In this document: positions 1 through 64,000 of the stretch, one piece after another
How the letters are laid out: the number at the start of each line of letters is the position of its first letter
Position numbering within the stretch: position 1 is the first letter of the stretch
NCBI RefSeq assembly: GCF_002252505.1
Contig: NZ_NNRL01000158.1
Span: forward strand, 62,001-126,000
Origin: Brucella grignonensis
Lineage (GTDB): Bacteria > Pseudomonadota > Alphaproteobacteria > Rhizobiales > Rhizobiaceae
Direction: 5' to 3'
DNA: 64,000 nucleotides
Notes under the pieces: model-generated
Databases searched by the model: none
What the model saw: the letters and a program-made list of their open reading frames with translations, nothing else
Told to the model about the DNA's origin: nothing
Position numbers and translations under genes: made by a program

Positions 1-28
1 CGTCACCAAAAGGGACGCGCTTTTTCAT
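1..28 (-). CDS. possible start of a gene cut by the left edge
   Basis: Reading leftward, an ATG at 28 opens a frame beginning MKKRVPFGD that runs off the window. A purine-rich AAGGCAAAGA lies just upstream at a usable spacing, and the frame begins 35 bases after the stop of the small ORF at 64-195, so the two could be co-transcribed. Nine residues are too few to assign a family. The reading is weak because nothing else supports it. Confidence 0.25.
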
Positions 29-63
29 TCTTTGCCTTTTGACCCATTCCCCAGGAGCTGGCC

Positions 64-195
64 TTACTGGCTTTCATAAGCCTTTTTGCCAGCATCATCG
101 ACACAGGTACCGTACCTTGCCCGCTTGAGAGGACAAAACCGACCACGGAAAATCAAATCTCCTGCGGCCTCACAGAGGAACTTGTGTTCGGACAT
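64..195 (-). CDS. small hypothetical protein, 43 aa
   Basis: A 43-codon frame from ATG (195) to TAA (64). The product is basic, with three cysteines (at about residues 8, 21 and 31) and starts MSEHKFLCEA. No family is recognised. Codon choice looks plausible, but no strong ribosome binding site precedes the ATG. It is followed by another possible start at position 28 on the same strand. It could equally be a chance frame; comparison with related genomes would decide. Confidence 0.33.
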   Translation of the reverse strand: MSEHKFLCEAAGDLIFRGRFCPLKRARYGTCVDDAGKKAYESQ

Positions 196-489
196 AGGGC
201 AGATTTTGGCACCGAGCTACACGAAATTGCGATGAAACCCAGAGCTATGCGATCAAAAAGACCTGAAAAATCACGACCTATTTGATCAATTTGACGCTGA
301 TTTCGGGATTCAAAATAAGCTGAATGCTTGCTCAGGCTTGCACAAAGCCTCGTTTTATGGTCTTGGAGACCCTATTATCGTGGTTCGAGTTAAAGATGGA
401 CGCAATCCCCGAAAAAAAGCGGGAGATTGCCTTTCTGTCGTGATGCGCCGGGCCGCAACAGTTTTCACATTTATTCCCGGATTAAGCTC

Positions 490-1050
490 ATGAAGATCAA
501 TGGTAACGAAATCCGCCCCGGCAATGTCATCGAGCATGACGGTGGCCTGTGGGCTGCGGTCAAGACCAATGCTGTCAAGCCCGGCAAGGGCGGCGCCTAC
601 AATCAGGTTGAACTGAAGAACCTCATCACGGGCACCAAGCTCAATGAACGTTTCCGCGCAGCTGAAACCGTTGAGCGCGTCCGCCTGGAACAGAAGGACT
701 TCTCGTTCCTTTACGAACAGGGCGAAGCGCTGATTTTCATGGATACCGAATCCTATGAACAGCTCGAACTTCTGAAAGATTTCGTTGGCGACCGCGCCGC
801 CTTCCTTCAGGACGGCATGATGGTCACAGTTGAACTCTACGAAGAAAAGCCAATCGGCATTCGTCTTCCAGAACAGGTGACACTTGCGATCACCGAAGCC
901 GATCCGGTCGTCAAGGGCCAGACCGCTGCTTCTTCCTACAAGCCAGCTGTACTTGAAAACGGTATCCGCATTCTGGTTCCACCGTTCATCGCATCCGGCG
1001 AACGCGTCATCGTTGACACCAACGAGCTGACCTACATCAGCCGCGCATAA
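490..1050 (+). CDS. efp: elongation factor P
   Basis: Elongation factor P, 186 aa, binds ribosomes stalled at consecutive prolines and restores peptide bond formation in the cytoplasm. The N-terminal KOW-like domain carries the exposed loop PGKGG, with the lysine that is normally modified near residue 33. Two OB-fold domains follow, and the length fits the family. The internal ATG at 490 ([11 protein letters not shown]) is chosen over an upstream in-frame ATG at 427, because family members begin here. No EF-P modification gene (epmA/epmB) is visible inside the window. A strong hairpin with a short T-run follows the stop. Identification is secure. Confidence 0.96.
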
Positions 1051-1060
1051 ACACGTTTAT

Positions 1061-1097
1061 CAACATGCGGCGCTTGTTTCAGGCGCCGCATGTTTTG
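1061..1097 (+). terminator. terminator after efp
   Basis: Twelve-base arms (AACATGCGGCGC and its complement) around a short loop, followed by TTTT. It sits 11 bases after the efp stop and probably ends that transcript. Confidence 0.75.
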
Positions 1098-1104
1098 TCA
1101 CAGC

Positions 1105-1155
1105 TAGAGCGCATCCCGAAAAGTGTATATCGGTTTTCGGACAAGATGCGCTCTA
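1105..1155. repeat. palindromic repeat, TAGAGC family, type A
   Basis: The outer arms TAGAGCGCATC and GATGCGCTCTA pair perfectly, and inside them CCGAAAA pairs with TTTTCGG. Near-identical cores recur at 4670-4718 and 63158-63205, with a diverged copy at 45932-45974. It is non-coding and lies between the efp terminator and suhB. It looks like a short dispersed genome repeat without its own transposase. Confidence 0.8.
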
Positions 1156-1298
1156 AACTGTGACTGTTCTTTCTCAGATTACTCAATTCCCCGATTGTTT
1201 TCAGACGTCTCCGCGTCCGAAGCATCAAGATGTCTACTATAACTGTGTGATCCAGCTGGAAGCCACGTTTCGGGATCACGCCAAAAAGGATAAAAGAA

Positions 1299-2090
1299 AT
1301 GGCCCGCTCAGCCCTTCTCAATGTCATGGTACAGGCCGCAATGAAGGCCGGCCGCAGCCTTGCGCGCGACTTCGGCGAAGTCCAGAACCTTCAGGTTTCC
1401 CTTAAAGGCCCCGGCGACTACGTCAGCCAGGCGGACCGCAAAGCGGAAAAGATCATTTACACGGAATTGAGTCGCGCCCGCCCTGATTTCGGCTTCCTGA
1501 TGGAAGAATCGGGTGAGGTTGAATCCAAGGATGGTCAGCATCGCTGGCTGGTTGATCCACTCGATGGCACTACCAACTTCCTGCACGGTATTCCAGTTTT
1601 TGCAGTCTCTATCGCTCTCGAGCGTCAGGGACAGATTGTTGCTGGCGTCATTTACAATCCAGCGATGGACGAACTCTACACCGCTGAACGCGGCGGTGGC
1701 GTGTTCCTCAATGATCGTCGTCTGCGTGTTGCGGCTCGTTCCAAGTTGGTCGATTGCGTGATCGGCACCGGCATTCCACATCTGGGTCGCGGCCATCACG
1801 GCCATTACCTCGTGGAACTGCGCAATGTCATGGCCGAAACAGCTGGCATTCGCCGCATGGGTGCTGTTGCCCTTGATCTGGCCTATGTTGCTGCAGGCCG
1901 ACTTGACGGCTTCTGGGAAGATGGCATGCATCCGTGGGATCTCGGCGCCGGCATGTTGATGATCCGCGAAGCAGGCGGCTTTATCTCCGATAAGAATGGC
2001 GGGCAGGATATCTTCGGCACCAAGACCATTATTGCTGGCAATGAAGTCATTCACGGCGCACTGTTGAAGACGATCAAGAAACCTATCTAA
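1299..2090 (+). CDS. suhB: inositol monophosphatase family protein (SuhB-like)
   Basis: A 263-aa Mg2+-dependent phosphatase of the inositol monophosphatase superfamily. The metal-binding motif DPLDGTTNF is near residue 87, the upstream acidic residues are in the MEESGE segment, and the second signature HPWDLGAG is near residue 211. Such enzymes release phosphate from inositol phosphates; in Enterobacteria SuhB also joins rRNA antitermination complexes, which cannot be inferred here. ATG 1299 has AAGGA upstream. An antisense 277-codon open frame over the gene is a shadow. A hairpin terminator follows at 2160. Confidence 0.9.
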   Translation: MARSALLNVMVQAAMKAGRSLARDFGEVQNLQVSLKGPGDYVSQADRKAEKIIYTELSRARPDFGFLMEESGEVESKDGQHRWLVDPLDGTTNFLHGIPVFAVSIALERQGQIVAGVIYNPAMDELYTAERGGGVFLNDRRLRVAARSKLVDCVIGTGIPHLGRGHHGHYLVELRNVMAETAGIRRMGAVALDLAYVAAGRLDGFWEDGMHPWDLGAGMLMIREAGGFISDKNGGQDIFGTKTIIAGNEVIHGALLKTIKKPI

Positions 2091-2159
2091 AAGCCAATCC
2101 CACTGCTTTATTGATCCCGCCTTCTTTTTCTTTTGGATCAACTAGGCAAAGTCCACAAA

Positions 2160-2189
2160 CAAAGCCGAGCGATAAATCACTCGGCTTTG
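2160..2189. terminator. bidirectional terminator between suhB and the 21-aa ORF
   Basis: CAAAGCCGAG pairs with CTCGGCTTTG across a 10-base loop. On the plus strand it ends suhB (followed by TCTTTAG). On the minus strand it is followed by TTTG runs and lies 32 bases after the stop of the tiny ORF at 2221-2286, so it can close that transcript too. Confidence 0.75.
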
Positions 2190-2220
2190 TCTTTAGTTAA
2201 TTACAAACTAATTAAGAATA

Positions 2221-2286
2221 TTAGAAGCTAGAAAGAAACTTACCGATAACTTCTAGTACTTGCCAAACAACATTCCACCAATGCAT
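2221..2286 (-). CDS. candidate 21-aa amphipathic membrane-active peptide
   Basis: A 21-codon frame from ATG (2286) to TAA (2221). GGGAG lies upstream with six to seven bases to the ATG, a better ribosome site than many annotated genes here have. The peptide starts MHWWNVVWQV and ends in GKFLSSF. Polar residues H2, N5, Q9, E12, K16 and S19 recur every three or four positions and all others are hydrophobic, including three tryptophans, so the helix would have one polar and one greasy face. It has its own downstream terminator and a very AT-rich upstream region. It resembles phenol-soluble-modulin-like or small toxic/membrane peptides in form only; no homologue is claimed. Confidence 0.55.
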   Translation of the reverse strand: MHWWNVVWQVLEVIGKFLSSF

Positions 2287-2588
2287 GTTATTCTCCCATT
2301 TTTTATTTGAGTGCAAATAAGAATAAATAACAAAATCATATAATTAAAAATACCAATATATTATTTAAATTGCTATGATACTTTATTATATTTATATAAT
2401 AACCCTCTAAAGTTAGAATTGCTACCAATTTTGATATAGAATCTGCATTTTGAGATTTGTTTTTGACCTCATCACAAAGCTGACAGCCAACGTCATAAAG
2501 CTGTGCAATTTTCTTGTTTGAGATGATTCCGCTTCATGAACTAATGAAGTAGGATTCTGTTTGAGCACCCGACCATGGAGCAGGACGC
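2287..2588. other. AT-rich intergenic region
   Basis: About 300 bases of strongly AT-rich DNA (especially 2310-2410), unlike the rest of the window. It holds the ribosome site of the minus-strand 21-aa ORF at its left end and GGAGCAGG, the ribosome site of the MotA/TolQ-like gene, at its right end. No longer ORF is seen. Its composition suggests promoter DNA, a binding region for xenogeneic silencers, or acquired sequence. Confidence 0.6.
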
Positions 2589-3632
2589 ATGAGCGATTTG
2601 AGACTTTCACGGGAACGACTGGACGATGCACGGGACTATGACCCCTACCGCCTGAGCAGCCCGAGAATTGTCATTCTCTCCATGGTGATCTTTCTCATCA
2701 TCGTTGCATTCCTGGCAGCGGTGCTCATGCGACAGATCCACACATTCTTCGTCACCAATCCCGGCCTCAATGGCCTGATCCTCTTTGTGCTACTCGTTGG
2801 CGTTCTACTGGCATTCGGGCAGGTACTGCGATTGCTTCCGGAAATCCGCTGGGTCAATTCATTCCGCGACGGCGAACGCGACGGAGCCACGCGCCCGCCT
2901 GTGCTGCTTGCTCCGATGCGTGCTTTGATCGGACGTAGACAATCCATGGCGCTCACGACAGCGTCTATGCGCTCCATCCTTGATTCGATTGCCACACGAC
3001 TTGATGAAAGCCGCGATATATCGCGCTATCTGATCGGCCTTCTGGTGTTCCTCGGCTTGCTCGGCACGTTCTGGGGGCTGCTGGAGACCGTCGGCTCCAT
3101 CGGCAAGACCATTCAATCACTCGATCCAGGTTCGGGCAGTACAACCGATGTGCTCGATTCGCTCAAAGCCGGCTTGCAAGCACCGCTTTCCGGGATGGGC
3201 ACCGCATTCTCCTCCTCACTCTTCGGCCTTTCCGGATCGCTCATCTTGGGCTTTCTCGATCTGCAAGCAGGACGCGCGCAAAACCGCTTCTACACCGAAC
3301 TTGAAAACTGGCTTTCGTCGGTCACGGATCTTAACTCCGATCTGACACCGGAAGATAATATCGGTGGCATGCGCAATCTCGCCGAACATGTTCAAAATCT
3401 GCAGGGTGGCGAGGCCTCCAGCCAGCGCACATCGGCGGCGCTCGCCAATCTGGCTGAAGGCATTCAGGGACTGGTCAAAAGCATGCGTAGCGAACAGCAG
3501 ATGATGCGCGACTGGGTCGAAAAACAGGCGGAAGAACAAAAAGCCATCCGCGAGACGCTCGACCGTCTCAACAAAGCCATCGGCACGAAAGCCGTAAATG
3601 AGCGTCCGACCGACGGCAAGCGACCGGAGTAA
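2589..3632 (+). CDS. MotA/TolQ/ExbB-type proton channel family protein
   Basis: A 347-aa inner-membrane protein. Hydrophobic segments lie near residues 28-48, 60-82, 148-172 and 195-220; the last two match the MotA/TolQ/ExbB core, including LLGTFWGLLETVGSIG. The C-terminal third is a predicted cytoplasmic helical region rich in Glu, Gln and Lys. The partner gene starts five bases downstream and encodes a MotB-like protein, so the pair probably forms an ion-driven motor that acts on the envelope. No flagellar or Tol-Pal genes are nearby, so the substrate is unknown. Start choice is supported by GGAGCAGG before the ATG. Confidence 0.85.
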   Translation: MSDLRLSRERLDDARDYDPYRLSSPRIVILSMVIFLIIVAFLAAVLMRQIHTFFVTNPGLNGLILFVLLVGVLLAFGQVLRLLPEIRWVNSFRDGERDGATRPPVLLAPMRALIGRRQSMALTTASMRSILDSIATRLDESRDISRYLIGLLVFLGLLGTFWGLLETVGSIGKTIQSLDPGSGSTTDVLDSLKAGLQAPLSGMGTAFSSSLFGLSGSLILGFLDLQAGRAQNRFYTELENWLSSVTDLNSDLTPEDNIGGMRNLAEHVQNLQGGEASSQRTSAALANLAEGIQGLVKSMRSEQQMMRDWVEKQAEEQKAIRETLDRLNKAIGTKAVNERPTDGKRPE

Positions 3633-3637
3633 TCATC

Positions 3638-4669
3638 ATGGCTCTTGCTCGCAACCGCCGCCCTCAGCGTCATGTCGATTACTGGCCTGGCTTTGTCGAC
3701 GCACTGACGACCCTGCTTCTGGCCATTATGTTCCTACTGACGGTCTTCGTGTTGGGACAGTTTTTGTTAAGCCGCGATGTCGACAGCAAGGACAGCGCCC
3801 TTGCACGTCTCAACAGCCAGATACAGGAGCTGACACAGCTTCTATCGCTTGAAAAAAGCAATTCGCAGGATATGCAGGACACGATTGCCAACCTGCAAGC
3901 CTCGCTATCGGGCGCTGAAAGCGAGCGTTCCCGCCTGCAGGCTCTGCTCAATGAAGGAACCGGCGCAGGTGCTGCTGCAGAAAAGCGCGCAGGTGAACTG
4001 AGCCAGAGTCTTGATGCGGAAAAGCAGGTCAGTGCACAGGCGCTTTCGCAGGTGGAACTGCTCAATCAGCAGATTTCTGCCCTTCGGCGCCAGATCGCGG
4101 CGCTCGAAGATGCGCTCAACGCTTCCGAATCGCGCGATCGCGAATCGAATGCCAAGATCGCCGACCTTGGCCGCCGTCTTAATGTGGCGCTCGCACAGCG
4201 GGTGCAGGAACTCAACCGCTACCGCTCCGACTTCTTTGGCCGCCTGCGCGCGATCCTGTCGGACAAGGAAAACATCCGCATTGTCGGCGACCGCTTCGTG
4301 TTCCAGTCGGAAGTGCTTTTCCCTACAGGCTCATCTGACCTCAATCCTGCCGGTCAGGAGGAAATGAAGAAACTTGCGGATGCCGTCATTACGCTCAATC
4401 AGGAGATCCCGGACGACATCAACTGGGTACTGCGTGTGGATGGACATACCGATAACGTGCCGCTTACGGGCACGGGTCGCTTCCGGGACAACTGGGAACT
4501 TTCTTCGGCGCGCGCAACGGCAGTGGTCAAATATCTGATAGCAAATGGCGTTCCCGCCAACAGACTTGTCGCAGCCGGCTTTGGCGAATATCAGCCACTC
4601 GATAGTTCCGACGCACCCGATGCCCGCGCCAGAAACCGCCGTATCGAGCTGAAGCTGACTGAGAGATAA
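3638..4669 (+). CDS. MotB-like OmpA-domain peptidoglycan-binding protein
   Basis: A 343-aa protein with one N-terminal transmembrane helix (about residues 18-40). The sequence PGFVDALTTLLL places an aspartate just before or within the helix, as in MotB. A long periplasmic coiled coil (about 48-195) follows, then a C-terminal OmpA-like peptidoglycan-binding domain with DGHTDNVPL and NWELSSARA motifs and a final ARNRRIEL. With the preceding channel gene it forms a two-gene operon. The layout is that of a stator, but the coiled coil is longer than in classical MotB. A type A palindrome begins directly after the stop codon. Confidence 0.88.
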   Translation: MALARNRRPQRHVDYWPGFVDALTTLLLAIMFLLTVFVLGQFLLSRDVDSKDSALARLNSQIQELTQLLSLEKSNSQDMQDTIANLQASLSGAESERSRLQALLNEGTGAGAAAEKRAGELSQSLDAEKQVSAQALSQVELLNQQISALRRQIAALEDALNASESRDRESNAKIADLGRRLNVALAQRVQELNRYRSDFFGRLRAILSDKENIRIVGDRFVFQSEVLFPTGSSDLNPAGQEEMKKLADAVITLNQEIPDDINWVLRVDGHTDNVPLTGTGRFRDNWELSSARATAVVKYLIANGVPANRLVAAGFGEYQPLDSSDAPDARARNRRIELKLTER

Positions 4670-4718
4670 AAGAGCGCATCCCGAAAAGTGTGAAGCGGTT
4701 TTCGGATAAGATGCGCGC
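4670..4718. repeat. palindromic repeat, type A
   Basis: AGAGCGCATCCCGAAAAG with its complementary right half; the same core as the copy at 1105-1155. It begins immediately after the TAA of the MotB-like gene. Confidence 0.8.
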
Positions 4719-4727
4719 AAAATAAGT

Positions 4728-4751
4728 AAAGGGGCTCAATGGCCCCCTTTT
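4728..4751. terminator. shared terminator of convergent genes
   Basis: AAAGGGG and CCCCTTTT arms around an eight-base loop, with T or A runs on both sides. It lies between the MotB-like gene and the convergent ABC exporter, whose stop codon it touches. Confidence 0.65.
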
Positions 4752-6574
4752 CATTTGCCGAAAACGCCTGCACCTGCCTCAAATTGCAGCTTGGCAAGGC
4801 GCGCATAAATGCCGCCCTGTGCAACAAGGGTCTGATGCGTGCCTTCTTCGACAATCTGGCCCTTATCGAGCACCAGAATACGATCCGCTTTAAGCACGGT
4901 CGCCAAGCGATGAGCGACGACAAGCGTCGTGCGATTATCCATCAGACTATCAAGCGCCTTTTGCACCAGCATTTCGCTTTCTGCATCCAGCGCTGATGTC
5001 GCTTCATCAAGCAGCAAGATCGGTGCAGCACGCAAGATAGCGCGCGCTATAGCAATGCGCTGACGTTGACCACCAGAAAGCGTCACACCGCGCTCACCAA
5101 CCTCTGTGTCATAGCCCTTGTCCAGCGCCAGAATGAAATCATGCGCCAAAGCGGCCTTCGCGGCCGCTTCAATGTCAGCGTCGCTCGCACCCGGTCTGCC
5201 AAAACCAATATTCTCACGAATGCTGGTTGCAAAGATTGCTACATCCTGTGGCACCACAGCAATACGCGCACGCACAGCGACAGGATCCGCTTCAGGCAGC
5301 ACCACACCGTCCATCAGCACAGAGCCAGCCTGTGGATCGTAATAGCGCATCACCAGCGAGAAGATCGTGCTTTTACCTGCACCTGATGGCCCAACGATAG
5401 CAACCGTCTCACCAGGCTTTACAGTAAAGCTCACACCATTGAGTGAAGGAGCATCAGGACGGGTCGGATAAGAGAAGTGTACCTTATCGAAGCTGATTTC
5501 CCCACGCGGCGGTTCTGGCAATGCGACTGGCTTCAAAGGCGCTGCAATATCGGGATTCTCATCGAGTATCTCTGCAAGACGCTCTGTGGCTCCAGCCGCC
5601 TGCGCGAGTTCACCGCCCACTTCCGAAAGAGCGCCAAAGGCGCTGGCCGCAAAGACGGCATAGAGAACGAACTGACCCAATGTGCCAGCGGTCATGGTGC
5701 CGGATAGCACATCCCGCGAGCCAAACCAAAGTACAGCGACAACGCTGGAAAAGATCAGGAAAATCGCGAACCCGGTCAGGATTGCGCGTGCCTTGATCGA
5801 GGAACGTGCAGCCTGATAGGCTTTCTCAACCGCGCCCGCAAAGCGACTCACCACCATGTTTTCATTGGTAAAGGCCTGCAACGTACGCATGGCACCGATT
5901 TGTTCGCTCGCATAGGCATTGGCATGGGCAAGCATATCCTGCGTCATGCGCGAGCGACGACGTACTGAACGACCAAAAGCAATCAGCGGAATAACGATCA
6001 GCGGAATGGCCCCTATCACCAGTGCCGAGAGCTTCGGACTTGTGATCACCATCATGATAAGCGCGCCAATGCCGAGAATGAGGTTCCGTAGTGCAACAGA
6101 AGCGGTCGCGCCAACAACTGACTTGATCTGCGTGGTATCGACCGACAGACGCGAAACGATTTCGCCCGATTGCGAGCGGTCAAAGAATTCCGGCGAAAGA
6201 CTGGTGACATGCGAGAACACCGCATTGCGCAAGTCAGCCACCACACGTTCACCGAGCGAGATAACGAAGAAATAGCGAAGCCCCGAGGCTACGGCCAAAA
6301 TGAGCGCGAGTGCAACAAGCATGCCGAAGTAATTATTGACGAAGATCGCATTAGCGCCCGTGAAACCGTGATCGATCATCCGGCGTACGGCGACTGGAAC
6401 GGCAAGCGTCGTCACGGCAGCAAGAACCAGCGAGAAAAGAGCGCCCACAACCAGAATCTTATAGCGTGAAAGGAAGGGGATCATACGCTTCAGAGGCTTC
6501 AGCGAGCGGCGTTTACGGCCTTCCTGTGCATCGAAATCGGGATTCATGCGAATTTGACTGTCTCTGCTGGCCAT
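4751..6574 (-). CDS. ABC exporter, fused permease and ATPase (MsbA/ABCB type)
   Basis: About 607 aa. The N-terminal half has six transmembrane helices. The C-terminal nucleotide-binding domain has Walker A GPSGAGKST, signature TLSGGQRQR, Walker B ILLLDEATSALD and a switch histidine in VAHRLAT. It is a half-transporter that works as a homodimer exporting lipids or amphiphilic substrates; the substrate cannot be told. The frame extends 34 codons further upstream to 6676, but that stretch lacks a ribosome site, so the ATG at 6574 (MASRDSQIR) is preferred; a third option is MNPDFDAQ. It is divergent from rpmE. Confidence 0.9.
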   Translation of the reverse strand: MASRDSQIRMNPDFDAQEGRKRRSLKPLKRMIPFLSRYKILVVGALFSLVLAAVTTLAVPVAVRRMIDHGFTGANAIFVNNYFGMLVALALILAVASGLRYFFVISLGERVVADLRNAVFSHVTSLSPEFFDRSQSGEIVSRLSVDTTQIKSVVGATASVALRNLILGIGALIMMVITSPKLSALVIGAIPLIVIPLIAFGRSVRRRSRMTQDMLAHANAYASEQIGAMRTLQAFTNENMVVSRFAGAVEKAYQAARSSIKARAILTGFAIFLIFSSVVAVLWFGSRDVLSGTMTAGTLGQFVLYAVFAASAFGALSEVGGELAQAAGATERLAEILDENPDIAAPLKPVALPEPPRGEISFDKVHFSYPTRPDAPSLNGVSFTVKPGETVAIVGPSGAGKSTIFSLVMRYYDPQAGSVLMDGVVLPEADPVAVRARIAVVPQDVAIFATSIRENIGFGRPGASDADIEAAAKAALAHDFILALDKGYDTEVGERGVTLSGGQRQRIAIARAILRAAPILLLDEATSALDAESEMLVQKALDSLMDNRTTLVVAHRLATVLKADRILVLDKGQIVEEGTHQTLVAQGGIYARLAKLQFEAGAGVFGK

Positions 6575-6745
6575 TCTTGAGATTGCGCCCTTGTTATTGC
6601 TGTGCGCCTGATGTATAGGCTCGCCAACCCTTTTGGAAGCCGTTGCCTGCAAGTAACGGGTCTTCATATCTGCCATTGGGCGAAAGTGCCGCAGTTTTAA
6701 ACATTAGAGCTGGGCTTTTCTTCCCAGACTTTCAGGATTGAGAAG

Positions 6746-6967
6746 ATGAAAGCTGATATCCATCCCGACTACCACACCATCAAGGTCGTGATGACCGATG
6801 GCACCGAATACTCGACCCGCTCGACCTGGGGCAAAGAAGGCGATACGATGAACCTCGATATCGACCCGACCACGCACCCAGCTTGGACCGGCGGTTCGCA
6901 GACCCTGCTTGATCGCGGTGGCCGCGTAACCAAGTTCAAGAACCGTTTCGGCAATCTCGGTATCTAA
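6746..6967 (+). CDS. rpmE: 50S ribosomal protein L31, zinc-free form
   Basis: A 73-aa large-subunit protein starting [19 protein letters not shown]. It has no cysteine, so it lacks the CxxC zinc knuckle of the C+ form. It retains the central STWGKEGDT segment and the C-terminal KFKNRFG. ATG 6746 follows a purine-rich stretch (TTGAGAAG). It stands alone, divergent from the ABC exporter, and is closed by a strong hairpin terminator. See the finding on zinc-free ribosomal proteins. Confidence 0.95.
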
Positions 6968-6989
6968 TACCGTCATTGATGAACTTATG

Positions 6990-7017
6990 AAAAACCTCGC
7001 TCTAGCGAGGTTTTTTG
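6990..7017 (+). terminator. terminator after rpmE
   Basis: AAAACCTCGC TCTA GCGAGGTTTTTT: a compact stem with a six-T run about 22 bases after the rpmE stop. Confidence 0.9.
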
Positions 7018-7044
7018 TTGTCCGAATTTCAAGAAACGCGCCCA

Positions 7045-7076
7045 ATAAAAAACTCCCGGACAAGCCGGGAGTTTTC
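7045..7076 (-). terminator. terminator after yebC
   Basis: AACTCCCGG and CCGGGAGTT arms. Read on the minus strand the hairpin is followed by a run of Ts, 24 bases downstream of the yebC stop. Confidence 0.85.
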
Positions 7077-7099
7077 ATCTGATGTACTGTAGCTTAAAA

Positions 7100-7846
7100 T
7101 CAGGCGCTCAGCTTTTCCATGACTTCGTCGCTGACTTCAAAGTTGCTGTAGACATTCTGAACGTCATCATCATCTTCGAGAACATTGAGAAGCTTGAGGA
7201 CGGAACGTGCTTTTTCCTCATCGAGTTCAGTATTGGTCTGCGGCTTCCAGATCGTCTTGATCGATTCGGCTTCACCCAACGAGGCTTCGAGAGCCTTGGA
7301 CACTTCACCGATGTCTTCAAAGGCGCAGAGGATCACATGCTCTTCTTCGCCGGACTGAACGTCATCGGCACCCGCTTCAATAGCCGCTTCCATGACCTTG
7401 TCGGCATCGCCAACAGCAATCTTGTAAACGATCTCGCCAACGCGATCGAACATGAAAGCTGCAGAGCCGGTTTCGCCCAGCGCGCCACCCGACTTGGTGA
7501 AAGCCGCACGAACATTGGATGCGGTACGGTTGCGGTTGTCGGTCAGCGCTTCAACGATGACCATCACGCCGCCCGGGCCGCGGCCCTCGTAGCGCACTTC
7601 ATCATAGTTTTCACCGTCGTTGCCAGCGGCCTTCTTAATGGCGCGTTCGATATTGTCTTTCGGCATCGACTGCGCCTTGGCGTTCTGAATTGCCAGACGC
7701 AGGCGCGGGTTCATCAATGGGTCAGGCAGACCCTGCTTGGCCGCGACAGTAATTTCGCGTCCGAGCTTGGAAAACATTTTCGACCGCACGGCATCCTGGC
7801 GCCCTTTGCGGTGCATGATATTCTTAAACTGTGAATGGCCAGCCAT
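7100..7846 (-). CDS. yebC: YebC/PmpR family protein
   Basis: A 248-aa cytoplasmic protein starting [18 protein letters not shown], the diagnostic YebC N-terminus. The family was long called transcriptional regulators (PmpR) and is now also linked to translation of proline-rich sequences. Conserved middle segments include [20 protein letters not shown]. The start at 7846 is fixed by family alignment and AGGGG upstream; an extra 15 codons to 7891 are ignored. In many Alphaproteobacteria yebC leads ruvCAB, but no ruv gene is present here. Confidence 0.94.
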
Positions 7847-8047
7847 GGCACCCCTGTTCTGTTCTAATGAAGCGCACGGAGAAAGCGTCACATGAGAATA
7901 GGGCAGGCCACAGCTCGGGCCACCGTGCTTTCCGTGCAGAATGCGCGCGTTATAAGGAATTGAGCTTCATTCGTCCAGCAAAAGCGCTAATTTGCTGTTT
8001 CCTATGTCGATAATGCACTTAAGCCTCGACGTGATGTTGCAAACAAA

Positions 8048-8057
8048 TTATCTATAA
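8048..8057. promoter_or_regulatory. BioR operator upstream of bioR
   Basis: TTATCTATAA, an exact match to the TTATMKATAA consensus known for the alphaproteobacterial biotin regulator BioR. It ends four bases before the bioR ATG, so it covers the place where a ribosome site would be. Autorepression and a leaderless or very short-leader mRNA are the likely consequences. Confidence 0.85.
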
Positions 8058-8061
8058 AATC

Positions 8062-8742
8062 ATGAATCAGCGCTCCAGTGACATTCCCGGCGAAACCATA
8101 GCCGTCCGCATCAGCCGCATCCTCGCGGACCGTATTATTGCGGGCGAGATCGAGCCGGGCAGCAAACTGCGGCAGGATCATATTGCCGAAGAATTTGAGA
8201 CCAGCCATGTGCCTGTGCGCGAGGCTTTTCGGCGGCTTGAGGCGCAAGGACTTGCCGTTTCGGAACCACGCCGGGGTGTGCGTGTTGCGTCATTTGATAT
8301 CAGCGAACTCCATGAAGTAGCCGAAATGCGGGCAGCACTGGAAGTCCTGGCGCTGCGTCATGCGGCCCCTCATATCACCCGCGCCACACTCGATGCTGCA
8401 GAACAGGCAACCCTTGAGGGTGATAAATCGCGCGATGTGAAAAGCTGGGAAGATGCCAATCGCCGATTTCACCGATTGATTCTCGAACCCTGCAAAATGC
8501 CCCGCCTGTTAGCAGCCATAGATGATCTTCACGCGGCCAGTGCGCGTTTTCTGTTTGCCACCTGGCGCTCGGAATGGGAAACCCGGACAGATCACGATCA
8601 TCGCGCAATTCTGACGGCGCTCCGGCAGAATGATGTCGACGTTGCTGCCACGATTCTTGCCCGTCATGTGCAGTGGATTGGCCATCGTCCGGTCAAGACT
8701 GCTTCCGGCAAAACACGCGATTCCTTCGCAATCGTCGGCTGA
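8062..8742 (+). CDS. bioR: GntR-family biotin regulator BioR
   Basis: A 226-aa regulator: winged-helix GntR domain (about residues 12-78, with ADRIIAGEIEPGSKL and VREAFRRLEAQGL) plus an FCD-type all-helical ligand domain. BioR represses biotin synthesis or uptake genes. The assignment rests on two TTATCTATAA boxes, one directly before this gene and one before bioY 160 bases downstream. ATG 8062 has no Shine-Dalgarno sequence, but the conserved domain begins only about a dozen residues later, so a later start would damage it. No biotin synthesis genes lie in the window. Confidence 0.88.
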   Translation: MNQRSSDIPGETIAVRISRILADRIIAGEIEPGSKLRQDHIAEEFETSHVPVREAFRRLEAQGLAVSEPRRGVRVASFDISELHEVAEMRAALEVLALRHAAPHITRATLDAAEQATLEGDKSRDVKSWEDANRRFHRLILEPCKMPRLLAAIDDLHAASARFLFATWRSEWETRTDHDHRAILTALRQNDVDVAATILARHVQWIGHRPVKTASGKTRDSFAIVG

Positions 8743-8878
8743 CCAATTCAAGAACACATCAATTGTTCCTTGTATTCCCGATGCTTAAGCCTCGGGAATG
8801 GCGATTTATATATTTTATGAATTTCGCACTTGCCAAACCCACCATTTCGCAGGAACTTAAATAGATCGAATCTAGTTT

Positions 8879-8888
8879 TTATCTATAA
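8879..8888. promoter_or_regulatory. BioR operator upstream of bioY
   Basis: A second perfect TTATCTATAA, 12 bases before the bioY ATG and identical to the box at 8048. GAGG, the ribosome site, follows it. Confidence 0.88.
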
Positions 8889-8900
8889 TTTGAGGACGCT

Positions 8901-9467
8901 ATGGTAAGCATCACGCAATCCCGCGCAACGTTCAGCCCACTCAATCTGGAATCCCGTTCACCGGCAATGCGTCTCGCAGCCGTTGCATTCGGCACATTGG
9001 TTCTGGCGATTTCATCACAGGTCGCAGTACCGATGATTCCGGTTCCGATCACACTGCAGACACTGATCGTCCCGCTGATTGGTGCGCTATATGGCTGGCG
9101 TCTTGGCTTCGTTACCGTTCTGGCCTGGCTCGGCGAAGCCATGATCGGCCTGCCAGTTCTGGCTGGTGGAGCAGGCGGTATTCAGCATTTTGCTGGTCCA
9201 ACGGCGGGCTATCTCGTCTCGTTTCCGATCATCGCAGCCATGACAGGCTATCTGGCAGAACGTGGCTGGAACGGCAAACGCTTTGGTCTTGCTTTTGTAT
9301 CGTTTCTCGCTGCGAACCTTCTCTGCCTCGCACTGGGTGCCGCTTGGCTTGCAGGCGCTATCGGCATTGAAAAGGCCGTCGCTTTTGGCGTAACGCCATT
9401 CCTCATTGGTGCGCTCATCAAATCTGCGCTCGGCGCTGCAATTCTCAAAGCATCGGCGAAGGCCTGA
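8901..9467 (+). CDS. bioY: biotin transporter BioY
   Basis: A 188-aa hydrophobic protein of the BioY family, the substrate-binding S-component of biotin ECF transporters. Around six membrane helices are visible. Family hallmarks include ISSQVAVPMIPVPITLQT (residues about 35-52), GAGGIQHFAGPTAGYL and a C-terminal membrane helix. The energising bioM and bioN genes are not adjacent, so it either works alone, as some BioY proteins do, or uses a shared module encoded elsewhere. A BioR box precedes it, giving repression at high biotin. It is followed after nine bases by a DUF1284 gene. Confidence 0.94.
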   Translation: MVSITQSRATFSPLNLESRSPAMRLAAVAFGTLVLAISSQVAVPMIPVPITLQTLIVPLIGALYGWRLGFVTVLAWLGEAMIGLPVLAGGAGGIQHFAGPTAGYLVSFPIIAAMTGYLAERGWNGKRFGLAFVSFLAANLLCLALGAAWLAGAIGIEKAVAFGVTPFLIGALIKSALGAAILKASAKA

Positions 9468-9476
9468 TACGAAACG

Positions 9477-9908
9477 ATGACCGTTCGCCTGCGCGGCCAC
9501 CATCTTCTTTGCATGCTGACCTATATTGGCAAAGGCTACAGTCCGGCTTTCGTGGAAAACTACGACACGATTGCCGGACGGCTCATGCAAGGAGAAGATA
9601 TCGAGCTCGTCGCCGGGCCTGACGATATTTGCCAACCCCTGCTTTGCGAAGGCGATTGCCACTGCTTCAATAGAAGCGTCACCGTTCGTGACAAACTGGC
9701 GCTTGAGGCAGTATCCGATCTGTTGGACACAACGCTCTCTGCAGGCACATTGTTTAACCTCAACACAGAGAAGCTCGCTCAGATGCGCTCAGCCTTTGCC
9801 GAAGGCAGCCTACGCAAAGCCTGCTGCTCCTGCGAATGGTCTGATCTTTGCACGCGCATCTCTGTCACCGACAACTATGCGAATGTCAAAATTGCCATAA
9901 GATCATGA
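9477..9908 (+). CDS. DUF1284 cysteine-rich protein
   Basis: A 143-aa protein starting TVRLRGHHLLCMLTYIGKGY after the Met, the DUF1284 signature. Clustered cysteines in LCEGDCHCF and ACCSCEWSDLC suggest an iron-sulfur or other metal site. It lies nine bases after bioY and has no promoter gap, so it is expected to be co-transcribed under BioR. A role linked to biotin is inferred only from this arrangement; the family's biochemical function is not known to me. A strong terminator follows. Confidence 0.85.
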   Translation: MTVRLRGHHLLCMLTYIGKGYSPAFVENYDTIAGRLMQGEDIELVAGPDDICQPLLCEGDCHCFNRSVTVRDKLALEAVSDLLDTTLSAGTLFNLNTEKLAQMRSAFAEGSLRKACCSCEWSDLCTRISVTDNYANVKIAIRS

Positions 9909-9916
9909 GATAAAGC

Positions 9917-9946
9917 AAAGCCGCCCTTTTCATCAAAGGGCGGCTT
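9917..9946 (+). terminator. terminator of the bioY operon
   Basis: AAAGCCGCCCTTTT with a complementary AAGGGCGGCTTTT right half, then TCGTTT. It lies nine bases after the DUF1284 stop. On the minus strand it can also serve the convergent terC gene. Confidence 0.85.
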
Positions 9947-9960
9947 TTCGTTTCAAACAA

Positions 9961-10704
9961 CTATCCCTGTTTTCGTTTACGCCGGGCCAGCATATTGAGA
10001 GCCTCGACCAGCGCCGAGAAGCCCATAGCCGCATATATATAGCCCTTTGGCACGTGGAAGCCGAAGCCATCGGCAATCAGCGTCATGCCGATCATCAACA
10101 GGAAGCCCAGTGCCAGCATCACAATGGTCGGATTGTTGGCAATGAACCGCGACAGCGGGTCGGCCGCGAGCAGCATGACTGTAACGGCAGAAAGCACTGC
10201 AATGACCATGATTGCAATCTCGTCGGTCATACCGACAGCAGTAATGATCGAATCGACCGAGAACACCAGATCGAGGATCAATATCTGCACAATGGCAGCA
10301 CCCATCGTCAGCTGAACGACTTTGCCACCGATGTTTTCCTTACCGTCTTCCGGATCGACAGTGTGATGGATTTCCTTGGTCGCTTTCCACACGAGGAAAA
10401 GACCACCGGCGATCAGAATAATATCGCGCCAGGAGAAGCCATGATCGAAGGCGTGGAAGACTGGTTCTTTCAGCTGCACAATGATGGAGATCGTGAACAG
10501 CAATGCCAGACGCAAAATGAGCGCTGCACCAATGCCAATGCGCCGTGCTTTGGATTGCAACTCGGCGGGCAGCTTATTGGTCAGAATCGATATGAAAATA
10601 AGATTGTCGATGCCAAGGACGACTTCCATCGTCACCAGCGTAATCAGTGCGGCCCATCCGCCTGGACTTGAAAGAAATGCCAGATGCTCGGCAAAGAATT
10701 CCAT
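9961..10704 (-). CDS. TerC family integral membrane protein
   Basis: A 247-aa protein with about seven membrane helices. TerC features are the acidic membrane motifs [12 protein letters not shown] near the N-terminus and [16 protein letters not shown] in the middle. Relatives export or handle manganese or other metal ions, or protect membrane protein insertion; the substrate here is unknown. AAGGGG precedes the ATG. I looked for a manganese (yybP-ykoY) riboswitch in the upstream 167 bases and did not find its conserved core. Confidence 0.9.
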
Positions 10705-10871
10705 TGAGTCGTGTCCCCTTACGAAAGCTCATCGCCAGGAAATAGGAACTCCGCAAAAACGTTCAACCGGCGGCGATCACCTATCTGCAATCAGCCGCCC
10801 GATTGACGATAACTTCCTAAATCAGCACAAAATGAAGCGTTACAGCCGTTCCCGCTTTTGGCTCAAATGCT

Positions 10872-11696
10872 TTATTTCCAGAACGATGGAATGGTCTCTT
10901 CAAGCCTTGCGCCGATACGCAAAGGGGCCGCTTTTTCTGCAAGTCCTGTACGATCCGATATCTCTATCCCGACACCGCAAATCGTGGCCGGCCCGCTGGC
11001 CGCTTCAAAACGGCCTTTTGGTACTTTCGACAGAAAGCGGTTGAGCGGCTCTTCCTTGTCCATACCAAGCGATGAGTCATAATCGCCGCACATGCCTGCA
11101 TCAGACATATAGGCCGTACCGTTGCGCAGGATCTGGCAATCCGCGGTCGGTACATGGGTATGCGTTCCAACAACGGCGCTGGCACGACCATCGACAAAAT
11201 GGCCGAAGCATTGCTTTTCGCTGGTTGCTTCCGCATGAAAATCGAAAAATACCGCATCCGCCTGTTCACCGAGCGGGCAGGCTTCAAGAATCTTCTCGGC
11301 AGCGATGAAAGGATCATCGAGGTCCGGATGCATGAACACGCGGCCCATCACATTGGAAACCAGCACGCGCGCACCGTTTTTGGCGATGTAAAGCCCCTCG
11401 CCCTTACCAGCCGTTCCTTTCGGAAAGTTCGCGGGACGTAAGAAACGGTCTTCACGCTTGGAGAAGTCCAGCGCCTCACGCTGATCCCATACATGATTTC
11501 CCGTCGTCACTACATCCGCACCCGCGCGGATCGTGTCGTGGAAAATTTCTTCGGTTATGCCAAAGCCGCCAGCGGCATTCTCACCGTTGACGATCACAAA
11601 ATCCAGCTTGAGATCAGAAATCAGCCCCGGCAGCTTTTCATAGACCGCCGTGCGCCCCGACCGGCCCACCATGTCACCAAGAAAAAGTAATCTCAT
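10872..11696 (-). CDS. YmdB/TIGR00282-type metallophosphoesterase
   Basis: A 274-aa cytoplasmic calcineurin-like phosphoesterase starting MRLLFLGDMVGRSGR. Metal ligands are visible in GDMVG, VNGENAAGGFG, TGNHVWDQRE and GTHTHVPTAD. Bacillus YmdB hydrolyses 2',3'- and 3',5'-cyclic nucleotides; the same activity is plausible but not shown. It begins 13 bases after the stop of the cyclo-ligase gene, so both form an operon downstream of the zapA-6S RNA region, a common order in Alphaproteobacteria. Confidence 0.9.
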   Translation of the reverse strand: MRLLFLGDMVGRSGRTAVYEKLPGLISDLKLDFVIVNGENAAGGFGITEEIFHDTIRAGADVVTTGNHVWDQREALDFSKREDRFLRPANFPKGTAGKGEGLYIAKNGARVLVSNVMGRVFMHPDLDDPFIAAEKILEACPLGEQADAVFFDFHAEATSEKQCFGHFVDGRASAVVGTHTHVPTADCQILRNGTAYMSDAGMCGDYDSSLGMDKEEPLNRFLSKVPKGRFEAASGPATICGVGIEISDRTGLAEKAAPLRIGARLEETIPSFWK

Positions 11697-11709
11697 AAAT
11701 GCGTCTTTA

Positions 11710-12306
11710 TCAGCCCTGATTGAATGAGCGCAAGCCGGTCTCGGTCAGTATATGGTGAAGAGCAATATCGTGCGGCTCATTGGGCACATGCGGCACTTCC
11801 TGACAATCAAACGCCATTCCGACCAATAGCGGCTCCAGACCTCGTTTGGCAAAGCGCGCCAGCGCCCGGTCATAATGTCCGGCACCATAGCCCAACCGAT
11901 GACCGCGGCTGTCAAAACCGGCCAACGGCATAAGCATGATCGCAGGATCGACCAGCGGAGCATTTTTGTCCGGCCCCATGGTCCCAAACCCGGTTTGAAC
12001 CAGTTCCGCATCGGGTAGAAATTCACGGAAGGCGATGGTCTCTTTGTCGAGCACAACAGGCAGGCAGAGCCTTACACCCTTTTCACGCATGAAAGACAAC
12101 AACGGACGCGGATCGATCTCGGAACGGATAGGCCAATAACCTGCGATCATCATGCCTTTGAGAGCTATGATGGCCGTTTCGGCCTTTTTCGCAGCCGACA
12201 AGGAAGCCTCGTAGCGAAACCGGGGGTCAAGTGAGTCGCGGCGCGACAGCACCATACGCCTCAGCACTTGCTTGTTGTCACCCTGCTGCTGTCCGTCATC
12301 GTTCAT
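11710..12306 (-). CDS. 5-formyltetrahydrofolate cyclo-ligase
   Basis: A 198-aa ATP-dependent enzyme that turns 5-formyl-THF into 5,10-methenyl-THF. Features: an N-terminal basic segment (RRMVLSRRDSLDP) for ATP and folate binding, YWPIRSEIDPRPLL, and the C-terminal signature LAGFDSRGHRLGYGAGHYDR. In many proteobacteria this gene follows zapA and the 6S RNA gene. Here the order holds, but a 327-aa membrane protein gene is inserted between 6S RNA and this gene. Confidence 0.93.
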   Translation of the reverse strand: MNDDGQQQGDNKQVLRRMVLSRRDSLDPRFRYEASLSAAKKAETAIIALKGMMIAGYWPIRSEIDPRPLLSFMREKGVRLCLPVVLDKETIAFREFLPDAELVQTGFGTMGPDKNAPLVDPAIMLMPLAGFDSRGHRLGYGAGHYDRALARFAKRGLEPLLVGMAFDCQEVPHVPNEPHDIALHHILTETGLRSFNQG

Positions 12307-12356
12307 TACAGCGCCCTCCAGTTACTTTGCTAGTGGAACCGGAATGACGGCATCCG

Positions 12357-13340
12357 TCAAGAAGCAGCTGCAATCCGTTCTGAGCGATCCCGAATAACTT
12401 TCAACACAACACCATGAAAATCATTCAGAAAAACCTTGCCCCACAGGTCACAATAGAAATTGATCGGCGTTGCAATCTGATAGCGGGTGGTGAGTGTGAG
12501 ACGCGTGTGACCGTTGGGCAGAGGTTCAAGGCGATAGTCGCCATTAGCAAGCTTGAGATAGTCGCTGTTCACATCGATGTGGGCCTCAACAGCTGCCGGT
12601 ATCGAATCAGGTAAAAATCGAAAATCCCACGCCAAAAGCCTGTTCTCTTCCCAGTGCGTCACGATTTCCTGAAATTTGACACCCCGTGTCCATTCCAACT
12701 GACGTACGGCACCGATTCCCTTGCCCTCAAGGCGAGCATCCACAGGCTGTGGAACACCGACAACGCCATGGCTGAATGTCCATGACAGCTCATCCTGACG
12801 AACATCACGGATTTCAGCAGTCTGTTGCCACACCACTTCTGGCGACGCCGCAATATCGATAACCGTCGTCACAGCCCCATCATGCGGCTCATATTTCAGC
12901 AATGGCTCGAGCGGGTAAAACAGCAACGGCAGCACGATCACAAGCATGGTGGAGCGCGGCGTGCGGAAACGACGAATAAGCGAAAGCGTCACCCAGGACC
13001 CCAGTGCAGAGAAAACGCAGAAAAATGGCGAGGCCATCACCACGCAGATGCCACCTTCTCTGAACCCAACCATGCTGACGACCACCAGGCCGCCGATGAT
13101 CATCCAGCCCATTCTTACATGGCGCCACAGGCCCTTTTCTGCACGTGGATCACTGAGACTGGAAGCAAGGCTCGATATCGCCATCGGCAAAAGCATAAGC
13201 CCGCCGATAAACGGCATCCATTCCCGCGCCGTGTTTACCCAGATCAGGATATAGAGCATCAGCCCGTAAGCCACCGCCACTGGAACAGCAACGCGCAAAC
13301 GTTCAAAAAAGCCGGGTGAATTTGGGGGAGAAGAATTCAT
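12357..13340 (-). CDS. membrane-anchored SRPBCC (START-like) domain protein
   Basis: About 327 aa. The N-terminal half holds roughly five hydrophobic segments (residues about 12-160). The C-terminal half resembles a polyketide-cyclase/START-like ligand-binding fold: DIAASPEVVWQQT near the fold start and LTLTTRYQIATPINFYCDLW near the end. Such domains bind lipids or other hydrophobic ligands; no catalytic residue is evident. ATG 13340 (MNSSPPNSPG) is preferred over 13421 by hydrophobicity layout; neither has a clear ribosome site. It interrupts the usual 6S RNA-cyclo-ligase adjacency. Function unknown. Confidence 0.72.
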   Translation of the reverse strand: MNSSPPNSPGFFERLRVAVPVAVAYGLMLYILIWVNTAREWMPFIGGLMLLPMAISSLASSLSDPRAEKGLWRHVRMGWMIIGGLVVVSMVGFREGGICVVMASPFFCVFSALGSWVTLSLIRRFRTPRSTMLVIVLPLLFYPLEPLLKYEPHDGAVTTVIDIAASPEVVWQQTAEIRDVRQDELSWTFSHGVVGVPQPVDARLEGKGIGAVRQLEWTRGVKFQEIVTHWEENRLLAWDFRFLPDSIPAAVEAHIDVNSDYLKLANGDYRLEPLPNGHTRLTLTTRYQIATPINFYCDLWGKVFLNDFHGVVLKVIRDRSERIAAAS

Positions 13341-13486
13341 GGAAAAACGCACATATCTTTGAAGGATAAGGCGTTTTAGAGCATTCGCGCCAAAAGCGCG
13401 AGGCAGCTTTGGACTGAACAACGCATAAGTTAGGAAAGTGCATAAATCAGAGAAAAGTGGCGACCACGACGACCGATGGTAGTGAT

Positions 13487-13640
13487 TGATCCCGGGAACC
13501 TACAACGTAGGTGGGCGCCATATGCGAAAGCCCACAGGCCTTCACAGGGACAGCTCCCTTAGAGATCAATAAGGCCCCGGGGATGCTGTAACACCTGTCG
13601 GGAAGCGCAGTACGCCGACAACCTATATAGGCCCTGTCAG
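13487..13640 (-). ncRNA. ssrS: 6S RNA
   Basis: The conserved 6S location, immediately downstream of zapA on the same strand and upstream of the cyclo-ligase gene. Read on the minus strand, a long closing stem forms: bases 13634-13621 (GGGCCTATATAGGT) pair, with small bulges, with 13512-13491. The internal region can fold as a rod with an asymmetric central bubble, as 6S RNA mimics an open promoter to bind RNA polymerase. No coding frame occupies the interval. Exact ends are estimated to within some 10-15 bases. Confidence 0.75.
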
Positions 13641-13685
13641 AGGTGAGCGCCAGTAGCTTCGTTGATATGAGTTGTTATATTTTCT

Positions 13686-14057
13686 TCACGAAGAGCTTGG
13701 GCGCGGCGCAATGCGCGAGGCAACCTGTTCCAGACGAGCGGCCACATCCGAAAGCATGCCGGTAATCGCAGCATCGTTCTTGTCAGCACTGGTCAGTGCC
13801 TCATCGCGGGATCGGCGCAAAGTTTCAATCTCGGTTTCAAGGCCTTTGATGCGCTTTTGCGTTTCAGCAAGCTCGTCCATCACCATGATGCCAGCCATCA
13901 CCGTCAGACGCAGATCCCCGATTTCCCCGAAAGAAGACTTCAGATGGGTGACATACTGGTCGAAACGATCGGCAAGACCGGAGAGATGCTCCTCCTGCCC
14001 TTCATCACAGGCCATGCGATAAGCTTTGCCGTCGATTGTAACGGTAACAGTCGCCAT
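13686..14057 (-). CDS. zapA: cell division protein ZapA
   Basis: A 123-aa protein starting MATVTVTIDGKAYRMACDEG, the ZapA beta-hairpin entry, then a helix with LRLTVMAGIMVMDEL and a C-terminal coiled coil. ZapA bundles FtsZ filaments at the division site. It follows the DUF4164 gene by 10 bases and precedes 6S RNA, the classical order. ZapA identity is strong on N-terminus, size and context. Confidence 0.92.
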   Translation of the reverse strand: MATVTVTIDGKAYRMACDEGQEEHLSGLADRFDQYVTHLKSSFGEIGDLRLTVMAGIMVMDELAETQKRIKGLETEIETLRRSRDEALTSADKNDAAITGMLSDVAARLEQVASRIAPRPSSS

Positions 14058-14067
14058 GCTTATTCCC

Positions 14068-14340
14068 CTATCGATCCAGAACGGCGCGTATTGTCTCCAT
14101 AGCCGTCACGAGACGACGCGATACTTCGCGATTTGCGGCTTCCAGCCGTTCCGCGCGCGCCTCAGACTGATCGAGTTCCTGAGCAAGACGGCTGCGGTCA
14201 GCGTTCATCCGCTGCACCTCTTCCTCGGCTTCGGCGAAATCGCCTTCCTTGTCCAGCCGCAGGTCCACCGCTTGTTCAAGCGTATTGAGTGCCTTTTCCA
14301 GCCGTTCCAGGACCTGCCTGAGGGTCGTATCGGGTGCCAT
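14068..14340 (-). CDS. DUF4164 coiled-coil protein
   Basis: A 90-aa, almost wholly helical protein rich in Glu, Arg and Leu, starting MAPDTTLRQVLERLEKALN. It matches the DUF4164 type found next to zapA in Rhizobiales. GGAAAGGAT precedes ATG 14340; the frame extends to 14481 but that part has no ribosome site and unlike composition. Ten bases separate it from zapA, so it is likely to be a cell-division accessory protein, an inference from context only. Confidence 0.82.
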   Translation of the reverse strand: MAPDTTLRQVLERLEKALNTLEQAVDLRLDKEGDFAEAEEEVQRMNADRSRLAQELDQSEARAERLEAANREVSRRLVTAMETIRAVLDR

Positions 14341-14647
14341 CCATATCCTTTCCAATGCCAGATCACAGACCCAGATTACAGACTTCGAATCGCGCCTGCC
14401 GGACGGGCATCTTTGAAAAGACTGTAATAATCGGCCGCCCGATAAGCAACAAATGACGAGCCAGACTGGCCGTTCATGCACCGTTATCAGCGAAAAAAAG
14501 GCTTTTCGGTGATGAACAACCCATAAATTGCCCGCATCAGAGGCATGGTCGCGGACTGTTTATCGTTCAAAAGCCATCGTTTTGTTGACTCCTCAGTAAC
14601 AGGTGCTATGTGTCCCAAAGCCTTCTGTCGCGCGAGCATCTACAGAA

Positions 14648-14679
14648 TTTAATCGGTTTAAATTGATTAAATCGTTTAG
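14648..14679. promoter_or_regulatory. paired CG-centred motifs upstream of tkt
   Basis: TTTAATCGGTTTAAA and GATTAAATCGTTTAG, two similar CG-centred AT-rich partial palindromes with centres 19 bases apart, about 100 bases before the tkt ATG. The same pair with the same 19-base spacing precedes the aldolase gene (21031-21064). This looks like a tandem operator of a carbon-metabolism regulator; which one is not proven. Confidence 0.5.
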
Positions 14680-14755
14680 TATAAAGAGCTCGTGCTTCAG
14701 TCCCGAGGCATCGCCGCAACCCCGTTTAAACCTCTATGGAAAGACGGCCGAGACC

Positions 14756-16750
14756 ATGACGAATTCCGATAAACAAAACCAGTTGGCCAACGCTATCCGC
14801 TTTCTCTCGATTGATGCGGTTGAGAAAGCCAACTCCGGCCATCCTGGCCTGCCGATGGGCGCAGCCGACATCGCGACAACGCTTTATACGCGTTTCCTGT
14901 CGCACGACCCAAAGAATCCACATTGGCCAGATCGCGACCGTTTCGTGCTGTCAGCAGGTCACGGCTCAATGCTTCTTTATTCGCTGCTCTTCCTCTCGGG
15001 CTACGAAGATATCACCATCGACGAAATCAAGAATTTCCGTCAGCTTGGCGCACGCACCGCAGGCCATCCGGAATATGGTCATGCTGCCGGCATCGAGACC
15101 ACGACCGGTCCACTTGGTCAGGGCATTGCCAATGCTGTCGGCATGGCACTGTCCGAGCGCATACTGAACGCGCAGTTCGGTGATAGCCTTGTTGACCATT
15201 ACACCTATGTGATTGCCGGTGACGGCTGCCTCATGGAAGGCATCAGCCAGGAAGCCATCGCGCTTGCCGGCCACCTCAAGCTTAACAAGCTCATCGTCTT
15301 CTGGGATGACAACAACATCTCCATTGACGGCCCGATTTCGCTTTCTGACAATACCGACCAGCCTGCACGTTTCGCCGCTTCCGGCTGGAACACGCTTGCT
15401 GTTGACGGCCATGACCAGGATGCGATCGCCAAGGCTATCGAGCTGGCTAAAGTTTCCGACAAGCCAACGCTCATCGCCTGCAAGACCACCATTGGTTTCG
15501 GTTCACCAAACAAGGCTGGCACGAACAAGGTCCACGGCTCGCCGCTCGGTGCAGAAGAAATTGCTGCAACGCGCAAGGCACTCGGCTGGTCGGCAGAACC
15601 ATTTGTCGTTCCTGCCGAGGTTCTCGACGCATGGCGCGTTGCTGGCCTGAACGCTGCCAAGAAGCGTCAGGAATGGGAAAAGCGTCTGGCAAATGTCGAT
15701 GCTGAAACCCGTGCAGAATTTGAACGCCGCATGCGTGGCGACCTGCCTGCAAACTTCGATGAAGCCATCAACGAATACAAGAAGAAGCTTTCCGCTGAAA
15801 AGCCGAAAGTCGCGACGCGTAAATCGTCGGAAATGGCCCTGGAAGTCATCAATGGTGTTGTTCCTGAAACCATCGGCGGCTCGGCCGACCTGACCGGTTC
15901 CAACAACACCAAGACCAGCCAGACCAAAGCTGTTACGCCGGAAAACTACGGTGGACGTTACATCCACTACGGTATCCGCGAACACGGCATGGCTGCTGCG
16001 ATGAACGGCATGACACTGCATGGCGGCGTCATTCCTTACTCCGGCACCTTCCTGACCTTCTCGGATTATTGCCGTCCGGCAATGCGTCTGTCGTCGCTGA
16101 TGGGCATCCGCGTCATCTACGTCATGACCCATGATTCCATTGGTCTTGGCGAAGATGGTCCTACCCACCAGCCAGTCGAACATCTGGCTGTTCTGCGCGC
16201 AATTCCAAATCACAACGTCTTCCGCCCGGCAGACGCAGTGGAAGCAGCAGAATGCTGGCAGCTGGCGCTGAAGTCGACAAAGACACCTTCAACGCTGGCT
16301 CTGACCCGTCAGAACCTGCCAGTCGTGCGCACTGAACATCGCGAAGAAAACCTCTCCGCATTCGGCGCATACGAACTTGCAGCCGCAAGCAATGACGCCA
16401 AGGTCACGATCTTCGCAACCGGTTCTGAAGTGGAAATCGCGCTCAAGGCTCGTGACCTTCTCGAAGGCAAGGGCATTGCAACCCGCGTTGTTTCCGTTCC
16501 TTGCTTCGAACTGTTCGAAGAACAGAGCGATGCATACAAGAAGGCGACGCTCGGCAACGCACCGGTCAAGATCGCTATCGAAGCAGCACTCGGCCTCGGC
16601 TGGGAACGCTTCATCGGCGAAAACGGCGTCTTCATCGGCATGAAGGGCTTCGGCGCTTCGGGCGAAATCAACGATCTTTACAAGCATTTCGGCATCACAG
16701 CAGAAGCTGCTGCCGAAGCCGCGGAAAAGAAACTCAACGCCGCCGCATAA
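14756..16750 (+). CDS. tkt: transketolase
   Basis: A 664-aa thiamine-diphosphate enzyme that moves two-carbon units between sugar phosphates in the pentose phosphate and Calvin-type interconversions. N-terminal residues [12 protein letters not shown] contact TPP, the GDGCLMEG motif (near residue 155) binds Mg-TPP, and [11 protein letters not shown] lies in the pyrimidine domain. The start [10 protein letters not shown] (14756) agrees with family length; the frame reaches 14603 without support. It is followed by gap and pgk, forming the sugar phosphate block, though a terminator at 16756 separates tkt from gap. Confidence 0.97.
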
Positions 16751-16755
16751 TTATC

Positions 16756-16784
16756 AAACGCCGACGTTAAACACGTCGGCGTTT
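16756..16784 (+). terminator. terminator after tkt
   Basis: AAACGCCGACG and CGTCGGCGTTT arms, loop of about seven bases, then TACATTT. The T-run is short, so partial read-through into gap is possible. Confidence 0.7.
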
Positions 16785-16872
16785 ACATTTCCAGTTGAGG
16801 CGTTCCCAAACGCGTTCAACTGTTTTATCAAGCCACTGCATATGCAGAACCCTTTCGGGAGATTTAGAGAAA

Positions 16873-17880
16873 ATGGCAGTTCGCGTCGCAATTAACGGTT
16901 TTGGCCGCATCGGCCGTAATGTCCTCCGCGCTATCGTCGAGTCGGGCCGCACCGACATTCAGGTCGTTGCGATCAACGATCTGGGCCCAGTGGAAACAAA
17001 CGCGCATCTTCTGCGCTATGACAGCGTTCATGGTCGTTTTCCAAAGGAAGTAAAAGTCGTTGGCGACACCATCGACGTCGGTTACGGCCCGATCAAGGTT
17101 CACGCTGTCCGCAACCCGGCTGAACTGCCGTGGAAGGAAGAAGGCGTCGATATCGCCTTGGAATGCACCGGCATTTTCACAGCACGCGACAAGGCAGCTC
17201 TTCATCTTGAAGCAGGCGCAAAGCGCGTTATCGTTTCGGCTCCTGCCGACGGTGCTGACCTCACGGTCGTTTATGGTGTAAACCACGACAAGCTGACGAA
17301 GGACCATCTGGTCATTTCCAATGCTTCTTGCACCACCAACTGCCTTGCGCCAGTGGCACAGGTTCTCGACGATGCAATCGGCATCGAAAAGGGCTTCATG
17401 ACCACGATCCACTCCTACACGGGCGACCAGCCGACGCTGGACACCATGCACAAGGATCTCTACCGCGCACGCGCAGCAGCTCTTTCCATGATCCCGACCT
17501 CGACGGGTGCTGCAAAGGCTGTTGGTCTGGTTCTGCCAGAACTTAAAGGCAAGCTCGACGGCGTTGCAATCCGCGTTCCAACCCCGAATGTCTCGGTTGT
17601 TGACCTGACCTTCGTTGCCAAGCGCACGACCACCGTTGAAGAAATCAACAATGCGATCCGCGAAGCAGCCAATGGCCGCCTCAAGGGCATCCTTGGTTAC
17701 ACCGATGAGCCACTGGTTTCGCACGACTTCAACCACGATTCGCATTCGTCGATCTTCCACACCGACCAGACCAAGGTCATGGACGGCACCATGGTGCGTA
17801 TCCTGTCGTGGTACGACAATGAATGGGGCTTCTCGAGCCGCATGAGCGACACTGCAGTCGCTTTCGGCAAGCTGATCTAA
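16873..17880 (+). CDS. gap: glyceraldehyde-3-phosphate dehydrogenase, type I
   Basis: A 335-aa NAD(P)-dependent enzyme. The Rossmann fingerprint [10 protein letters not shown] opens the protein, the catalytic cysteine is in [12 protein letters not shown], and the C-terminal [13 protein letters not shown] is present. ATG 16873 (MAVRVAING) is the family start; GGGAGATTTAGAG lies upstream. It is followed after nine bases by the glycolipid-binding family gene and then pgk. Confidence 0.97.
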
Positions 17881-17889
17881 GCAGCTTCA

Positions 17890-18459
17890 ATGTTTCGCTC
17901 CCTTCTCCCCACCGTTGCGCGCTGGCGTTCGCTGGAAGGAGAAGGGCTCGAACATCTCAGTATCGCGCCCGCCGGTAACACTTTCAACGCCACTGGCGTT
18001 ATTATCGGCGAGCGTGGCGATGTTCCCTACGGTGTACGTTATAGCATCGATTGCGCGAGCGACTGGCGCGTATTCCATTTCCTCATCGAAACGACATCCG
18101 GCTTAAGGCTCGAACTCAAATCCGATGGAAATGGGCACTGGACCACGATGGCCGGAGACGCATTACCCGAGTTCGATGGTTGCATGGACATTGATCTGGC
18201 AGGGACACCCTTCACCAATAGCTTGCCTATCCGCCGTCTGGGCCTGACGCCCGAAAGCGGAACAGTGCAGCTCGACATGCTTTACGTACCGTTCAATAGT
18301 TTCCGCCCGTTGCGCGACCGCCAACGATATACCTGTCTTAAGGAAGACAAGCTCTACCGTTACGCTGCCGCTGATCGCACGTTCACCGCTGAATTGCCTG
18401 TCGATGAAGACGGGCTTGTCACTGATTACCCAACCCTGTTCCAGCGCCTGCCTGTCTGA
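17890..18459 (+). CDS. putative glycolipid-binding family protein (PF06475 type)
   Basis: A 189-aa soluble protein with the repeated beta-strand pattern of the putative glycolipid-binding family: [15 protein letters not shown] near the start, [11 protein letters not shown], and [10 protein letters not shown] in the middle. No signal peptide is seen. It sits nine bases after gap and 47 before pgk, so it is embedded in a glycolytic operon. Why a lipid-binding-like protein should be co-expressed with gap and pgk is not obvious; the family name rests on fold similarity, not biochemistry. Confidence 0.8.
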
Positions 18460-18506
18460 AAGACGAAGACCTGCAGGCGGCCGGAAAAAGCCCCGGGAGA
18501 AATATC

Positions 18507-19697
18507 ATGAGTTTCCGTACCCTCGATGATGCCGACGTCAAATCAAAACGCGTTCTGGTTCGCGTTGATCTCAACGTGCCGATGGCAAATGGCGAAGTAA
18601 CCGACCTCACCCGTATCGAACGCATCGTTCCAACCATTGCGGAACTGTCGAAAAAGGGTGCCAAGGTTATTCTGCTCGCCCATTTCGGTCGTCCAAAAGG
18701 CGTTGCTTCCGATGAAAACTCGCTAAAGCATGTCGCAAAGCCGCTCGCAAAAGTTCTCGGTCATGGTGTTCACTTTGCAGAAGACAGCATTGGCGACAAG
18801 GCGAAGGCGGCAGTCGATGCGCTGAAAGACGGCGACGTTCTGCTTCTCGAAAACACCCGCTTCCACAAGGGCGAAGAAAAGAACGATCCGGAGTTTGTCG
18901 CAGCACTCGCAGCCAATGGCGACATCTATGTCAACGACGCCTTCTCGGCGGCGCACCGCGCCCACGCTTCGACCGAAGGTCTGGCGCATGTGCTGCCAGC
19001 CTATGCAGGCCGCGCCATGCAGGCAGAACTTGAAGCGCTTGAAAAAGGCCTCGGCCAGCCAGCCCGTCCCGTTGTGGCAATCGTCGGCGGCGCCAAGGTT
19101 TCCACCAAGCTCGACCTTCTGTCGAACCTGATTGAAAAGGTTGATGCACTGGTGATCGGTGGCGGCATGGCCAATACTTTCCTCGCAGCCCAAGGCCACG
19201 GTGTCGGCAAGTCGCTTTGCGAGCATGACCTTGCCCATACCGCGCGCGAAATTATGGCCAAGGCCGAAAAGACCAAATGCGCCATCATCCTGCCAGTTGA
19301 TGCGGTTGTAGGCTGGCACTTTGCCGCCGACACGCCAAACCAGACCTATGGTGTCGATGCCGTGCCAAGCGACGGCATGATTCTTGATGCAGGCGCGCTT
19401 TCGACTGACCTGATCGCCTCGGCCATTGACGACGCGGCAACGCTCGTCTGGAACGGTCCGCTCGGCGCATTTGAACTGCGTCCGTTCGATACAGCAACCG
19501 TCAAGACTGCCAAGCATGTTGCCGCTCGCACTAAGGCTGGCAAGCTGGTTTCGGTCGGCGGCGGCGGCGACACCGTTGCGGCACTCAATCATGCAGGCGT
19601 TGCCGACGACTTCACCTATATCTCGACCGCTGGCGGCGCTTTCCTTGAATGGATGGAAGGCAAGCCACTTCCCGGCGTTGATGTGCTGAAGAAGTAA
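18507..19697 (+). CDS. pgk: phosphoglycerate kinase
   Basis: A 396-aa enzyme that transfers phosphate between 1,3-bisphosphoglycerate and ADP. The substrate motif VRVDLNVPM is near residue 17, [11 protein letters not shown] near 53, and the nucleotide-binding [10 protein letters not shown] near 352. ATG 18507 follows GGGAGAAATATC. It is the last gene of the gap cluster and shares a bidirectional terminator with the convergent PQQ-type dehydrogenase. Confidence 0.97.
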
Positions 19698-19702
19698 AAA
19701 AG

Positions 19703-19731
19703 AAAGGCCGCTGAAACCAGCGGCCTTTTTC
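19703..19731. terminator. bidirectional terminator between pgk and PQQ-type dehydrogenase
   Basis: AAAGGCCGCTG AAAC CAGCGGCCTTTTT, with A-run before and T-run after, so it works in both directions between the two convergent stops. Confidence 0.9.
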
Positions 19732-19732
19732 T

Positions 19733-20881
19733 TTATGGCTTAGGCGTCAGTTTTAACAGCCTGCCCGGATTGTCATCCTCGATCACCCAGATCGCACCAT
19801 CTGGCCCGACGGACACGTCGCGGATACGATTTTCCATCGCAAAACGTTCGGCTTCATTGGGCTGACCATCGCTGTTAATCGTCACACGGATCAGCGCCAT
19901 CGACGAAAGGCCGGCGATCAGCGCAGAGCCATTCCAGTCGGCAAACATCTTGCCCTTGTAGAATGTCAGCCCGCCCGGTGAAATTACCGGCGTCCAGAAC
20001 AGCATCGGTGCTTCAAACTCAGGCCGCGTGCTGTGACGCGGGATCGGACGGCCACTATAATTGTCGCCATTGGAGACAACCGGCCAGCCGTAATTGAGAC
20101 CCGGCTTGATGAGATTGAACTCATCGCCGCCGCGCGGTCCCATTTCATGCTCCCACAGCTTGCCGTCCGGCGCGAATGCAAGACCATAAGGATTGCGATG
20201 GCCCGTTGACCATGTCAGCGCTTTGATGCCATCTTCCTCAGCCTTCGGATTGTCCTTTGGGGTTGAACCATCTAGGTTCATACGCAGGATCTTGCCCATC
20301 GGCGCATTGTCATCCTGTGCGGTTGCGGGCGACATGCGATCACCAACCGACAGGAACAGATGCTTTTTATCAGGCGCAAACGCGATCTTGCCGCCGGGCT
20401 GCCCGCCCTTGGCAGGCGTAGCCTGCTGCCAGATTGCCTTGAGATCCTTAAGCTCAGCCTTGCCCTTGCCTTCGGAGAGAGTACCACGTGCCAATACGAG
20501 TGCGCCGCCGCCATTTTCAGGCATGACATAGGTAAAATAGATCGCCTTGCTCTTGGCGAAATCGGGTGCAGGAATGATATCCAGCAGACCATTCTGTCCA
20601 CTGAACAGCACCGTCGGAACGCCTGAAACTTCTGTCTTTTCACCCTTCTCGGTTACGACAAAGATCTTGCCGCCCTTCTCGGTAAGGATCAGTTTGCCGC
20701 CCGGCAGAAATGCAATCGCCCATGGTGTGTCAAATTCCGCCACTGCTGCGACATTGAAGGGCAATTCAGTGGTGGCTTCCCTGTTTCCTGCATTGATACT
20801 CTCCGCAAACGCGGTCTGAGCCGGAAGGGCGATTATCGATGCAACCAGAATGAACGGCAGGCTTAGTAGGGCACTTCGCAT
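19733..20881 (-). CDS. secreted PQQ-dependent sugar dehydrogenase-like beta-propeller
   Basis: A 382-aa protein with a signal peptide (MRSALLSLPFILVASIIALP, cleaved near AFA-ES) and the soluble aldose sugar dehydrogenase/GDH-B fold. Signatures include TPWAIAFLPGGKLILTEKGG, GRDMSPATAQDDN-like loop residues, STGHRNPYGLAF and GDNYSGRPIPRH. These proteins oxidise aldoses in the periplasm with PQQ; whether PQQ is made by this organism is not visible. ATG 20881 has a strong GGAGGAG; the frame to 20923 is ignored. A perfect 16-base palindrome lies 57 bases upstream. Confidence 0.88.
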   Translation of the reverse strand: MRSALLSLPFILVASIIALPAQTAFAESINAGNREATTELPFNVAAVAEFDTPWAIAFLPGGKLILTEKGGKIFVVTEKGEKTEVSGVPTVLFSGQNGLLDIIPAPDFAKSKAIYFTYVMPENGGGALVLARGTLSEGKGKAELKDLKAIWQQATPAKGGQPGGKIAFAPDKKHLFLSVGDRMSPATAQDDNAPMGKILRMNLDGSTPKDNPKAEEDGIKALTWSTGHRNPYGLAFAPDGKLWEHEMGPRGGDEFNLIKPGLNYGWPVVSNGDNYSGRPIPRHSTRPEFEAPMLFWTPVISPGGLTFYKGKMFADWNGSALIAGLSSMALIRVTINSDGQPNEAERFAMENRIRDVSVGPDGAIWVIEDDNPGRLLKLTPKP

Positions 20882-20937
20882 CTCTCCTCCTTTTAATTGA
20901 TATCCTTTAGATGGGATTCTCACGCATCATGTCAAAA

Positions 20938-20953
20938 CCTAATCGCGATTAGG
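20938..20953. promoter_or_regulatory. perfect 16-bp palindrome upstream of the PQQ-type dehydrogenase
   Basis: CCTAATCGCGATTAGG, fully self-complementary, 57 bases before the dehydrogenase ATG. It has the size and symmetry of a dimeric repressor operator. The cognate regulator is unknown and no regulator gene is adjacent. Confidence 0.5.
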
Positions 20954-21030
20954 TGAATCGAAACTCGAAGATCCACTCTGCATGCGAATTAAAGCAGAGT
21001 TCTGACAACCGTTAAGAAAACTTGCTCTGG

Positions 21031-21064
21031 CTAAATCGTTTGAAAAAATTTCAATCGTTTCAAC
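21031..21064. promoter_or_regulatory. paired CG-centred motifs upstream of aldolase
   Basis: CTAAATCGTTTGAA and TTTCAATCGTTTCAAC, with CG centres at 21037 and 21056, exactly 19 bases apart as in the tkt upstream region. They lie about 130-160 bases before the aldolase ATG, in a plausible operator position. Confidence 0.55.
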
Positions 21065-21191
21065 AGCTTGCACTGCCATTTTGTTGACCTAACTCTTCTG
21101 CTATCGACAATGATTATGTGCCTTGAGAGCGGCTGAGGCTCTTCGCCCAGCTTCCGAGTATCGCCCTTGCGGGTCTTAGAGGAGCTTACAC

Positions 21192-22217
21192 ATGACTGAA
21201 CGTCTTGAAGATATTGCAATTGCACTCGTCGCAAACGGCAAGGGAATTCTGGCGGCGGACGAAAGCTCCGGCACCATTGCAAAACGCTTTGAAAGCATCG
21301 GCCTCGCCTCAACTGATGATTCACGCCGCGATTATCGCGAGATGCTGTTCCGCTCGGACGACGCGATGAAAAATTACATTTCCGGCGTCATTCTTTACGA
21401 TGAAACCATCCGCCAGAAAGCCAAGGATGGCACGCCGCTTGTCGATCTCATTCGCAAGGCAGGTGCTGTGCCGGGCATCAAGGTCGATGCCGGGGCCAAG
21501 CCACTTGCCGGTTTTGAGGGTGAAACCATCACCGAAGGTCTAGACGGCCTACGTGAACGCCTCAACGAATATTATGGTATTGGTGCTCGCTTTGCGAAAT
21601 GGCGGGCCGTAATCTCAATTTCTGATGGGCTTCCGACATGGGGAGCGGTCAAGCAAAACGCGCAGGCTCTCGCTCGATACGCAGCGCTCTGTCAGGAAGC
21701 AGGCATCGTGCCGATCGTTGAGCCGGAAGTGCTGATGGATGGCAAGCCGGGCGATCATTCCATCGACCGCTGCTACGAAGTAACCGAATGGGTGCTCAAG
21801 ACCGTCTTCACCGAACTCTACGACGCACGCGTCAGGTTCGAAGGCATGATCCTGAAACCGAACATGGTTATAGACGGCAAGAAGGCGCGCAAAGCCTCTG
21901 TCGAAGAAGTGGCGGAAAAGACTGTTCGCTGCTTCCGCAACACGGTCCCTGCTGCCGTGCCGGGCATTGCCTTTCTTTCCGGCGGTCAGACCGGCGAAGA
22001 AGCAACCGCGCATTTGTCGGCAATGAATGCAAGCTTCGATATGCCATGGAAGATGACCTTCTCCTATGGCCGCGCGCTGCAAGCAGCTTCACTGGAAGCC
22101 TGGGGCGGTAAGGATGAGAATGTTGCCGCTGGCCAGCGCGCCTTTTCGCATCGTGCCAAGATGAATGGTTTGGCTGCAACTGGCGGCTGGAAGAAAGACC
22201 TCGAAAAAGCAGCCTGA
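21192..22217 (+). CDS. class I fructose-bisphosphate aldolase
   Basis: A 341-aa Schiff-base aldolase of the eukaryote-like class I type: ILAADESSGTIAKRFESIG near the N-terminus, VPGIKVDAGAKPLAG, IVEPEVLMDG, and GMILKPNMV with the Schiff-base lysine near residue 222. It splits or forms fructose 1,6-bisphosphate and works without metal, unlike class II enzymes. ATG 21192 follows GAGGAGC. It has a 260-base upstream region with paired operator-like motifs and a hairpin terminator downstream. Confidence 0.95.
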   Translation: MTERLEDIAIALVANGKGILAADESSGTIAKRFESIGLASTDDSRRDYREMLFRSDDAMKNYISGVILYDETIRQKAKDGTPLVDLIRKAGAVPGIKVDAGAKPLAGFEGETITEGLDGLRERLNEYYGIGARFAKWRAVISISDGLPTWGAVKQNAQALARYAALCQEAGIVPIVEPEVLMDGKPGDHSIDRCYEVTEWVLKTVFTELYDARVRFEGMILKPNMVIDGKKARKASVEEVAEKTVRCFRNTVPAAVPGIAFLSGGQTGEEATAHLSAMNASFDMPWKMTFSYGRALQAASLEAWGGKDENVAAGQRAFSHRAKMNGLAATGGWKKDLEKAA

Positions 22218-22232
22218 ACTATGCTGCATGAT

Positions 22233-22270
22233 AAAGGCCCGGTTTAAAGCATGATCCGACCGGGCTTTTT
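22233..22270 (+). terminator. terminator after aldolase
   Basis: GGCCCGG and CCGGGC arms around a loop, followed by TTTTT. The last bases overlap the stop codon of the convergent small membrane protein gene. Confidence 0.8.
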
Positions 22271-22433
22271 AGTTTTCAGTGAAATGAAACCCGACCGCCA
22301 TCGCCATGGCAAATATTGCAAACGCTGCGATCTTCCAGAAATCGCCACGCTTCTTCAAACCCGGCCAGCCAAGTGGCTTGATGATGTGCAAGCCCATGAG
22401 GGCCAGAAGCAGCACAGGCAGGATTTTGGTCAC
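22269..22433 (-). CDS. small two-helix membrane protein, 54 aa
   Basis: The GTG at 22433 is preceded by GAGAGG at proper spacing and opens MTKILPVLLLALMGLHIIKP. Two hydrophobic stretches (about residues 4-18 and 33-51) flank a basic loop KKRGDFW, giving a helical hairpin. The frame continues upstream to 22481 but the GTG start fits the protein better. Function unknown; it lies convergent to the aldolase gene, and its stop overlaps the aldolase terminator. Confidence 0.75.
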   Translation of the reverse strand: MTKILPVLLLALMGLHIIKPLGWPGLKKRGDFWKIAAFAIFAMAMAVGFHFTEN

Positions 22434-22576
22434 AAAACACCTCTCATGGTTCCTTGTGACCCAGCGATCAACATCCTGCAAGCCCCATCAATTCATGCCG
22501 TACCGCTGATACACTTATTCATCTTAAGTTTCATGGACGAGGCTCTGATCATCAGCATACACTAGCCACCGGAGGA

Positions 22577-22630
22577 GATGAAAAGCGCATGGAGGAGACA
22601 GGGCAAATTGGCCTGTCTTGCGCTTTCATC
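22577..22630 (+). promoter_or_regulatory. structured leader upstream of prpE
   Basis: GATGAAAAGCGCA pairs, with one bulge, with TGCGCTTTCATC; inside, AGACAGG pairs with CCTGTCT. This long imperfect stem ends 69 bases before the prpE ATG and has no T-run, so it is not an ordinary terminator. It contains the start of the 37-codon leader ORF at 22589, so folding could affect its translation. Confidence 0.5.
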
Positions 22631-22702
22631 CTGCATGTTATCGCGACGCTTTGGCGGATCACCTTATCCGATAAAGCGCTGCTTCTGGGAGGAACAGCAT
22701 GA
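22589..22702 (+). CDS. candidate leader ORF translationally coupled to prpE
   Basis: A 37-codon frame from ATG 22589 whose TGA (22700-22702) overlaps the prpE ATG in the arrangement ATGA. GGAGGAG lies 11 bases before the start, somewhat far. The peptide starts MEETGQIGLS and has a hydrophobic centre (CAFILHVIATLW), so it could be a tiny membrane protein or simply a device that delivers ribosomes to prpE. No homologue is known to me. Real translation is unproven. Confidence 0.38.
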   Translation: MEETGQIGLSCAFILHVIATLWRITLSDKALLLGGTA

Positions 22703-24609
22703 CATCGAAATATGCCGAAACCTACGCCGCATGGCAGAATGACCCTGAAGGCTTCTGGGCTGAAGCAGCCAGAGCCATCGACTGGTTCAAGCCATGGGAT
22801 CAGGTTCTCGCAAGCGATGACGGTGTGTATGGCCGCTGGTTCAAAGGCGCGGAATGCAACACTTGTTACAACGCACTCGACCGCCATGTCGCCAATGGGC
22901 GCGGCGATCAGGTAGCGCTCATCTATGATAGCCCTGTTACAAACTCGGCGCGCAAATTCACCTATTCCGAATTGCTTGAAGAGGTGGAAGCCCTCTCGGC
23001 AGTCATGCTTGATAATGGTGTGACGAAAGGCGACCGCGTTCTCATTTATATGCCGATGGTGCCGGAAGCAGCCATCGCCATGCTGGCCTGTGCCCGAATC
23101 GGAGCCGTGCATTCAGTGGTGTTTGGTGGATTCGCCGCCAACGAACTTGCGACCCGTATCGATGATGCAAAGCCAGTGATGATCATTGCCGCTTCATGCG
23201 GCATCGAACCGACGCGTGTCGTGCCCTATCAGGCGATGCTCGACAAGGCAGTTGCAACTGCCCGTCACAAGGTCGAACATTGCATTATCCTGCAACGCGA
23301 GCAGCATCCCCACACACCCGTTGAAGGCCGCGATATCGATTACCGTACGGCTGTGGATGCGGCACGCGGTCGTCATGTGCCATGCACATCTGTGGCAGCC
23401 ACTGATCCGCTCTATGTGCTTTACACATCGGGCACCACCGGCGAACCCAAAGGCGTGGTGCGCGACAATGGCGGACATATGGTGGCGCTCGCATGGTCGT
23501 TGAAACATGTCTTCGGTATTGAGTCGGGGCAAGTGTTCTGGGCAGCATCCGATGTCGGTTGGGTGGTCGGCCATTCCTATATCGTCTATGCGCCACTGAT
23601 TGCAGGCGCGACCAGTATCCTTTTCGAAGGCAAACCCATCGGAACGCCGGATGCCGGCACCTATTGGCGCATTATCGCTGAGCACGGCGTTGAAGTCATG
23701 TTCACGGCACCCACCGCCTTGCGCGCAATCAAGAAGGAAGATGCGGACGGCAATTTCGTGCGCCGCTACGATCTTTCCAAATTCCGCGCCCTGTATCTTG
23801 CTGGCGAACGCGCTGATCCTGACACGATCCACTGGGCGGAAAATCTGCTCGGCTGTCCGGTAATTGATCACTGGTGGCAGACGGAAAGCGGCTGGCCGAT
23901 GGTTGCCAACCCGCTTGGTCTTGGACTGCTCGAAACCAAATACGGCTCGCCTGCGGTCTGCCTGCCCGGTTATGATATTCGGGTGCTCGATGATGCAGGC
24001 CACGAGGTCGAACGTGGTCAACTCGGCAATATCCTGATCAAGCTGCCATTGCCGCCCGGTTGTCTGCCAACGCTTTGGAATGCCGATGAACGTTTCCGCA
24101 AAGCCTATCTCGACGAGTTTCCCGGCTATTACAAAACGGCCGACGCCGGCTACATGGATGAAGATGGCTATCTCTACATCATGAGCCGCACCGACGACAT
24201 CATCAATGTCGCAGGTCACCGTCTTTCGACCGGTGCCATGGAGGAAGTGCTTTCCAGCCATCCCGATGTTGCCGAATGTGCGGTGCTCGGCATTTCTGAT
24301 TCCGTCAAGGGACAGGTGCCCTGCGGCTTCCTCGTGCTGAAATCCAATATCGACCGCGATATGCACGAGGTCGAAAAAGAATGCATCAGCATGATTCGTG
24401 ATGCTATCGGGCCGGTTGCTGCTTTCCGGCTGGCTTTGACCGTAAAACGCCTACCAAAAACCCGCTCAGGAAAAATATTGCGATCAACGATCCAGAAAAT
24501 TGCCGATGGTGAAGATTGGAAAATGCCAGCCACCATTGATGACCCGGCAATTCTGGATGAAATCAGCTTGGTTCTGCGGGAGCGGCATATCGGTCTGGCT
24601 TTTGCCTGA
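22699..24609 (+). CDS. prpE: propionyl-CoA synthetase-like acyl-CoA ligase
   Basis: A 636-aa adenylate-forming enzyme that activates propionate (or acetate/acetoacetate-type acids) to the CoA thioester. The AMP-binding P-loop LYTSGTTGEPKGVVRD is near residue 238, DHWWQTESGWPM near 392 and the C-terminal catalytic lysine in TRSGKILRS. The N-terminal extension with YAAWQNDPEGFWAEAA and FKGAECNTCYNALDRH is typical of the PrpE subgroup. GGGAGGAAC precedes the ATG. No methylcitrate or methylmalonyl genes are adjacent. The next gene is an SDR, 77 bases on. Confidence 0.9.
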   Translation: MTSKYAETYAAWQNDPEGFWAEAARAIDWFKPWDQVLASDDGVYGRWFKGAECNTCYNALDRHVANGRGDQVALIYDSPVTNSARKFTYSELLEEVEALSAVMLDNGVTKGDRVLIYMPMVPEAAIAMLACARIGAVHSVVFGGFAANELATRIDDAKPVMIIAASCGIEPTRVVPYQAMLDKAVATARHKVEHCIILQREQHPHTPVEGRDIDYRTAVDAARGRHVPCTSVAATDPLYVLYTSGTTGEPKGVVRDNGGHMVALAWSLKHVFGIESGQVFWAASDVGWVVGHSYIVYAPLIAGATSILFEGKPIGTPDAGTYWRIIAEHGVEVMFTAPTALRAIKKEDADGNFVRRYDLSKFRALYLAGERADPDTIHWAENLLGCPVIDHWWQTESGWPMVANPLGLGLLETKYGSPAVCLPGYDIRVLDDAGHEVERGQLGNILIKLPLPPGCLPTLWNADERFRKAYLDEFPGYYKTADAGYMDEDGYLYIMSRTDDIINVAGHRLSTGAMEEVLSSHPDVAECAVLGISDSVKGQVPCGFLVLKSNIDRDMHEVEKECISMIRDAIGPVAAFRLALTVKRLPKTRSGKILRSTIQKIADGEDWKMPATIDDPAILDEISLVLRERHIGLAFA

Positions 24610-24686
24610 ACCTTCTTATCGCGCTTCACACTCTTGACCGGCGAAAATCGCCGGTCCACTCTCCCGCAAAATTCGGAGATTGATTG

Positions 24687-25478
24687 ATGCAGTTAGAAGG
24701 CAAGGTGGCAATCGTCACGGGTGCTGCCCGCGGTATTGGCTATGCCATTGCCAAGCGTTTCCTCATGGATGGTGCAAGCGTCGTTGTATCGGATGTCGAC
24801 GGCGCAGGAGCATCGAAGGCGGCCAGGGATCTGGAACAGTATGGCAAGATTCTCGCCATCGCCTGTGATGTTGGCGACAAACTCGATATCCATAATCTCC
24901 TGACTTATACCGCCACCAATCTTGGTGAGATTGATATCCTCGTCAACAATGCAGGCATTGTGCATCAGGCTGATTTCCTTGATCTCAAGGAAGAAGACTT
25001 CGACCGCGTGATGCGCGTCAATCTCAAGGGGGCTTTTCTCTGCGGCCAAGCTGTCGCCAAACGCATGGTCGCCCGCGTCGAAACAGGGGGAGACGCTGGC
25101 AGCATCATCAACATGTCATCGATCAATGCGATATTCGGCTTGCCTGAGCAACTTGCCTATTCTGTCTCCAAAGGTGGCATGAACCAGCTGACACGCACGA
25201 TGGCGGTGGCACTTGCCAAATGGGGGATTCGGGTCAACGCAATTGGTCCGGGATCCATCGAAACCGATATGCTCTCGGCAGTAAACACCAATGCTGAGGC
25301 GCGCAAGAAGATTGTCGAGCGCACACCGCTCGGGCGAATCGGTCAAGCCTCTGAAATCGCAGCAATTGCGTCGTTTCTGGCATCCAATGATTCGAGCTAT
25401 GTCACCGGCCAGACAATCTATGCTGATGGTGGCCGCCTGCCACTCAGCTATACCGCCACGCCACGGTTTAAAGCCTGA
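24687..25478 (+). CDS. short-chain dehydrogenase/reductase
   Basis: A 263-aa classical SDR. NAD(P)-binding TGAARGIGYAIAKRF at the N-terminus, NNAGI, catalytic Ser in NMSSINAIFG, and YSVSKGG with the Tyr-Lys pair. The acidic residue in VVSDVDGAG after the second strand suggests NAD rather than NADP. Substrate unknown; 3-oxoacyl or sugar/polyol alcohols are typical. CGGAG precedes ATG 24687. It follows prpE in the same direction but with a 77-base gap, so linkage is uncertain. Confidence 0.87.
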   Translation: MQLEGKVAIVTGAARGIGYAIAKRFLMDGASVVVSDVDGAGASKAARDLEQYGKILAIACDVGDKLDIHNLLTYTATNLGEIDILVNNAGIVHQADFLDLKEEDFDRVMRVNLKGAFLCGQAVAKRMVARVETGGDAGSIINMSSINAIFGLPEQLAYSVSKGGMNQLTRTMAVALAKWGIRVNAIGPGSIETDMLSAVNTNAEARKKIVERTPLGRIGQASEIAAIASFLASNDSSYVTGQTIYADGGRLPLSYTATPRFKA

Positions 25479-25525
25479 TCAGGTCATTGCGACGCACGAA
25501 TATTAGGATGATAATAATGCGATCC

Positions 25526-25549
25526 CTCCTGACAGATAGCTGTCAGGAG
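25526..25549 (+). terminator. hairpin after the SDR gene
   Basis: CTCCTGACAG ATAG CTGTCAGGAG, a perfect 10-base stem with a tetraloop about 48 bases after the SDR stop. The T-run is missing (TCCTGTGT follows), so it may stabilise the 3' end rather than terminate on its own. Confidence 0.55.
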
Positions 25550-25569
25550 TCCTGTGTCATAGTGCATTT

Positions 25570-25646
25570 CTAGTGTGATGGATTTGAAGTTCCTATCATT
25601 CGTGATGCATCCGCGTTTAGGAACTTCAAATCCAAAATCACACTAG
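25570..25646. repeat. long hairpin element, copy 1
   Basis: Outer arms CTAGTGTGAT and ATCACACTAG, inner arms GGATTTGAAGTTCCT and AGGAACTTCAAATCC, a three-base bulge (AAA) on the right side and a 24-base loop. On the complementary strand it aligns with copy 2 at 25661-25734. See the covariation finding. Confidence 0.8.
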
Positions 25647-25660
25647 ATTTGATAGGCCGC

Positions 25661-25734
25661 TGGTGTGGCTTCAAACCCGAAATTCGTTCCAACGCTTACA
25701 TTATAACGAGACGAATTTCGGGTTTGCCACACCA
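25661..25734. repeat. long hairpin element, copy 2
   Basis: Outer arms TGGTGTGGC and GCCACACCA, inner arms AAACCCGAAATTCGT and ACGAATTTCGGGTTT, a three-base bulge (TTC) on the left side and a 23-base loop. It starts 14 bases after copy 1, in opposite orientation, and ends 17 bases before the DUF1127 ATG. Confidence 0.8.
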
Positions 25735-25751
25735 GAAAAGAGGGATTCACT

Positions 25752-25937
25752 ATGGCACTCGCAATCGCACCACTGCTCGCAGTCCTGAAAGAATACATCC
25801 GCAGGCAGAACGAACGTCGACGTTTCATCCTCACACAACGTGCGCTCGACAATCTGCCGCTTGACCTGCGTAAGGATATGGGCTGGCCGGATCGCTATCT
25901 GGAACAGCGCGAAGCCAAACAATGCAACGGAGAATGA
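25752..25937 (+). CDS. DUF1127 small basic protein
   Basis: A 61-aa protein with the DUF1127 pattern: an arginine-rich first helix (EYIRRQNERRRF) and the conserved end RALDNLPLDLRKDMGWPDRY. Family members in Rhizobiales are short and arginine-rich, and have been linked to stress, phosphate and RNA-related phenotypes. GGGATTCACT lies before ATG 25752. Two large hairpin elements occupy the region just upstream. Seven bases after its stop the WYL regulator begins, so the two are probably co-transcribed. Confidence 0.8.
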   Translation: MALAIAPLLAVLKEYIRRQNERRRFILTQRALDNLPLDLRKDMGWPDRYLEQREAKQCNGE

Positions 25938-25944
25938 ACCCGGA

Positions 25945-26646
25945 ATGCGCCGCGCAGACCGCCTTTTCCAGATTGTTCAGCACCTGCGCGGTGGCAGGCT
26001 TGTCACCGCGCGCCAACTTGCCGAACGGCTTGAAGTCTCCGAACGTACCATTTATCGCGACATAGCCGACCTGCAATCGACCGGGGTACCCATCGATGGC
26101 GAGGCAGGCGTCGGCTATATTTTGCGGCAAGGATTTGAACTGCCGCCGCTCATGTTCACGCGCGATGAAATCGTGGCGCTTGTGGCAGGTGCGCGCCTGA
26201 TCCGCGCCTGGGGCGGTGTTTCCATGGCGCGAGGTGCTGAAGAAGCGCTGGTAAAAATCGAGGCCGTTCTGCCCAAGGAGGAGCGCGCCCGTATTACCGG
26301 CACTCAGATTCACGCGCCCTCGGCCAGCATCAGCGTAAGCGAACGCCGCATCATTGATGCGGTCGAACGTGCTGTCGATGAAGGCACAGTTCTCAATATC
26401 CGCTATCGTGACCTCGAAGCGAAAGAGAGCGAGCGCGATATTCGTCCACTGGGCCTTTGGTTCTGGGGCAAGGTCTGGACAGTGATTGGCTGGTGCGAGC
26501 TGCGCAATGCTTTTCGCACTTTCCGCACAGACCGTATTCTTACGGCAGGCAATGCAGGACGCACTTTCCGTTCCGAACGCGGCAAGACACTTGCCGATTT
26601 CTACCGTCTCATGGAAATGAGTGAATACAACGCGTTCAAGGATTAG
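25945..26646 (+). CDS. YafY-type WYL-domain transcriptional regulator
   Basis: A 233-aa protein with an N-terminal helix-turn-helix (TARQLAERLEVSERTIYRDIADL, about residues 20-42) and a C-terminal WYL domain (NIRYRDLEAKESERD through FRTFRTDRI) that in relatives binds nucleotides or other ligands. ATG 25945 (MRRADRLFQ) is preferred to 25840. Target unknown. Its TAG stop forms the first bases of the TAGAGC palindrome at 26644, suggesting that the repeat may have arrived at, and fixed, the gene's 3' end. Confidence 0.88.
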   Translation: MRRADRLFQIVQHLRGGRLVTARQLAERLEVSERTIYRDIADLQSTGVPIDGEAGVGYILRQGFELPPLMFTRDEIVALVAGARLIRAWGGVSMARGAEEALVKIEAVLPKEERARITGTQIHAPSASISVSERRIIDAVERAVDEGTVLNIRYRDLEAKESERDIRPLGLWFWGKVWTVIGWCELRNAFRTFRTDRILTAGNAGRTFRSERGKTLADFYRLMEMSEYNAFKD

Positions 26647-26745
26647 AGCGCCGGGCGCCCTATTGGGCGCGCAAAGGTCGCTCTAACACTTTAAAATTAG
26701 AGCATAATTTCACCTTAACTGATCCAAGTTTAAGGAATTATGCTC
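26644..26745. repeat. composite two-hairpin repeat, type C, copy 1
   Basis: First hairpin TAGAGCG...CGCTCTA enclosing GGGCGCCCTATTGGGCGC. Second hairpin AGAGCATAATT...AATTATGCTC enclosing CCTTAA...TTTAAGG. A nearly identical 105-base copy in the same orientation lies at 28750-28854, and a diverged copy of the first hairpin lies inverted at 30690-30755. Confidence 0.85.
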
Positions 26746-26748
26746 AAA

Positions 26749-26776
26749 AAAACCCGCCAGAGCGGCGGGTTTTTTG
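26749..26776 (-). terminator. terminator after trcR
   Basis: AAACCCGCC AGAGC GGCGGGTTTTTT; read on the minus strand the hairpin is followed by TTTTTT, 17 bases downstream of the trcR stop. The plus strand also has a T-run, so it can end the WYL regulator transcript. Confidence 0.88.
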
Positions 26777-26792
26777 TTTCGACGAAGAAAGC

Positions 26793-27476
26793 TTATTCTT
26801 CGTCTTCGTCGGTGTTTGAGCTCTTCAGCGAAGAGAGCTTTGCGAATACCTTGTCCGCATCGAGCTCTTCTTCTTCAGGCGCCGCATCACGATAATCGAA
26901 GTTTTCGGTCGCAGATGCTGGCAGCAATGTGCTGTCGGATTCCTGTGCCGGGCGATTGCGTGCTGCACGTTCGACTTCAAGATCAAGATCGATCTGCGTG
27001 CAAAGACCGAGCGTCACAGGATCCATCGCCGTCAGATTGGCTGAATTCCAGTGACTGCGGTTACGAATCTGTTCGATGGTCGACTTGGTCGTGCCGATCA
27101 GACGGGAGACCTGCGCATCTTTCAGTTCAGGATGGTTACGCACCAGCCAGAGAATCGCATTTGGACGGTCCTGACGCTTGGAAAGCGGCGTGTAACGTGG
27201 TCCCTTGCGCTTGGCTTCTGGTACACGCACCTTCGGGTCGGAAAGCTTCAAGCGGTGATAAGGATCCTTTTCACCCTTGGCAATTTCTTCGCGCGAAATC
27301 TGTCCAGTGATAACTGGATCAAGCCCCTTGATGCCCTGCGAAGCTTCACCGTCAGCAATTGCCTTCACCTCAAGCGGATGCAGCTTGCAGAAAGCAGCAA
27401 TCTGATCAAAAGACAAAGCCGTATTATCGACGAGCCAGACGGCCGTTGCCTTCGGCATAAGAAGCTGGGTGGCCAT
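26793..27476 (-). CDS. trcR: DUF1013 cell-cycle regulator TrcR
   Basis: A 227-aa alphaproteobacterial protein of the DUF1013 family, named TrcR (cell cycle transcriptional regulator) in current annotation. Two helix-turn-helix-like segments are visible: LSFDQIAAFCKLHPLEVKAI (about residues 21-40) and LKDAQVSRLIGTTKSTIEQI (about 116-135). The C-terminus is acidic and probably disordered, ending NTDEDEE. It ends at a strong terminator. It is flanked by two direct copies of the type C repeat (26644 and 28750), 2.1 kb apart, which also enclose the oxidoreductase gene. Confidence 0.88.
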   Translation of the reverse strand: MATQLLMPKATAVWLVDNTALSFDQIAAFCKLHPLEVKAIADGEASQGIKGLDPVITGQISREEIAKGEKDPYHRLKLSDPKVRVPEAKRKGPRYTPLSKRQDRPNAILWLVRNHPELKDAQVSRLIGTTKSTIEQIRNRSHWNSANLTAMDPVTLGLCTQIDLDLEVERAARNRPAQESDSTLLPASATENFDYRDAAPEEEELDADKVFAKLSSLKSSNTDEDEE

Positions 27477-27641
27477 TAGATATAATCCTTCTGTTCGTCC
27501 GCTCCGGTGGTGCGGGACGTGGGGAAAACCACAAATTCCGGGAAATCACGGCTTATATATATTTTTTTTGACCATAGAGCAAGAAAGGGCTTCCACCACA
27601 TCCCCTATTCTCTATCGGGTGCGAGAAAGACGTCTCCGGCA

Positions 27642-28646
27642 TCATGCTACGTCGAGGACAATTTTGCCTATATGCTGACCACCTTCCATCCGGTCGTGTG
27701 CCCGCCAAGCGTCTTTGAGCGGAAAAATCATATCCATGACCGGAGAGACGCTGCGTGCTGCCAGAAGCGGCCAGACTTTTGCCTCCAGTTCCCGCGCGAT
27801 GCCCGCTTTGAAGTCCACAGACCGCGGACGTAATGTCGAGCCAGTATGGGTGAGGCGTTTCGTCATCAGAAGTGCAAAATTTGCGGTTGCCTTGGCACCA
27901 TTCAGAAACGCAATCTGTACGATCCGTCCATCCTCTGCTGCGGCCTTGTAGTTACGATCCACATAGTCGCCGCCCACCATATCGAGAATGACATCTGCTC
28001 CCTTGCCTTTGGTCGCATCTTTGACAGCCGTTACGAAGTCCTCATCGCGATAGTTCACGGCCCTGTCTGCGCCGAGCTTCAGACAGGCCTCGCACTTGTC
28101 GGCCGAACCCGCCGTAACAATCACATTGGCACCCAATGCTTTGCCAAGCTGAATAGCTGTTGTTCCGATGCCCGATGAGCCACCGTGAATCAGCAATGTC
28201 TCGCCCTCTTTCAGCCCGCCACGCTCAAACACATTGTGCCAGACGGTGAAAAATGTTTCGGGGATGGCAGCAGCTTCAATATAGCCATAGCCGGAAGGCA
28301 GAGGCAGCGCATTGGTTTCGTGTACGATTGCATATTCGGCATAACCGCCACCAGCAAGCAGCGCCACAATCTGATCGCCGACCTTGTAACGTTCGACGCC
28401 TTCGCCAAGCGCAACAATATCCCCCGCAATCTCAAGTCCCGGAATATCCGACGCACCCGCCGGTGGCGCATAATGGCCTTCACGCTGAAGAACGTCAGGG
28501 CGATTAACGCCCGCCGCACGTATCCGAACCAGAACTTCCCCTGCTTTTGGTTCAGGCACCGAACGCTGGATCGGACGCAGCATATGCGCGCCACCCGGGC
28601 CTGCAATTTCGATTGCTGTCATCTGGGAAGGCAGTTCGGCCATCAT
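27642..28646 (-). CDS. NAD(P)H:quinone oxidoreductase (PIG3-like MDR family)
   Basis: A 334-aa zinc-free medium-chain dehydrogenase. N-terminal GroES-like domain with VNRPDVLQREGHYAPPAGAS, a nucleotide-binding HGGSSGIGTTAIQLGKALG (near residue 148) and the PIG3-like C-terminus. Such enzymes reduce quinones with NADPH. ATG 28646 follows AGGAG; the frame to 28673 is ignored. It is divergent from DUF1192, an arrangement often seen in Alphaproteobacteria together with the DUF1013 gene. Confidence 0.88.
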   Translation of the reverse strand: MMAELPSQMTAIEIAGPGGAHMLRPIQRSVPEPKAGEVLVRIRAAGVNRPDVLQREGHYAPPAGASDIPGLEIAGDIVALGEGVERYKVGDQIVALLAGGGYAEYAIVHETNALPLPSGYGYIEAAAIPETFFTVWHNVFERGGLKEGETLLIHGGSSGIGTTAIQLGKALGANVIVTAGSADKCEACLKLGADRAVNYRDEDFVTAVKDATKGKGADVILDMVGGDYVDRNYKAAAEDGRIVQIAFLNGAKATANFALLMTKRLTHTGSTLRPRSVDFKAGIARELEAKVWPLLAARSVSPVMDMIFPLKDAWRAHDRMEGGQHIGKIVLDVA

Positions 28647-28749
28647 GATTAAACTCCTGTTCAAATTGCCCATAGCGCCGATTGGTCTGCAACGGGATTA
28701 CCCTTTATGCGCCGCAGAAATGCCTCACGTCGAGTGCAACGCATTTCAT

Positions 28750-28854
28750 TAGAGCACCGGGCGCCCTATTGGGCGCGCAAAGGTCGCTCTAACACTTTAA
28801 AATTAGAGCATAATCTTACCTTAAACTGATCCAAGTTTAAGGAATTATGCTCTA
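28750..28854. repeat. composite two-hairpin repeat, type C, copy 2
   Basis: Same layout as 26644-26745, with TAGAGC at the start and GCTCTA at the end; the second hairpin is more complete here (CCTTAAACT GATCC AAGTTTAAGG). It lies in the divergent intergenic region between the oxidoreductase and DUF1192. Confidence 0.85.
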
Positions 28855-28953
28855 GGGAAATCATCATCGATTTCTTGAAATATATATGCGAAGATTCAAG
28901 GTGTTAAATCTTTTCTGCCCTTATAGTTCCGTCATAGACCCCGGAGGAAGGCC

Positions 28954-29145
28954 ATGAGCGGTATCGATGAAGATGCAAACAAACCGCGCGACAGTGTGGT
29001 TCTGAGTGAAGATGAATTATCGCTGCTTTCGGTTCTCGAGATCGAGCAGCGCATCACTTTGCTACAATCCGAAATTGAGCGTCTGAAGGCTGAAAGGCAC
29101 AGAAAAGGCGACAGCCGCGCTGCTGCCGAGGCGCTTTTCCGCTGA
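28954..29145 (+). CDS. DUF1192 small protein
   Basis: A 63-aa acidic protein starting MSGIDEDANKPRD. The DUF1192 core is SLLSVLEIEQRITLLQSEIE, a short amphipathic helix with coiled-coil spacing. GGAGGAAGGCC precedes the ATG. Function unknown. It is divergent from the quinone oxidoreductase, as in many relatives, and followed by an MFS gene 73 bases on with an intervening stem (AAGTCGC/GCGACTT near 29181-29201). Confidence 0.82.
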   Translation: MSGIDEDANKPRDSVVLSEDELSLLSVLEIEQRITLLQSEIERLKAERHRKGDSRAAAEALFR

Positions 29146-29218
29146 AAAGCCGTCTCAGCCTGATCATTAACGATAGAGCGAAGTCGCGTCTCGTGCGACT
29201 TCATAAAATCCCGGGAAC

Positions 29219-30463
29219 GTGATCTTGCGTATTTACATTCAGGTTCTGGCACTACTCTGTGGCACAGCCTTTCTTCTGATGGCCTCCGGTCTCCATGGTC
29301 TGCTGCTTCCATTGCGTGGTGGCCTCGAAGGCTTCTCCGTTGCGTCTCTTGGTATGCTGGGCACCACATGGGCGGGAGGCTTTGTCGCAGGCTGTCTCTT
29401 CGCCCCGCGCCTTGTACGGCGCGTCGGGCACGTTCGTGCCTTTGGCTGTTTTGCAGCTTCTGCAGCCGTCATCGCGCTTCTGTCAGGCATCTATATCGAT
29501 GTGATATCTTGGATTATTCTGCGCACCTTCACCGGCTTCTCCATGGCTGGTGCGTTCATGGTGATTGAAAGCTGGCTCAACGAGCGCGCCACCAATGAAT
29601 CACGCGGCAAGATTTTTGGCCTCTATATGATGGTCAACTACGGTGCCACAATGAGCGGTCAGATGATGGTAGCGAACGGCGATATCCGCAGCGATCATCT
29701 GTTTATGATCACAGGCATTCTCTTCTGTCTGGCGTTGATCCCAACGGCAATGTCTACGGCTGTCAGTCCAAAACCGCTCACGGAAGTCCAACTTGATCTC
29801 AAAGCACTTTACCGCAATTCGCCCGCAGCCTTTGTGGGCTGTATTCTGATCGGCATTGCCAACGGTGCATGGGGCACGCTGGGTGCCGTATTTGGCGCGA
29901 AATCCGGTATTTCGACCACAGAAATCGCCTTGATGGTCAGTGTTACCATCGCCGCTGGTGCTTTGATGCAAATTCCGGTCGGGCGCATTTCTGATCTCGT
30001 TGACCGGCGCTATGTTCTGGCAGGGGTTGCTTCACTTGCAGCTCTCGTCGGACTTATGGCCTTTATAATCGGCCCATCAAACGGCAAGATCATCATCATC
30101 ATGACAGGCTGCTACGGCGCGCTCGCCTATGCACTCTATCCTGTCGCTGTTGCCCATGCAAACGATCACGCTTCCTCTGAAAGCTTCGTGAAAGTATCGA
30201 GTGGCCTGTTGCTGCTTTACGGTTTTGGTACCATGCTTGGTCCATTGCTGGCCGCAGCTGCAATGGACATCTTCTGGCCGTCTGGTCTTTTCGCCATAAC
30301 TGCCCTCGCCCACATCTCGATCACAGCCTATGCGCTGTTCCGGTCACGCAGGCGCGCCTCAGTACCAAAAGCAGAAAAAGAACAGTTCAAAAGCATGCCA
30401 TCAGTCAAAAGCGCAACACCTGAAGCGATGAATCTCGACCCGAGGGCCGAGACAGACAGCTAG
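29219..30463 (+). CDS. MFS transporter (YcaD-like)
   Basis: A 414-aa permease with about 12 hydrophobic segments. The first cytoplasmic loop carries RLVRRVGHVRAFG and the motif around MIESWLNERATNESRGKIFG is typical of YcaD-like sugar or drug antiporters. It starts at a GTG (29219) after GGGAAC. The hydrophilic C-terminal 40 residues are lysine- and serine-rich. Substrate unknown. A hairpin terminator follows. Confidence 0.85.
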   Translation: MILRIYIQVLALLCGTAFLLMASGLHGLLLPLRGGLEGFSVASLGMLGTTWAGGFVAGCLFAPRLVRRVGHVRAFGCFAASAAVIALLSGIYIDVISWIILRTFTGFSMAGAFMVIESWLNERATNESRGKIFGLYMMVNYGATMSGQMMVANGDIRSDHLFMITGILFCLALIPTAMSTAVSPKPLTEVQLDLKALYRNSPAAFVGCILIGIANGAWGTLGAVFGAKSGISTTEIALMVSVTIAAGALMQIPVGRISDLVDRRYVLAGVASLAALVGLMAFIIGPSNGKIIIIMTGCYGALAYALYPVAVAHANDHASSESFVKVSSGLLLLYGFGTMLGPLLAAAAMDIFWPSGLFAITALAHISITAYALFRSRRRASVPKAEKEQFKSMPSVKSATPEAMNLDPRAETDS

Positions 30464-30487
30464 AGTCTGTGGGGAATAGCCAACAAA

Positions 30488-30513
30488 AAAAGCAGCGAAT
30501 AATCGCTGCTTTT
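30488..30513 (+). terminator. terminator after the MFS gene
   Basis: AAAAGCAGCGA ATAA TCGCTGCTTTT, 25 bases after the MFS stop. Confidence 0.8.
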
Positions 30514-30689
30514 CATAGTGCTGTTAAATTCGTCTAATATTGGATAGGGGAGGATGCTCGGCGGCTGATGCACAGCCGCCAACATCTTCAACAGTACCGT
30601 CCTATTGGCCGTCATCAATGGCGATTGCGTACTGCTTGTAGAGCTTCCGGATTTTAAACCTTACGTTCAGACCTTACTCGATCAAAACA
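30514..30689. other. intergenic region with a strong stem and a possible gene remnant
   Basis: GGCGGCTG ATGCA CAGCCGCC forms a strong stem at 30560-30582, extended by GATG/CATC to 30553-30587, with no T-run. On the minus strand, bases 30665-30604 translate without interruption to KIRKLYKQYAIAIDDGQ then a stop; this resembles the N-terminal helix of SnoaL/NTF2-like proteins, but there is no usable start codon and the right side is occupied by the repeat at 30690. No intact gene is seen. Confidence 0.3.
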
Positions 30690-30755
30690 CGCTCTACTTA
30701 ATAGTTAAACTGTGAGAGCGACCTTTATGCGCCCAATAAGGAACACGACGCTCTA
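30690..30755 (-). repeat. diverged inverted copy of the type C repeat
   Basis: Read on the minus strand: TAGAGCG, then CCTTATTGGGCGC, AAAGGTCGCTCT and a shortened tail. It matches the first hairpin of the copies at 26644 and 28750 with several changes, and lies in opposite orientation. Confidence 0.7.
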
Positions 30756-30768
30756 TTGACGGACTATT

Positions 30769-30951
30769 TTAATGTCGAGTGACTTGAGTTCTCAGTTTTT
30801 CGATCTGTTCCTTGAGCACGAGCTTTTTGCGCTTGAGAGATGCAACGTGAAGATTGTCCATTGCCGGTGACGCCATGGCATCGGAAATTTCCTGCTCCAG
30901 AGCGCCGTGCTTCTTTTCGAGCGTGGCAAGATGGGACTCGATAGCCATCAT
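30769..30951 (-). CDS. DUF465 (YdcH-like) protein, copy 1
   Basis: A 60-aa helical-hairpin protein with the DUF465 pattern: SHLATLEKKHGALEQEI, then DNLHVASLKRKKLVLKEQI. AAAGGAG stands five bases before the ATG at 30951, fixing the start; 21 further upstream codons are ignored. Family function is unknown. A second DUF465 gene lies divergently at 31280, a conserved Rhizobiales arrangement upstream of purE. Confidence 0.85.
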   Translation of the reverse strand: MMAIESHLATLEKKHGALEQEISDAMASPAMDNLHVASLKRKKLVLKEQIEKLRTQVTRH

Positions 30952-31279
30952 CAATTCTCCTTTGGTTGGCTTCTCAAAGGATGAAACCGTGCGCGAAGTA
31001 CCTGCCAACCGCAAAGCTTCACCCGCTCACACTGCGCAAATACCCAAAATACTCCTGTTTTCGGGCCAATTACGCAGTCCCGATTGTCATGAGCCGCAGC
31101 CCATTGACAGCCACTCATGACAGAACCATGACACTTTGGCATGAGTAAGGTCGAAAGTCGAATTTGTCGTGGTAGCATTTTCCAATCACGAAAAATGTGA
31201 TAAGGGCTGCTCTCGAAACGGGTCTGTGCCGCGCTGGTACGGCCCGTAATATCATTCTGAACAATACGGGGCAAACCGC

Positions 31280-31483
31280 ATGTCCGATCAGGAACAGGCC
31301 GAAATCAGATTGGCCGTCGCACGTCTGAAACAGGAACACGCGGATTTCGATGCAGCCATCAACGCCATGATGCAGGTGGGCTGCGATCAGCTGCGCATTC
31401 AGCGTATGAAAAAGAAAAAGCTCGCCATCAAAGACAAGCTGCAGGAAATGGAAGATCACGTCATTCCTGACATCATCGCGTGA
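31280..31483 (+). CDS. DUF465 protein, copy 2
   Basis: A 67-aa relative of the upstream DUF465 protein. The shared core is [16 protein letters not shown] followed by [19 protein letters not shown]. It is 95 bases before purE and read in the same direction. In the 265 bases between the two DUF465 genes, TTGTCATGAG and CTCATGACA arms near 31085-31122 form a nine-base stem with a large loop. Function unknown. Confidence 0.85.
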
Positions 31484-31577
31484 GCTTCATATAACAAAGA
31501 GTTTACAGCCGGGGTTCGCCCGGCTTTGTTTTTATTATGTCAAAAACCGAACTATGGAAGCGGAGCAAGAAAGATCA

Positions 31578-32072
31578 ATGAGCGTGAGTGCAGACGTCGC
31601 CATCATCATGGGCAGCCAGTCCGATTGGGAAACCATGCGCCATGCAGCAGACACACTGGAGGCTCTCGGCATTTCCTTTGACGCCCGCATCGTCTCTGCG
31701 CATCGCACACCAGATCGCCTCGTCGCTTTCGCCAAAGGTGCAAAAGCCGAGGGCTTCAAGGTCGTGATCGCCGGTGCTGGTGGAGCAGCTCATCTTCCCG
31801 GCATGGCCGCAGCCATGACGTCTCTTCCGGTATTTGGCGTGCCCGTACAATCCAAAGCTCTTTCGGGACAGGACTCCCTTCTATCCATCGTCCAGATGCC
31901 TGCGGGTATTCCCGTCGGCACTCTGGCTATCGGCCGTGCAGGTGCTGTGAATGCAGCGCTTCTCTCCGCAGCCGTTCTCGCACTTTATGACGATGCACTC
32001 GCAGTACGTTTGGACGAATGGCGCACAGCGCAGACCGAAAGCGTTGCAGAACGCCCATCCGATGAGGTCTGA
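31578..32072 (+). CDS. purE: 5-(carboxyamino)imidazole ribonucleotide mutase
   Basis: A 164-aa class I PurE that converts N5-CAIR to CAIR in purine synthesis. The motif [12 protein letters not shown] is near the N-terminus, SAHRTPDRL (catalytic His) near residue 42, and [12 protein letters not shown] near 72. ATG 31578 fits the family; a start at 31554 would add eight unsupported residues. The stop is one base before the purK ATG, so the two are translationally coupled. Confidence 0.96.
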
Positions 32073-32073
32073 T

Positions 32074-33162
32074 ATGGTAGATTCAGCACTGAAAGCAGGG
32101 TCGACAATCGGTATCATCGGCGGCGGTCAGCTTGGCCGCATGCTGGCAATGGCGGCTGCACGCCTCGGATATGAGACCATCATTCTGGAACCGCAGGCCG
32201 ATTGCCCTGCCGCACAGGTGGCAAACCGTCAGATCGTTGCAGCTTATGATGATCCGGCAGCACTTGCAGCGCTCGCAGTGGTATCTGACGTCATCACCTA
32301 TGAATTCGAGAACGTACCTGTATCAGCCGCAGACAAGCTGGCTGAATCAGCTCTCGTTTTCCCGCCACCGGCAGCGCTCGAAATCTCGCAGGATCGCTTC
32401 ACCGAAAAGCAGTTCCTCAATGAAAGCGGTATCGAGACTGCACCCTGGCGTCTTGTCGATGATGAGGAAACACTCATTGCAGCGCTCGGTGCGCTTGGTG
32501 AACGCGGAATTCTGAAAACCCGTCGACTGGGTTATGATGGCAAGGGACAGGTTCGCCTGACCTCACTCAACGAAGACGAAGCCCGCAAGGCACTGGAAAC
32601 GATCAAGCACGCGCCTGCTATCCTGGAAGGTTTTATTTCGTTTGAGCGTGAGGTTTCGGTCATCGCAGCCCGTGATCGCGACGGCAATGTAGCAATCTTT
32701 GATATTGCGGAAAACGTTCATAAGGACGGCATTCTAGCAACCTCGACGGTTCCTGCCTCCATCTCGGCTCAGACAGCAGATGCTGCCAGCAAGGCTGCTG
32801 AAAAGCTTTTGCATGCGCTTGATTATGTCGGCGTGCTCGGCCTCGAATTCTTCGTTCTTGCGGACGGCACCCTGCTTGCCAATGAGTTTGCGCCACGCGT
32901 GCACAATTCCGGCCATTGGACAGAGGCCGCTTGCGCCATTTCGCAGTTCGAACAGCATATTCGTGCTGTCGCGGGCCTTCCGTTAGGCGACACGGTTCGC
33001 CATTCCGATTGCGTGATGGAAAATCTGATCGGTGACGATGTTGAGCAGGTGCCAGCGATTCTCGCAGAATCGAATGCAGTGCTGCATCTCTATGGCAAGA
33101 AGGAAGCCCGCCCGGGCCGCAAGATGGGTCACGTAACCCGTATAAAGCCCCGCGCAAATTGA
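32074..33162 (+). CDS. purK: N5-carboxyaminoimidazole ribonucleotide synthase
   Basis: A 362-aa ATP-grasp enzyme that makes N5-CAIR from AIR, bicarbonate and ATP, the step before PurE. It shows IGIIGGGQLGRMLAMAAARL at the N-terminus, the ATP-grasp LKTRRLGYDGKGQ near residue 147 and NEFAPRVHNSGHWT near 270. The start at 32074, directly after the purE stop, is chosen; the frame extends upstream inside purE only as an overlap. A short stem (GGGGGAATCC/GGATTCCCC-like) follows the stop. Confidence 0.96.
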   Translation: MVDSALKAGSTIGIIGGGQLGRMLAMAAARLGYETIILEPQADCPAAQVANRQIVAAYDDPAALAALAVVSDVITYEFENVPVSAADKLAESALVFPPPAALEISQDRFTEKQFLNESGIETAPWRLVDDEETLIAALGALGERGILKTRRLGYDGKGQVRLTSLNEDEARKALETIKHAPAILEGFISFEREVSVIAARDRDGNVAIFDIAENVHKDGILATSTVPASISAQTADAASKAAEKLLHALDYVGVLGLEFFVLADGTLLANEFAPRVHNSGHWTEAACAISQFEQHIRAVAGLPLGDTVRHSDCVMENLIGDDVEQVPAILAESNAVLHLYGKKEARPGRKMGHVTRIKPRAN

Positions 33163-33397
33163 GTAATACGGGGGAATCCATCCGATTCCCCTGCTATCAG
33201 GCCTCTGCGGCAAGATTTTCAGAACAGAGCTTCGTGAATCTGCCGCGCAGGAGTTGACATTTGGCTGGAATATTGTGTATTTCGGCCAACCCTTCGGGCA
33301 GGAATACTGCCTGTAACCAATTGGCGCCTTGGGCGCCTGTTTTTATGCAGCCCGGCGGCATGTCCTGTCGATGGGCCAACCAAGACCGGTGATTGAC

Positions 33398-33523
33398 ATG
33401 AAGATCAAGAATTCGCTCAAGGCGCTCAAGGCTCGTCATCGTGACTGCCAGCTCGTTCGCCGCAAGGGCCGCGTTTACATCATCAATAAGACTGCTCCGC
33501 GCTTCAAGGCACGTCAGGGCTAA
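33398..33523 (+). CDS. rpmJ: 50S ribosomal protein L36, zinc-free form
   Basis: A 41-aa protein starting [18 protein letters not shown]. It is the alternative (YkgO-type) L36: only one cysteine (C17) remains of the zinc ligands. The longer upstream frame (from 33329) is not part of the gene. It stands alone after purK with about 235 bases of leader that contain a GGCGCC stem near 33323. Confidence 0.93.
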
Positions 33524-33560
33524 TCTTATTTTTGATTTTGCATTTGACGTTTCGCTGCGC

Positions 33561-34256
33561 ATGATAAAGATTATGCGCATGCGGAACGTTTTTGCACATC
33601 GGGGTTACCTCTCGCTTTTATCAGCCTTTGGCGCAGCTTTGCTTGTTACAAGCCCTGCCCTTGCTGATACAACAAAGCCATCGCTCACAGCCCCTATCCT
33701 GCCTGTTCAGGTTGGCGCTGACAGCGAACAAAAGCCACCGCAAACAAATTCTGCCCCGGCTGCAGCGCAAACGCCTGAAGAGCGCCTCGACAAGCTTTTT
33801 GCTGATCTCAAGCGCACATCCGACGAGACGAAGGCGCGCCGCATCACCGTTCAGATCAATCAGATCTGGTCGCAGTCAGGCAGCGCTACGGTAGACCTGC
33901 TCGTGCAATGGGCAAGTAGCGCCATGCTTGAAAAACGCTACACTTCAGCACTCGATTTCCTGAATGAAGCCATAGCAATCGATCCGGACTATGCTGAGGC
34001 ATGGAACCGTCGTGCAACGGTCTATTACCTGCGTAACGACTATGCTCATGCCATGTATGACATCAATCGTACGCTGGAGCTTGAGCCCCGCCATTATGGG
34101 GCGCTCACCGGCATGGCAGATATTCTGCGCGCACGCGGACTGAAAGAACAGGCAATGCGAGCCTATGAACAGGCATTGCAGATCAATCCGATGATGCGCG
34201 ACGCTCAGAAGAGCTTCTTCGATCTCACAGAAGAATTAAGCGACACCCGCACCTGA
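33561..34256 (+). CDS. exported tetratricopeptide-repeat protein
   Basis: About 231 aa. The signal peptide (core GYLSLLSAFGAALLVTSPALA, cleaved before DTTKPSL) is followed by a proline- and alanine-rich linker and three TPR repeats (residues about 125-225: LDFLNEAIAIDPDYAEAWNR, VYYLRNDYAHAMYDINRTLE, and AMRAYEQALQINP). It is probably a periplasmic scaffold. The start is uncertain (33561, 33573 or 33579); none has a strong ribosome site. It is followed by a large palindromic repeat at 34268. Confidence 0.8.
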   Translation: MIKIMRMRNVFAHRGYLSLLSAFGAALLVTSPALADTTKPSLTAPILPVQVGADSEQKPPQTNSAPAAAQTPEERLDKLFADLKRTSDETKARRITVQINQIWSQSGSATVDLLVQWASSAMLEKRYTSALDFLNEAIAIDPDYAEAWNRRATVYYLRNDYAHAMYDINRTLELEPRHYGALTGMADILRARGLKEQAMRAYEQALQINPMMRDAQKSFFDLTEELSDTRT

Positions 34257-34267
34257 TTTTTCCTCAA

Positions 34268-34373
34268 TAGAGCATTTCCTGTTTTGATTGAATCGTTGGA
34301 AATGCTCTATCTGTTTGTTTTTAAGCATGTCTTTATCCCGAAACCGGTTCCCACTTTTGGGAGACATGCTCTA
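34268..34373. repeat. composite palindromic repeat, type D
   Basis: First stem TAGAGCATTTCC / GGAAATGCTCTA (34268-34309, perfect). A second, larger palindrome at 34324-34373 pairs AGCATGTCTTTATCCCGAAA with TTTTGGGAGACATGCT and ends GCTCTA. The second unit matches a widespread Rhizobiales intergenic palindrome type. It lies between the TPR gene and the convergent pyk. Confidence 0.8.
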
Positions 34374-34381
34374 GGTCAAAC

Positions 34382-34414
34382 AAAAACGCGCTCTTTTCAG
34401 AGCGCGTTTTTTTG
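34382..34414. terminator. bidirectional terminator between the TPR gene and pyk
   Basis: AAAAACGCGCTC TTTTC AGAGCGCGTTTTTTT; A-run before and T-run after, so both convergent genes can use it. Confidence 0.85.
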
Positions 34415-34569
34415 CTTTCATAAGACACCCAACTGGATGGGATTCGGGACTATGGTGAGCCGAAAACGGTGGGATTTGAGAACCGGCGCGCAGCGTACTT
34501 AACGTATGTGAGCACCGGAAGCGAAAAATCACGCCATTTGCAGGCCAACAGAAACCGAATACCGCCAGT

Positions 34570-36006
34570 TTAGTCTGTAGACTGACCGTCAGCACCGATA
34601 TAGGCGATGCGCAGGAGGTTAGTCGCACCCGGCGTTCCGAATGGTACGCCTGCTGTGATGATCAGACGATCGCCAGCCTTGCCGAATTCTTCCTTGAAGG
34701 CAACCTGACAAGCGTGATCGACCATATCTTCCAGATCATGTGCATCTTCGGTAACGACGCAGTGCAGGCCCCAGACAACCGAAAGACGACGTGCGGTGTC
34801 AACAACCGGCGAAAGCGCGATGATTGGCGTACGCGGACGCTCACGCGCCGCACGAAGACCCGTCGTACCAGAAGCTGTATAAGTGACGATTGCCGAAAGG
34901 TTCAACGTTTCTGCAATCTGACGAGCCGCGAGCGAAATCGCGTCAGCGCCAGTCGGCTCGGGGATTGCACGCTGTGCATCGAGAATGCCCGGATAGGTCG
35001 GCTCGCGCTCGACCTTTTCGGCAATACGGTTCATCGTTGCGACAGCTTCAACCGGATACTGACCGGAAGCGGATTCTGCTGAAAGCATGACGGCATCAGC
35101 GCCTTCAAACACGGCAGTCGCAACGTCCGACACTTCAGCGCGGGTCGGAACCGGTGCGGTGATCATCGATTCAAGCATCTGCGTCGCAACCACAACCGGC
35201 TTACCAGCGCGGCGTGCTCTGCGGATCATCTGCTTCTGAATGCCCGGAACGCTTTCCAGCGGCATTTCAACGCCGAGATCACCACGCGCAACCATGATCG
35301 CGTCTGAGAGTTCAATGATCTCATCGAGACGCGTTACAGCCTGCGGCTTTTCGATCTTCGACATCAGACCGACCTTGCCGCCAGAGAACTTGCGGGCCTC
35401 GATCAGATCTTCAGGACGCTGAATGAACGACAGGGCAACCCAGTCGATTTCTTCTTTCAGAACGGCCTCGAAATCCTTGTAATCCTTCTCGGTCAGCGCG
35501 CCGACACCCAGCGTCGTGTCTGGAAGGCTGACGCCCTTACGATCAGAAATGCTGGTTCCAGCGATAACCTTACAACGAATCGACTTGCCATCACTGGCTT
35601 CGGCGATCAGTTCCAGCTTACCGTCGTCGATGAGAAGGCGATGGCCAGGCTCAACAGCTTCCAGAATTTCTGGATGCGGAAGATAAACGCGGGTTTCGTC
35701 GCCGAGCTCTTCATTGTTGTCGAGCGTGAAGGTCTGACCTGCGACGAGCGTAACCTTGGTATTCTTGAACTTACCAACGCGCAGCTTGGGTCCCTGAAGG
35801 TCGGCCAGAATTCCAATAGGACGGCCAAGTTCTTTTTCGACATTACGGATGCGCTTAACAAGCGTGCGCATCGTGTCATGATCGGCATGACTCATGTTGA
35901 TACGGAAGACGTCTGCTCCGGCTTCAAAAAGCTGACGGATGACAGATTCCTCGCCGGACGCCGGGCCGAGTGTGGCGAGAATCTTGACCTTGCGGTTGCG
36001 CTTCAT
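34570..36006 (-). CDS. pyk: pyruvate kinase
   Basis: A 478-aa glycolytic enzyme that converts PEP and ADP to pyruvate and ATP. The N-terminal KILATLGPAS, VFRINMSHAD with the catalytic Arg, and the signature MVARGDLGVEMPLESVP are present, with a C-terminal domain of the usual length. ATG 36006 overlaps the TGA of the upstream DUF1036 gene (ATGA). Stop to terminator is about 155 bases, carrying no gene. Confidence 0.96.
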   Translation of the reverse strand: MKRNRKVKILATLGPASGEESVIRQLFEAGADVFRINMSHADHDTMRTLVKRIRNVEKELGRPIGILADLQGPKLRVGKFKNTKVTLVAGQTFTLDNNEELGDETRVYLPHPEILEAVEPGHRLLIDDGKLELIAEASDGKSIRCKVIAGTSISDRKGVSLPDTTLGVGALTEKDYKDFEAVLKEEIDWVALSFIQRPEDLIEARKFSGGKVGLMSKIEKPQAVTRLDEIIELSDAIMVARGDLGVEMPLESVPGIQKQMIRRARRAGKPVVVATQMLESMITAPVPTRAEVSDVATAVFEGADAVMLSAESASGQYPVEAVATMNRIAEKVEREPTYPGILDAQRAIPEPTGADAISLAARQIAETLNLSAIVTYTASGTTGLRAARERPRTPIIALSPVVDTARRLSVVWGLHCVVTEDAHDLEDMVDHACQVAFKEEFGKAGDRLIITAGVPFGTPGATNLLRIAYIGADGQSTD

Positions 36007-36464
36007 TGATTATTAGTTCCTGTAACTGTGGAGTTTTCTAACGGCGTTTCGTCGGTAAGCTGTACCATCCAGCTCGATTGTTCCCCGGTATCGTATTCCT
36101 GGAAGCCATTGCGCTGGAAACCCCGCGCGAAGCAATCTTGAACACCCGTGATGCGGAATTCCTTTTCCGCCACGCACATGTTCACCTTACCCTCCCAGCG
36201 GCCACCACTCTGGGAATCTTCAGCATAGAGATAATAGTAGCGTGACGAGAGCGGTCCTTCGAGCAGCGTCTTGCAGGTCGACCCGTCAATATGCCACCAG
36301 CCCTCGGTTACCCAGCCAGTCTTGGCTCTATAGCCAATGGCGACACCAACCAGGTTCTGGGTTGAGTTACATACTCGAAAATCAGCACGCGCTTCCAAAG
36401 ATGTTACACCCAGTGTACCGATAAGCACGCTGGAGAACAAACCTAAGAAAAGTGGAAGTCGCAT
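36003..36464 (-). CDS. DUF1036 exported protein
   Basis: A 153-aa protein with a signal peptide (LPLFLGLFSSVLIGTLGVTS, cleaved before DFRVCN) and the DUF1036 pattern: VCNSTQNLVGVAIGYR, TGWVTEGWWHIDGSTC, and cysteines in NMCVAEKEF and VQDCFARGF that may pair in the periplasm. Its stop overlaps the pyk start by four bases, so it is co-transcribed with and translationally coupled to pyk. Function unknown. The start 36464 is chosen for the signal peptide. Confidence 0.85.
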   Translation of the reverse strand: MRLPLFLGLFSSVLIGTLGVTSLEARADFRVCNSTQNLVGVAIGYRAKTGWVTEGWWHIDGSTCKTLLEGPLSSRYYYLYAEDSQSGGRWEGKVNMCVAEKEFRITGVQDCFARGFQRNGFQEYDTGEQSSWMVQLTDETPLENSTVTGTNNQ

Positions 36465-36503
36465 TCGCCGAACTCCTTCAGCCCGCAATCGCTTTTGTCT
36501 CAC

Positions 36504-36774
36504 GCAAGGAAATCCTCTTTCGGTCGCTCTCTTTTCGGCAGTTTCACCTTTGATGTCAACGCAATCCCGGAGAGAACAAATCAGTTACAGCATTTCCAAT
36601 CAAACTGCATAGCGATTTCAGCACCATTTAAACGATTAGATTCTCACCCTCGGATCGAGCCGGAAACTGCTTCTTTTTTCTTTTGAGAATGAGCGTTGCA
36701 ATCTCGACTTTCTCGTGACAGACCTGAAACTACTTATGATTTATGACAAAAATCCTACTCAAGAAGCTGTTCCA
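36504..36774. other. intergenic region between DUF1036 and the amidohydrolase gene
   Basis: About 270 bases separating divergent genes. No stem, repeat or short ORF with a good ribosome site was noted; it presumably holds both promoters. The amidohydrolase frame could start upstream at 36715 (GTG), which would shorten the region. Confidence 0.5.
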
Positions 36775-37575
36775 ATGTCATCTGATCCATCCTTTTGCCC
36801 AGTCCATCAGGTCGATGGCGATCTCAGCCTCGGCCTGCTTCTCACTGCTGATCATGCGCGCCGTGATTTGCCAGCTGAATATGGCAGTTTGGGTCTGGCT
36901 AAGAGCGAGTTTGAACGACATATCGCGTATGATATTGGCGTCGAGGAACTGACACGACAATTGGCGGCAAAGCTTGATGCGCCTGCAGTCATGGGCGGCT
37001 TCTCACGCCTGCTGATTGACCCCAATCGCGGTGAAGATGACCCGACCCTCATCATGCAATTGTCGGACGGCGCGGTTATTCCCGGCAATTATCCGATGAC
37101 AGCGGACGAGCGTGAAAAACGCCTCGATAACTTCTACCGTCCCTATCATGACGCAGTCGCATCCCTGAGCACCCAAGTTGCACTTGCGAGCGGCAAAGCG
37201 CCGTTTGTTGTTTCCATCCATTCCTTCACCCCAAACTGGCGTGGCAAGGATCGGCCATGGCATATCGGTCTTCTATGGGATTCCGATCCGCGCGCGATTA
37301 CTCCACTCCTTACAATGCTGCGCGACGAACCCGGCCTCATCGTCGGTGACAACGAGCCATATAATGGCGCTTTGAAGAACGATGCCATGTATCGTCATGC
37401 AACCAGCCGCGGCTATGCACATGTGCTCATTGAAGTACGACAGGATCTGATTGCAGAAAAAGCTGGCGCGACCGAGTGGGCCGAGCGACTGGCACCGATG
37501 CTCAGCGCCATCAACACACTGCCGGAAATCCATGAAATCCGGCATTTTGGTTCGCGAACTGGGCCTATCGATTAA
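36775..37575 (+). CDS. N-formylglutamate amidohydrolase family protein
   Basis: A 266-aa member of the N-formylglutamate amidohydrolase (HutG-like) fold: LLLTADHARRDLPAEYGSLG near residue 20, GFSRLLIDPNRGEDDPT near 75, VSIHSFTPNWRGKDRPWHIG near 146. The conserved His, Arg and acidic residues fit a zinc enzyme that removes formate from N-formyl-Glu or a related amide. No other hut genes are nearby. ATG 36775 has only a weak ribosome site and the frame reaches GTG 36715, so the start is uncertain. Confidence 0.86.
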   Translation: MSSDPSFCPVHQVDGDLSLGLLLTADHARRDLPAEYGSLGLAKSEFERHIAYDIGVEELTRQLAAKLDAPAVMGGFSRLLIDPNRGEDDPTLIMQLSDGAVIPGNYPMTADEREKRLDNFYRPYHDAVASLSTQVALASGKAPFVVSIHSFTPNWRGKDRPWHIGLLWDSDPRAITPLLTMLRDEPGLIVGDNEPYNGALKNDAMYRHATSRGYAHVLIEVRQDLIAEKAGATEWAERLAPMLSAINTLPEIHEIRHFGSRTGPID

Positions 37576-37797
37576 CCGCCTTTGCCCGCTATCCACAGCC
37601 AAAAGACGATAAATGGCCGCAAAGCCTCTTAATTTTGCCTGCGACTCGCAGGAAAAACGTTTCAGACTTTCGACAACCGCGCTGTTCCTCTACAGCATGT
37701 CGCAGAACATTTGGAACCGGCTTTCCGGTGACGATACGCGTGTCGAAACAAACCGCTATTGCTTGCATTCATAATCGACTTTGAATTGGAGAAACCC

Positions 37798-38058
37798 GTG
37801 AGCGACGACATTACCAGCGAAGCCCAGACAATTGCTGTTGGCCAGTTGCGTGCTTTCATCGAGCGCATTGAGCGTCTCGAAGAAGAAAAAAAGACCATCG
37901 GCGACGATATCAAGGAAGTTTACGCGGAATTGAAGGGTTCGGGGTTTGACAGCAAGGTCGTAAGGACCATTATTCGTCTGCGTAAAAAAGAAGACCATGA
38001 ACGTCAGGAAGAAGAAGCCATGCTCCAGCTTTATATGGATGCATTGGGCATGGGCTGA
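37798..38058 (+). CDS. DUF2312 protein
   Basis: An 86-aa, all-helical protein with the DUF2312 layout: [20 protein letters not shown] then [16 protein letters not shown] and a basic [14 protein letters not shown]. It starts at GTG 37798 preceded by GGAG; an ATG in the same frame at 37759 is not preferred. Members are GapR-like nucleoid-associated proteins in Alphaproteobacteria that bind overtwisted DNA; this one shows the GapR-like length and motifs. Free-standing gene. Confidence 0.85.
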
Positions 38059-38140
38059 CTTTAAGGGCCCAACTCTCTTCCTGAAATCGTAACCCTGCGG
38101 GTCCGTGAGGAACCGTATGCTCAGGAAGGGGATAGGGTCC

Positions 38141-39088
38141 ATGGAGTTTAGAAAGCTCGGACGTACTGAACTCGAGGTTTCGCCGCTTTGCTTTGGCGGC
38201 AACGTATTTGGATGGACGGTCGACGAAGCAACGTCATTTTCGCTTCTCGACCGTTTTGTCGACGCAGGGCTTAATTTCATCGACACGGCGGACGCCTATT
38301 CCGCATGGGCGCCCGGCAATATTGGCGGAGAATCCGAAACTATCATCGGAAACTGGCTGAAATCCCGCGGCCTGCGCCATAAAGTCATTATCGCTACCAA
38401 GGTCGGCTCAGAAATGGGGCCGGACGAAAAAGGCCTTTCTCCCAGCTATATCCGCAAAGCCGTCGATGCCTCCCTCAAGCGGCTGCAGACCGACTATATC
38501 GATCTTTATCAGTCCCACTGGGATGATCCGGAAACACCCTTCGAGGATGTATTGGGAACCTATAAAGAGCTCATCGCAGCGGGCAAGATGCGCGCAATCG
38601 GCGCATCCAACCTCACGCCGCAACGCCTTACTGAGGCGCTTGATACGTCGAGCAAACACAATCTGCCACGCTATGAAACGCTGCAGCCGCTTTACAATCT
38701 CTATGATCGTTCGGATTTTGAAAGCGGACTGGAAGCCATTTGCCGTGAAAATGAGCTGGGCGTCATTCCCTATTACTCGCTCGCATCCGGCTTTCTGACA
38801 GGTAAATACCGTTCAAAGGATGATCTTGGACAGAGTGCGCGCGGTTCGGCCGTCGAAAAATACCTGACCGATCGTGGGTCGCGCATCATTGCGGCGCTCG
38901 ACCAGGTTGCCCGCGCAAATGATGCCACGCCTGCACAGATTGCGATTGCCTGGCTGATCGCTCATCCGGCAATCACAGCACCGATCGCCAGCGCGACGCG
39001 TTCTGCTCAGCTTGGTGAACTGATCGATGCAATGCAGATCAAACTTGATGCCGAAGCTATCGCGCTGCTCAACAAGGCAAGTGCCTAG
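38141..39088 (+). CDS. aldo/keto reductase
   Basis: A 315-aa NADPH-dependent aldo/keto reductase. The catalytic tetrad lies in FIDTADAYSAW (Asp, Tyr), IIATKVG (Lys) and DLYQSHWDDP (His). Substrate unknown; such enzymes reduce aldehydes and ketones. ATG 38141 (MEFRKLGRTEL) with GGAAGGGGATAGGG upstream is chosen rather than 38105. It is convergent with the ABC-F gene. Confidence 0.9.
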   Translation: MEFRKLGRTELEVSPLCFGGNVFGWTVDEATSFSLLDRFVDAGLNFIDTADAYSAWAPGNIGGESETIIGNWLKSRGLRHKVIIATKVGSEMGPDEKGLSPSYIRKAVDASLKRLQTDYIDLYQSHWDDPETPFEDVLGTYKELIAAGKMRAIGASNLTPQRLTEALDTSSKHNLPRYETLQPLYNLYDRSDFESGLEAICRENELGVIPYYSLASGFLTGKYRSKDDLGQSARGSAVEKYLTDRGSRIIAALDQVARANDATPAQIAIAWLIAHPAITAPIASATRSAQLGELIDAMQIKLDAEAIALLNKASA

Positions 39089-39112
39089 AATCTGTCGTCG
39101 AGGGATAATAAA

Positions 39113-40939
39113 CTATCCCTCGATCTCTTCCCTCAACATTTCGAGTTCCAGCCATTCTTCTTCCATGGCGGAATGTTCAGAACGCTTCTTTTCAAGAAGA
39201 TCGGCGGTCTTGGCAAAAAGCGTCGGGTCTTTGGCGTAAAGCTGCGGATCGGCCAGCTTCCCTTCCAGCACAGTGATTTCCTTAGCCAGCACATCCATTT
39301 TGCCGGGCAGACTTTCAAGTGCAAATTTCTGCTTGTAGGAAAGCTTGCGCTTTTCCTCGCGCTTGGGCTGCACAGCCTCATTGCCCTTGTCGTCAGCCTT
39401 GTCGTCGGCGCGTGCGGCAGCTGCCTTCACATTGCGTCGTGCCAAGGCCTGCTCTTTGCGCTGCGCCATCATATCGGCATAGCCGCCGGCATATTCGAGC
39501 CAGTTACCATCACCTTCTGGCGCAATCACAGAGGTCACGGTACGATCAAGAAAATCACGATCATGGCTGACGAGAATGACTGTGCCCGGAAAGCCTGCAA
39601 CCAGTTCCTGCAAAAGATCGAGCGTTTCCATATCAAGATCGTTGGTCGGCTCGTCGAGGATCAGCAGATTGGCCGGTCTTGCCAGAACACGCGCAAGCAT
39701 GAGACGCGCTCTTTCACCACCTGACAGTTCGCGGATCGGCGTGCGTATCTGTTCAGGCTGGAAAAGAAAGTCCTTCATGTAAGAAACGACATGGCGCTGC
39801 TCACCATTGACGATGAGGCTTTCGCCACGTCCATCGGTCAGATAATGCGCCAGTGTATCGTCCAGATTGAGGCTTTCACGCTTCTGATCAAGCTCGGCCA
39901 TTTCAAGATTGACACCAAGGCGCAAAGTGCCTGAGTCCGGTTGAAGCTTGCCAGTAAGCATTGACAAAAGTGTGGTCTTGCCTGCCCCGTTAGGACCGAC
40001 AAGCCCGATCCGGTCACCGCGTTGAACACGAGTCGAAAAATCTCGGACCAGTACGCGCTCATCATAAGCTTTGTTGAGCTTTTTCGCTTCAATGACAAGC
40101 TTGCCGGATTCCTTGGAATCGCTTGCTGCAAGAACAGCAGTGCCTTGCGCCTTGCGATGATTTCGAAACTCGGCGCGCATCGAATGCAGTTCGCCAAGAC
40201 GACGCACATTGCGCTTGCGGCGAGCCGTCACGCCATAGCGCAGCCAGTGTTCTTCCCGTGCGATCTGGCGACCGAGCTTGTGCAGATCACGTTCTTCCTC
40301 TTCCAGAACCTTGTCGCGCCATTCCTCAAAATGCGCAAAACCCTGATCGATACGACGCGTAATACCGCGATCAAGCCACACCGTCGAACGGCTGACATTT
40401 TCGAGAAAACGGCGGTCATGCGAGATCAGCACGATGGCCGAACGAATCTGACGCAGCTCCTCTTCGAGCCATTCGATGGTATTAAGATCGAGATGGTTCG
40501 TCGGTTCATCAAGCAATAGTACGTCAGGCTGTGGCGCGATCACGCGTGCAAGGGCCGCACGGCGCGCTTCACCACCAGACAGATGATCCGGCTTTTCTTC
40601 GCCGGTCAGCCCCAGATGCTCAAGAAGGTAGGTTACACGATGCGGATCGTCCGCCGGTCCAAGACCAGCTTCAACATAAGCGCGCACATTGGCAAACCCA
40701 TCAAGGTCCGGCACCTGCGGCAGATAACGAACCGTCGCGCCTGGATGCTTGAAGACTTCACCCGAGGTCGGCTCGACCATGCTGGCCGCGATTTTCAGCA
40801 AAGTAGACTTGCCCGAACCGTTTCGGCCGACCAGCGCAATGCGGTCGCCCTCACTCACAGAAAGGGCAGCTTCCTCCAAGAGCGGTGTCCCGCCAAAGGT
40901 AAGCTTGATCTGGTCGAGGCGAAGAAGCGGAGGTGCCAT
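39113..40939 (-). CDS. ABC-F family ATPase (Uup-like)
   Basis: A 608-aa cytoplasmic protein with two ATPase domains and no membrane helices: GRNGSGKST and GGEARRAALAR first, GPNGAGKTT and SGGERARLML second, separated by an interdomain linker (about residues 235-285). The C-terminal tail is a coiled coil typical of Uup. ABC-F proteins act on the ribosome to rescue stalls; Uup type. The alternative is a YheS/EttA-like subgroup, which the C-terminal coil argues against. Confidence 0.9.
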   Translation of the reverse strand: MAPPLLRLDQIKLTFGGTPLLEEAALSVSEGDRIALVGRNGSGKSTLLKIAASMVEPTSGEVFKHPGATVRYLPQVPDLDGFANVRAYVEAGLGPADDPHRVTYLLEHLGLTGEEKPDHLSGGEARRAALARVIAPQPDVLLLDEPTNHLDLNTIEWLEEELRQIRSAIVLISHDRRFLENVSRSTVWLDRGITRRIDQGFAHFEEWRDKVLEEEERDLHKLGRQIAREEHWLRYGVTARRKRNVRRLGELHSMRAEFRNHRKAQGTAVLAASDSKESGKLVIEAKKLNKAYDERVLVRDFSTRVQRGDRIGLVGPNGAGKTTLLSMLTGKLQPDSGTLRLGVNLEMAELDQKRESLNLDDTLAHYLTDGRGESLIVNGEQRHVVSYMKDFLFQPEQIRTPIRELSGGERARLMLARVLARPANLLILDEPTNDLDMETLDLLQELVAGFPGTVILVSHDRDFLDRTVTSVIAPEGDGNWLEYAGGYADMMAQRKEQALARRNVKAAAARADDKADDKGNEAVQPKREEKRKLSYKQKFALESLPGKMDVLAKEITVLEGKLADPQLYAKDPTLFAKTADLLEKKRSEHSAMEEEWLELEMLREEIEG

Positions 40940-41026
40940 GGTTCTCTTTGAAAAAAGCGGTTGAAAATTCCGCCCTGCTTGTCGAGGACAAAAGTCATTC
41001 TGTCAAATGGAACCGTCAAAAAACAA

Positions 41027-41053
41027 ACAGGCCGGGTTTCCCCGGCCTGTTCT
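41027..41053 (-). terminator. terminator after the glycine-zipper gene
   Basis: AACAGGCCGGG and CCCGGCCTGTT arms with a four-base loop. Read on the minus strand it is followed by TTTGTTTTTTG. Confidence 0.8.
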
Positions 41054-41088
41054 TTAAACTTTGATACCGCTAACCGGTTGATAGCGTC

Positions 41089-41373
41089 TTAGTTACAAGG
41101 CGCTTCGTAAACGCGGCCGTAATTATCGCGGTAACGGCAATACTGAACATTGTTACGGGTTGTCGCAGCGCCGAGAAGCGTACCGCCGACAGCACCAATG
41201 GCAGCGCCGGTCAGAGCCCCGCGGCCGTTGCCACCAATTGCGCCACCAGCGAGCGCACCAAGAGCAGCACCACCAACACCATAACCAGCGGTACGCTGTT
41301 CAGCCGTCGTGCATGCTGCCGTTGAGAACGCAAGCGCACCGACGATTGCAATCATGGAAAGACGTGATTTCAT
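41089..41373 (-). CDS. glycine-zipper lipoprotein
   Basis: A 94-aa outer-membrane lipoprotein: signal peptide with lipobox LAFSTAAC, then a glycine-zipper segment (GYGVGGAALGALAGGAIGG and TGAAIGAVGGTLLGAA) of the 17-kDa surface antigen type, and a short cysteine-bearing tail (YCRYRDNYGRVYEAPC). AGGAG precedes ATG 41373; the longer frame to 41487 is not used. Confidence 0.85.
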   Translation of the reverse strand: MKSRLSMIAIVGALAFSTAACTTAEQRTAGYGVGGAALGALAGGAIGGNGRGALTGAAIGAVGGTLLGAATTRNNVQYCRYRDNYGRVYEAPCN

Positions 41374-41506
41374 GAAACAATCTCCTACTAGAGTTACACC
41401 AACACCGACTTTGCGTCCCCAATTTCGGCGTAAAGCAGATCTTACCCGCTTGGCCCATTTACAATACGTTTCGTCTGTCAGCGTCAAGCTGTTTCAATTT
41501 TTAAGG

Positions 41507-42163
41507 TTAGCCGCTACCCAGAAAATGAGCTTCCTCGCTCAAGTTCGCTACAAGTATCCCAAGACCTGAACGCGCGGAAATACAAAGAGTTCCCCGAACA
41601 ATATTGGATACGGTCCATGACGACCCAAACGGCAAGGTCACATTGTCTAACGGCCACTCTGCATTTGTGATTGAAAGCCCTTCAACGGTGCAGAAATTCA
41701 CAACGCTAAATGAAGTGCCGTCCGGGAAATCATAAACATGGTCCCCCGCAACCAATGGCCACGCCTCCTCGCCCCCGCTCGACAGAAGAATGTCCCTGCC
41801 TTTTGCCACCTGCGCCGTCGCCATCGTCAGATGCAGCAGGGTGTGATCCGTGCGCGAGCCGCCAAATGCACCACAGAGAATGACCTTCTTCGCTCCACGC
41901 TCAAAGGCTTCCTCAAGTGCAAGTTCACCATCTGTCATATCCTTGGCAGCGGGAAAGGTTCTTTGCGGCACATGCGCATATTTCTCTTTCAATGCGTCGG
42001 AAGTCGAATCGAAATCTCCCAACCAAAGCTCAGGCTCAACACCGAGGGCGGCTGCATGGCGCATACCGCCGTCAGCGGCAAGAACCCGCGCGCCAGCTAT
42101 CTGCCGCTTCAGACGTTCTGTGACGACGAGATCGCCGCCGAGAAGAATAACAAATGTGCTCAT
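41507..42163 (-). CDS. thiamine pyrophosphokinase
   Basis: A 218-aa enzyme that forms TPP from thiamine and ATP. TPK features: LAADGGMRHAAALGVEPELWLGDFDS and FGGSRTDHTLLHL. It is divergent from the TPP-riboswitch-controlled thiBPQ transporter, so uptake and activation of thiamine lie together. The gap holds the riboswitch and both promoters. Confidence 0.9.
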   Translation of the reverse strand: MSTFVILLGGDLVVTERLKRQIAGARVLAADGGMRHAAALGVEPELWLGDFDSTSDALKEKYAHVPQRTFPAAKDMTDGELALEEAFERGAKKVILCGAFGGSRTDHTLLHLTMATAQVAKGRDILLSSGGEEAWPLVAGDHVYDFPDGTSFSVVNFCTVEGLSITNAEWPLDNVTLPFGSSWTVSNIVRGTLCISARSGLGILVANLSEEAHFLGSG

Positions 42164-42261
42164 AAGTCGCTCATAACACGCGTTAATTATCCTCGAAAGC
42201 CCGCGTCTTGATCATCACCATCCCTTGCCCTTCTGTTTGCGAGGCACTATTGTCACCATCG

Positions 42262-42360
42262 CTCTAACGGGGTGCCATTCAATCATGAATGGCTGAGAAG
42301 CCGCACTCCGGCTAACCCGCTGAACCTGATCCGGCTTGTACCGGCGGAGGGATTAGACGC
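42262..42360 (+). ncRNA. TPP riboswitch (thi box)
   Basis: Core elements of the TPP aptamer appear in order: GGGGTGCC, GGCTGAGAAG, ACCCGCTGAACCTGATCCGG and CCGGCGGAGGGATTAG. It ends about 60 bases before the thiB ATG and should shut off thiBPQ when TPP is high. No clear rho-independent stem follows, so control may be by ribosome-site sequestering. Confidence 0.97.
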
Positions 42361-42418
42361 TGCCCGATTTATCGATAACGGCGCTCAATCCTTTTACTGA
42401 AAGAAAGGACCTGCCGTT

Positions 42419-43423
42419 ATGCGGCTTTTATCTCTGCTCACCTTATCGCTCTCTGCGGCTTTTGCCTTTGCGCCTCAAGCGCAGGCAAAAGACAAGCTCA
42501 CCATTTATACCTATGACAGTTTCGTTTCCGAATGGGGCCCAGGTCCCAAGGTGAAGGAAAACTTTGAGAAGGAATGCGATTGCGAACTGGAATGGATCGC
42601 ATCGGCTGATGGTGTCGCTCTTCTCAATCGCCTCAAGCTTGAAGGCGGCAATACAAAAGCCGACATCGTGCTGGGTCTCGACACGAACCTGACAACAGAG
42701 GCACGCGCCACAGGCTATTTCACACCAAGCGGCATCGATCTGTCCAATGTCAAAGTGCCGGGAGACTTCAAGGACGATATTTTCGTGCCTTATGACTACG
42801 GCTATTTCGCTATCGTTTATGATTCCGAAAAGCTGTCCAACCCGCCGCAAAGCCTGAAAGAACTGGTCGAAGGTGATCCGTCACAGAAAATTGTCATTCA
42901 GGACCCACGCACATCAACACCCGGCCTTGGCATTCTGCTATGGATCAAATCGGTCTATGGCGATCAGGCGGGTGAAGCCTGGGAAAAGCTGCAAAAGCGC
43001 ATTCTGACGGTTACGCCGGGCTGGTCGGAAGCCTATGGTCTCTTCACCAAGGGAGAGGCACCAATGGTGCTTTCCTATACGACATCGCCTGCCTATCACA
43101 TGGTTGCGGAGAACACCGAGCGCTACAAGGCACTGGCCTATCCGGAAGGCAATTACCTGCAGATCGAACTTGCTGCGCAGACCACGACCGGTGCGAAAAA
43201 CCCGCTGGCTCAGAAGTTTCTTGCCTTCATGACCGGTCCCGGTTTTCAGGATGTAATTCCAGAAACCAACTGGATGTATCCGGCAGGCAAAACTTCACAG
43301 CCACTCGCTCCGGCTTTCGACAAGCTGCCAAAGCCTGAAAAAACACTTCTGATTCCAGCCGATGAAGTTGCGAAAAACCGCAAGGCTTGGGTTGATGAAT
43401 GGCTTGCAGCCTCCAGCAAATGA
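42419..43423 (+). CDS. thiB: thiamine ABC transporter, periplasmic binding protein
   Basis: A 334-aa protein with a signal peptide ending AQAKDKL and the ThiB family features: [40 protein letters not shown] and NWMYPAG. It binds thiamine or its phosphates in the periplasm and delivers them to ThiP. It lies directly under the TPP riboswitch and overlaps thiP by four bases (ATGA). Confidence 0.95.
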
Positions 43424-45042
43424 GTAAACCGCTGACCATGTGCCGCCCAAGACAAACGCCTGCGATAAAGCCGCTCGCAGGCATACTGGCGCTTGGCTTT
43501 CTGGCGGCTCTGGTCGGCGGCTCTCTGCTGGCTCTGGCAATGGAAGCCAGTGGCTTCAACAGTGACGTCTATTTCGACAGCTACCTACTGCGGGTAACCC
43601 GTTTCACGATCCTGCAAGCGGCAGCATCGAGCCTTCTATCGGTGCTGTTCGCAATTCCTGTGGCGCGCGCACTTTACTCGGAAACAAGTTTTCCGGGACG
43701 CAGTCTCATTCTGCGTCTTTTTGCTCTGCCACTGGCGCTGCCCGCCCTTGTGACTGTGCTTGGCATCACCAGTATTTATGGGCGCAATGGTTTTATTGCT
43801 CAGCTTTCACAATCGACAAGTTACCCGGTTTCACCCGATATTTACGGCATCACCGGCATTCTGATTGCACATGTGTTTTTCAATATGCCACTGGCGGTCC
43901 GACTCATTATTGCCGCTTATGAAACAATCCCCGCCGACTACTGGAAACTTTCAGCGCAGCTTGGTATGCGCAGCACATCACGCTTCCGCCTCATCGAATG
44001 GCCTGTCATCCGGCGTAACCTGCCCGGCATGATCGGCCTCATATTCATGCTCTGCGTTACCAGCTTCACTACCGTGCTGACACTTGGCGGAGGCCCTCGC
44101 GCAACAACGCTTGAAGTCGCAATCTACCAAAGCCTTCATTTCGATTTTGATCCGGCGCGTGCTGTAGCCCTCACGCTCGCACAGCTCGCGCTGACATTGG
44201 TGATCCTGCTGTCACTGCGCCTGACCGGGCGTCCGTCAGAAGAGGGTTTCACGCTTGCAACGACAGCCAGACACTATGGCAAACCATCTACGTGGGAACG
44301 GGTTTTTAATGTTGCAGCGATTGTGATCGGCTTTCTTTATGTGGCGCTGCCCGTTTCAGGTGTCGTCATTTCGGGCCTTGCCGCAGATCTGGTGCGGTTG
44401 TTGAGTGAACGAACCGTGTGGCGCGCGATCTCTACCAGCATCGCGCTTGGCTTTTCCGCTGCCCTGCTTTCCGTCATCCTCTCGCTCTCACTTGTTATCG
44501 CACGCGAGGCGACACGGAACATACGGCTCGCCAACCTCTTCGACACAGGAGCCAGTCTCATACTGGTGATGCCACCTATCGTACTTGGAGCGGGATGGTT
44601 CATTCTGCTGCGCCATTTCACTGACCCATTCGCAATGGCTCCCTTGATGGTGGTGACCGTGAATGCCGCTATGGCCATGCCATTTGCCGTGCGGTTGCTA
44701 CGGCCCGCATGGGATACGTCAGCCGCGCGCCATAACAGGCTTTGCGCTCAGCTTGGCATCAAAGGTTTTAATCGGCTGCGACTTATCGATTGGCCGTCGG
44801 TTCGCAGGCCATTCGGAATGGCCTTTGCCTTTGCAATGGCGCTGTCTCTCGGCGATCTGGGCACAATAGCCCTCTTCGGCAGCGACGCCTTGCTGACTTT
44901 GCCTTATCTTCTGTTTCAACGCATGGGCAGCTATCGCACATTCGACGCAGCAGGCCTTGCGCTTATCCTCGGTCTGCTGTGTCTTGGCCTGATGATGATT
45001 GCAGACCGCGCCGCTGCCCGAAAGGAAACATCCCGTTCATGA
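43420..45042 (+). CDS. thiP: thiamine ABC transporter, permease
   Basis: A 540-aa permease with two six-helix halves, each with an EAA-type loop ([20 protein letters not shown] and [20 protein letters not shown]). ATG 43420 overlaps the thiB stop, and its stop overlaps the thiQ start. It forms the membrane channel for thiamine/TPP uptake with ThiB and ThiQ. Confidence 0.95.
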
Positions 45043-45779
45043 ATGCTCAGCCGCCCAAGACCAATCTGGCAGACATCCGCCTTGAAGATGTTCGTTTCAG
45101 CTATGGCGAAACTAGGATGCACTTCGATGTCACTGTGCCTGGCGGCGTTATCGCGGCGATTGTCGGCCCAAGCGGTTCGGGAAAATCCACATTTCTCAAC
45201 CTCATTGCCGGGTTCGAGACGCCACAAGCCGGGCAAATTTTAATCGGTACGACCGATGTCACCCGCCTGCCGCCGGCATCCCGGCCTGTCTCGATGGTCT
45301 TTCAGGAAAACAATCTGTTTGCGCATCTGACAGTTGAGCAGAATGTCGGGCTTGGTCGTTCACCCAATCTGAAGCTCAGTGAAGCAGACCGCAAGGCCAT
45401 AGCCAGCGCCCTTGGTCGCGTCGGGCTTCAGGGGAAAGAACAGCGTAAGCCCGAGGCACTTTCTGGCGGCGAACGTCAGCGTGTAGCAATAGCGCGTGCG
45501 CTGGTGCGTGAGCGCCCCGTCCTTTTGCTTGATGAGGCATTCGCCTCACTGGGACCAGCGCTGCGTCACCAGATGCTCGATCTGGTGCGTGCGCTGCAGC
45601 AGGAAAACACCATGACCGTGCTGATGGTCACCCATACACCCGAAGATGCCCTCTATCTCGACGCATTGTTGCTGTTTCTCGACAATGGTAGGATTGCTAC
45701 TCAGGGGCCCGCGCGTGAGTTGCTGTCATCATCTGGACCGGAAGCATTGAAGCACTATATCGGTGAGCAGGCGCTATAG
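45039..45779 (+). CDS. thiQ: thiamine ABC transporter, ATP-binding protein
   Basis: A 246-aa ATPase with Walker [10 protein letters not shown], signature [15 protein letters not shown] and Walker [15 protein letters not shown]. The start ATG 45039 overlaps the thiP TGA; an upstream frame start at 44790 is inside thiP and rejected. Its TAG stop lies inside a TATAGC palindromic repeat at 45775, so the repeat provides the natural end of the gene. No terminator is evident; the repeat stem may serve. Confidence 0.95.
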
Positions 45780-45833
45780 CATTTCCAGAAAAGGACGAAG
45801 CAGTTTTGCGCCGGATAATGCTTAAAAACAAAT
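45775..45833. repeat. palindromic repeat, type B, at the thiQ stop
   Basis: TATAGCATTTCCAGAAAAGG, then GACGAAGCAGTTTTGCG and GGATAATGCTTA. A related copy lies at 49606-49664. The thiQ stop codon is part of it. Confidence 0.6.
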
Positions 45834-45931
45834 AATTACAGTGGCTCCAACGATTCGGCTTTAACTGGGGCCACAATAAACCTTAGATAGATTTTCGTGT
45901 GATTCCGTTCACAATTGGAAGCGCTCTTCGA

Positions 45932-45974
45932 GAGTATCTCGAAAAGAGTGAAACGGTTTTCGGATAAGATACTC
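45932..45974. repeat. diverged type A palindrome
   Basis: GAGTATCTCGAAAAGAGTG paired with CGGATAAGATACTC; the GAAACGGTTTTCGG core is shared with the type A copies. Confidence 0.6.
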
Positions 45975-45989
45975 GTCGAAACGAGAAAA

Positions 45990-46029
45990 TAGAGCGCCGA
46001 TCTGGTTCAATCAGATCAGAACGAGCTCT
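45990..46029. repeat. TAGAGC palindrome
   Basis: TAGAGC, then GATCTG and CAGATC arms, ending GCTCT. This is a further member of the TAGAGC-ended set. Confidence 0.5.
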
Positions 46030-46031
46030 GA

Positions 46032-46151
46032 ATGTTACGGTTGTGGACATATTTTGTTCGCAATCAGCTTGAAGAACGGCTTAGAACACTGATCTACTTC
46101 TTGTGGGCCATTCAGTCTGTAGCTAGATTTGCGCCAGAATATCGACGCTGA
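46032..46151 (+). CDS. possible 39-aa protein
   Basis: A 39-codon frame starting MLRLWTYFVRNQL and ending ARFAPEYRR. It is basic, with a hydrophobic middle (TLIYFLWAIQSVA). The ribosome site is weak. It is the only coding-looking frame in the 456-base region 45780-46235, which otherwise holds three repeats. Function and reality are both uncertain. Confidence 0.28.
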   Translation: MLRLWTYFVRNQLEERLRTLIYFLWAIQSVARFAPEYRR

Positions 46152-46235
46152 TTCAATTGCGAGGGTAAAATACTGATCCGTCAACAGACCCGTGTCCGGG
46201 CCTCCCTGTGTCTTCCAGTCTCTCTGCCAGAACGG

Positions 46236-47705
46236 ATGCAGCGCAATTGGCGGAAACCAGCCATCGGTCTTGGCTTGCTTGCTGTTGCCTTGATTTCAGG
46301 TTGCCAGTCGATCAATTCGAGCAAGGATCTTGGCCTTCAGCCATCCTCAAATCCGGTAACGGTCGAAAATGTCACCCGCAACGACCGTTTGGCACAGATC
46401 GGCGCGCAACAGCACCCACGTATCCTTGCCACCTATGGCGGCGAGTACAAGGATCAGAAGCTCGAGCGCATGGTTGCCAAGATCGTTGGCAATCTGACGA
46501 CCGTTTCCGACAAGCCGGATCAGACCTATCGCATCACAATTCTCGACAGTCCCAATATCAATGCCTTCGCGCTGCCCGGTGGTTTTCTTTATGTGACGCG
46601 CGGCTTGCTGGCACTTGCCAACGATTCCTCGGAGGTTGCAGCCGTCATCGCTCACGAAATGGGCCATGTCGTCGCCAACCACGGTATCCTTCGGCAGGAG
46701 AAGGAAGCCGAGACGGCGATTGCCGGACGTGTCGCGACCGAAGTCCTGCATAACGAGAGCGCAAGCCGGGAAGCGACCATTCGCGGCAAACTACGCCTCG
46801 CGCAGTTCTCTCGCAATCAGGAACTGCAGGCCGACGCCATTGGAATCAAGATGATCGGTGAAGCGGGCTACGATCCGTTTGCTTCCGCACGCTTCCTGCA
46901 ATCGATGGAAACCTATACGGATTTCCGATCGGTTTCTGGTGCAACCGATGCAAGCCTCGACTTCCTTGCAAGCCACCCTGCCACCCCGCAGCGCATTCAG
47001 CTGGCACTTGGTCATGCACGCCGCATTGGCGCACCGGGGGTTGGCACCACAGATCGCGATTCCTTCCTCAACGGGATCGATGGGCTTCTTTATGGCGACT
47101 CGCCCAACGAAGGCTATGTTCGCGAGCAAACCTTCATTCATCCAAAACTGGGTGTAACCTTCACAGCCCCAGAAGGCTTCACCATCGACAATTCGGCCAA
47201 TGCCGTCATGGCGAGCGGTCCGGGTGAAGTGGCGATCCGTTTTGACGGTGCATCCTTGCCTTCAGGTTCAAGCCTCACCGATTACATCAAATCAGGTTGG
47301 GTAACGGGTCTTGATGAAAGCACGATCCGTCCGATCACAATCAATGGCCTGCCTGCCGCCACCGCGCGCGCAGGTGCTGACCGCTGGCAGTTCGACATTG
47401 TGGTAATCGGTGCAAACAATAAGGTTTATCGCTTCCTGACTGCAGCGCCTAAGGGTAGCAATGCCTTGTTACCTGCTTCGCAGACCGTAACCCAGTCGTT
47501 CCGTTTGCTGTCTCCTGCCGAGCAGAATGCGATCAAGCCATTGCGCATTCGCGTCGTTACTGTGAAGCCTGGCGATACGATGGCAAGCCTTTCCGCACGC
47601 ATGCAAGGCACGACGCGCAAGCTTGACTTGTTCCGTCTGCTCAATGCGATGCCCGCTGGCGCGACGGTGTCGGTTGGTGATCGGGTAAAACTCATTAGCG
47701 AATAA
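46236..47705 (+). CDS. M48 metalloprotease lipoprotein with LysM-like tail
   Basis: A 489-aa envelope protease. Lipobox VALISGC at residues about 17-23, then M48 zinc site VIAHEMGHVVANHG (HEMGH; His, His and Glu) and the distal Glu in NQELQADAIGIKM. The middle part is a beta-rich domain, and residues about 435-489 resemble LysM: VVTVKPGDTMASLSARM and VSVGDRVKLI. The BepA/YfgC group monitors outer-membrane assembly; a similar role is inferred. Start ATG 46236 lacks a clear ribosome site but has the signal peptide. Confidence 0.85.
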   Translation: MQRNWRKPAIGLGLLAVALISGCQSINSSKDLGLQPSSNPVTVENVTRNDRLAQIGAQQHPRILATYGGEYKDQKLERMVAKIVGNLTTVSDKPDQTYRITILDSPNINAFALPGGFLYVTRGLLALANDSSEVAAVIAHEMGHVVANHGILRQEKEAETAIAGRVATEVLHNESASREATIRGKLRLAQFSRNQELQADAIGIKMIGEAGYDPFASARFLQSMETYTDFRSVSGATDASLDFLASHPATPQRIQLALGHARRIGAPGVGTTDRDSFLNGIDGLLYGDSPNEGYVREQTFIHPKLGVTFTAPEGFTIDNSANAVMASGPGEVAIRFDGASLPSGSSLTDYIKSGWVTGLDESTIRPITINGLPAATARAGADRWQFDIVVIGANNKVYRFLTAAPKGSNALLPASQTVTQSFRLLSPAEQNAIKPLRIRVVTVKPGDTMASLSARMQGTTRKLDLFRLLNAMPAGATVSVGDRVKLISE

Positions 47706-47725
47706 GGATTGCCCCGGAAGTGGAA

Positions 47726-48415
47726 ATGGAAATCCGTATCAGTGCACTGCTTGCCGGAAAGATTGCTCCATTAGGAGAACGGCAGGCACCGAGCGGCATT
47801 GATAAGAAGCCCGTTTCAGGTCCTGTAAGGCTTCTTCGTGACGGTCTCGAATGCGATGAGCAAGGTGACCGAAAAGTACATGGCGGCCCGGAAAAGGCCA
47901 TCCATCACTATCCGCATGATCATTACGCTGATTGGCGTGAGGACGTAGGTGACAATCCTCGTCTTGATGCATCTGGCGCTTTTGGCGAGAATATTTCAAC
48001 AACCGGACTGACCGAGCATAATGTTGCAGTCGGTGATCGCTTCCGCATTGGCACAGCGCTGGTGGAAGTGTCGCAAGGGCGACAGCCTTGCTGGAAGTTG
48101 AATGCACGCTTTGATGTACCGGATATGGCGGTGCGGGTGCAAAAAACCGGACGCACCGGCTGGTATTATCGTGTTCTGGAAGAAGGTGTCGTTGCTGAGA
48201 ACGATACGATGCAACTTGTCGAGCGACTTTCACCGGAATGGACTCTGCACCGGGTCTGGCATCTGCTCTATGTCGATATGCTCAACTATGATCAGCTTGC
48301 CGAGATGGCTCAGATCCCGCACCTTGCGGACGGCTGGAAGCGTTATGCTATCCGCCGTCTCGAAAATCGCAAGGTTGAAGACTGGTCGCCCCGGCTTACA
48401 GGGCATAAAGAATAA
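47726..48415 (+). CDS. MOSC-domain protein (YiiM-like)
   Basis: A 229-aa YiiM-like MOSC protein: VSGPVRLLRDGLECDEQGD, VHGGPEKAIHHYPHDHY, GAFGENIST and the conserved cysteine in SQGRQPCWKLN. MOSC proteins carry a molybdenum-cofactor-binding sulfur site; YiiM relatives reduce N-hydroxylated compounds. It has a GTG/ATG choice at 47720/47726. It follows the protease gene after 20 bases and is convergent with rpoH2. Confidence 0.85.
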   Translation: MEIRISALLAGKIAPLGERQAPSGIDKKPVSGPVRLLRDGLECDEQGDRKVHGGPEKAIHHYPHDHYADWREDVGDNPRLDASGAFGENISTTGLTEHNVAVGDRFRIGTALVEVSQGRQPCWKLNARFDVPDMAVRVQKTGRTGWYYRVLEEGVVAENDTMQLVERLSPEWTLHRVWHLLYVDMLNYDQLAEMAQIPHLADGWKRYAIRRLENRKVEDWSPRLTGHKE

Positions 48416-48418
48416 GGT

Positions 48419-49357
48419 TCAGGCCTGATAGGCAGCCATTTCATGTTGATCCAGCAAGGCGAGCTTGAGCTTTTCCATCGCACGGCTCTCGATTTGCCTG
48501 ACGCGCTCTTTTGAAATGCCGAGTTTTTCGCCCAGCGCTTCCAATGTCACTCCGTCATCATCGAGCCGACGCTCGCGAATAATGTGCAACTCACGCTCGT
48601 TAAGCGCATGAAGGGCTGTATGAAGCCAGCTAACCCGACGTTCCATGTCGATGGTGCTTTCCACGACTTCATCCTGCAATGGATGATCATCAACGAGAAA
48701 ATCCATACGGCTCGATGCGCTGGATTCGTCATTATTCATTGAAGCCGAGAGCGAACTGTCGGAGCCTGAGAGCCTGCTATCCATGAACTCGACATCACTA
48801 GCAGAAACACCCAACTGAGTGGAGATCTGGTTGTAGATTTCCGCCTTGCTCATCGTCTCATCTTCCTGAGCAAGCTTGGAACGCAGACGACGAAGGTTGA
48901 AGAACAGCGATTTTTGCGCAGAACTTGTACCGCCACGGACAATTGACCAGTTGCGCAGAATGTAATCCTGCATTGAAGCGCGTATCCACCACGACGCATA
49001 GGTCGAAAAGCGCACATCGCGTTCAGGATCAAAGCGCGCAGCCGCTTCAAGCAGGCCGACATAGCCTTCCTGAATGAGATCGCTCATCGGCAGCTTGAAT
49101 TTGCGGAAGCGCCCAGCCATGGAGATCACCAATCGCATATGTGATGCAGTAATGCGATGAAGAGCCTCCTGATCCTTGTTCTCTTTCCAGCGAATAGCCA
49201 GCGCGCGTTCTTCCTCCCGCTCCAGATAAGGTGCAGACATCGCATTGCGGATCATCGACTGGGGAGAAGAGGATGCAGCTGGTGGCACGTTGCGCGCCAC
49301 CATTGGCAAACGCACTGCTGGAACGGTGGAGGAACTGCTTGCGGATGACGTCTTCAT
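48419..49357 (-). CDS. rpoH2: RNA polymerase sigma-32 family factor RpoH2
   Basis: A 312-aa heat-shock-type sigma factor. Region 2: LISMAGRFRKFKLPMSDLIQEGYVGLLEAAARFDP and YASWWIRASMQDYILRNWS; the RpoH box QKSLFFNLRR; region 4 with LEALGEKLGISKERVRQIE. The serine- and alanine-rich N-terminal extension is typical of RpoH2-type factors, so it is called RpoH2 rather than the main RpoH1. ATG 49357 follows AGGAG; the 27 codons to 49438 are ignored. It probably serves oxidative or other stress. Confidence 0.88.
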   Translation of the reverse strand: MKTSSASSSSTVPAVRLPMVARNVPPAASSSPQSMIRNAMSAPYLEREEERALAIRWKENKDQEALHRITASHMRLVISMAGRFRKFKLPMSDLIQEGYVGLLEAAARFDPERDVRFSTYASWWIRASMQDYILRNWSIVRGGTSSAQKSLFFNLRRLRSKLAQEDETMSKAEIYNQISTQLGVSASDVEFMDSRLSGSDSSLSASMNNDESSASSRMDFLVDDHPLQDEVVESTIDMERRVSWLHTALHALNERELHIIRERRLDDDGVTLEALGEKLGISKERVRQIESRAMEKLKLALLDQHEMAAYQA

Positions 49358-49605
49358 CTGGTTCTCCTGTTCTGACTGCGAGGCTTTCCAAAAATTGGAA
49401 GCGCAAGACAAAAGATATTCCAGCTCTGCGAAGAACAATTGAATGAACGGCTTCTATTCGTTCAAAATGCCTTTTACAGACCTGCTCTGAGGCCAGACTG
49501 ATACGCCGCAAAACAAACCCGTTTACGAACTGGTACTGCTCAACAACGCGGCAGGAACCTTCCGGTTCCATTTACGCACTATAAATCTTTGACATTGCTG
49601 GAAAA

Positions 49606-49664
49606 TAGAGCGTTTAAGCCAAAAGAGCGAAGCGGCTTTGCGAAGGATAATGCGTCAAAACAAA
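49606..49664. repeat. palindromic repeat, type B
   Basis: TAGAGCGTTTAAGCC, GAGCGAAGCGGCTTTGCG, GGATAATGCGTC. Related to the copy at the thiQ stop. Confidence 0.55.
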
Positions 49665-49765
49665 AAGATAGAGCAGCTCTCGGGATATTGCTTTAGATAA
49701 GGCGCTCATTGAAAAATGGACATCTCGGAAGCGTGCAACTGGACGATTGCTAAACCAGATAAATA

Positions 49766-49791
49766 AAAAGCCCGGCTAAGCCGGGCTTTTT
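49766..49791 (-). terminator. terminator after carD
   Basis: AAAAGCCCGGC and GCCGGGCTTTT arms with a TAA loop (AAAAGCCCGGCTAAGCCGGG). On the minus strand it is followed by a T-rich stretch. It is the only clear terminator between carD and rpoH2. Confidence 0.85.
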
Positions 49792-49812
49792 AGAGCACAA
49801 TGCAAACGTTTA

Positions 49813-50385
49813 TTACGCTGCTTCGACCTCATCGCCTTCCGCATCGGCATCAGCCTTTGTGCGTTTTGGGCTCTTGGCGAGATTTGCTTCGATAAGACGA
49901 ACAGCTTCCGTGTCGGAAAGCTTGTTCACGGCAGCGATTTCGCGCGCCATACGGTCGAGCGCTGCTTCATACAGCTGACGTTCGGAGTAAGACTGCTCAG
50001 GCTGGTTTTCAGCACGATGCAGATCGCGAACAACTTCAGAAATCATGATCAAATCGCCGGAATTGATCTTTGCATCATATTCCTGCGCGCGGCGCGACCA
50101 CATGGTGCGCTTCACACGTGCACGGCCCTGGACGACCTTCAATGCACGCTCAACATAATCGGTTTCCGAAAGCTTACGCATGCCGATGGTTACGGCCTTA
50201 GCGACTGGCACCTTGAGGCGCATCTTGTCTTTTTCAAAGTCGATAACAAAAAGCTCAAGCTTATGGCCGGCTACTTCCTGCTCTTCGATCGCTACGATCT
50301 GGCCAACGCCGTGAGCTGGATACACAATCGATTCACCGGTCTTGAAACCCTGACGAGCCGGAGTCTTCTTCTGCTGGGATGACAT
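49813..50385 (-). CDS. carD: CarD-family transcription regulator
   Basis: A 190-aa protein with an N-terminal RNA-polymerase-interacting Tudor-like domain (YPAHGVGQIVAIEEQEVAG, MRLKVPVAKAVTIGMRKL) and a C-terminal helical DNA-binding region (VKRTMWSRRAQEYDAKINSGDL). CarD stabilises the open complex at rRNA and other promoters. ATG 50385 is the family start (MSSQQKKTPARQGF). Upstream DNA (50386-50788) contains a near-palindrome TGTGTAACTTAACACA at about 50656 and the fdxA terminator. Confidence 0.93.
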   Translation of the reverse strand: MSSQQKKTPARQGFKTGESIVYPAHGVGQIVAIEEQEVAGHKLELFVIDFEKDKMRLKVPVAKAVTIGMRKLSETDYVERALKVVQGRARVKRTMWSRRAQEYDAKINSGDLIMISEVVRDLHRAENQPEQSYSERQLYEAALDRMAREIAAVNKLSDTEAVRLIEANLAKSPKRTKADADAEGDEVEAA

Positions 50386-50788
50386 ACGCTTCAATACTCC
50401 CTGTTGTGCCCGGCGCAACTCGCCGGTTTACACATGATTTCGACCGTAGCTCCTGGGAGAGATACGGAAGTCGTTGCGGTTTTGAACTGAAAGCGCGTCT
50501 CAGGCACGAATTTATCTACCGGGAGGGTTTGGTGAGGACGGAGCGCTGAAATCGCAATAATCCATCCCGGTGCCAATACAGCCCGGTAAAAAAATTTAGC
50601 CCTTTCAGAGATTAACGCATTTGCGCCACGAGTTGACGTCCAGTCACCGAAATTATCTGTGTAACTTAACACAATTTTGCGCAAGAATCAACAAATTGCC
50701 AAACACGTTGGTTTTGGCAACTTTAGACGCCCATAAAACAGGTTGTAATCACTTATTCATGCAGACAAGTTTGCCCGCATGATGGGTG
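50386..50788. other. intergenic region between carD and fdxA
   Basis: No gene-sized frame. It holds the carD promoter and leader, the imperfect palindrome TGTGTAACTTAACACA near 50656-50671, and the fdxA terminator-like stem at 50694-50721. The 97-codon frame over part of it has no support. Confidence 0.5.
50694..50721 (-). terminator. terminator-like hairpin after fdxA
   Basis: On the minus strand GTTGCCAAAA pairs with TTTGGCAA across a short loop and is followed by TTTGTTG. It is the only candidate terminator between fdxA and carD. Confidence 0.55.
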
Positions 50789-51127
50789 TTAATCACCCGA
50801 ACCTGGTTCTGCCGAGAAGAACTGTTCAAGCTTGCCAGCAACACCATCCATTTCCTTGGCTTCAGGAAGCTCGTCCTTCTTAGCCGTCAGATTAGGCCAC
50901 TTGGCAGCATATTCAGCGTTCAGCTCAAGCCACTTGTCAAGGCCCGGCTCAGTGTCCGGGCTGATGGCTTCTGCCGGACACTCAGGCTCACAGACGCCGC
51001 AATCAATGCATTCGTCCGGATTGATGACGAGCATATTCTCGCCTTCATAGAAACAGTCGACGGGACAAACCTCGACGCAGTCCGTATATTTGCAACGAAT
51101 GCAATTATCGGTCACGACATAAGTCAT
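50789..51127 (-). CDS. fdxA: 7Fe ferredoxin FdxA
   Basis: A 112-aa ferredoxin. The N-terminal [18 protein letters not shown] holds a 3Fe-4S site and part of the 4Fe-4S site, the second [12 protein letters not shown] completes them, and the tail is the long helical extension of FdxA. It is a soluble electron carrier of unknown partner, part of the conserved block with carD and the S4/helicase genes on the same strand. Confidence 0.95.
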
Positions 51128-51486
51128 TGTCCAACTCCTGTTGCCGACCTTCCATCTGAAGGAATGGCTTATCTATCCTGAACTGGCTGTTTGAACATTC
51201 AGATCGGACATCTGAATGATTTCGCTCCGGTCACGACATATGTGTCACGCATATGGTGCTACGGCGTGTGGCTTGCTTGCCAGCTCATGCCCTTGCAATC
51301 GCCAACGGTGAGGTAACGACTTTATCTGCCTATGACAAGGGCCCAAACGCCGCAATATCAATATGTCACGAACATCTGAAATGACGTTTCTTTTGAAGGC
51401 AAAAACCTAGAAAATGCTTTTATTTTAAGCCTTTAATACGCAATTTCTATCGCGCTGACCATTCAAACTGCGTCATCGCGTCCGCT
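51128..51486. other. intergenic region between fdxA and the S4 gene
   Basis: About 360 bases without a gene frame. CATTCAGAT and ATCTGAATG form a perfect nine-base stem at 51193-51213. The rest is unstructured as far as I can see and must contain the fdxA promoter. Confidence 0.5.
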
Positions 51487-51873
51487 TCAATTGCCGCGCA
51501 AGCGATCAGTTTCGCGACGTTCTTTCTTGGTGGGACGACCTGCACCGGTTTCACGCCGGGGCTGAACAGCTTCAATGGTTTCGGATTGCTGGGTAGGTTT
51601 TGGTGTCAAATCTTCATAAAGAAGCTGCGCTTCGGGCGCAGGTCCACGCCGCTCTCCGCCCGCCAATATCTTATAGATCACGATGCGCCGCTCAAGGGTG
51701 ATGGTCAGAACATCGCCGATTTTCACCTGATGCGAGGCCTGCTCGATCTTGTCGCGATTAACACGAACCTTGCCGCCGACGGCGAGTTTCGCCGCCAGCG
51801 ATCTTGATTTGACCACACGTGCAAAGAACAGCCACTTGTCGATACGCTGTCTTGCAATCGCTTCGGTCGCCAT
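51487..51873 (-). CDS. S4-domain RNA-binding protein (HslR-like)
   Basis: A 128-aa protein with an N-terminal S4 domain: RIDKWLFFARVVKSRSLAAKL then GGKVRVNRDKIEQASHQVK, followed by a basic tail (RETGAGRPTKKERRETDRLRGN). HslR-type proteins bind 50S subunits blocked with peptidyl-tRNA. The start lies one base after the helicase stop, so it is translationally linked to it. Confidence 0.9.
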   Translation of the reverse strand: MATEAIARQRIDKWLFFARVVKSRSLAAKLAVGGKVRVNRDKIEQASHQVKIGDVLTITLERRIVIYKILAGGERRGPAPEAQLLYEDLTPKPTQQSETIEAVQPRRETGAGRPTKKERRETDRLRGN

Positions 51874-51874
51874 C

Positions 51875-54800
51875 TTACTTCTTCAGTTGCTCCTTGAGAG
51901 CAAGAAGCTTGGCAAAAGGCGAATCGGGATCGACACGCACGGGACGTTCCTGCTCGAACCGCTTGTTGCCCTGCTGTCCGGCATTGTCGCGCTTTGGCTG
52001 ACGGTTGCGGTCACCATCACGCGGCTTGCCCTTGAAGCCCTCGCGCTTGCCCTGATTCTGGTTTTGACCCTGATTCTGGCCTTGATTCTGGCGGGCACCA
52101 TCATGATTGCGACGGTTTTTATCGAACCGCTTGCCGCCACGATTGTCGCGCGTGTTCTGCGCTTCGCCGCCGTCTGAACCATCTTCGGACTTGCGAGCCT
52201 CATTGCCCTGAACGCCCTGCTGTGGGCGATTGTGGCGCTGACGGTTCTGATCCTGATTGCGATTGCGACCTTCAAAGCGGCCCTGACGCCACAGAAGAAC
52301 AGGCTTCGGCTCTTCAGCCGGCGCTTCGCTTACTTCGGTAACAGGCTTGGCTTCTTCAACAGTCTCGGCAACAGCGGCCTCCACTGGTGCAGGCACAGGC
52401 TCGGCTGCCGGAACGGCAGGCTTTTCGCCTTCGCTTGCAACTGCAGCAGGTGCAGCAGCCTTGAAAACCGTATCCTTGACTTGAGCTTCAGCGGCAAATG
52501 CATCAAGCTCGGCAAGCTTTGCCGTTACATCGGCTGCGTCCATGGCTTCATGACGATAGCCGAGGCTTTTCAGGATTTCTTCCATGTCCTCGCCAGTCGC
52601 GCCCAGAATGGACATCATGGCAGGAGTCACGATGAAGCGGCCACCGTCATAGGCACCTTCCGGACGTGTGCCCGAACCCGGACGCCAGGCAAGTGCCGGA
52701 CGAATGAGGTCAGCAAGGCGTTCCAGAATATCGATGCGCACAGCACGACGACCGAGCACCCGATAACCGGCCAGACGATAGAACATCGGGTCAAAAGCCG
52801 GATCAACGACGACCGATGTACGGCCAGCGGCCAGCACATTGACCACATCACCATAACCGGTGCGTTCACGACCGTCATTCTTCAATGCCCAGAGCAGCGT
52901 GATGAGGCCAGCCGGAGCAGGCTTCAGCAGCATTGGCATGAAAACATGATAAGCGCCAAAACGCACACCGAGACGACGAAGCGCTGCTCGCGAATCCTGA
53001 TCAAGACCGCGCACTTCTTCGGCCACTTCGCGACGCTGAAGAATGCCAAGGTTTTCGACGATCTGGAAAGCCAGACCACGGGTCATACCGGTCAAAGCAT
53101 CGGCAGCACTAAGATCAGTCAGCGGCTTCAATACGGTTTCGATATGGTGAGCGACAAAACGTTCAATACGGGTAGCAACCTTGTCACGGGCTGGTCCGGT
53201 CAACTGTTCGTCAGCCAGAATGATCGCACGTGGCTTCAACACATCGTCGCCAGCGACGAGCGTTGCAACGGTCGCACCGACCCAGCGCATCACGCCATCC
53301 GACCCAAGCGCAAAATCGCCATTGGGTGCCGCAGCAAACCGCTCCGCACGACGTTCGAACTCGGCGGCTAGCGCCTTTTGTGCAGCCGTCTTCACAGCCT
53401 TCGCGTCCGGCCCTTCAGCCTGAACGTCGGCAGTGAACCGGAATCCTTCTAGTTGCCCAACATTGTGGCCCTCGACAATTACGTCACCGGCCGGGCTGAT
53501 TTCTGCTTCTAGCATGGCATTCTCTCTCAGGCGCCTCATAAGCACGCTTGTCCTGCGGTCTACAAAGCGTTTCGTCAACCTTTCATGCAGCGCGTCGGAC
53601 AATCTGTCCTCAATTTCGCGCGTCTTTTCCTGCCAGTGTGTCGGATCGGCAAGCCATCCCGGCCTGTGCGACACAAAAGTCCAGGTGCGGATTTGCGCCA
53701 CGCGATGCGACAGAGTGTCGATTTCCCCCTCTGTACTGTCGGCGCGGCGCACCTGTTCGCTCATATAATCTTCATCAACGCTCCCTCGGCGGACCAGATC
53801 CTGATAGATGGTTGCAATGATATCGGCATGTTGAGCCGGCGCGATCTTACGATAATCGGGGAGCGCACAGGTATCCCACAAAAGTTCGATCCGCGCAGGC
53901 GTCGTTGCAAGCCGCACAATGTCGTCGTCTTTCGACAAATTTTCAAGCGCCTGTTGATCAACAGCAGGCAATGCTTTGGTAAGCCCTTCTATAGGGGTCG
54001 GTGTTTCCAGAGAATAGCGCAAGGCATTGAGCGACGAGAAGTCGAACCGACCCGTCCGCCACTGCAGCACTTTCACTGGATCAAAAGCATGTGCTTCAAC
54101 CCGTTCAACGAGTTCGTCGTCAAGTGGCTGTACCTGCCCCGTCACACCGAAGGTGCCGTCGCGCAAATGGCGCCCTGCGCGTCCTGCGACCTGCCCGATT
54201 TCAGCTGGCGTCAGATCACGGAACTGATAGCCATCAAATTTACGATTCTGCGCAAAGGCCACATGATCGACGTCGAGGTTAAGCCCCATGCCGATCGCAT
54301 CGGTTGCGACCAGAAAATCCACATCGCCCGATTGATAAAGCTCAACCTGCGCATTGCGGGTGCGTGGGCTGAGTGCCCCCATCACCACAGCAGCACCGCC
54401 ACGCTGGCGGCGTATCAGCTCTGCAATTGCATAAACTTCATCCGCAGAGAAGGCCACAATAGCCGAACGATTCGGCAAACGAATGATCTTCTTGGAACCC
54501 GCATAGGTAAGGTGTGACAAGCGTGGACGCGTGACCACGGTGATCCCGCGCAAAAGCTTTTCAAGAATACCGCGCATGGTGCCTGCACCAAGCAGCAGCG
54601 TTTCCTGCCGCCCACGCAAATGCAGAATACGGTCGGTAAAGATGTGACCACGTTCCAGATCGCCCGCAAGCTGCACTTCATCGATAGCCACAAAAGGCAT
54701 ATCTGTCCGACGCGGCATAGCCTCAACGGTACAGACGGAATAACGTGAGGTAGGCGGCGTGATCTTTTCTTCACCGGTAATCAGCGAGACATTGGCAGCC

Positions 54801-54994
54801 CCGACCTTCTCGACGACACGATTATAGACTTCGCGCGCAAGCAAGCGCAGCGGAAGACCTATCATGCCACTGCCATGCGACAACATCCGCTCAATGGCGA
54901 GATGTGTCTTGCCGGTATTTGTTGGCCCCAGCACCGCAGTAACACCGCGGCCGCTTAAGGTCAGCGGCAGATCATGGGCAGGGAGATGGTTCAT
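51875..54994 (-). CDS. Suv3-type DExH RNA helicase with disordered tail
   Basis: A 1,039-aa helicase. Walker A GPTNTGKTHLAIERML near residue 24, DEVQ box IDEVQLAGD near 96, helicase C motif with GQVAGRAGRHLRDG near 267, then a large alpha-helical middle. The last 120 residues are low complexity (N, Q, R, G, K) with short NQGQ repeats and finish with SPFAKLLALKEQLKK. Suv3 relatives unwind RNA in mitochondria; the bacterial role is not settled. The basic tail probably binds RNA. It forms an operon with the S4 gene (one base between). Confidence 0.9.
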   Translation of the reverse strand: MNHLPAHDLPLTLSGRGVTAVLGPTNTGKTHLAIERMLSHGSGMIGLPLRLLAREVYNRVVEKVGAANVSLITGEEKITPPTSRYSVCTVEAMPRRTDMPFVAIDEVQLAGDLERGHIFTDRILHLRGRQETLLLGAGTMRGILEKLLRGITVVTRPRLSHLTYAGSKKIIRLPNRSAIVAFSADEVYAIAELIRRQRGGAAVVMGALSPRTRNAQVELYQSGDVDFLVATDAIGMGLNLDVDHVAFAQNRKFDGYQFRDLTPAEIGQVAGRAGRHLRDGTFGVTGQVQPLDDELVERVEAHAFDPVKVLQWRTGRFDFSSLNALRYSLETPTPIEGLTKALPAVDQQALENLSKDDDIVRLATTPARIELLWDTCALPDYRKIAPAQHADIIATIYQDLVRRGSVDEDYMSEQVRRADSTEGEIDTLSHRVAQIRTWTFVSHRPGWLADPTHWQEKTREIEDRLSDALHERLTKRFVDRRTSVLMRRLRENAMLEAEISPAGDVIVEGHNVGQLEGFRFTADVQAEGPDAKAVKTAAQKALAAEFERRAERFAAAPNGDFALGSDGVMRWVGATVATLVAGDDVLKPRAIILADEQLTGPARDKVATRIERFVAHHIETVLKPLTDLSAADALTGMTRGLAFQIVENLGILQRREVAEEVRGLDQDSRAALRRLGVRFGAYHVFMPMLLKPAPAGLITLLWALKNDGRERTGYGDVVNVLAAGRTSVVVDPAFDPMFYRLAGYRVLGRRAVRIDILERLADLIRPALAWRPGSGTRPEGAYDGGRFIVTPAMMSILGATGEDMEEILKSLGYRHEAMDAADVTAKLAELDAFAAEAQVKDTVFKAAAPAAVASEGEKPAVPAAEPVPAPVEAAVAETVEEAKPVTEVSEAPAEEPKPVLLWRQGRFEGRNRNQDQNRQRHNRPQQGVQGNEARKSEDGSDGGEAQNTRDNRGGKRFDKNRRNHDGARQNQGQNQGQNQNQGKREGFKGKPRDGDRNRQPKRDNAGQQGNKRFEQERPVRVDPDSPFAKLLALKEQLKK

Positions 54995-55274
54995 ACCAAT
55001 AATAGAATTCCCGGAACAAATGCCTTACGTAAAGCCATGCGATAGCACTATCTGACTTGAGCCGAAAGCGCTCCTGTTAAGTTTCATTCAGTGTTTCAGG
55101 GGCCTTTATCACCCGGCTAAGCCTTCGTTGTTTTAACTGGAACTGCTCTCTAAAGCACCCTGAAAAGAACAAAACGGCTTTCAAATGACGATGGGTATCA
55201 AAATGCAGGATACAGTATCGGTTGCACACACTCCTGCATCTTAACAAATGCCCCTTTTAATAAATAGAACGACT

Positions 55275-55346
55275 CCGGAACGAATCGGCGACGAATCACT
55301 GTTTCCGTGCTCTTCGCCTTTTGTTCACGGCCACATATGGTAGCAA
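55275..55346. repeat. duplicated 72-bp element, copy A
   Basis: A 23-base block (starting CCGGAACGAATCGGCG and ending GACGAATC) with two GAATC sites, then a variable part, TTTTGTTC, and the 14-base block ACATATGGTAGCAA. Copy B at 55557-55627 has both blocks in the same order and spacing. The middle parts have diverged. Confidence 0.8.
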
Positions 55347-55556
55347 ATAAACGTCGGCCCACCATATGATGAATCACCTCCGTTAAGATCAGGGCTAGAA
55401 CGAGAACAAAGCGACAGACACGTTAACCTTTGCTTTTCATGCCTTCATGCAAGAGAAGCGGGCACCCCAGTCACTTATAAATTATCAATCTTTCCTGACA
55501 GTTAGTTAACACCCACAGCGCATGAGAACCTAGTTTTGTTAACCTTCAGGCCAAAG

Positions 55557-55627
55557 CCGGAACGAATCGGCGACGAATCGCTGATCCGCATATTTTCCCT
55601 TTTTGTTCTCACAACATATGGTAGCAA
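55557..55627. repeat. duplicated 72-bp element, copy B
   Basis: Same block order as copy A (CCGGAACGAATCGGCG..., TTTTTGTTC, ACATATGGTAGCAA). It starts 282 bases after copy A and 81 bases before the thiolase stop codon. Confidence 0.8.
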
Positions 55628-55707
55628 CAGGGAACAAAACCCATAGAGCGGCATTATTTTGCCGCTCGATTTTGTCGCAAACAGCTTCAGCGTTAACTTT
55701 TACCCGT

Positions 55708-56919
<1,212 letters not shown>

Positions 56920-57091
56920 TCACCGACAGAGAAAACCCAAAACCGGCACTTTTGCAAGGTCATACGCGCGAGAGACAGGAATACACCTTCGCTCAAAATG
57001 ATAATCAGTTTCTTCGATAGGCGTGCACTTTTGACCATGCGCATTGCTCAACAACCGTTAGATTAGCGCCATGCAAACAAAGGAGACAACC

Positions 57092-57523
57092 ATGCCCCAA
57101 CTGACGCTAGAAAAAGCCAACGCGATCATTGCAGGTGCTTTTGCCAAGGCCACAGAACTGCAGCTGAAGCCAATCGTTGTTTCAGTTTTTGACGCCGGTG
57201 GCCATCTCAAGGCCTTTCAGCGACAGGATGGAACTTCGATTCTCCGCTTTGAGATCGCCTCTGGCAAGGCATTTGGCGCTCTGGCTGTTGGCGCTGGCTC
57301 ACGCTGGCTCCACAATCAGGCCAAGGATCGTCCGCATTTTCTGGAAGGTCTTTCGGGCGTGTCAGGTGGAAAGATCGTCCCTGTCCCCGGCGGCGTGCTG
57401 ATTAAAGATTCCTCAAACGAAATTATCGGCGCCGTCGGAATTTCAGGTGATACCTCGGACAATGATGAACTCGCAGCAATTGCGGGCATCGAGGGCGCTG
57501 GCTTTGCTGCGGATGCAGGCTGA
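57092..57523 (+). CDS. GlcG/HbpS-family protein
   Basis: A 143-aa protein of the GlcG/HbpS fold: LEKANAIIAGAFAKATELQL, VSVFDAGGHLKAFQRQDG, and GGVLIKDSSNEIIGAVGISG. Members bind heme or small molecules or act in glycolate-type operons; this one lacks a signal peptide and its ligand is unknown. GGAG precedes ATG 57092; the ATG at 57071 is not used. After its stop lies a 9-base stem (GAGGTCACG/CGTGACCTC, 57536-57559) and then the shared terminator. Confidence 0.85.
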   Translation: MPQLTLEKANAIIAGAFAKATELQLKPIVVSVFDAGGHLKAFQRQDGTSILRFEIASGKAFGALAVGAGSRWLHNQAKDRPHFLEGLSGVSGGKIVPVPGGVLIKDSSNEIIGAVGISGDTSDNDELAAIAGIEGAGFAADAG

Positions 57524-57607
57524 CTTCATCTGCTTGAGGTCACGTAAACGCGTGACCTCACCGGCTCAATAAGTGGGCTAAACCCGACAAACCAAATATT
57601 CCCAAAA

Positions 57608-57644
57608 GAAAACGCCGCTTCCGGAAACCGGAAACGGCGTTTTT
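57608..57644. terminator. bidirectional terminator between the HbpS-like gene and rpmF
   Basis: AAACGCCG and CGGCGTTT arms with an inner TTCCGG/CCGGAA pair (AACGCCGCTTCCGG and its complement), T-rich on both strands. Confidence 0.8.
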
Positions 57645-57678
57645 GAAATCCATCTTTCAGCTGCAATGCAGCCTAAGA

Positions 57679-57858
57679 CTATTCCTTAGCTTCGAGGACC
57701 TGACGGCCGCGATACATACCGCTCTTAAGATCGATATGATGCGGACGACGAAGTTCGCCCGAGTTCTTGTCCTCGACGTAAGTCGGGGCCTTGAGAGCGT
57801 CTGCCGAACGGCGCATGCCGCGCTTCGACGGAGACGTTTTGCGTTTTGGTACTGCCAT
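57679..57858 (-). CDS. rpmF: 50S ribosomal protein L32
   Basis: A 59-aa protein starting [20 protein letters not shown], the L32 N-terminus, with the conserved [15 protein letters not shown]. It has no cysteine. It is too short for the usual 60-codon gene-call cutoff but the match is unmistakable. It stands alone on the minus strand, convergent with the HbpS-like gene and followed on its upstream side by mtgA 150 bases away. Confidence 0.97.
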
Positions 57859-58007
57859 GGATCCAACTCCACTGATCGATCAATAAACGTCCGGCACAGC
57901 CCCGAGGAGCCTGTCACATCGGACAAAATTCCGGAAAGTCACGTGCCTATACACGCTCTCGCGGCATTTGACCAGTCGGAGTCTTATCTTTTTTCCAGAC
58001 TGCGCAT

Positions 58008-58742
58008 TTATTGCACACACGTCACATAAGGACCAGCCCGGGAAGCGCGTCCGGCAACAATACGCGAGATACGCTGCATGTTGCGCGTTGGCTTTGCCGG
58101 ATTGCGCAAAGCAGGATTGGGAAGCGTTACGGCAAGCAGAGCTGCTTGCTGTGCAGTCAGACGGGATGCGGGACGTTTGAAATAATGCTGAGCTGCAGCC
58201 TCAATACCATAGATGCCCGGCCCCCATTCGGCGATGTTGAGATAAATCTCCATGATCCGTCGTTTGGAAAGCACCGCATCTGCAGTAATCGCCAGAGGGA
58301 ATTCGAGCCCCTTGCGCACATAGGAGCGACCGTTCCAGAGAAACAGGTTCTTCACCGTCTGCATGGTTATGGTAGAGGCGCCGCGGCTGGGACCGCCCTC
58401 ACCTGAGTTATCGAGCACAAGACTGAGCTGGTGCCAGTCTACCCCGCCATGACTGCAGAACTGCCCATCCTCTGCCATCATGACCGAATTGACCAAAACG
58501 GGCGCGACATCCTCGATACTGACCCATTGCCTATCAACGTCCCGTAAGAGGACGTAATCCTTGACCATCAAAGTCGAGATCGGGCGCACAAAAGGGACCG
58601 AATAGATCAGGATCAAAAAAAGCGGGAGAATCGCAAGCGCCACCAAAATCTTGAGCATAAGGGCAACTCTGCCACCCCAAACGGGATCAGCCAAGTAATT
58701 GCGACCATCTTTGCTCTTGAGAATGATTTTTGCCACTTCCAC
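58008..58742 (-). CDS. mtgA: monofunctional biosynthetic peptidoglycan transglycosylase
   Basis: A 244-aa protein: one N-terminal membrane helix (residues about 27-48), then the GT51 domain with MMAEDGQFCSHGGVDW (catalytic Glu), GASTITMQTVKNLFLW, KRRIMEIYLNIAEWGPGIYGIE. It polymerises lipid II into glycan strands without a transpeptidase domain. The start is set at 58742. No cell wall gene is adjacent; the gene after it is the divergent prenyl synthase. Confidence 0.94.
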   Translation of the reverse strand: MEVAKIILKSKDGRNYLADPVWGGRVALMLKILVALAILPLFLILIYSVPFVRPISTLMVKDYVLLRDVDRQWVSIEDVAPVLVNSVMMAEDGQFCSHGGVDWHQLSLVLDNSGEGGPSRGASTITMQTVKNLFLWNGRSYVRKGLEFPLAITADAVLSKRRIMEIYLNIAEWGPGIYGIEAAAQHYFKRPASRLTAQQAALLAVTLPNPALRNPAKPTRNMQRISRIVAGRASRAGPYVTCVQ

Positions 58743-58945
58743 CGCCCGTTAATTCCTTTCAAGCGACATAAACTATTCCTTAACAATAATGAAACTGATT
58801 CCATAATCTACTGGCGGGATTTCTAACGGCAGGTTGAGCCAATCTTTGCGACACACTTGTCATTTGATGACCGCTTGATGAAAAAGCCTGTGCTGACCGT
58901 TGTGCCCAGTTGACCAATTCAGCGCTTTCGTCCATCCCCTTCTGC

Positions 58946-59860
58946 ATGGAAAACGTGTCTGTCGATTTTGCTCAATCCCTGAACCTGCGTGCGCTCGAAG
59001 TCGAGACAATGCTGGTTGGGCTTCTGGATCTTCGTTTGCGCACTGGCGAAGTGGCTCGCCCGGAGCGACTGCTTGCGGCCATGCGCTACGGCGTGCTGAA
59101 CGGCGGAAAAAGGCTGCGTCCTTTCCTCGTCGTTGAAAGTGCGGCTCTGTTCGGCAAACACGGCGATGCGGTCCTGCGTGTCGCATCGGCGCTCGAATGC
59201 ATTCACTGCTATTCGCTCGTCCACGATGATCTGCCCGCTATGGATAACGACGATATGCGGCGGGGCCAACCAACCGTGCACAAGGCTTTCGATGAAGCCG
59301 CAGCTATCCTCGCAGGTGACGGTCTGCTGACCTATGCATTTGACATCGTGGCGTCAGACGAAACCGATCTGTCTGCCGATATCCGTATCCAGCTTGTATC
59401 AGCACTCGCGCGTGCATCTGGCGTTGGCGGCATGGCTGGCGGTCAGGCACTTGATCTGATGGCAGAAGACAACAAACCGGATGAAGCAGGCATCATAACC
59501 TTGCAAGCGATGAAAACCGGCGCGTTGATCCGCTTTGCCTGTGAAGCAGGCGCAATTATCGCAGGTGCATCACGCGAGGATCGCGAACGTATGGCCGAGT
59601 TCGGCTCCGCCATCGGCCTTGCTTTCCAGCTTGCCGACGACCTTCTCGACGTGACCGCAGATGCAGCCGCCATGGGCAAAGCAACCGGCAAGGATGCGGC
59701 GGCAGGCAAAGCCACGCTCGTGGCGCTTCATGGCATTGACTGGACCCGCAAGCAGCTTTCCGGCCTCGTTGCCCAGGCCGAAAGCCTGCTAGAGCCATTC
59801 GGCGATGATGCGACCATTCTCAAGCAGGCCGCCCGCTTCATTGCAGAGCGACAGAGCTAA
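58946..59860 (+). CDS. ispA: polyprenyl synthetase (farnesyl/geranylgeranyl diphosphate synthase type)
   Basis: A 304-aa (E)-prenyl diphosphate synthase: YSLVHDDLPAMDNDDMRRG (first Asp-rich motif, DDxxxxD) near residue 88, GKRLRPFLV, and second motif QLADDLLDVTAD. The extended first motif fits FPP synthases of the IspA type. The start is ATG 58946 (MENVSVDFAQ) rather than TTG 58910. ispG lies 1.8 kb downstream on the opposite strand, so two isoprenoid steps are near each other. No dxs neighbour is seen. Confidence 0.88.
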   Translation: MENVSVDFAQSLNLRALEVETMLVGLLDLRLRTGEVARPERLLAAMRYGVLNGGKRLRPFLVVESAALFGKHGDAVLRVASALECIHCYSLVHDDLPAMDNDDMRRGQPTVHKAFDEAAAILAGDGLLTYAFDIVASDETDLSADIRIQLVSALARASGVGGMAGGQALDLMAEDNKPDEAGIITLQAMKTGALIRFACEAGAIIAGASREDRERMAEFGSAIGLAFQLADDLLDVTADAAAMGKATGKDAAAGKATLVALHGIDWTRKQLSGLVAQAESLLEPFGDDATILKQAARFIAERQS

Positions 59861-59863
59861 AAC

Positions 59864-60322
59864 TTACACATCTGTTTCACGCACCTTGATGATGGCAACG
59901 TCATCCACCGAGAGCGGGCGACCATCGAGCGCGCGCACCTCCAGTTTTGCGACACCTTCACCATTTGCCGTATCGACCAGCTTTGAATGCGGCTCATCGG
60001 GCGCGAAAAGATAATTCTCGCCCCATTGACGCAACGCGACGACGACCGGCAAAAGATCGCGCCCCTTGGCCGTGAGCCTGTATTCCTGATGCGCGCCGCC
60101 ATTGGGATCGGACACCATTTCCATAATGCCCTCGCCCGTCAGCTTGCGTAGCCGTTCCGCGAGAATGTTGCGTGCAATACCCAAATTCTTCTGGAAGGCG
60201 CTGAAGCGCGTTACCCCATCAAAAGCTTCGCGCACGATCAAAAGCGACCACCAGTCGCCAATCACATCCAGCGCTCGTGCGCTCGGGCAATAATCGCCTT
60301 TCAGGCTTTTCTTGCGAACCAT
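59864..60322 (-). CDS. HxlR-family transcriptional regulator
   Basis: A 152-aa winged-helix regulator: GDYCPSARALDVIGDWWSLLIV, FSAFQKNLGIARNILAERLRKL, and EYRLTAKGRDLLPVV. It is divergent from the MFS gene. The cysteine at position 12 is where HxlR/HypR members often sense aldehydes or oxidants. Its extended C-terminus (residues about 118-152) is a variable tail. The ATG 60322 (MVRKKSL) is preferred over 60337. Two inverted repeats in the shared promoter are its probable operators. Confidence 0.9.
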   Translation of the reverse strand: MVRKKSLKGDYCPSARALDVIGDWWSLLIVREAFDGVTRFSAFQKNLGIARNILAERLRKLTGEGIMEMVSDPNGGAHQEYRLTAKGRDLLPVVVALRQWGENYLFAPDEPHSKLVDTANGEGVAKLEVRALDGRPLSVDDVAIIKVRETDV

Positions 60323-60335
60323 GCTTACTCCACGC

Positions 60336-60354
60336 ATTGCAACTTAGTTGCAAT
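60336..60354. promoter_or_regulatory. inverted repeat in the HxlR/MFS intergenic region, 1
   Basis: ATTGCAAC TTA GTTGCAAT, perfect eight-base arms, 14 bases upstream of the HxlR ATG. Likely autoregulatory operator. Confidence 0.65.
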
Positions 60355-60375
60355 ATAAAACCAATCACGCTAAAA

Positions 60376-60406
60376 GCAAAATGGTTTCATTTTAAAACCA
60401 TTTTGC
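60376..60406. promoter_or_regulatory. inverted repeat in the HxlR/MFS intergenic region, 2
   Basis: GCAAAATGGTTT, seven bases, AAACCATTTTGC: perfect 12-base arms. It covers the leader just before the MFS ribosome site (AGGAG) and may be an operator or an mRNA stem. Confidence 0.7.
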
Positions 60407-60417
60407 AGGAGCCAATC

Positions 60418-61662
60418 ATGCAGTCCTCCCCCACCGTGGCAGCACCATCTGCCGCGAACGACCTTGTATGCCCTTCGCTCTCCCAAGCGACATTGTTACT
60501 GTTTGCCATCGCCAGCGGCCTCGCCGTGGCCAATGTCTATTTCGCGCATCCGCTTCTTGATGTGATGGCAGATGATATGGGGCTGAAACGCTCAACTGCA
60601 GGCCTCATTATCGCTGCGAGCCAGATTGGCTATGCAATCGGCCTCATTTTTCTGGTGCCGCTAGGTGATCTTTTCGACCGGCGAAAACTGATTCTCGCGC
60701 ATTTCCTGCTTTCGGTCTTATCGCTACTCGCCATTGGCTTTGCAGGAAGTGCGACCATGCTGCTGCTGGCAATGGCTGCGACAGGCCTTCTGGCCGTCGT
60801 CACACAGGCCCTTGTCGCCTATGCAGCCAGTCTCGCCGATCCGATGCAGCGCGGACATGTGGTGGGAATTGTCACAAGCGGCATCGTGCTTGGCATATTG
60901 CTGGCGCGTGCCATAGCCGGAGCGCTTACCGATATCGGTGGATGGCGCAGCGTTTACTTCAGTTCTGCAGCACTGACCTTCCTGATCTCGTTGCTTCTAT
61001 GGCGAAGCCTACCAGAACAGAATCGCCAGACGGCAAGTATCTCCTACCCTGCTCTTATTCTATCACTCGTAACACTCTTCCGATCAGAACCGGTCCTGCG
61101 CATTCGTGCAATCATCGCCATGCTGATCTTTGCGGATATCACCACACTGCTTGCGCCCCTCGTCATGCCGCTCAGCGCGCCGCCTTTTGAGCTAAGCCAT
61201 GCACAAATCGGACTGTTCGGCCTTGCCGGAGCCGCAGGCGCGCTTGCGGCTTCACGTGCGGGCGCGGCTGCCGACCGTGGGCACGCTCAGCGCATGACCG
61301 GCATTGCACTCACGCTCATGGTTCTTTCATGGATACCAATAGCCTTGCTCAATCATTCAATGCTCTGGCTGATTGCAGGTGTGCTGGTGATCGATTTCGG
61401 ACTTCAGGCCGTGCATGTCACCAATCAGGCGATGATCTATCGTGTGCGACCCGAAGCGCAGAATCGGCTCACCGCTGCCTATATGGTTTTCTATTCCATC
61501 GGCAGTGCCAGCGGTTCGGCATTTTCAACCTGGATCTATGCCTATGCAGGTTGGAACGGTGTCTGCCTGCTGGGTGCAGGCATCAGCCTCTTCACGCTCA
61601 TATTCTGGGCAGCAACCCGTAAATCAATGCCCGAAGCCGCTACGCGCCCTGTCTTAAACTGA
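60418..61662 (+). CDS. MFS transporter, drug/arabinose-efflux type
   Basis: A 414-aa permease with 12 predicted helices: AVANVYFAHPLLDVMADDM near the first helix, LGDLFDRRKLILAHFLLS (MFS motif A loop) and ALAASRAGAAADRGHAQRM in the second half. Under probable HxlR control, it may export a toxic compound. AGGAG precedes ATG 60418; the longer frame to 60277 is rejected because it covers the divergent gene. Its stop is the first unit of a 15-base tandem repeat. Confidence 0.88.
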   Translation: MQSSPTVAAPSAANDLVCPSLSQATLLLFAIASGLAVANVYFAHPLLDVMADDMGLKRSTAGLIIAASQIGYAIGLIFLVPLGDLFDRRKLILAHFLLSVLSLLAIGFAGSATMLLLAMAATGLLAVVTQALVAYAASLADPMQRGHVVGIVTSGIVLGILLARAIAGALTDIGGWRSVYFSSAALTFLISLLLWRSLPEQNRQTASISYPALILSLVTLFRSEPVLRIRAIIAMLIFADITTLLAPLVMPLSAPPFELSHAQIGLFGLAGAAGALAASRAGAAADRGHAQRMTGIALTLMVLSWIPIALLNHSMLWLIAGVLVIDFGLQAVHVTNQAMIYRVRPEAQNRLTAAYMVFYSIGSASGSAFSTWIYAYAGWNGVCLLGAGISLFTLIFWAATRKSMPEAATRPVLN

Positions 61663-61694
61663 AATGTCTTAAACTGAAATGTCTTAAACTGAAA

Positions 61695-61695
<1 letters not shown>
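61651..61695. repeat. 15-bp tandem repeat, three copies
   Basis: GTCTTAAACTGAAAT occurs three times in perfect tandem array. The MFS stop codon (TGA, 61660-61662) is in the first unit and the convergent ispG stop (61695-61697) touches the last. A variable-number repeat is suspected. Confidence 0.9.
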
Positions 61696-63077
<1,382 letters not shown>

Positions 63078-63157
63078 TCAACGCCTGCCCGCGTTGCTTT
63101 CTTGTTATATAATCACTTGCCGACAGCTTGTCGCCTCCTCATTATACGAAGAATTCA

Positions 63158-63205
63158 AAGCGCATCCTGAAAAGTGTGAAGCGGTTTTCAAATAAGATGC
63201 GCCTT
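63158..63205. repeat. palindromic repeat, type A
   Basis: AAGCGCATCCTGAAAAGTG and AATAAGATGCGCCTT arms. It belongs to the family at 1105 and 4670 and lies just upstream of the ribosome site of the dehydrogenase gene, so it may be in its leader. Confidence 0.75.
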
Positions 63206-63225
63206 AAAAAGGGAGGAAACTATAC

Positions 63226-64000
63226 ATGCCAGATGCCAAAGCCCGCAAAACCGCTATCATTACCGGTTCCAATTCAGGTATAGGACTTGGCATCGCCCGT
63301 GCCTTGGCAGCTTCCGGGCACAATCTTGTGATCAATTCCTTCACAGACCGCGACGAAGATCACAATCTTGCAACGAAGATCGCCGAAAAACATGGTGTCA
63401 GCGCGATTTATATTGCGGCGGATATGTCTAAGGCCGACGAGTGCCGCACCTTAATCACAAAAAGCGTGGAGGCCTTCGGCAGCGCGGACATCGTCGTCAA
63501 CAATGCCGGTATCCAGCATGTAGCCCCCGTCGAGGAATTTCCGACCGAGCAATGGGACCGGATCATCGCTATCAACCTGACCTCAGCGTTCCACACGTCA
63601 GCCACAGCAATCCCCCATATGAAGAAGGCCGGCTGGGGCCGCATCATCAACATCGCGTCTGCGCATGGTCTTGTCGCCTCGCCGTTCAAATCGGCCTATG
63701 TCGCAGCCAAGCACGGTATTGTCGGCTTCACAAAAACACTGGCACTCGAACTTGCCCTTGCCAAGATTACGGCCAACGCCATCTGCCCCGGCTATGTCCT
63801 GACCCCGCTTGTCGAAGCACAGATCCCCGATCAGATGAAAGCCCATAACATGGACCGCGAAACGGTGATCCGCGAAGTCATGCTCGATAAACAGCCGACG
63901 AAGGAATTTGTGACCACAGAGCAGATCGGTGCGCTTGCGGCCTTCCTTGCAACGGATGCCGCAGCGCAGATCAACGGTGCCGCCCTGCCAGTCGAGGGCG
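63226..64000 (+). CDS. bdhA: 3-hydroxybutyrate dehydrogenase, cut by the right edge
   Basis: At least 258 codons from ATG 63226 (after GGGAGG), running off the end; full-length enzymes are about 260-270 aa, so only a few residues are missing. Features: IITGSNSGIGLGIARAL, NNAGIQHVAPVEEF, catalytic Ser in NIASAHGLVASPFKSAYVAAKHG and Tyr-Lys in AYVAAKHG, and the typical GYVLTPLVEAQIPDQ. It oxidises 3-hydroxybutyrate to acetoacetate. A type A repeat sits in its leader. Confidence 0.93.
   Translation, partial: MPDAKARKTAIITGSNSGIGLGIARALAASGHNLVINSFTDRDEDHNLATKIAEKHGVSAIYIAADMSKADECRTLITKSVEAFGSADIVVNNAGIQHVAPVEEFPTEQWDRIIAINLTSAFHTSATAIPHMKKAGWGRIINIASAHGLVASPFKSAYVAAKHGIVGFTKTLALELALAKITANAICPGYVLTPLVEAQIPDQMKAHNMDRETVIREVMLDKQPTKEFVTTEQIGALAAFLATDAAAQINGAALPVEG

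What the first reader, a model, noticed from the sequence alone, without database searches (positions are those of the whole stretch)
2221..2286. Candidate 21-aa amphipathic peptide gene with its own ribosome site and terminator
In an AT-rich gap on the minus strand, an ATG preceded by GGGAG opens 21 codons. Its polar residues (2, 5, 9, 12, 16, 19) repeat every three to four positions and all others are hydrophobic, with three tryptophans. A hairpin with T-rich tail follows 32 bases after the stop. A stand-alone unit this small with a perfect amphipathic helix suggests a membrane-active peptide: toxin, signal or envelope regulator.
Basis: partly seen in the sequence, partly recalled or inferred. 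Interest (0 to 1): 0.78.

Follow-up and report, generated by a model that had tools for sequence, protein, structure and literature searches.

The report
Tiny amphipathic peptide gene in Brucella/Ochrobactrum
A 21-residue helical peptide, shaped to sit in a membrane, is encoded by a genuine small gene that selection has kept in a scattered subset of Brucella (Ochrobactrum) species at one fixed place in the chromosome; what it does is still unknown.

Summary
The ORF is as described: 2221-2286 (-), 21 codons, GGGAG six bases before the ATG, a strong hairpin 30 bases after the stop. It is a genuine coding gene. Homologs sit in the same slot, convergent with a suhB-like gene, in 6 of the 34 other genus genomes searched, 48-67% identical (38% in one). 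They keep frame, ATG, ribosome site, W3, E12, G15, K16 and the amphipathic helix (moment 0.45-0.50). Substitutions spare amino acids clearly in this frame only (combined P 3e-8; other five frames 0.005-0.95). A promoter-like island and a covarying hairpin flank it. No family match at cut-off in Pfam or NCBIfam, and no convincing relative outside the genus in the samples searched. Carriers are scattered on two gene trees. Best reading: a membrane-inserting peptide that works like the type I toxin TisB on the cell's own membrane. No antitoxin was found, so it is not filed as a type I system. An exported surfactant- or bacteriocin-like role is the main rival. That it is a gene is shown; what it does is inferred.

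The parts
2221..2286 (-). Peptide gene, 21 codons plus TAA
   Evidence: Translation; coding selection in sense frame 0; homologs in 6 of 34 other genus genomes
2293..2297 (-). Ribosome site GGGAG, six bases before the ATG
   Evidence: Sequence; a G-rich purine motif precedes the ATG in 7 of 7 carriers
2318..2360 (-). AT-rich promoter-like island (approximate limits), conserved more than its surroundings; no standard promoter was recognised on this strand
   Evidence: Windowed identity 0.69-0.71 against 0.43-0.56 further upstream; alignment; no minus-strand site in the consensus scan
2159..2190 (.). Hairpin, likely a terminator shared by the peptide gene and the convergent suhB-like gene
   Evidence: Fold; 14 consensus pairs, 5 with changes on both sides in at least one of 6 sequences, some pairs broken in one or two; not flagged by the terminator scan
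1299..2090 (+). Flanking gene: inositol monophosphatase family (suhB-like), convergent
   Evidence: PF00459, E 6.6e-62
2589..3632 (+). Flanking gene: MotA/TolQ/ExbB-like membrane protein, divergent
   Evidence: PF01618, E 8.7e-5, 22.7 bits just under the 22.9 cut-off

Best explanation
A genuine small-protein gene, probably transcribed from its own AT-rich promoter region and ended by its own hairpin, makes a 21-23 residue peptide without a signal sequence. Shown: coding selection, and one conserved amphipathic helix with a narrow polar face. Inferred: the helix lies on or inserts into the inner membrane. E12 and K16 are placed so that two antiparallel copies could pair E12-K16' and K16-E12' about residue 14, and a 21-residue helix (about 31 angstrom) can just span the lipid core. 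It therefore most likely works like TisB: made only under some stress or release from silencing, it perturbs the cell's own membrane.
For: The profile gives E <=1.8e-12 in 7 of 35 genus genomes, the next match being 0.19 (the model was built from these 7). All 7 are in the same slot. Amino acids are spared in sense frame 0: combined P 3.4e-8, against 0.87, 0.86, 0.005, 0.06 and 0.95 in the other five frames (six edges chosen by me, treated as independent). pN/pS is 0.26-0.86 in 20 of 21 pairs and 0 in the near-identical pair. Moment 0.45-0.50 with the peak at 100-105 degrees, shuffle P <=0.002, in six of six distinct peptides. HeliQuest-like D 0.57-0.98. Islands: ORF identity 0.70, upstream 0.56, downstream 0.37 among 5 genomes. 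TisB is described as a 29-residue amphipathic protein in which K12 and Q19 of the polar face are essential (PMC11449926, passages).
Against: No antitoxin was found: no promoter-like site on the opposite strand running over the ORF and no consensus structure in leader plus ORF. No family match. Net charge is only 0 or +1. D of 4 of 6 peptides (0.57-0.67) is under the 0.68 usually taken as lipid-binding (threshold recalled). The 3' third of the ORF is poorly conserved in DNA. There is no expression or toxicity evidence.
Confidence: 0.42

Rival explanations
1. An exported or released surfactant- or bacteriocin-like peptide, working like staphylococcal phenol-soluble modulins or leaderless bacteriocins against neighbours.
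For: Leaderless short amphipathic helix with N-terminal Trp; patchy among species; amino-acid change (pN 0.12-0.43 in 20 of 21 pairs) far above that of the flanking suhB-like gene (pN at most 0.059).
Against: No linked exporter or immunity gene in the gap; no match to known families; near-neutral charge.
Confidence: 0.25
2. A small regulatory membrane protein that binds one membrane partner (as CydX does), with the invariant W3, E12, G15 and K16 as contact residues.
For: Specific residues rather than amphipathicity alone are invariant in the 7 homologs; the fixed slot is beside a membrane-protein gene.
Against: Both neighbours persist in genomes without the peptide; no operon partner.
Confidence: 0.25
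3. A non-coding RNA or chance ORF in AT-rich DNA, or an attenuator leader.
For: Bare ORFs of this length are common in such DNA; the strand folds better than its shuffles (z -3.67).
Against: Coding-frame-specific selection; no consensus structure in leader plus ORF, so the strong fold is mostly the hairpin; the next gene is convergent, so there is nothing to attenuate.
Confidence: 0.04

Closest known systems
TisB (type I toxin of Enterobacteriaceae, 29 aa)
   Same: Tiny single amphipathic helix; charged residues and a Gln form the polar face (passages of PMC11449926).
   Different: No sequence relation found; 21 aa with fewer charges; no antitoxin RNA found here.
Staphylococcal phenol-soluble modulins / delta-haemolysin
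   Same: Leaderless, 20-odd residues, amphipathic helix (general knowledge; no sequence compared).
   Different: No Pfam match at cut-off and no related PDB chain; Gram-negative host; no linked dedicated exporter shown.
Leaderless class II bacteriocins
   Same: No leader, membrane-directed helix (recalled).
   Different: Shorter; no immunity or transport genes in the gap.
CydX-type small membrane proteins (CydX of Brucella abortus is mentioned in a passage of PMC10117765)
   Same: Very small, membrane-linked.
   Different: Not in an operon with a partner; patchy among species.

Membership tests
Type I toxin-antitoxin | Small hydrophobic or amphipathic peptide | tested here: met
   21-23 aa, moment 0.45-0.50
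Type I toxin-antitoxin | RNA antitoxin, cis or trans | tested here: inconclusive
   No promoter-like site on the opposite strand running over the ORF in the scan of 1500-3500; a trans-encoded RNA was not searched for
Type I toxin-antitoxin | Structured leader that hides the ribosome site | tested here: inconclusive
   No consensus pairs in 6 aligned sequences; the single-sequence fold of the window strand does pair the ribosome site
Type I toxin-antitoxin | Growth arrest on overexpression | not testable with these tools
   bench question
Phenol-soluble modulins | Match to known family models | tested here: not met
   5 of the 7 homologs scanned: none at cut-off in Pfam (two weak unrelated hits, E 0.13 and 0.084) and none in NCBIfam; PDB best E 0.33, unrelated
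Phenol-soluble modulins | Dedicated ABC exporter | not tested
   An ABC exporter gene lies at 4751-6676, two genes away; no link was tested
Leaderless bacteriocin | Linked immunity or transport genes | tested here: not met
   No other plausible gene in the 498-base gap; flanking genes persist in genomes without the peptide
Attenuator leader peptide | Regulated gene downstream on the same strand | tested here: not met
   The next gene is convergent and a hairpin intervenes

The most novel reading that the evidence does not exclude
The gap beside the suhB-like gene is an exchange slot for tiny membrane peptides: one allele carries this new Trp-rich 21-residue family acting as a minimal charge-zipper pore, two genomes carry other hydrophobic mini-ORFs (29 and 36 aa), most carry none, and alleles are swapped by homologous recombination, as at weapon or dormancy loci.
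Probability: 0.2. Interest if true: 0.7.

Novelty: new member of a known kind. Interest (0 to 1): 0.5.

Why it matters
Genes this short are missed by standard annotation. Here comparison alone shows that a 21-codon ORF is under coding selection, and it gives a small, well-bounded genus-restricted family in which the minimal requirements of a membrane-active helix (W3, E12, G15, K16) can be read from natural variants. If the slot really exchanges peptides, it would be a compact case of how mini-proteins arise, move and are lost.

Tried and rejected
Led nowhere: Rfam scan of the window gave only 6S RNA and a TPP riboswitch elsewhere. DNA search of the gap in 199 family genomes gave, besides itself, only short or weak AT-rich matches (best E 9e-6, 80% over 57 bases). 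The profile in 394 family genomes gave 83 genomes at E <=1 and in 297 order genomes 3 at E <=0.05, own included; next to the window's own (1.8e-13) the best were 0.009 and 0.0046. The five such matches that I inspected are partial: four (L069, L070, L112, L113) lie opposite longer open frames, one (L073) in a short open frame of 41 residues without a full-length match; the others were not inspected. The family sample happened to hold few members of the genus, so it did not retest the carriers. One carrier peptide against plasmids: no match. A degenerate DNA pattern in genome contigs: 4 stretches, all Brucella; in viral contigs: 0. PHROGs: 1 of 7 members weakly matched one unnamed family, E 0.057. 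PADLOC was not run; no structure was predicted.

Considered and rejected: a second copy in G211 (E 0.37), which starts at a GTG and does not keep the pattern, and a match in G016 (E 1.26) inside a 123-codon open frame. An antisense promoter inside the ORF: no consistent element seen by eye. An RNA-based function: no consensus fold.

Literature: searches of one open-licence library showed no paper on such a peptide in this genus (listings and abstract starts only; passages in PMC11449926, PMC8309996 and PMC10117765). Subscription papers are not covered.

Full report
What is there. On the minus strand, 2221-2286 reads MHWWNVVWQVLEVIGKFLSSF and a TAA stop. It lies alone in a 498-base gap between an inositol-monophosphatase (suhB-like) gene that runs towards it and a MotA/TolQ-like gene that runs away from it. 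The gap falls to 22.5% GC in 2200-2399, against 52-60% in the genes. GGGAG stands six bases before the ATG. A strong hairpin at about 2159-2190 follows the stop after 30 bases.

Is it a gene? A search of 35 genus genomes (own included) with the single peptide found five relatives at E <=0.0013, and weak matches at 0.37 and 1.26 that do not hold up. Reading the same slot in other genomes added a sixth, more diverged relative, G228. With a profile of the seven, 7 of 35 genomes match at E <=1.8e-12 and the next is at 0.19; since the model was built from these seven, the point is the gap below them. Identity to the window's peptide is 67, 52, 52, 52, 48 and 38%. M1, W3, E12, G15 and K16 are invariant. 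All seven keep the ATG with a G-rich purine motif before it; G228 also has an in-frame ATG four codons upstream.

Selection. Placing the observed substitutions at random, the sense frame keeps similar amino acids with combined P 3.4e-8 over six edges; the other two sense frames give 0.87 and 0.86, the antisense frames 0.005, 0.06 and 0.95. The 0.005 is for the antisense frame in codon register; that frame has a stop in the window's sequence. pN/pS is 0.26-0.86 in 20 of 21 pairs and 0 in the near-identical pair. Single pairs are weak evidence: two of nine in the simpler test had P above 0.05. Synonymous distances of the peptide (0.35-0.68, near-identical pair aside) are near those of the suhB-like gene in most pairs (0.22-0.54), as expected for old shared ancestry. 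Two exceptions are higher in the peptide: G000-G210 (0.49 against 0.22) and G200-G228 (0.51 against 0.23); with about 12 synonymous sites these are rough. The peptide's amino acids change far faster than those of the suhB-like gene (pN 0.12-0.43 against at most 0.059).

The unit. Among five genomes, conservation has separate peaks: an AT-rich stretch some 35-80 bases before the ATG (0.69-0.71), the ORF (0.70 overall, falling in its 3' third) and the hairpin (about 0.72), with 0.43-0.56 further upstream and 0.37 between ORF and hairpin. The hairpin has 14 consensus pairs in six sequences, five of them with changes on both sides that keep the pair; two or three outer pairs are broken in one or two sequences. 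No consensus fold exists in leader plus ORF. No standard promoter was recognised on this strand.

The helix. The moment is 0.45-0.50 and peaks at 100-105 degrees in six of six distinct peptides, shuffle P <=0.002. The HeliQuest-like D is 0.57-0.98, two of six above the recalled threshold of 0.68.

Distribution. Flanks were found in 34 of 35 genomes; the one miss, G217, is 72% complete. In the 30 genomes whose loci were read, 7 have the peptide (gap 494-535 bases), 2 have a long gap with other mini-ORFs (426 and 593) and 21 have a short gap (147-229). The four others show short gaps from match coordinates alone. On trees of either flanking gene the peptide label needs 5 changes (starred branches force at least 4 and 3); shuffled labels do as well in 62 and 54 of 500, so carriers are not clearly clustered. 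G207 is close to the window's genome yet has a short gap of the type seen in other lineages, which suggests allele replacement by recombination (inference).

How it may work. The helix, the absence of a signal sequence and the stand-alone unit point to a membrane-active peptide. I favour action on the cell's own membrane, like TisB, with E12 and K16 as a minimal charge zipper (inference). AT-rich DNA in this genus is bound by the H-NS-like silencer MucR (abstract starts in the listing), so silencing of this promoter is plausible but untested. Against the type I label: no antitoxin found.

Novelty. No match at cut-off in Pfam or NCBIfam for the five members scanned, one weak PHROGs match, nothing related in the PDB, and none seen outside the genus in 394 family and 297 order genomes at full length. 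It is a new family of a known kind of thing.

Noticed in passing
L064 1838-1927 (-), genome G227: Same slot, long AT-rich gap with a 29-aa hydrophobic ORF and a hairpin after it; only its own genome matches well among 35 genus genomes, so it is a lone ORF without conservation evidence.
   Followed up: partly
L068 1004-1114 (-), genome G205: Same slot, 593-base gap with a 36-aa hydrophobic ORF followed by a hairpin; no match in the other 34 genus genomes; moment not significant (P 0.17).
   Followed up: partly
window 1106-1155 and 4671-4716: Two copies of a palindromic intergenic repeat of about 46-50 bases, each just after a gene (read by eye).
   Followed up: no
window 13458-13616 (-) and 42258-42369 (+): 6S RNA and a TPP riboswitch, ordinary.
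   Followed up: no
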